DNA of 20,565 nt from a virus, in IMG/VR virus record IMGVR_UViG_3300042522_001002, positions 1-20,565 of that record, one strand, 5' to 3'. A program made the translations under genes and the position numbers. Under the pieces are notes generated by a model, which ran no database searches, was not told the origin of the DNA, and worked only from the letters and a program-made list of their open reading frames with translations. Each line of letters opens with the position of its first letter. Position 1 is the first letter of the stretch. Shown one piece after another: positions 1 through 20,565 of this stretch.

Positions 1-155
1 TACCATTCACTCCCCCTTCCGCTTCTGCGCTCTTGATATTTGTTGGAGGTATCTTTCAGATTCCTGGGCAAGCATTCAACGTCGGAGGAAACCAAATTCA
101 GTTCACTTCTGCACCCGCGGCTAACCTGACATTCTACGGAGTATCTCTAACCTAA
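1..155 (+). CDS. C-terminal fragment of a phage structural (probable tail fibre) protein
   Basis: An open frame runs in from the left edge (first full codon at 3) and stops with TAA at 153-155. It encodes about 50 residues ending in FYGVSLT, with a hydrophobic stretch LLIFVGGIFQIPG followed by FNVGGNQIQFTSAP. This alternation of short beta-strand-like hydrophobic segments and Gly/Asn turns is typical of the C-terminal domains of phage fibre and neck-appendage proteins. Its TAA overlaps the next ATG by one base (TAATG), so the two genes are probably translationally coupled in the same tail operon. The N-terminus lies outside the window, so the family cannot be named. Confidence 0.6.
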   Translation, partial: PFTPPSASALLIFVGGIFQIPGQAFNVGGNQIQFTSAPAANLTFYGVSLT

Positions 156-1165
156 TGGCTTACATCTTTCCAGTAAACCCAGCTGACGGTCAGCTTTACC
201 CGGTGCCAGCCATCCCAGGCTCACTCCAGTATCAGTGGAGTCAGTCATTGGGTGTGTGGCTGATTTATTCTCCCCTCGGAGTGCAGTCCGTCTCCGGCCT
301 TCTCCCCATCGTGGTGTCGGATGGGACGAACAACGCCACCGTTAGCATCCTTCCAGCCACACTTAACAACGCTGGCTCGATGTCGGCGGAGGATAAGGAA
401 AAGCTAGACAACATTCCACCGGATGCCAACACTGGCACCGTGAAGCAAATCAATACGGGCTTCGGATTGACGGGTGGTCCTATCACGACGACAGGCACCA
501 TCGATCTTGAACCGGCTACGAGGACCACTGAGGGTGGCGTCATCATCGGGGAGAACATCGATGTCGATGCAGCTGGTGTGATCTCCATCCCCGCCGCACG
601 TTTCGGCGTCACCAGCATCAACGTCGGCCCCGGATTGGTGGGCGCACCCTCACCCATCGTCAACACGGGCACTATCTCCGCAGCGTTGGCCACTCGTCTC
701 ACAGTGGGCGCAGTGCGTGTAGGCTCCGGCCTTAGTGTGGCCGCCGACGGCACCCTCTCGTTGGCTGGATCACTTCAGTCGGTGGGAGTTTTAGCATGGG
801 GGACTATTGGCATCACAGCTGGTTCTCCCTACACTTTCACACTGAGAGAGGGTTACAACATCTCGGGCATTACTTGGCTGTCAGGTACCCAACCACGTGT
901 TGTGGTCTCCTTCCAAAATGCTTTGGCGGATAATCTCTACGGTGTGTTTCTGACTGCTCGTGTGAGTTCGTTTGGATCTAGTTTGGCGCTAAAGCAGGTC
1001 AACCAACTGATCAACTTCTCTTTCAAGACGACAGTTGACGTTCAGCTTAACGCTGTCACTTTCACCACTCTCGATAATACCGCCCAAGGAGGCACCATCA
1101 CTTGGAACTCTTGGGGTGACATCTCAGAGTTCGACATCATGATCATCGACACCGCCACCTTCTAA
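155..1165 (+). CDS. Tail fibre protein, FPxNPxDGQLYP N-terminal type
   Basis: A 336-residue fibre protein. Residues 5-16 read FPVNPADGQLYP and are followed by QYQWSQSLGVW, a module seen again in the gene at 3733. It is probably the part that attaches the fibre to the virion or to another fibre. The middle contains copies of a roughly 20-residue beta repeat of the form GAVRVGSGLSVAADGTLSL (also GGVIIGENIDVDAAGVISI), which is widespread in cyanophage fibres. From about residue 205 the sequence changes to a non-repetitive domain ending FDIMIIDTATF, a candidate distal or receptor-facing domain. No enzymatic motif is visible. The start overlaps the upstream stop and the stop overlaps the next ATG (TAATG both times). 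Fibre identity is well supported; its exact position on the virion is not. Confidence 0.8.
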   Translation: MAYIFPVNPADGQLYPVPAIPGSLQYQWSQSLGVWLIYSPLGVQSVSGLLPIVVSDGTNNATVSILPATLNNAGSMSAEDKEKLDNIPPDANTGTVKQINTGFGLTGGPITTTGTIDLEPATRTTEGGVIIGENIDVDAAGVISIPAARFGVTSINVGPGLVGAPSPIVNTGTISAALATRLTVGAVRVGSGLSVAADGTLSLAGSLQSVGVLAWGTIGITAGSPYTFTLREGYNISGITWLSGTQPRVVVSFQNALADNLYGVFLTARVSSFGSSLALKQVNQLINFSFKTTVDVQLNAVTFTTLDNTAQGGTITWNSWGDISEFDIMIIDTATF

Positions 1166-1650
1166 TGAACGTCATCGTCTACGGCACGTACAATTCTACC
1201 GTCTCTTACTTGAACGTGGTGTCAGCAGGCGCCGACGATCTAGAGACTTTCGCATTCAAATACCTAGAGCCTTTTGGTATCCCCTACCAAATTGTGGACC
1301 AGATGGATATTCCACCGTCCCCATACATTAGTAATGCTCAGACGGTGGATGCGAGTGTTTCACCACCGACATTCGACTGGGTTCTGGATGAGGCTCAGAG
1401 GGCCGCTACTAACTACAATGCGCAGTACTGGCAGGCGCAGTACAACGAGGGATTGCTGGGCCTGAGCATCACCAACGATTACCAACTCCAGCTCGCGATA
1501 GCCACGCCTGAGGGTGAGAGAACTGCGGATCAAGTGGCGGCTGTGGAATTCCTTAGCGGGATCAACGGCCTCCAACAGAGTGTCCAAGACCAAATCGATG
1601 CAGCCACTTCGGGAGCAGAACTAATCTCCATCCTAAATCAGCTCGGGTAA
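1165..1650 (+). CDS. Small fibre-cassette protein, possible fibre assembly factor
   Basis: A 161-residue acidic protein with no repeat character, wedged between two fibre genes and coupled to the upstream one by TAATG. It starts MNVIVYGTYNSTVSYLNVVS and has a Gln/Ala-rich probable helical second half (AQYWQAQYNEGLLGL, then IDAATSGAELISILNQLG at the C-terminus). The C-terminal pattern of an Ala-rich helix followed by a short hydrophobic end recalls small fibre-assembly or DUF4376-like proteins, and resembles the end of the gene at 6687 (VNAATTVPQLYSFDW). I do not recognise a defined family. Assembly chaperone is inferred from size and position; a minor structural protein is equally possible. 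Confidence 0.65.
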   Translation: MNVIVYGTYNSTVSYLNVVSAGADDLETFAFKYLEPFGIPYQIVDQMDIPPSPYISNAQTVDASVSPPTFDWVLDEAQRAATNYNAQYWQAQYNEGLLGLSITNDYQLQLAIATPEGERTADQVAAVEFLSGINGLQQSVQDQIDAATSGAELISILNQLG

Positions 1651-1653
1651 AAC
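1645..1653 (+). repeat. GGGTAAAAC motif at gene junction, copy 1
   Basis: GGGTAAAAC spans the stop codon (TAA at 1648-1650) of the preceding gene, just before the large fibre gene at 1672. The same core occurs at stop/start junctions at 4666, 5508 and 11481. A purine-rich AGAGGGA further downstream is a plausible ribosome binding site for the 1672 gene. The motif's role is unknown. Confidence 0.4.
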
Positions 1654-1671
1654 GTATAGAGGGATTTACAG

Positions 1672-3726
1672 ATGGCATTCGTCAAAGCTCAATTTATGGA
1701 GCCGCCTGGAAGCGGCACAGGTGCTACTCCAATCGGCGCCGTGAAGGCTGGCCCGGGGGTGTCTATTGCTCCAGACGGCACCATATCTTCCACTGCCAGC
1801 GGGGGCACCATCAGTAATGTCGTTCCCAGCAATGGCATTCAGGGTGGTGGAACAGGGCCAACAGTGTTTCTGGGTCTTCTGCCTCCTCAGGGAACCTCGC
1901 TTGGTGGCGTTAAAACGATCGATGGATCAGGTATCTCGATCGATTCCGACGGTGTCATTCGCTCCGTAGTGAATGTGCAGATCACTGGGGGTCCTGGAAT
2001 CAATGTTGTGGATCTCGGTGGCGACGCTTACTCGATTTCGGCTTTGGCGGCCACCAACTCGGTTTTGGGCTCTGTCATTGTTCCAGCGAGCGCAACCAGC
2101 GGCCTTAGTCTGGCTCCAAGTGGAGCCCTAACTCTCCGTCCGGCTTCGTCTCTGTTTATCGGTGGTATTAAGCCAGGGACGGGCTGCACTGTTTTGCCAG
2201 ACGGAACACTGAACGCTACTGGATCCGGTGGAACTATCACTGGCGTCGGTGTTGGCACTGGATTGGGCGGTGGTGGAACTACCGGTGCCGTCACACTATT
2301 CCTCCAACCTGCTGGAACAGGAGCCGCCAACAACATCGGTGGGGTGTATGCGGGTGATAACGTAACCATCGCTGCTGATGGTCGTATAAGCGCGACCACA
2401 ACATCAACGGGCGTGCAGTCGATCACCGCCACACCCGGCGGATCTATTAACATCACGGGCACTTCGGCAAACCCGAGCATCGGCGTAGTTAGTGCCTCCA
2501 CCACCGTTGCCGGCTCCGTTCAACTCATCAACTCGACCACCTCCTCTCAGGTCGACGGATTTGCCGCCACTCCCAACTCGGTTAAGATCGTCGCAGACGC
2601 CGTCGTCACAAAGCTCCCCTTAGGCGGGGGGATAATGACGGGCTCCATTGACTTCGTAGCCGGTCAACCTTTCCCCGGAGTGATCCCTGAGTCGTCATTC
2701 ACTCAACTTGGTGGGATTCTTGTCGGCTCCTCTTTGGCGCCGGGATATGGTCAGCTTACCGTTGGAACTGACGGTCAGGTTTTGGCCGCTAACTCCCTAG
2801 CGCCACTGGGAGTGGAGTGGGTCTCTGCCGGTTCCGGAACTGTTTCGAGTGTCACAGGCACGGCCCCGGTTCAAGTGGCCACTGGCACCACAACCCCGGT
2901 CATTAGCGTGGACGCCGCGAGTACGACGGCCGCTGGTATCGTTCAGCTCTTCGATGGAGTTGGAAGCACCTCCACTACGACCGCAGCCACGCCCAACTCT
3001 GTTCGTCAAGCCTACGATCTGGCCGCCCTACAGCTTCCGCTGTCTGGCGGAACAATGACTGGCAACATCACCTTCACTGGAACTCAGACATTCCCCGGAA
3101 CTTTGCCACTCGCAGGTGGTACGATGACCGGAGACATAGTGTTCAACACCGGTCAGACATTCGCGGGCACGCTGCCACTGGCTGGTGGTACGATGACCGG
3201 CGCTATCACATTCGCCGCCGGTCAAACATTCACGGGCACGCTGCCACTGGCTGGTGGCACCATGACTGGAGCGATCACATTCGCTGCCGGTCAGACGTTC
3301 CCCGGAACAATCTCCGCAACTCTGCTGGATGTCACAGGCGACATCGTTTTCGCATCCGCCGCTAACACTCCAGCCTCTCTCCCAATTGGCACCGCTGGTT
3401 CGATTCTCGCTGTCAATGCGGGTCTGCCCGCTTGGCGCACGGCCGCTCAACTTGGCCTACTGACAAGTGCGGCTGCCGCAACCACCTACGCTCCGCTCAA
3501 CAGCCCGACCTTCACAGGGCCCGTTACAGTCAACGCCGGCGGATCCGGTGGTTCCAATGCGCTCATCGTTAGCGGGGGAAGCTTGATTCTGTCCACAACC
3601 TTCACCCCTGGTTCGTCAACTGATACGGGAAGCACGGGTGAGATTTCGTGGGATGCCAACTACCTCTACATTTGCACCGCTCCCAACACCTGGGGACGCA
3701 TTGCGATTGACTCGACTCCGTTCTGA
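1672..3726 (+). CDS. Large repetitive tail fibre protein
   Basis: A 684-residue Gly/Thr/Ser/Ala-rich fibre. The N-terminus (AQFMEPPG, then GAVKAGPGVSIAPDGTISS) matches the start of the genes at 4710 and 5559 and probably forms a shared attachment module. The middle carries several degenerate GGIKPGTGCTVLPDGTLNA-type repeats and segments such as VQLINSTTSSQVDGFAATPNSVK and VQLFDGVGSTSTTTAATPNSV, each followed by a run starting LPL. Four perfect-period 23-residue repeats (LPLAGGTMTGAITFAAGQTF) follow at about residues 455-546, with one degenerate copy near residue 315. The C-terminal domain (GSTGEISWDANYLYICTAPN and the end TWGRIAIDSTPF) is a common non-repetitive ending of cyanophage fibres. 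ATG at 1672 has AGAGGGA upstream. Receptor recognition is inferred. Confidence 0.85.
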   Translation: MAFVKAQFMEPPGSGTGATPIGAVKAGPGVSIAPDGTISSTASGGTISNVVPSNGIQGGGTGPTVFLGLLPPQGTSLGGVKTIDGSGISIDSDGVIRSVVNVQITGGPGINVVDLGGDAYSISALAATNSVLGSVIVPASATSGLSLAPSGALTLRPASSLFIGGIKPGTGCTVLPDGTLNATGSGGTITGVGVGTGLGGGGTTGAVTLFLQPAGTGAANNIGGVYAGDNVTIAADGRISATTTSTGVQSITATPGGSINITGTSANPSIGVVSASTTVAGSVQLINSTTSSQVDGFAATPNSVKIVADAVVTKLPLGGGIMTGSIDFVAGQPFPGVIPESSFTQLGGILVGSSLAPGYGQLTVGTDGQVLAANSLAPLGVEWVSAGSGTVSSVTGTAPVQVATGTTTPVISVDAASTTAAGIVQLFDGVGSTSTTTAATPNSVRQAYDLAALQLPLSGGTMTGNITFTGTQTFPGTLPLAGGTMTGDIVFNTGQTFAGTLPLAGGTMTGAITFAAGQTFTGTLPLAGGTMTGAITFAAGQTFPGTISATLLDVTGDIVFASAANTPASLPIGTAGSILAVNAGLPAWRTAAQLGLLTSAAAATTYAPLNSPTFTGPVTVNAGGSGGSNALIVSGGSLILSTTFTPGSSTDTGSTGEISWDANYLYICTAPNTWGRIAIDSTPF
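3034..3309 (+). repeat. Four tandem 69-bp repeats inside a fibre gene
   Basis: Units begin at 3034, 3103, 3172 and 3241, each exactly 69 bp and encoding 23 residues of the form LPLAGGTMTGxIxFxxGQTF followed by xGT. The last two units are nearly identical in protein (AITFAAGQTF) but differ at several third codon positions. A diverged unit (LPLGGGIMTG) starts at 2614. Exact periodicity without frame disruption fits a repeating beta-structured shaft whose copy number can change by recombination. Confidence 0.85.
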
Positions 3727-3732
3727 TAACCG

Positions 3733-4668
3733 ATGGCTCTGCTAAACTTCCCAGACAATCCGCTGGACGGGCAACTCTACCCGAATCCTTGCCCTCAAGG
3801 GGTGACCCAGTATCGCTGGGACACCAGTACTGGCATCTGGCGGATTGTCGGAGTGGCCACCGGAGTCCTTCCTGGAACCTACGGTAATGACGCCACCGTT
3901 GGCCAATTCACGGTCGATGTTCAAGGAGTCATAACCGACGCTCAGAACGTGTCGATTAGAGCAGCCTCCGTCGAGGATACCGGAATAGTTCAGCTCAACG
4001 ATAGCACCAGTTCTTCCAATACCACTCAAGCTCTGACCGCCAACGCCGGTAAGAAGCTTCAAGATCAGATCGGAAATCTGGATAACTGCACCGTCCCAGA
4101 TCGTGCTAATGTCGTTCAGGCCCTGAATGACCTACAGGCACAGACCGTTCAGCTTCAGACGGATGCAGCCATCTGGTGTGGCTATTACAATGCCGAGGCG
4201 GGAGCTATCTCCTTTGTGAGCGTCATCGGTCAGCGTCTTGGCTATCAGGTGGGCACGAAGTTGCCAGTTCCATCGAATAGGAATGGTGGCGACTTCTTCA
4301 TCGTCAATAAGACGGGTAATCCCTACATTGCCGGCGACTATAATGCGCCGCAAGTTGTCTGTGAATCTGGCAACTGGATCATGTCGGAGACGGTCAAGTG
4401 GTCTGAGGTGCGAGCCTTGGGCAACCTCACCGCCTCGGACATCGCATACACTCCGACGGCTCCGCTCACCGCGATCAACGTTCAGAACGCGATCTTCCAA
4501 CTCCAGCAGTTGCTGAGAACTTCTGTGGGAGGGGCGACGATCTCCGAGACGAAGCCGCTGAACGCCTATCCCGGCCAGCTCTGGTGGGATAACTCGGACG
4601 GCACTCTCTACATCTTCTACATCGACTCCAGCGGTTCGCAGTGGGTGGAGTTGAATACTGCCCCCTAG
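3733..4668 (+). CDS. Tail fibre protein, FPxNPxDGQLYP type with GQLWWD C-terminus
   Basis: A 311-residue protein whose first 40 residues (FPDNPLDGQLYP, then QYRWDTSTGIWRIVG) are clearly related to those of the gene at 155. A middle segment, DTGIVQLNDSTSSSNTTQAL, followed by LQDQIGNLDNCTV and VVQALNDLQAQTVQLQ, looks helical and could be a trimerising stretch. The C-terminus YPGQLWWDNSDGTLYIFYID, ending WVELNTAP, is a recognisable module found in cyanophage structural proteins. The start is ATG at 3733, six bases after the previous stop, with no strong Shine-Dalgarno sequence. It is probably a fibre or fibre-connector protein in the same operon. Confidence 0.8.
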   Translation: MALLNFPDNPLDGQLYPNPCPQGVTQYRWDTSTGIWRIVGVATGVLPGTYGNDATVGQFTVDVQGVITDAQNVSIRAASVEDTGIVQLNDSTSSSNTTQALTANAGKKLQDQIGNLDNCTVPDRANVVQALNDLQAQTVQLQTDAAIWCGYYNAEAGAISFVSVIGQRLGYQVGTKLPVPSNRNGGDFFIVNKTGNPYIAGDYNAPQVVCESGNWIMSETVKWSEVRALGNLTASDIAYTPTAPLTAINVQNAIFQLQQLLRTSVGGATISETKPLNAYPGQLWWDNSDGTLYIFYIDSSGSQWVELNTAP

Positions 4669-4680
4669 GGTAAAAACACC
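4666..4680 (+). repeat. TAGGGTAAAAACACC motif, copy 2
   Basis: TAGGGTAAAAACACC begins with the TAG stop of the 3733 gene and is identical over 15 bases to the sequence at 11481-11495. It opens the 41-base gap before the 4710 gene, a gap with no recognisable Shine-Dalgarno site close to the ATG. It may be a promoter, a processing site or another transcription/translation signal; function unknown. Confidence 0.45.
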
Positions 4681-4709
4681 TCAGGAACCCGTACCCATCT
4701 CATCAAGTT

Positions 4710-5510
4710 ATGCCCCTAAGTAATGCACAACTTATGGTTCCCCCAAATGGCCCTGGGGTTAGAGGGGCCGTTAAGGCGGGAAGCGGTATCACCATTGATG
4801 CTGTCACGGGTGCTGTCTCGGCGGACTTAAACGCTTTTTGTAGCCGGATTCTCCCGGGCGATAACATCACGATCCTGCCGAATCCAGGACTCGGCCAAGT
4901 AACGATATCTGCCACTATCGCCCCAGACCCGACCAAACTGCTCCCGGTTGGAACAGTTATGACGTTCTTCCAAACCGGCGCTCCTCCGAATTGGATCACG
5001 GAACAACTCGGGACGCGGATGCTTCGAGTTGTTTCCACAGCCGGCGCCGGTACAGGCGGTAGTCAGGCATGGGATGCTGTCTTCAGCTCAAAAACTTTCA
5101 CTGGCTCCGTCTCTCTCAGTGGGGTTAACGCGTCTGGAAACACGACAAGCGCCTCACAGGTGGCAAGTGGATCGATCTCTTTGGGGGGACTGTCTTTAGG
5201 AGCCACCTCAGTTTCCACGGCTCAAATCGCCTCGCACAACCACAACTACCAGCCAAGACCAGCAGGCGGTAACAAAATGGGCCAGCAGCAGGGCATTCAA
5301 GATAACCAGGGTGATACCACAAGTGCTACGGGATCTAGCGGTGGTCACTCTCACTCTCTTTCGGGAAGCGGCTCATTCTCTGGAAACTCCTACAGTCACG
5401 ATCACTCCTTCAGTGCTCCCGTCACCGGTAACGCCTCATTCAGCGGAGGCAGCTTCGACTTCTCCGTCCAATACATCGATCTGATTGTCTGTAGAAAACT
5501 CTCCAACTAG
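4710..5510 (+). CDS. Short fibre-like protein with three HxH motifs (paralogue 1)
   Basis: A 266-residue protein. The N-terminal module (AQLMVPPNGPGVRGAVKAG, residues 6-24) is shared with the genes at 1672 and 5559. Residues 79-95 (PVGTVMTFFQTGAPPNW) resemble the start of phage tail-collar domains, which usually read PVGTVxxFxxxxxPxGW. The second half is built of GSVSLSG/GSISLGG beta repeats and contains H176-N-H178, H213-S-H215 and H230-D-H232. It ends FSVQYIDLIVCRKLSN. HxH motifs in T4 gp37 and gp12 bind metal on the trimer axis, so a metal-stabilised trimeric spike or fibre tip is a reasonable inference. A sister gene lies 48 bases downstream. Confidence 0.75.
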   Translation: MPLSNAQLMVPPNGPGVRGAVKAGSGITIDAVTGAVSADLNAFCSRILPGDNITILPNPGLGQVTISATIAPDPTKLLPVGTVMTFFQTGAPPNWITEQLGTRMLRVVSTAGAGTGGSQAWDAVFSSKTFTGSVSLSGVNASGNTTSASQVASGSISLGGLSLGATSVSTAQIASHNHNYQPRPAGGNKMGQQQGIQDNQGDTTSATGSSGGHSHSLSGSGSFSGNSYSHDHSFSAPVTGNASFSGGSFDFSVQYIDLIVCRKLSN

Positions 5511-5519
5511 GGGTAAAAC
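5508..5519 (+). repeat. TAGGGGTAAAAC motif, copy 3
   Basis: The TAG stop of the 4710 gene is followed directly by GGGTAAAAC. This matches the cores at 1645, 4666 and 11481, with one extra G relative to copies 2 and 4. It opens a 48-base leader to the paralogous gene at 5559. That leader also shares GGAACC with the leader of the 4710 gene, at similar distance from the ATG. Confidence 0.4.
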
Positions 5520-5558
5520 TCTCATGCATCTGTCGGAACCGCTTTACTCTCGACCGCT

Positions 5559-6353
5559 ATGGCCCTAAATCTAGCCCAACTGATGCAAGCCCCTGGAGGT
5601 CCTGGGGTTATTGGTGCCGTGAGAGCAGGCACTGGGATCTCGATATCTCCGGACGGTGCGATTAGCATCAACCCAGCAGAGGTGGTTTCTGAGATCCGCG
5701 CCGGGAATAACATTACGATCAGTCCCAGTTCTGGCGTTGGAACGGTGACGATCAACGCTTCTGCGTCTGGCTCCGGTGACTTTCCTGCCGGCACCGTGAC
5801 AATGTTCATCCAGGCTTCGGCTCCCGCCGGATGGACTCAGGTCACCACGCAGAATAACAAAGCGGTGCGTGTAGTTAACAGTAATGGTGGCGCTACAGGC
5901 GGCGCCCAGCCATTCACATCAGTATTCACATCTGTTCCCGTAACTGGTAGTGTTTCTCTCTCCGGTCTCTCAGCGAGTGGGGGAAGTACCAACACCGTTA
6001 ACCAGACGCCGTCTGGTAGCATCAGTCTTTCGGGTTTGAGCGTTGGTGGTACGTCTATCTCTACTAATGAGCTGCCTTCCCACGTTCACAACTATCAGAA
6101 AAGACCTGCTAACGGTGGCAAAATGGGCCAGCAGCAGGGTGTGAATGACCAGCAGGGCGATAATACAGGTGCGGCTGGAGGTAGCGGAAGCCACACCCAC
6201 TCCGCGTCCGGTTCGGGTTCCTTCAATGGTAACAACCAGAGTCACTCCCACTCCGTTTCTGGAGTGTCCGTGAGTGGTAGCGCTTCCTTCAACGGAGGAA
6301 CTCTCAATTTGGCCGTCCAATACGTAGACGCTATCCTCTGCGCTAAATCCTAA
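5559..6353 (+). CDS. Short fibre-like protein with three HxH motifs (paralogue 2)
   Basis: A 264-residue paralogue of the 4710 product, collinear along its whole length: N-terminal AQLMQAPGGPGVIGAVRAG, a collar-like FPAGTVTMFIQASAPAGW at about residues 75-92, beta repeats, a KMGQQQGVNDQQGD segment (KMGQQQGIQDNQGD in the sister) and the C-terminus LAVQYVDAILCAKS. The HxH motifs are H175-V-H177, H212-T-H214 and H229-S-H231. All six histidines of the sister are conserved in spacing, which argues that they are functional. The N-terminal repeat GTGISISPDGAISI is a good copy of the cyanophage fibre repeat. Role inferred: a trimeric spike, short fibre or fibre tip, perhaps forming mixed assemblies with the sister protein. 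Confidence 0.75.
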   Translation: MALNLAQLMQAPGGPGVIGAVRAGTGISISPDGAISINPAEVVSEIRAGNNITISPSSGVGTVTINASASGSGDFPAGTVTMFIQASAPAGWTQVTTQNNKAVRVVNSNGGATGGAQPFTSVFTSVPVTGSVSLSGLSASGGSTNTVNQTPSGSISLSGLSVGGTSISTNELPSHVHNYQKRPANGGKMGQQQGVNDQQGDNTGAAGGSGSHTHSASGSGSFNGNNQSHSHSVSGVSVSGSASFNGGTLNLAVQYVDAILCAKS

Positions 6354-6361
6354 CGACAACT

Positions 6362-6685
6362 ATGGCGAAGAAAACCATCTGCCCACTCCTAAGGAAACCT
6401 TGCATCGAAGAACAGTGTGCATGGTGGGCGACAGTCCGAGGCTACGACATCAATACGGGCAAAGACGTTGACAATCAACTCTGTGTTGTCAGCACCATGC
6501 CGATGTTGCTTATAGAAAACTCGGCTCAACAACGAAGCACGGCGAGCGCAGTTGAAAGCCTTCGGAATGAGTCCATAAACCGCACAGACATCACCAACAA
6601 ACTTCTTGCCAATGTGGTTGTGGGAGCTATAGTATCAGAGCTTCCATCAACTGACGTTCCTTTCGCTGAATTGCCCCCTTCGTAA
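6362..6685 (+). CDS. Small four-cysteine protein of the fibre cassette
   Basis: A 107-residue protein starting MAKKTICPLLRKPCIEEQC. Its four cysteines lie at residues 7, 14, 19 and 41 (C-x6-C-x4-C-x21-C), arranged as in small zinc- or iron-sulphur-binding domains. The second half, PMLLIENSAQQRSTASAVES followed by LRNESINRTDITNKLL, looks helical. I have a recollection of similar small CPLLxKPCIExxC proteins in other phages but cannot name a family. It lies 8 bases after the second HxH protein and one base before the next gene. No Shine-Dalgarno sequence is seen, so coupling to its neighbours is likely. Metal binding is inferred from cysteine spacing only. Confidence 0.65.
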   Translation: MAKKTICPLLRKPCIEEQCAWWATVRGYDINTGKDVDNQLCVVSTMPMLLIENSAQQRSTASAVESLRNESINRTDITNKLLANVVVGAIVSELPSTDVPFAELPPS

Positions 6686-6686
6686 C

Positions 6687-7418
6687 ATGGCTCGCTACAC
6701 TTTATTCCCTGGAACTGGAGACGCGCAGATCGACGGTTACCTGGCACAGGATGTCGACTACGTAGGCATTGATCCCACCATTCACTGTGTCCAGTGGTAC
6801 GATACCATCGGACAGATTGAATACGTTGGCGATGTGATGACCGGCGCCAAACCTCAAAATGAGGACATCACAGACATCACCCCATATCTTCCTTACATCA
6901 CCAGCGCTCAGGCTATCATCGACGCCTACCTGAATCCCCAGATCTTCTACTCCACTAGCGATTCTACGCTGTTTAACGGCTCTACGGTTCCTTTGGGGAA
7001 CGAGATCGCTATCACCACTGTTGGTGGCATCCCACCGGCGACAACAACAGATTTGGTCCCTCCCACTCCGGAGGACTTCCAAACTCTCTACTGGTTTAAC
7101 GACAGTGAGTGGGTTGTCTCAGGTGTGAACCCGAATCTGAATCTGGCTGCCGCTCAGGCTAGTCTCATCACTCTGATCCAGACCTCGGCCACCGAGCAGG
7201 CTGATCTTCAGGCCCGAATCTACTCGATGTACCAACTGAGCATTGAGGCCTCGCCGGGAACACTTCCCACCGCGGATTATGCCGGTATCGACCTGGACAC
7301 CTACCAGGCATACATCGACGGCGAAGTGAGCGCCATGACGGCCACAGTGAACGCCGCCACCACAGTGCCCCAGCTCTACAGCTTCGATTGGCGTGTTGAG
7401 GGTGACCCCAACGCCTAA
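6687..7418 (+). CDS. Last protein of the fibre cassette, possible fibre accessory protein
   Basis: A 243-residue acidic protein starting MARYTLFPGTGDAQIDGYLA, then IHCVQWYDTIGQIEYVGDV, a motif I associate with uncharacterised cyanophage tail-region proteins. A central Pro/Thr-rich linker (IPPATTTDLVPPTPEDFQTL) leads into YWFNDSEWVVSGVNPNLNL and a helical C-terminal domain (ASLITLIQTSATEQADLQAR) that ends VPQLYSFDWRVEGDPNA. The C-terminal helical arrangement resembles that of the 1165 product, so the two may be accessory or assembly factors. The gene ends the plus-strand cassette: its TAA lies within the 4-base overlap with the convergent gene on the other strand. Confidence 0.7.
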   Translation: MARYTLFPGTGDAQIDGYLAQDVDYVGIDPTIHCVQWYDTIGQIEYVGDVMTGAKPQNEDITDITPYLPYITSAQAIIDAYLNPQIFYSTSDSTLFNGSTVPLGNEIAITTVGGIPPATTTDLVPPTPEDFQTLYWFNDSEWVVSGVNPNLNLAAAQASLITLIQTSATEQADLQARIYSMYQLSIEASPGTLPTADYAGIDLDTYQAYIDGEVSAMTATVNAATTVPQLYSFDWRVEGDPNA

Positions 7419-8164
7419 AAATCGAGATCGATCTCATCCTCTGCTTGGGGCTTGAACGTCCCGAGCAACTCCACAGGCGTAGCGTATCCCGCTGCGCCTT
7501 TTGATCTATTTGCCTTCGCGCACACCACCGCGAGCCTCGCGTGCTCAAGGTGCCACTCCTTCCACGACTCCCACAGCGCGTCGTCCTTGATCCTCTTCCC
7601 AGTCGGCGGCCCACAGAGTATAATGTCCGCGTACGTCAGCATGTTATGGTTCACCCACTCGTCCGCAAGCTGCGCGAAGGGCTTCCCGTGGTGGTCGATG
7701 TCGACCCTCGTCCCCTTCCTGAGAAGGCGCCCCGTCACCAGGCACTCGATCGGGTAGCTCGTGGTCGCCTTGTAATCACGGAGCTGTTGCTCCACCCCAC
7801 GGCGCATCGCTGCCTTGACGGTGTTGAAATGCTTCTCCTCTAGGGTTGCAGTGGTGGCGATCTTTTTGGTAGGATATAGCGCCTCGATGAGTTTCGCCTT
7901 CGGGACGGGTTGCCTGGAGCCACCACCCTCGAGGGAGATCATCTTCACTCGTCTCCCGCCCGCCATATCGAAGTAGCGGAGATACACCTGCGTGTCGGTT
8001 TTCTGTGCGAGTTTCTCCCACCGCGCCGCGAGTCTGCAAACGCGGAGGATAAAGTCGCGCGGTTCGCCGATGAGGCGGGAATTCGCGCGATTGTTGTCGA
8101 TGATGCGGCCCACCTTCTGAGTGAATTGGCCCTTGTTTAGGCCGAGGGTTTCCTGAGGGGTCAT
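7415..8164 (-). CDS. DUF3223/HNH-like protein with SSB-like acidic tail
   Basis: A 249-residue basic protein and the only minus-strand gene. The central motif C141-LVTG, D155-IDHHG with KPFAQLADEW, followed by WHLEHARLAVVCAKANRSKG (about residues 204-223), matches my memory of DUF3223-type proteins. Its CxxTG...DHH...N..KG pattern is like that of an HNH (His-Me finger) nuclease, although the closing cysteine pairs are incomplete. The N-terminal part (RLIGEPRDFILRVCRLAARW) is helical and basic. It ends AEDEIDLDF, an acidic tail with terminal Phe like those of two or three other DNA proteins here. Role is inferred: nucleic acid binding or cleavage. It converges with the fibre cassette (4-base overlap) and diverges from the 8206 gene. 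Confidence 0.75.
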   Translation of the reverse strand: MTPQETLGLNKGQFTQKVGRIIDNNRANSRLIGEPRDFILRVCRLAARWEKLAQKTDTQVYLRYFDMAGGRRVKMISLEGGGSRQPVPKAKLIEALYPTKKIATTATLEEKHFNTVKAAMRRGVEQQLRDYKATTSYPIECLVTGRLLRKGTRVDIDHHGKPFAQLADEWVNHNMLTYADIILCGPPTGKRIKDDALWESWKEWHLEHARLAVVCAKANRSKGAAGYATPVELLGTFKPQAEDEIDLDF

Positions 8165-8175
8165 GCGGCTACAGT
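8147..8175 (+). promoter_or_regulatory. Putative promoter, GGTTTCCT-N15-TACAGTAGG
   Basis: GGTTTCCT (8147-8154), 15 bases, then TACAGT (8170-8175) followed by AGG. The same arrangement, GGTTTCCT-N15-TACAAT, lies before the gene at 18814. TACAGT is an acceptable sigma70 -10 box; the upstream box is not a good TTGACA. It would start transcription of the 8206-11483 block near 8182. The upstream box falls within the first codons of the minus-strand gene. Confidence 0.4.
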
Positions 8176-8185
8176 AGGTCTGTAG
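8169..8185. promoter_or_regulatory. Perfect inverted repeat CTACAG-N5-CTGTAG, candidate operator
   Basis: CTACAG (8169-8174) and CTGTAG (8180-8185) form a perfect 6-bp dyad around TAGGT, in the 41-base gap between divergent genes. The left arm covers the putative -10 box of the plus-strand promoter. Size and placement suit a small repressor's operator, but no regulator gene is visible in the window. Chance occurrence is possible. Confidence 0.35.
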
Positions 8186-8205
8186 AGAGTGTTACCCAAC
8201 ACCAT

Positions 8206-8586
8206 GTGAGCCACAAAACATCCGTGCCCGCCGAGGAACGGATCTACTCACCCGACTACCGTGAGGTGCTCGAACCATTCGAGGACCAACTCGTTGAAGT
8301 CACGGGGAGGATAAAGGAGTTTCGTCAGCACCCCAGAAAGAAACACTTAGAGACCGTTCTCCTTGTCAACCTCATCGTGACACCTATGCCCCTAGGGGAA
8401 TCCGTGCCGCTCACACATCTCTGGTGTTTGACGCGGCACTTGAAACGTTTGGGAATCCCTTTGGAACAGAATGAACGAGTGAAGTTTACGGGCAGTGTGT
8501 ACGCGTATCACCGCCTCGGTGGCAAAAGTAAGTCACGTGGGCTGAAAGGCACACACGACTTTTCAATTCTCCCTGTTGGAGCATGA
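8206..8586 (+). CDS. OB-fold-like small phage protein
   Basis: A 126-residue basic protein. VEVTGRIKEF (residues 30-39), the hydrophobic strand TVLLVNLIV, LTHLWCLTRHLKRLG (69-83) and RVKFTGSVYAYHRL (91-104) give the strand-strand-helix-strand order of an OB-fold nucleic-acid-binding domain. The GLKGTHDFSIL ending resembles small OB-fold-like proteins in other phages. The start is GTG at 8206; the ATG two bases earlier runs straight into TGA. It is the first gene of the DNA-metabolism block and overlaps the next by ATGA. DNA or RNA binding is inferred from fold pattern and neighbours. Confidence 0.65.
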   Translation: MSHKTSVPAEERIYSPDYREVLEPFEDQLVEVTGRIKEFRQHPRKKHLETVLLVNLIVTPMPLGESVPLTHLWCLTRHLKRLGIPLEQNERVKFTGSVYAYHRLGGKSKSRGLKGTHDFSILPVGA

Positions 8587-8882
8587 AGATCGAAATCTAC
8601 GACCTTTGGCGTGGAGGACGCACCGTCTACTATTGGACCCTCTATGATGGCCCCGATGGTATTGACAAAGTGTGTGGCTACGCCACCAGCCTCGAAGAGG
8701 TGGTGACCAAAATACTTGACTGGAGGCAACGCATCGCCAATGACTACATCAACTCCCTCACCCCAGACGAACTCGGCCAAGCAGTCCGCGAAGCAGTGGG
8801 CAGTGGACCGACTGGCGGATCCGAACACGGTGATCATCGACCTGGAGTCGACGGGGATCCTGAGGCAGGACCCGAACACTGA
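8583..8882 (+). CDS. Small unrecognised protein overlapping the exonuclease gene
   Basis: A 99-residue frame. The first 65 or so residues (MKIEIYDLWRGGRTVYYWTL, DGIDKVCGYATSLEEVVTKI, LDWRQRIANDYINSL) look like a genuine small alpha/beta protein. The last 35 (SGPTGGSEHGDHRPGVDGD) look like an out-of-frame reading of the exonuclease gene. ATG at 8583 overlaps the previous stop by ATGA, which supports the start. The C-terminal part shares about 143 bases with the exonuclease frame. Either the overlap is real, or the protein once ended earlier and has read on to this stop. Function unknown. Confidence 0.55.
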   Translation: MKIEIYDLWRGGRTVYYWTLYDGPDGIDKVCGYATSLEEVVTKILDWRQRIANDYINSLTPDELGQAVREAVGSGPTGGSEHGDHRPGVDGDPEAGPEH

Positions 8883-9366
8883 GATCGTCCAGTTGAGCGT
8901 CATCAACACCGCTGGCCGTCCCATCCTCACCATGATGCTGAAACCGGATCGTCCCATGGGCGAGGAGGTTCAGGCCATTCACGGCATCACCAACGAGATG
9001 GTGCAGGATAAGCCGTTTTTCCTTCAGGTGGCCAAGGTCATCAGCGCATACCTCGAGGGCAAGCACGTCATCGCCTACAACGCGGACTTCGACATCGCCC
9101 TGCTGATGCACATGTTCGACAAGTACCAGGAGCCTCGACCGAAGCTGGCCGCCGCCTCGTGCGCCATGGATCAGTACTCGGCGTGGGTCGGCGAGTGGTC
9201 GAAGAAAAAGAATGACGTGAAGTGGCAGAAGCTGCCGAATCTAAGCGGCATGGGGAGCCACGACGCTCTCTCCGACTGCATCTCCACACTGAAGGTGATG
9301 CAGAAGATGGCCGGCCTCTTCGACGAGGCTACAGAGAACGCAGATCTCATCGAACTGGACTTTTGA
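8740..9366 (+). CDS. DnaQ-like DEDDh 3'-5' exonuclease
   Basis: With ATG at 8740 the protein has 208 residues; a TTG at 8716 would add eight, but the ATG fits family length better. GGAGG at 8722-8726 lies 13 bases upstream. The DEDDh motifs are visible: Exo I D34-L-E36-STG, Exo II NADFD with D118, and Exo III H174-DALS-D179. IHGITNEMV at 80-88 is the usual DnaQ-family segment. The Ser/Thr/Lys/Gln-rich N-terminal 20 residues overlap the upstream gene. It probably trims 3' ends, as a proofreading subunit or an independent repair nuclease. The C-terminus NADLIELDF is an acidic, Phe-ending tail like that of the ssDNA-binding protein. It sits between small unknown genes and ThyX. Confidence 0.85.
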   Translation: MTTSTPSPQTNSAKQSAKQWAVDRLADPNTVIIDLESTGILRQDPNTEIVQLSVINTAGRPILTMMLKPDRPMGEEVQAIHGITNEMVQDKPFFLQVAKVISAYLEGKHVIAYNADFDIALLMHMFDKYQEPRPKLAAASCAMDQYSAWVGEWSKKKNDVKWQKLPNLSGMGSHDALSDCISTLKVMQKMAGLFDEATENADLIELDF

Positions 9367-9367
9367 C

Positions 9368-9709
9368 ATGACCCAAACCAAATTCGTCTTCAGTTACACC
9401 GAACTCAGTGATTTCAGCCATCCGACTGAGATCACGATGGAGATGCCCGAGCGCGTCATTGATGAGATGTGCGAGTACTTCCAGCGGTTTTTGACCGCCG
9501 CAGGCTATATCTTCGATGAGGGTGAGACTATTCGGTGTGTGCCTCGTAAGATCGACACCCCCGATTATCAGGGTCGTCTCAACGATATACTTTTCAACAC
9601 CTCCGACGGTTTCTATCCTTACACTTCTTCCGACCCTAAGGACCACATCCCTGTTGACTTCAATAGCGGTGTCCGTGGCGGTATGGCCGACGACATTATC
9701 AAATTCTGA
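9368..9709 (+). CDS. Unrecognised small phage protein of the DNA block
   Basis: A 113-residue acidic protein: MTQTKFVFSYTELSDFSH at the start, EITMEMPERVIDEMCEYFQR forming a likely helix, and FLTAAGYIFDEGETI. The order of beta-hairpin then helix then F..AAGY.FD is familiar from small uncharacterised proteins in cyanophages and other T4-like phages, but no function is known to me. It ends GGMADDIIKF, an acidic-hydrophobic peptide closing with Phe, loosely like SSB-Ct. It lies one base after the exonuclease stop and its TGA overlaps the ThyX ATG (TGATG), so the three are probably translated as a coupled set. Confidence 0.65.
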   Translation: MTQTKFVFSYTELSDFSHPTEITMEMPERVIDEMCEYFQRFLTAAGYIFDEGETIRCVPRKIDTPDYQGRLNDILFNTSDGFYPYTSSDPKDHIPVDFNSGVRGGMADDIIKF

Positions 9710-10503
9710 TGGAAAACACCAACCCCTGGCTCATCGAAGGCTCCAGCAAAGCGCGACTGGTGAGCCACACCCCCGATCCTGAGGCCATAATGGGCTACAT
9801 CGCTCGTGTGACCTCCAAGGATCAGACGAATCCCAATGTCGATCGTCTCCTCAGATACTGCGCCAAACACGGTCACTGGTCGGTGTTCGAGCAGGCGAGC
9901 ATGACGGTGGAGGTGGTGACCCCCCTTGCCATTGCCGTGCAGCTTCTGCGTCATCGAAGTTTTTGCTTTCAGCAATTCTCCGGACGGTACGAGGACCAGC
10001 AGGAGATGAAGAACCACACCGACGGACTGTCGGCGCACTTCAACATGTTCTACGTGCCGGAGGAAGCGCGTGTCCAGGATCCTAAAAACCGACAGAACAG
10101 CATACCAGCTGGTCACGGAGACCTCACCGATGAGATGTGGGGCACTATGTCCACCGCTTACACGGTCGCGACTCAGTGCTACAAGGATCTTCTCGACCGT
10201 GGAATCGCTAAGGAGGTCGCAAGATTCGTTCTCCCGCAGGGCGTTTATAGCCGTCTGTACGTTACAGGTTCTTGCCGCAGTTGGATCCATTACATTGGGG
10301 TGCGTGATGACGAGGGTGTCGCTCAGTTCGAGCACGTCGAGCTCGCCCGAGCCTGTAAGTCGGTCTTCGCAAATGTCTTCCCAACGGTTTACGGCTCCCT
10401 AGACTGGAGCTACAATAAGGGTGTTGACGAAACCGAGCGCCTCAGGAAGGAAGTCATTGAGCTTCGTTCCGAGATCGCCGTACTCAAAGCGAAATCAGAA
10501 TGA
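9709..10503 (+). CDS. thyX: Flavin-dependent thymidylate synthase ThyX
   Basis: A 264-residue protein. The ThyX signature RHR-x7-S is present as RHRSFCFQQFSGRY, with R81-H82-R83 and S91; the usual Asn of the motif is Gln, a variant common in phage enzymes as I recall. The second conserved region, ARFVLPQGVYSRLYVTGSCR then SWIHYIGVR, is also clear. The enzyme methylates dUMP to dTMP using methylenetetrahydrofolate, with FAD and NADPH, in the host cytoplasm, raising dTTP for phage DNA synthesis. Cyanophages often carry it. The last 25 residues (TERLRKEVIELRSEIAVLKA) form a predicted heptad-like helix beyond the usual ThyX core. It is coupled to the 5' nuclease gene by ATGA. Confidence 0.95.
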   Translation: MENTNPWLIEGSSKARLVSHTPDPEAIMGYIARVTSKDQTNPNVDRLLRYCAKHGHWSVFEQASMTVEVVTPLAIAVQLLRHRSFCFQQFSGRYEDQQEMKNHTDGLSAHFNMFYVPEEARVQDPKNRQNSIPAGHGDLTDEMWGTMSTAYTVATQCYKDLLDRGIAKEVARFVLPQGVYSRLYVTGSCRSWIHYIGVRDDEGVAQFEHVELARACKSVFANVFPTVYGSLDWSYNKGVDETERLRKEVIELRSEIAVLKAKSE

Positions 10504-11483
10504 CAGTCAGGGCTCTCCCCACGCGGACAAAACTCGAGGAAGTGTTTGAGCTGGAGCGGGAGCCCGCACCACTCGTCGTCGTCGACTTTCACGTGTACGC
10601 ACACGACATCATGAGGTGGTACACCGACAAGGTGGCCAAGCTCGTGTCCGAGGAGGTGGCGAAGAAGCTCCTTCGTGCCGCGTGGGCCGCAAAAATCCAA
10701 CGTGGTCCGGACATGTTACCGCGCCACTCCTACCGCTACGTCATCGTCGCCGACTCACGTTATCGCGACACCGGCAACTACTGGCGTGACAAGTTCATGA
10801 CAGAGTCTGAGGTTGTCTCCCAAGCTTGGGACAACTACGCTGAGGCGCAGAACGTCCCACGAGAGACGCTGAAGACGAGTTACAAGGGCACTCGAGGTGA
10901 GAAGACGGACGACTTCTGGCTGGTGTTCAACGCTGGAATGGATTACTGTCAGGAGTATTACGGTGTCTTCACACACGAGGGTTACGAGGCTGACGACTTC
11001 GCGGGTGCTATCTATCGAGCTTCCCGAGATAGGACCGAGGACATCGTCCACCGACGGCAGATCCTCCTCTCCACTCTCGATAGGGACTGGTCCCAGCTCG
11101 TTGACGAGTCGCATCGAGTTTACTTCGCGAACACGCGTGTTCCCTTCCCCGCTGAGAAGATCCAGGAACGTCTTGTCGGTGAACTTGGCGTCAAGGAGCA
11201 CACAGCTCACAAGATGGGGTTTGATCTGGACCACCCTAAGAATCTCGCTGAGTACAAGGTTCTTCATGGTGACATGGGCGATAACCTTCCACCCGGCTCG
11301 CCAAAGTGCCTCTTCGACCTGTGTGACGCCAACCCTGATTGGAACATCGAGACTGTCTTTCAGGATTACGGAACCCTTCTGGAGACACTCAACGATCCCA
11401 ACGCCAACTCCCGACCCGACCACTTCGACTCCTCACTGCGGGCCTTCGCCACAGTAGGCATCGAGGCACCATTCAAGCTGTAG
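10500..11483 (+). CDS. FEN/RNase H-family 5'-3' nuclease
   Basis: A 327-residue nuclease of the PIN/FEN superfamily, to which T4 RNase H, T5 D15 and the Pol I 5' nuclease belong. Motifs in order: VVDFHVYAH with D29; SYKGTRG at 127-133 (the YKxxR signature); GYEADD at 161-166; LSTLDRDWSQLV with D194 and D196; and HGDMGDNLPPG at 256-266 with D258 and D261, the helix-hairpin-helix entry usually written GDxSDNIPG. All acidic metal ligands I can place are retained. The likely role is removal of RNA primers and flaps during lagging-strand synthesis. It overlaps thyX by four bases and ends the DNA-metabolism block; the next gene starts 19 bases after its TAG. Confidence 0.88.
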   Translation: MTVRALPTRTKLEEVFELEREPAPLVVVDFHVYAHDIMRWYTDKVAKLVSEEVAKKLLRAAWAAKIQRGPDMLPRHSYRYVIVADSRYRDTGNYWRDKFMTESEVVSQAWDNYAEAQNVPRETLKTSYKGTRGEKTDDFWLVFNAGMDYCQEYYGVFTHEGYEADDFAGAIYRASRDRTEDIVHRRQILLSTLDRDWSQLVDESHRVYFANTRVPFPAEKIQERLVGELGVKEHTAHKMGFDLDHPKNLAEYKVLHGDMGDNLPPGSPKCLFDLCDANPDWNIETVFQDYGTLLETLNDPNANSRPDHFDSSLRAFATVGIEAPFKL

Positions 11484-11495
11484 GGTAAAAACACC
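11481..11495 (+). repeat. TAGGGTAAAAACACC motif, copy 4
   Basis: This is identical over 15 bases to 4666-4680 and again starts on the TAG stop of the preceding gene. Here it marks the junction between the DNA-metabolism block and the baseplate block and ends 7 bases before the ATG at 11503. Confidence 0.45.
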
Positions 11496-11502
11496 ATACG
11501 AA

Positions 11503-12156
11503 ATGTCGTGTGGTATGCACAGCCTCGACAATCAATACCAGGTTCAGGCACTGCGCGCCGTCCAGACCCTACTACAGGGTTCGGGCGGCGTCTTTTCGCG
11601 TATTCCTGAATCCTACGCCAACCACCTCGCTCACGACTACAGCGACGGTTCGGTATCACTACTGAGTAAGATCAACACTTTTGAGTTCAGTCCGGAACTG
11701 GAGGACTGGCAGATCGGCGAAGCGATCGAAACGCTCTCGAAAGCGGATCCCGCCGACTGGCCTTCCCTCGACGACATCGAGTCGATTGATCTCGACCGAG
11801 TCTACCACGGCGACCGGGGAGTCCCCCGCTTCGACGACTTCAGCGACTACGCCGAGGTGTCGGACATGGAGTACGGCAACAAGGTGGCGCGCATGTTCAA
11901 GTCGGCCATCGAGTCCGTCTTCGGACAGGAGGTTGATCACGTGGGCACCTCGAAGGGTGAACCGCCAGGGAAAAACAATCAATACTGTAAGGACGGCGAC
12001 TCCTTCCGTGGCACATTCGAGCACGATGAGAAGAAGTTCGAGTTCGAACTGTGTAAGGACGAGAACGACGAGTGGCACCTTTCCTATCGTCTATCAAAAG
12101 ACTCCCGCGACAAACTGTTCAAGCCAGCGGCCGAAACGAAAGGGAAGAAGAAGTAA
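11503..12156 (+). CDS. Unrecognised protein at the start of the baseplate block
   Basis: A 217-residue strongly acidic protein with a Lys-rich end (PAAETKGKKK). The N-terminal part (SLDNQYQVQALRAVQTLLQG) is helical. The middle is rich in Asp/Ser and aromatic residues (DYSDGSVSLLSKINTFEFSP), and the C-terminal third (DSFRGTFEHDEKKFEFELCK, DEWHLSYRLS) looks like a small beta-sheet domain. Two ATGs are available, 11503 and 11515; neither has a strong Shine-Dalgarno site and the first is used here. Its TAA overlaps the next ATG (TAATG), tying it to the tail genes. I do not recognise a family; a baseplate or tail-assembly role is inferred from position only. Confidence 0.6.
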   Translation: MSCGMHSLDNQYQVQALRAVQTLLQGSGGVFSRIPESYANHLAHDYSDGSVSLLSKINTFEFSPELEDWQIGEAIETLSKADPADWPSLDDIESIDLDRVYHGDRGVPRFDDFSDYAEVSDMEYGNKVARMFKSAIESVFGQEVDHVGTSKGEPPGKNNQYCKDGDSFRGTFEHDEKKFEFELCKDENDEWHLSYRLSKDSRDKLFKPAAETKGKKK

Positions 12157-12860
12157 TGGCCCGACGTTTCGACTCCATCAGTGGTGGACTGGTTGACACG
12201 ATCGTCGCCAGTGTAGGCAGCTCCGTCTCCGAGACCGTCCAGAGCGCTGTGAGTGGTAAGCAGGCGAGCTTCAGCATCAATTCCGTGCTGGGAGGCGCCG
12301 TTCAAGCCTCGTCCGGCTACGCACTGAATGCGGGCCAGAACTACATCCTCAATCAGCTTGGCTCGAGCCTCGGCAACACGCAATTCGGTGAACTCTCCAC
12401 TTCCATCGTCACACAGGTGGCGGCGGCGGGTCTGAGCCAGGCGACGAGTTTCATCAGCCAAGCGCTCCCCAATCCGTTTATCGGCGGGGGTAGCAGCAAT
12501 GTCACCACAGCGGGGTTGGCCACCATAGCTTCCAAGTCCAGCATCAGCATTCCGGACAGTGTCGTCTCCACACTCGAGGACGCGGACTACGGCGGGATTG
12601 CTTACACGGTTCAAGACATCACCTTTACGCTCACCCCGGCCGAAGCAGGCGCCCAAGCTCAACAACCACCTCAAACTGGGCCTAAAATCCCTCTTGATGT
12701 AGCCTTCAATCCAAACGTCGATCTGAGCAATAGCGCGATCAAGGCGTTCAAAGGGAACGTAGCACTTAGTGGTCCGGCTACAGGATTTGATTTCAATAGG
12801 ACGGCGGACCTCGTTAAGGTTGCTCCGCCGACCACCAAGCTCGCGCAGCCTCTCTGGTGA
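12156..12860 (+). CDS. Unrecognised baseplate/tail-region protein
   Basis: The start is taken at ATG 12156, overlapping the upstream TAA (TAATG), which gives 234 residues beginning MARRFDSISGGLVDTIVASV. A longer frame reaches back to 12072 but would lie wholly inside the preceding gene. The first 130 residues are Ser/Gly/Ala/Gln-rich and amphipathic (VTQVAAAGLSQATSFISQAL), followed by PFIGGGSSN and a C-terminal part with YTVQDITFTLTPAEAG and a Gln/Pro linker. The composition suits a structural or chaperone-like tail protein. No family is recognised. Its TGA overlaps the next ATG (TGATG), so it belongs to the same translational unit as the gpU-like protein and tape measure. Confidence 0.6.
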   Translation: MARRFDSISGGLVDTIVASVGSSVSETVQSAVSGKQASFSINSVLGGAVQASSGYALNAGQNYILNQLGSSLGNTQFGELSTSIVTQVAAAGLSQATSFISQALPNPFIGGGSSNVTTAGLATIASKSSISIPDSVVSTLEDADYGGIAYTVQDITFTLTPAEAGAQAQQPPQTGPKIPLDVAFNPNVDLSNSAIKAFKGNVALSGPATGFDFNRTADLVKVAPPTTKLAQPLW

Positions 12861-13687
12861 TGGCAGACTACTCCTCATTTAACAATGCGGCGATCGGTAG
12901 CTACTTCAATAGCACCGGTTTGGGCAATGTCGCCTTTGACCCAAAGGTGGCTGACGCGCTTAAGAACACCGACTTTAGTAAGTACTCGGTGGGTGGTGTT
13001 CCCGACTTCGGTGGTGACGTCCTGAGTTCAAACCCCGTCTCCGCAAATTCCGACGCGTGGGTATTTATCACGGCTCCGGGCTCCGTCCAGTGGAACGTCA
13101 ACGCCAATGTCGAACGGGTCGACATCTTCGGCACCAACACACCACCAGTGGTCGCCTCCTCACGTGGGATGCGGGACCTCCAACTGACAGAGGCATTGAT
13201 CGAGGGGTTCACCCTGGGCAAATCCGTTCAGAAGGAGCTCGATAACCTCGAGAATCTGATGAATGTGGAGGTGAATAGCGAGAGCGGCTTCGTGTCGGTC
13301 CCCGTCTACAACGTGTCGGCGGGTGGCAAATCCTACGGCCTCTACGTCATCGAGTCGATAGACGTCGAGGAGCAGATGCGTGACCTTCAGGGTAGGGCGA
13401 CACGTGCTATGGTGGGTGTAGCCCTCAAGCAGGTTCCGAAATACCAGGTAGGGAGCGGTATCGATCAAGCGGGATCTTCCACAGCCGGTCAAGCTCTCGA
13501 TTCCTCCAAGTTCACTCAGGCGGACAAGCAAGCGGCGAACGTCGCCAAAGATAAGGGGAACACACCGTCAAACGCCACCGCCCAGGCCGCGGCGAACTCA
13601 CGTACTGGAGGAGGCGCGGCTGGGAACAATCAGCCTGTGGCGCCAATTGACCCCACTCGAAGACAGCAACAGTCCACAGGCAGGTGA
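12860..13687 (+). CDS. Baseplate/tail protein with gpU-like region
   Basis: 275 residues from ATG at 12860 (a GTG codon lies directly before it). Residues 67-100 (WVFITAPGSVQWNVNANVER, VDIFGTNTPPVV) and 145-193 (VSVPVYNVSAGGKSYGLYVI, ESIDVEEQMRDLQGRATRAM, then VGVALKQVP) resemble the layout of tail proteins such as P2 gpU and the proteins next to the tape measure in contractile injection systems, where the core reads YVI.SI....D..G....+.V.LK. The C-terminal 70 residues are low-complexity, Ala/Gln/Asn-rich. Location right before the tape measure supports a baseplate or tube-end role. The family assignment is tentative. Confidence 0.55.
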   Translation: MADYSSFNNAAIGSYFNSTGLGNVAFDPKVADALKNTDFSKYSVGGVPDFGGDVLSSNPVSANSDAWVFITAPGSVQWNVNANVERVDIFGTNTPPVVASSRGMRDLQLTEALIEGFTLGKSVQKELDNLENLMNVEVNSESGFVSVPVYNVSAGGKSYGLYVIESIDVEEQMRDLQGRATRAMVGVALKQVPKYQVGSGIDQAGSSTAGQALDSSKFTQADKQAANVAKDKGNTPSNATAQAAANSRTGGGAAGNNQPVAPIDPTRRQQQSTGR

Positions 13688-13693
13688 TGAAAA

Positions 13694-16600
13694 ATGGCTG
13701 AGAATACGCAAACATTCATACTTGTCGGTGATTTTAAGGATAACATCACCCCAAGTCTGGCGAAGCTTGATCGCCAACTAAACTCGCTGACAAAGAGTTT
13801 CGAGAAGCTCTCCTCCAAACTCAGGCCGATCAGCAAAGAGTTCGGCAATATGGCGGGTGCTGCGGAGAGGATGGCCGACGCGCTGAAGAATCAGCGTGGA
13901 GCCTTCGACTCCAATGTTCGCGCGATGCAGCAGTACCGGCGTGAAGCTGGTAAGGTGAAAGCGGCCAATGATGCCCTCGCTAGAAGTGGTGGTCGTGGTG
14001 GTCGTGGTGGTGGTGTTCCGCCAGGTGGACTACCCCCAGGCGGATTACCGCCAGCGGGCCGAGGTCGTGGTGGACGTGATAGCTTTGCGGCGGCGGCTGG
14101 TGGCTTCGTAGCCGGAGAAGGCCTCGCCAATATGATGACGGGCGCCATCGTGAGGGGTTTCCAGATGGGAACCAACATCATGATGAAGCCGTTCCGCTAC
14201 GGTGCGAACGCTATCGGTGAGAGAATCAAGGACGAGATGTCGGACATCTCCTCCGCTGGTGGCATGTTCGCGGTGGACAAGCGGGATAAGCTCGGTGTGT
14301 TCAAGAGCTTTGACGACGCACGTAACTTCCAGGAGCAACTGAACGCCCGACTGGCGAAGTCCGCCGCCGCACTACCCGGTGAGACCGCCGAGTACGTGCA
14401 ACAGGCGAAAATGATGACCGACTCGATGATGATCGCGTTCGGTAAGAATAAAGAGGGGTTCATGAAGTTCGCCAAGGAACTTGACTCCACTGTCACTAAC
14501 GACCGTGATGCTCTCGGCTTGGTGACTCAGAAGTTCACTGAGAAGGCGGTTCTCCTCGGTAAGGGAAGTGGCGGGAGCAGCGCCTACGGTGTTCCCCAGA
14601 TTCTTGAGATGTTGGTCTCTCAGGAGAAAGTGAATGTTCAGGCGTTCAGACGTTTCAGCGCCTACCAATCCAACCCACTCCTCAAGAATTCACTCGAGGC
14701 GGCGGAAGCCGAGTTGAAAAAGACGGGCGCGAACAGCGCCGAGCGTCTTCGTGTCATTCAGAAGGTGCTTGATCAGGCCGTCCCGAATGACGTGGTGATG
14801 GCCATGCAGAACTCCGCCGATGGTATCTACCAGGCGGTGAAGTCCGCATTTCTTGACCCCGAGGCCGGTCTTTTGGGCTTCGGGAGAAAGCTTGACAAGA
14901 TAAAAGTCGCCGCTCGGGACTCTCTCGGTCGATTCGTGAATGACGCCGGTGAGGTGGTGGAGACTGCGGCCCAAGCGGCTCAGCAGAGCGCGTCACTTTT
15001 CGGCCTGCTTCGGGACATCGTCGGTGGATTCGTCCTCCCCCTCACAGGACTCACCGACATCCTCCCACAGCTGTATGATCCGCTAGCGGGAATTGCCGAT
15101 CAACTTACCGGATTCCGTAATGTAGCTCAGGACTTCTACAAGAACTTTAACGCCTACACCTCGTGGTTTGAGCAGTATTCCGCGGATCTCGATAAAGAGG
15201 GCAATAAGAAGAAGGGCACGATGATTCGTGAGTCGAAGAAGGCACGTGGAGCTCTGGCGTCCATCAATAACCTTCTCGCCGCGTTCGGGGCCATTGATGA
15301 CAGTGAGTTCAAGAAGAACGCTGACGCTCTCAAGAACGTAGACACGAGCAAGCTTGGCGAGATGGCCAAGACGATGTTCGGTCAACTCTTCGACTCCGAC
15401 TTCATGAAGGGGCTAGGTGAGATGATCGGTTCGGTCGTCGGATCCACCATAAAGGCGGTCGGTGACTTCATGGCGGGTGTCAACGATCTTGCCAGTGCCG
15501 GTCCATTCGCGAAGGGACTGCGAGCTGGGTTCCAGAAAGCGAAAGGCGCTCAGGGAATCTCACTGATCTTCTCGAATCTCTTTGGCCTCATCGGAAAAGC
15601 GCTCCTCACCCTATTCCAGTCGGCACCAATGGAGATGGGGATCTTAACCGCGCTCACAGTAGGACTGCCTGTCCTTCAAGGAGCAATCACACAAGGCATG
15701 ATCAAGATGTTCTCCATGGCCGCGGCAGGTATGGGGCTCGGCGGTGCGGCGGGCGCTGGAGGTATGGGCGCCACTATCGCCGGTTGGTTGGGCGCGGTTG
15801 GTCCGGCGCTTGCCACCGTCGCCAAGCTTCTTCCACCAGTCGCCGCGATTCTGGCCTCGATCGTATTCCTGGGAGGCGGCGTTGAGAATACGATGCGCCA
15901 ACTGAAGCAGATCTTCGGAGAGATCGGCCACACACTGTGGGGCTCCATCTCCGGACTCTCCGACGTATTTGGAACCGTATTTGGATTCATAGGCGATCTT
16001 GCTACAGGTATAGGCCGTCTCATCAACATAATCCCTGGGGTCGGTGTCCAGCTCGACCTTCTCAAAGTCGCTTTCACCCCCATCACAGCGGCTCTCCAAG
16101 CCTTCGAACTGGGCATTCTCGGTCTGAATGTTCTCCTCACAAAAGTTCGCTCGTGGCTGACAAATTGGCTTGGAAGTGATGAGGAGAAGAAAGCGAGGTA
16201 CGAAGAGAGTGTCGCTGCTGACATCAAGATGCGCCAGACCCAAGGTAGGCAGAACGCCTACAATGTGTCTATGCAAGGCCCAGATGCTTTGAAGAAAGCG
16301 ATGAGCAGCGCCATCTACGAGCTGAACAACAGTAAGGTACTCAAAGCTTCTCGTAGTGCGGAACTCAAGGCGTTTGTCGCTGAAGCCAAGGCCCAACTTG
16401 CCAAGCCCACACCGGCCGCTCCACCCAAGCCTGGCGCTCCCAAACCCGCAGGAAGTGTACCAGCGGCGGGTGGAGCTCCAGCGGCTCCGACCCAAGTTAC
16501 CATTCCACCGCAGTCCCTGGCGCCAATCACCACCGCCACCAACACCGTCAACACCACCATGACCACGGTGAACTCCTCGACACAGGGAGTTAGGGGTGCA

Positions 16601-17401
16601 GTGAGTGCCGCCGACACTGCAGCGAAGGCCGCAGCAGCGAAGCACACAGCCCAATACACGCAACTCCTCAACGTGATGAATGCGGTCAAGAGCGGTATTA
16701 TCGCGGTCAGCACCAAGATCTCGGGACTGAAGACGAGCATCGACCAGCGGGCCACTCAAGCGAGCTTAGCACAGGTTGTGGCACTGATGCAGTCCGGCAA
16801 GATGAAGGTGCAGGCCGACTTCAATATGCCTGGTGGCCCTCTCGGTGGCGGTCAGGGTGGTCCGGCGATCTTCGGAGCCGCCGCTTCCAAATTCGGTCTG
16901 ACCATGACGAGTGGCTACCGTCCGGGTGACCCAGGCTACCATGGCATCAACCGGGCACGTGATTACTCGAACGGGAACGCGCCCACACCTCAGATGATGA
17001 TGTTCGCGCAGTATCTCGCAAACAATTTCGGAAGTGGCCTCAAGGAGCTGATCTACACCCCACTCGGGTGGAGTATCAAAGATGGCCGAAAGGTCCCGGC
17101 GTATGCCCGTGCGGGACACTACGACCACGTCCACGTGGCGTGGGCCGGAGGCATCAAAAATCCCCGCTTCTTCGATTCCGCGGCGGCGGCGAGACAGTAC
17201 GAGTCGATGTACGCACCGGCCGGAGCCCGCATTCAGACCGCCACTTGGAACTCCGCGGAAGGTAGACTCGGTGGCGGACCCACTACAGTGAATCAAAATA
17301 TCACCATCAGTGGCGCCGATGACCCCCGCCGTCTAGCGGAGATCGTCTTCAACTACGCGGCCCAGGCCGCCGAACGCATCAACAACTCCTCATTCGCATA
17401 A
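13694..17401 (+). CDS. Tail tape measure protein with M15-like peptidase domain
   Basis: At 1235 residues this is the largest gene. N-terminal helices (residues 20-95) precede a Gly/Pro/Arg linker (about 98-128: GGRGGRGGG, PPGGLPPGG). Long helical stretches follow, then hydrophobic segments at about 620-740 (GILTALTVGLPVLQGAITQG; LLPPVAAILASIVFLGG), a Pro/Ala linker near 896-930 and another helical region. Residues 1060-1150 carry TSGYRPGDPGYHGINRARD with H1083-x6-D1090, and HYDHVHVAW with H1142, H1145 and H1147. This is the zinc-binding pattern of M15/VanY-like peptidases, found in other tape measures. Family role: sets tail length, then helps cross the cell envelope; the peptidase would cut peptidoglycan crosslinks. 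ATG at 13694 follows GGTGAT. Confidence 0.9.
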   Translation: MAENTQTFILVGDFKDNITPSLAKLDRQLNSLTKSFEKLSSKLRPISKEFGNMAGAAERMADALKNQRGAFDSNVRAMQQYRREAGKVKAANDALARSGGRGGRGGGVPPGGLPPGGLPPAGRGRGGRDSFAAAAGGFVAGEGLANMMTGAIVRGFQMGTNIMMKPFRYGANAIGERIKDEMSDISSAGGMFAVDKRDKLGVFKSFDDARNFQEQLNARLAKSAAALPGETAEYVQQAKMMTDSMMIAFGKNKEGFMKFAKELDSTVTNDRDALGLVTQKFTEKAVLLGKGSGGSSAYGVPQILEMLVSQEKVNVQAFRRFSAYQSNPLLKNSLEAAEAELKKTGANSAERLRVIQKVLDQAVPNDVVMAMQNSADGIYQAVKSAFLDPEAGLLGFGRKLDKIKVAARDSLGRFVNDAGEVVETAAQAAQQSASLFGLLRDIVGGFVLPLTGLTDILPQLYDPLAGIADQLTGFRNVAQDFYKNFNAYTSWFEQYSADLDKEGNKKKGTMIRESKKARGALASINNLLAAFGAIDDSEFKKNADALKNVDTSKLGEMAKTMFGQLFDSDFMKGLGEMIGSVVGSTIKAVGDFMAGVNDLASAGPFAKGLRAGFQKAKGAQGISLIFSNLFGLIGKALLTLFQSAPMEMGILTALTVGLPVLQGAITQGMIKMFSMAAAGMGLGGAAGAGGMGATIAGWLGAVGPALATVAKLLPPVAAILASIVFLGGGVENTMRQLKQIFGEIGHTLWGSISGLSDVFGTVFGFIGDLATGIGRLINIIPGVGVQLDLLKVAFTPITAALQAFELGILGLNVLLTKVRSWLTNWLGSDEEKKARYEESVAADIKMRQTQGRQNAYNVSMQGPDALKKAMSSAIYELNNSKVLKASRSAELKAFVAEAKAQLAKPTPAAPPKPGAPKPAGSVPAAGGAPAAPTQVTIPPQSLAPITTATNTVNTTMTTVNSSTQGVRGAVSAADTAAKAAAAKHTAQYTQLLNVMNAVKSGIIAVSTKISGLKTSIDQRATQASLAQVVALMQSGKMKVQADFNMPGGPLGGGQGGPAIFGAAASKFGLTMTSGYRPGDPGYHGINRARDYSNGNAPTPQMMMFAQYLANNFGSGLKELIYTPLGWSIKDGRKVPAYARAGHYDHVHVAWAGGIKNPRFFDSAAAARQYESMYAPAGARIQTATWNSAEGRLGGGPTTVNQNITISGADDPRRLAEIVFNYAAQAAERINNSSFA

Positions 17402-18720
17402 TGGCAGGCGTTCTCATCAATCCCCAGGTCCAGGTGAAATGGGGATCGCGAAATCTCTCGGCGTACGACCTCGGTGACGGTGTCAAACAGTCCATCGTCT
17501 ACAACACCAACGTCACCCTTCCGGGGAACAGTTGGCCTGAGGGCTCATTCTCGTGGAACCCCACAGGTCCAGCGTTCAAAATATACGAGGAGTGCGTCAC
17601 GAAGGGGAAAGAGGAGGAGATCCTCATCCGTTTCTACTACGTCAACGGCCCGTACGTGATCTTCAAGTTCCAGTACAACGGGTCGAACATCAACTACGGG
17701 ACCGACATGCAGATCGAGGTCCTCCTCACCACGAAGCAGGGACCGAAGAGTTCCGGCGTGAGGGCGTCGGCGATGGCCGACTACACCAAGGGCAAGTTTA
17801 ACGCGAAGGGCAAGGACCTGTACAAGTCCGCGACTGATCTGGCGAAGTCGTTCGGCGAGCCTGTTCCCCTCCTGTGGCAGCAGGCCGCAAAAACCGATGC
17901 GAAGAAGATCTTCCTGGCGTCGTGGCAGTACAAGGATCAGACTTACGGTGCGGAGATCCTCAACATAGCCACACAGGCTGGGCAGAAGGTTCTCCCACTC
18001 AACATCAACAGCGACGGTCAGGCCGCCATCTTCAACCCATTCTCGAAGGAGGGCAAGGACGGGATCGACTCGGTCCAGTTCCCTCCGAAGGCTGGGGAGC
18101 AGATCAAGGCGGAGCAGCGCTACGGCTACCTCCTGGGGCCTGGCATCATCACCACCTTTCAGCGCTCGTTCGAGTATCCCCCTCAGACCCAGGGTCAGGA
18201 TAGTCCCACTCAGCCCACTGGCACTCCCAACCAGAGGCAGCAGCTCCAGTCGCCCGGTGCCACCAACGTGGCCGCTGTGAATCAGCAGCAGCAGGCTGTG
18301 AAAGACGCGCAGAAGGGATCGGTCGTCAACCCATCCTCGCCCACTGTGGTCAAGGGGAAGAAGTTCACGAAGAACAACGAGGGTCCCAAGAATCAGGAGC
18401 TAATGCAGCAGGAGGAGGGTGTCAAACTGCAGGCGCAGATCTTCATGTGCCCCGCCGTCGTCGGAATGAAGCCGCAGGACATCGTCTACATCCCGAGCTT
18501 GAAGATCGGCGACGCCCTCATGGAGGACTACAAGGTGATGTCGGTCACCTACGCCCAGAGTGGCGGGACGATCGGGGTCAGCATTCAGGCCACGAGGACC
18601 CCAGGCCTGAACAAGCCCATGAATGAGGCGGCCGCCAAGAAGTTCATCGAGAGGGCCAACACCCTGAAGACCGTGGAGGACTGGACCCGCTACGCCTGGT
18701 CCGATCGGATGGGCGGCTAG
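17401..18720 (+). CDS. Baseplate hub protein candidate (gpD/gp27-like)
   Basis: A 439-residue protein coupled to the tape measure by TAATG. Its N-terminus (VQVKWGSRNLSAYDLGDGVK, residues 10-29) and SFSWNPTG resemble the opening of hub proteins, where a strand pair is followed by a short Asp-rich turn. The C-terminal part (DIVYIPSLKIGDALMEDYKV at about 360-379, then QSGGTIGVSIQATRTPG) looks like the closing beta domain of gpD-type hubs, with the helical end EDWTRYAWSDRMGG. A Gln/Pro/Thr/Asn linker spans about residues 260-325. Gene order (gpU-like, tape measure, hub) matches contractile phages such as P2. It would trimerise below the tube. Codon third positions are strongly G/C here, more than in the fibre genes. 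Confidence 0.6.
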   Translation: MAGVLINPQVQVKWGSRNLSAYDLGDGVKQSIVYNTNVTLPGNSWPEGSFSWNPTGPAFKIYEECVTKGKEEEILIRFYYVNGPYVIFKFQYNGSNINYGTDMQIEVLLTTKQGPKSSGVRASAMADYTKGKFNAKGKDLYKSATDLAKSFGEPVPLLWQQAAKTDAKKIFLASWQYKDQTYGAEILNIATQAGQKVLPLNINSDGQAAIFNPFSKEGKDGIDSVQFPPKAGEQIKAEQRYGYLLGPGIITTFQRSFEYPPQTQGQDSPTQPTGTPNQRQQLQSPGATNVAAVNQQQQAVKDAQKGSVVNPSSPTVVKGKKFTKNNEGPKNQELMQQEEGVKLQAQIFMCPAVVGMKPQDIVYIPSLKIGDALMEDYKVMSVTYAQSGGTIGVSIQATRTPGLNKPMNEAAAKKFIERANTLKTVEDWTRYAWSDRMGG

Positions 18721-18748
18721 GTTTCCTAAGGCTGAGGTGTGGTACAAT
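18720..18748 (+). promoter_or_regulatory. Putative promoter, GGTTTCCT-N15-TACAATATGG
   Basis: GGTTTCCT (18720-18727), 15 bases, TACAAT (18743-18748). A TG at 18740-18741 makes an extended -10 (TGGTACAAT), so a sigma70-type polymerase could use it without a good -35. The same box pair and spacing occurs at 8147-8175. Transcription would start near 18755, at the foot of a leader hairpin. Confidence 0.6.
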
Positions 18749-18755
18749 ATGGATG

Positions 18756-18791
18756 TTCCCGCTCGGAAAGATGTCCGAGACTTCACGGGAA
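18756..18791 (+). promoter_or_regulatory. Leader hairpin before ssDNA-binding protein gene, candidate autoregulatory operator
   Basis: TTCCCG (18756-18761) pairs with CGGGAA (18786-18791), and CTCGG (18762-18766) with CCGAG (18775-18779). This gives 11 base pairs with an 8-base loop (AAAGATGT) and a 6-base bulge ACTTCA (18780-18785). CTTCA in the bulge is complementary to TGAAG at 18815-18819, across the start codon. The region before the ATG has no clear Shine-Dalgarno sequence. T4 gene 32 mRNA carries a 5' pseudoknot to which its product binds to shut off translation; a similar role is inferred here. Confidence 0.5.
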
Positions 18792-18813
18792 TACGCACAC
18801 AGCTTACTTGGTT

Positions 18814-19773
18814 ATGAAGACTTTCAAGGTCAACCCCCAACTCGACGACAAGAACCGCGCTCGTCTCGAAGCACGCAGCTATCAGAAAGCGTACACCGAC
18901 GTCCCGAACCGCGCCCTCCCTCCCTCCTATAAGGAGGCACTGAGCGCCATCTACACCGGTCTCACCGGTAACGATCTGCCGGACGAAGGCTCGACCTTCA
19001 CCGTACGCGCCGATGCCAACGGCACTTTCAAACGACTCTACTCCCCCACCGTGTTCTCCACCGAGGACAAGGGTCTCATCATCCGCTGGGGTGACGAGGA
19101 CATCCCCCTGAGTGTCGCCGACGGGAAACTGTCTGCCCTCAACGGTCAAAAGGGTCTGAAGCTGTCCTTCAAGGAGGAAACGGTTGGCAAATACACTGAA
19201 GCGGTGCTGTCCGTGGCCTTCTCGGCCGGTGGCACACTCTTCTCCCTTCCGGTTCCGATCCGCTCCGCGGACTACGAGAACCGAGTCACCAGTGACATCC
19301 TCGATGTCCTCCTGAGTGAGAACCCCGACGCCATCGCGGAACAGGTCGCTGTCGCCAGTGATCCCTCGAAGCGTGGCGAATCCACCGGGGAACGTCTGCA
19401 AGGTCCATTCGTGAAGGTGGCACACCTTCCGCTGGGCGAGTACAAGATCACCCAATGCCGGTCGAAGGACTCGGACTACGGGATGCAGTACTTCCTGCAG
19501 GCGATCGTCAACGAGCCCTTCACCGCTCCGACCCGTACGCAGGTCGATGGTGAGTGGGTGGACACCGAGGTCGAAGTCAGCGACTTCGTCGTGGTCAAAC
19601 CCAACAACGCGCTCAAGAAAGTGCTGGCCGCTGATCCCGAGATCACTCCGGACAAGCCCGCCTTCCTGATCGTGAAAGAGCACGGTGAGTGGAACGGCTT
19701 CCCTACCGCTAAGTGCGTGCTCAAGTGTACAGCATTCGTCAAAGACGACGACAGCTTCGACATCGACTTCTGA
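18814..19773 (+). CDS. Probable ssDNA-binding protein with acidic C-terminal tail
   Basis: 319 residues from ATG at 18814. An upstream GTG at 18739 would place the -10 box and leader hairpin inside the coding region and is rejected. The central part alternates strands and turns as OB-fold proteins do (STFTVRADANGTFKRLYSP, GLIIRWGDEDIPLSV, FVKVAHLPLGEYKITQCRSK). The C-terminus KDDDSFDIDF is an acidic tail with terminal Phe like bacterial SSB (DDDIPF) and T7 gp2.5. No gp32 zinc motif is seen. The role, inferred from tail, regulation and position, is to coat ssDNA in replication and recombination and recruit partners through the tail. It has its own promoter and terminator, so it may be made in large amounts. 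Confidence 0.65.
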   Translation: MKTFKVNPQLDDKNRARLEARSYQKAYTDVPNRALPPSYKEALSAIYTGLTGNDLPDEGSTFTVRADANGTFKRLYSPTVFSTEDKGLIIRWGDEDIPLSVADGKLSALNGQKGLKLSFKEETVGKYTEAVLSVAFSAGGTLFSLPVPIRSADYENRVTSDILDVLLSENPDAIAEQVAVASDPSKRGESTGERLQGPFVKVAHLPLGEYKITQCRSKDSDYGMQYFLQAIVNEPFTAPTRTQVDGEWVDTEVEVSDFVVVKPNNALKKVLAADPEITPDKPAFLIVKEHGEWNGFPTAKCVLKCTAFVKDDDSFDIDF

Positions 19774-19780
19774 GTCATCG

Positions 19781-19805
19781 GGGGAGCTTCGGCTCCCCTT
19801 TCTTG
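19781..19805 (+). terminator. Intrinsic terminator with TTCG tetraloop
   Basis: GGGGAGC (19781-19787), TTCG loop (19788-19791), GCTCCCC (19792-19798), then TTTCTTG. A perfect 7-bp GC-rich stem closed by a UUCG tetraloop, followed by a T-rich run and starting 7 bases after the stop at 19773, is a strong rho-independent terminator. It insulates the ssDNA-binding protein gene from the next one. Confidence 0.9.
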
Positions 19806-19811
19806 TCTAGC

Positions 19812-19817
19812 TATACT
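19812..19817 (+). promoter_or_regulatory. Putative -10 box TATACT for the last gene
   Basis: TATACT lies 26 bases before the ATG at 19838 and directly after the terminator. The -35 position would fall in the terminator stem and shows no TTGACA-like box, so this is a weak call. GAGGA (19827-19831) is a good ribosome binding site 6 bases before the ATG. Confidence 0.4.
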
Positions 19818-19837
19818 ATCATCCCCGAGGAAACCAC

Positions 19838-20565
19838 ATGTCGGATCGTTACAGTGGTGGGCCGCTGAGTGACCCCCAATCTGTAAGCATTATCGCGGAG
19901 GCGAAGGAGCGCAAGCCACGAGGCGAACGCTTCAAGAAGGATAAGAAGAGTGAGGATCGCCCCACAGCCACAGCGCTGTCGGAACTCTACAGTAAGGGCG
20001 TGGCTCTTCTCAAATCGAACTTCTACACCGTGGAACTCTGCGAGGGCGCGGAGCACATCAACCACCGCATCCTCAGGCCCTCGGCACCACCGCCGGTGAA
20101 GGGCATCAATTATCCCGCCAGCTTTCAACCACTTCAGGACATCTCCACCCTCGAGGATTTTGCTCGCATCGAGGCCGTGTTTGACGGCGCCGAGAGTGAG
20201 GTGCGCGACTTCTGGCAGCCACTGTTTCGTCCCAAGGGTGGTGAAAGCGACCTCTTCGCGTTCACCGATCGTCTGCTGAAGATGCGGCGGATCCAGGCCA
20301 ACCAAAATATCCATGAAGTTCTCGACTATGGCCAGACGTTCGACCCAGATGGGTCCCTCACCGGGAACACGCCAGTTCGGAATCCTCGTCTTTGGGTTCC
20401 TGCTCGGAAGTGGTTTGACTCTCGCCTTTACGACGTTGGCCTTGAGGATGTTTTCACCATCTTCCCCCACGCCGAACGGGAACTGCTCAAGCTCATCCTC
20501 GGACGAATTGGCGTTGGGCGAGCGAATCATCTGCCGCCTGGATTCAGTTCTCCCGTAGATCACAC
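19838..20565 (+). CDS. 5' part of an unrecognised large protein, possible replication ATPase
   Basis: An open frame runs from ATG 19838, with GAGGA just upstream, to the right edge with no stop (242 complete codons). The N-terminus is charged (SIIAEAKERKPRGERFKKDK), followed by ATALSELYSKGVALLKSNFY and later WQPLFRPKGGESDLFAFTDR. The last 90 residues (NPRLWVPARKWFDSRLYDVG, AERELLKLILGRIGVGRANH, LPPGF) recall the region just before the P-loop in some phage replication helicases or primase-like ATPases, but the Walker A motif, if any, lies outside the window. Position after the ssDNA-binding protein and terminator fits a replication gene. It is real on coding-like composition and start signal; function is uncertain. 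Confidence 0.7.
   Translation, partial: MSDRYSGGPLSDPQSVSIIAEAKERKPRGERFKKDKKSEDRPTATALSELYSKGVALLKSNFYTVELCEGAEHINHRILRPSAPPPVKGINYPASFQPLQDISTLEDFARIEAVFDGAESEVRDFWQPLFRPKGGESDLFAFTDRLLKMRRIQANQNIHEVLDYGQTFDPDGSLTGNTPVRNPRLWVPARKWFDSRLYDVGLEDVFTIFPHAERELLKLILGRIGVGRANHLPPGFSSPVDH

What the first reader, a model, noticed from the sequence alone, without database searches (positions are those of the whole stretch)
7415..19773. Unrelated DNA-processing proteins share an acidic Phe-ending C-terminal tail
The minus-strand DUF3223/HNH-like protein ends EDEIDLDF (coded near 7418-7441), the DEDDh exonuclease ends NADLIELDF (near 9364), and the probable ssDNA-binding protein ends DDDSFDIDF (near 19770). 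The 9368 gene ends in the looser ADDIIKF. Established knowledge: bacterial SSB (DDDIPF) and T7 gp2.5 and gp4 use such tails to dock partners, and gp2.5 and gp4 tails bind the same polymerase. Inference: this phage uses a common tail code, [I/L/F]-[D/E]-[L/I]-DF, so that several replication or repair proteins compete for one hub such as polymerase or helicase-loader. Two of the three close matches are not SSBs, and one is encoded on the opposite strand, so simple duplication is unlikely.
Basis: partly seen in the sequence, partly recalled or inferred. Interest (0 to 1): 0.75.

Follow-up and report, generated by a model that had tools for sequence, protein, structure and literature searches.

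The report
Shared docking tail on phage DNA proteins
A family of viruses related to known cyanobacterial viruses puts the same short acidic, phenylalanine-ended tag on its DNA-coating protein and on two unrelated DNA-processing proteins, and on almost nothing else, which suggests that all three plug into one socket of the virus's copying machinery.

Summary
The three tails are where stated. In Synechococcus phage S-CBWM1, the nearest named relative, exactly the three orthologues carry the tail, out of 178 CDSs. In viral-contig relatives it is kept by 62/62 HNH-like loci, 31/31 exonuclease loci of 44% identity or more, and 60/60 SSB-like loci with a stop codon (five have one residue after Phe). 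In loci fetched for these genes, 151 of 14,475 distinct ORFs fit the pattern, 150 of them in the three families. The tail is more constrained than the linker before it.

The SSB tail is the old one: it is also in the S-TIM5 clade. HNH homologues there (14/14) lack it, as do 22/22 distant exonuclease loci, so the nucleases probably gained it.

Best reading: a phage-specific docking peptide shared by SSB and two (candidate) nucleases, working like the T7 gp2.5/gp4 tails. The receptor is not identified; the Pol-gamma-like polymerase is my first guess, the DUF5906 primase-helicase second. No beta- or gp45-type clamp was matched. The 'DUF3223' label and the 9368 gene's membership are not supported.

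The parts
7415..8164 (-). HNH-like candidate nuclease, 249 aa, tail EDEIDLDF
   Evidence: AF2 mean pLDDT 86.9, residues 243-249 below 50
7418..7441 (-). coding bases of tail EDEIDLDF
8740..9366 (+). DEDDh 3'-5' exonuclease, tail NADLIELDF (ORF opens at TTG 8716; start at ATG 8740 is my guess)
   Evidence: PF00929 E 1.8e-17; phrog_192 E 5.5e-32; tail
9337..9363 (+). coding bases of tail NADLIELDF
18814..19773 (+). probable ssDNA-binding protein (phrog_25892), 319 aa from ATG 18814, tail DDDSFDIDF (ORF opens at GTG 18739)
   Evidence: phrog_25892 E 1.5e-36; near relatives align from this Met; weak OB-fold matches of residues 206-313; tail
19744..19770 (+). coding bases of tail DDDSFDIDF
19838..20563 (+). 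DNA primase-helicase, N-terminal part only (cut by window end); candidate partner
   Evidence: phrog_25243 E 4.4e-33; DUF5906 in 11 of 12 related records searched

Best explanation
The tail, roughly [E/D]-[I/L/V/F]-x-[L/I]-[D/N]-F-COOH, is a short docking peptide on a flexible C-terminus. It is an old part of this phage family's own ssDNA-binding protein, and in the S-CBWM1-like clade, to which the window belongs, it is also found on a DEDDh exonuclease and on an HNH-like candidate nuclease. All three proteins would dock by the terminal Phe, two alternating hydrophobic side chains and the acidic patch into one pocket on a phage-encoded replication protein, so that SSB and the two nucleases take turns at the same DNA site. 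Shown here: tails, near-exclusivity, conservation, constraint, tailless homologues of the nucleases. Inferred: gain rather than loss, binding, one shared receptor, competition. Receptor guess: the Pol-gamma-like DNA polymerase (about 0.4), the DUF5906 primase-helicase (about 0.25), the SSB's own DNA cleft (about 0.15), other (about 0.2).
For: Nearly exclusive to three families in whole genomes and contigs. Kept in close homologues: HNH-like 62/62 loci, exonuclease 31/31 loci of 44% identity or more, SSB 60/60 with a stop codon. Tail pN/pS is below the linker in all three families: SSB 0.156 vs 0.324, exonuclease 0.219 vs 0.341, HNH-like 0.124 vs 0.317, although both Phe codons and many Leu codons are used. 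HNH-like homologues of the S-TIM5 clade, 14/14, end at the core motif or within ten residues of it, without tail. Distant exonuclease loci, 22/22, lack it, as do three named phages whose match runs on towards the end. SSB tail extends to S-TIM5 (DLNLDF). Tail residues have low confidence (pLDDT under 50) in both models made. T7 precedent: gp2.5 ends DEDGDF and gp4 ends SNDTDF, and gp4 tails bind basic patches on the family-A polymerase gp5 (PMC5997990, PMC12593628, passages). The S-CBWM1 and S-TIM5 polymerases are Pol-gamma-like with a family-A domain; their PF18136 domain was found in 18 of the 20 contigs of 99 kb or more that were searched.
Against: No partner was identified and no complex could be predicted. 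The T7 tails lack the alternating hydrophobic residues. Polymerase and primase-helicase co-occur with the tail, but so may many other genes. PF18136 was missing from 2 of the 20 long contigs (G011, G012) and DUF5906 from G010. The SSB role rests on weak structural matches (best Z 4.9, mean pLDDT 66.7). Four SSB loci and one HNH-like locus have a residue after Phe, so a free C-terminal Phe is not absolute. A-HIS1 keeps only an acidic, Trp-ended end (DDLLSGW). A further kind of protein in a sub-clade ends somewhat alike, so the pattern is not perfectly exclusive. Loss of the tail in the S-TIM5 clade is not excluded.
Confidence: 0.7

Rival explanations
1. Self-inhibiting DNA mimic: each tail lies in its own protein's DNA site and is displaced by DNA, with no common partner.
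For: All three proteins are DNA-processing or candidates for it; the T7 gp2.5 tail competes with ssDNA for its own cleft (Marintcheva 2008 as described in PMC2965674, passage).
Against: Three unrelated proteins would not need one precise pattern, with Phe nearly invariant and fixed hydrophobic spacing; tailless homologues of the HNH-like protein persist.
Confidence: 0.12
2. Mimic of the host SSB tip that recruits host SSB-binding proteins.
For: Acidic residues, hydrophobic residue and terminal Phe resemble SSB-Ct (MDFDDDIPF in E. coli, PMC7913777, passage). Five of 30 cyanobacterial SSB loci end -EF, -NF or similar without Pro (from Synechocystis, Calothrix and Sphaerospermopsis genomes, titles).
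Against: 24 of 30 cyanobacterial SSB loci end [VI]PF; none of 115 distinct phage proteins has Pro before Phe.
Confidence: 0.1
3. Nucleases dock on the SSB itself, their tails replacing the SSB's own tail in its DNA cleft (a special case of the best explanation, counted within it).
For: Would explain why the nucleases share the SSB's tail; the T7 gp2.5 cleft binds its own tail (passage).
Against: No direct evidence; the SSB model gives no confident tail position (residues 311-319 pLDDT below 50).
Confidence: 0.11
4. Tail is a degradation, packaging or other sorting signal rather than a replisome dock.
For: C-terminal tags can serve so (general knowledge).
Against: No annotated structural gene of S-CBWM1 carries it; all three main bearers are DNA-processing or candidates for it.
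Confidence: 0.05

Closest known systems
Phage T7 gp2.5 and gp4 C-terminal tails docking on gp5 DNA polymerase
   Same: Acidic, ends -DF; one code on SSB and on a second replication protein; gp4's partner is a family-A polymerase
   Different: Here the other bearers are an exonuclease and an HNH-like protein; hydrophobic residues at -3 and -5; three bearers; polymerase is Pol-gamma-like; receptor not shown
Bacterial SSB C-terminal tip (SSB-Ct, DDDIPF)
   Same: Acidic tip with hydrophobic residue and terminal Phe on an SSB
   Different: No Pro before Phe in 115 of 115 distinct proteins; here enzymes carry the tip too, whereas in E. coli proteins such as RecO receive it
C-terminal clamp-binding peptides (T4 gp43-type; role recalled)
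   Same: Short C-terminal hydrophobic peptide on a replication protein; T4 gp43 ends ASLDFLFG
   Different: No beta- or gp45-type clamp match in 6 records

Membership tests
Bacterial SSB-Ct tips | Terminal Pro-Phe after acidic run | tested here: not met
   Residue before the Phe is D, N, E, A, K or S, never P, in 115 distinct proteins (one HNH-like row is shifted by an extra residue). Five of 30 host SSB loci also lack the Pro
T7 gp2.5/gp4-type polymerase-docking tails | Acidic C-terminus ending -DF | tested here: met
   Window tails end -LDF, -LDF, -IDF; T7 ends DGDF and DTDF
T7 gp2.5/gp4-type polymerase-docking tails | Binds a family-A DNA polymerase | not testable with these tools
   No complex prediction available; polymerase present in the clade
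T7 gp2.5-like SSBs | OB fold | tested here: inconclusive
   C-terminal domain 206-313 matches OB-fold chains, SSBs at Z up to 4.2 and a HIN domain at 4.9; Foldseek none at E <= 0.001
Sliding-clamp-binding motifs | A phage clamp to bind | tested here: inconclusive
   PF00712 and PF02916: 0 of 6 records, three of them contigs that may be fragments; the PF02916 controls held no phage; a host clamp is not excluded
DEDDh exonucleases (RNase_T) | RNase_T profile | tested here: met
   PF00929 64.8 bits against cut-off 24
DUF3223 | Pfam profile match | tested here: not met
   0 of 30 members listed for DUF3223 at E <= 10 (HMMER's filters drop most matches above about 0.1)
HNH nucleases | His, Asn, His motif in beta-beta-alpha fold | tested here: inconclusive
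   D155, D157, H158, H205, N219 invariant in 30 sequences; no Pfam HNH match; only the N-terminal domain has a clear fold match (2K0M, Z 10.2)

The most novel reading that the evidence does not exclude
A transferable replisome address tag: a phage SSB's docking peptide has been added to two unrelated nucleases (and, in a sub-clade, perhaps in looser form to a fourth protein), making SSB and nucleases interchangeable occupants of one pocket on a Pol-gamma-type replisome that has no recognised clamp.
Probability: 0.5. Interest if true: 0.75.

Novelty: new variant of a known kind. Interest (0 to 1): 0.62.

Why it matters
It gives an unusually clean natural case of one docking peptide shared by unrelated proteins of one replication system, with tailless homologues as built-in controls. 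If the receptor is the Pol-gamma-like polymerase it would show how such a replisome hands DNA between SSB and nucleases, and would tie two uncharacterised families (phrog_25892 and the HNH-like protein) to it.

Tried and rejected
Clamp as hub: no PF00712 or PF02916 match in 6 records. Bacterial-type SSB in these phages: none over the cut-off in 13 records, two weak ones in S-TIM5. Host SSB tail mimicry: 24 of 30 host loci end -VPF/-IPF, five end -EF or -NF, one -PPF. The 9368 gene. DUF3223 label. Fold searches gave no confident whole-protein match for the SSB or the HNH-like protein; of the HNH-like model only residues 1-103 matched clearly (2K0M, Z 10.2). S-CBWM1 metallophosphoesterase ending HIDLDV has no Phe and was not counted.

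Limits of counts. The first regex missed the G018 exonuclease ending DEIDLGF (found). In one search the crude gene filter dropped the G020 HNH-like gene and the G021 SSB; the G023 SSB ends FG. Left out of counts: 6 SSB loci cut by a contig end; the 22 distant exonuclease loci were kept out of the constraint test, and one more distant exonuclease locus without tail (L045) is not in the 53. Many loci are near copies. In one search, of 28 listed rows other than S-CBWM1, 23 matches end at query residue 183-187 of 203, two at 191, one at 197, two at 202 (74 more records were not listed); the exonucleases of three of these longer ones were read and have no tail. The contigs searched were 36 of those fetched, picked by length and clade.

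Literature: ten searches were allowed; 60, 61, 63-65, 69, 89, 90, 106, 107 ran. Nothing in those listings pointed to a description of this tail in these phages; the ten papers that name S-CBWM1 were seen as listing only, and the library holds open-licence papers alone. Passages only were seen of PMC9917605, PMC5686142, PMC5997990, PMC2965674, PMC7913777, PMC3997047 and PMC12593628. Marintcheva 2008 and Ghosh 2009 were seen as titles in reference lists, the former also as described in PMC2965674.

Full report
What is there. The window is a 20,565-base virus record. Its nearest named relative found is Synechococcus phage S-CBWM1: the HNH-like protein is 53% identical, the exonuclease 44%, the SSB-like protein 41%. 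The three tails are as described: EDEIDLDF on the minus-strand gene 7415-8164, NADLIELDF on the exonuclease ending at 9366, DDDSFDIDF on the SSB-like gene ending at 19773. No other ORF of 40 aa or more in the window fits the pattern; two tail-fibre-like genes end in Phe but do not fit (IIDTATF, AIDSTPF).

Chance. In S-CBWM1 the pattern [VILMF]x[VILMF][DENASTG]F at the C-terminus occurs in 3 of 178 CDSs, and these are the three orthologues (ISLDF, INLDF, LDLAF). In S-TIM5 the SSB homologue ends DLNLDF and is the only match among ORFs of 40 aa or more. A mechanical six-frame scan of 11 sequences gave 4,657 ORFs and 27 matches, all of them these genes by place and ending. Over the loci fetched by then, which were chosen because they hold one of these genes, 151 of 14,475 distinct ORFs matched and 150 were in the three families; the other is a 104-aa ORF in L182. 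In eight large contigs the matches were again these families, apart from a 166-aa protein in G008 and two short ORFs in G017 and G023. Against the rate of the same pattern inside the same proteins, 0.41 C-terminal matches were expected among 1,473 crude genes and 23 seen; 21 are in the three families and 2 in one further family.

Conservation. Wider scans of viral contigs gave the following. HNH-like: 62 of 62 loci carry the tail, one with a residue after Phe. Exonuclease: 31 of 53 loci carry it, namely those 44% or more identical; the 22 others (37% or less) do not. SSB: 60 of 66 loci have a stop codon, all 60 carry it, four with Ala or Gly after Phe; six are cut by the contig end. Distinct proteins number 44, 24 and 51, and the last residue is Phe in 43, 24 and 47 of them. 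In pairs 60-97% identical, the ratio of non-synonymous to synonymous change in the last seven residues is lower than in the ten before them in all three families, and also lower than in the rest of the protein, though only just so in the exonuclease (0.219 against 0.230). Synonymous sites are near saturation and pairs are not independent, so only the order of the ratios should be used.

History. The SSB family carries the tail on both sides of the S-TIM5 / S-CBWM1 split. In the siphophage Mic1 a protein that matches the SSB over residues 12-81 (38.6%) ends FNLDW, and the A-HIS1 homologue ends DDLLSGW. The HNH-like protein has homologues in 14 of 15 records searched of the S-TIM5 kind and A-HIS1 (A-HIS1 has none), and all 14 stop at the core motif KG[AS][KR]Y[YF]G or within ten residues of it, without the tail. 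No exonuclease homologue was found in S-TIM5, G021 or G023. Exonucleases of other phages mostly align only to query residue 183-187 of 203 (23 of 28 listed rows); of the longer matches three were read and lack the tail. The simplest reading is that the SSB tail is old and that the nucleases gained it in one clade; loss in the S-TIM5 clade is not excluded.

Who might be the receiver. S-CBWM1 and S-TIM5 polymerases carry the mitochondrial-type exonuclease domain PF18136 and a family-A polymerase domain (in S-CBWM1 the latter scores just under the cut-off there, 34.0 against 34.3 bits). PF18136 was found in 21 of 36 contigs, and in 18 of the 20 that are 99 kb or longer. The neighbouring primase-helicase matches DUF5906 in 11 of 12 records. 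No beta or gp45 clamp was matched in 6 records. Host SSB tips end [VI]PF in 24 of 30 loci fetched from 14 cyanobacterial genomes, -PPF in one, and -EF or -NF in five, whereas Pro before Phe was found in none of 115 distinct phage proteins. A phage-encoded receiver is therefore more likely than the host's SSB-binding proteins, though the five exceptions keep that rival alive. In T7, gp2.5 and gp4 both end -DF and gp4's tail binds basic patches of the family-A polymerase (passages of PMC5997990 and PMC12593628). That analogy makes the polymerase my first guess; it is not shown.

Structures. The SSB model is of middling quality (mean pLDDT 66.7, residues 311-319 under 50); its C-terminal domain resembles OB-fold proteins weakly (best Z 4.9 for a HIN domain, SSBs up to 4.2). 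The HNH-like model is good (mean 86.9, residues 243-249 under 50); its first 103 residues match 2K0M, an uncharacterised Rhodospirillum protein (Z 10.2). The nuclease label rests on invariant D155, D157, H158, H205 and N219 and is an inference. DUF3223 was not matched.

Verdict. The shared-dock reading is the best explanation; receptor and competition remain untested.

Noticed in passing
G008 197449-197949; G010 18040-18543; homologues in G017, G018, G019: A protein of about 167 aa near the primase-helicase ends in an acidic aromatic tail (EVEFSF, EIDVGF, EIEYAY, ERELCY, EVEVGW), a possible fourth, looser bearer; homologues in G004 and S-CBWM1 lack it. No Pfam match for the G008 one.
   Followed up: partly
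L009 3729-5165 (S-CBWM1 gp009): Annotated 'putative SNF2 DNA repair protein' but matches Tet_JBP, the 2-oxoglutarate oxygenase domain (PF12851, E 4.3e-18).
   Followed up: no
L430 9997-10974 (Mic1_07): Hypothetical protein of a Microcystis siphophage with a partial match to the SSB ends NDDGFNLDW: the same pattern with Trp for Phe.
   Followed up: partly
L075, L076, L118, L119, L187: Four SSB loci and one HNH-like locus carry one residue after the Phe, so the free Phe carboxylate may not be essential there.
   Followed up: no
window 9368-9709: Small gene ending ADDIIKF; its C-terminus varies in relatives.
   Followed up: yes
L009 8949-9608 (S-CBWM1 metallophosphoesterase): Ends ELDHIDLDV, resembling the tail without Phe.
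   Followed up: no
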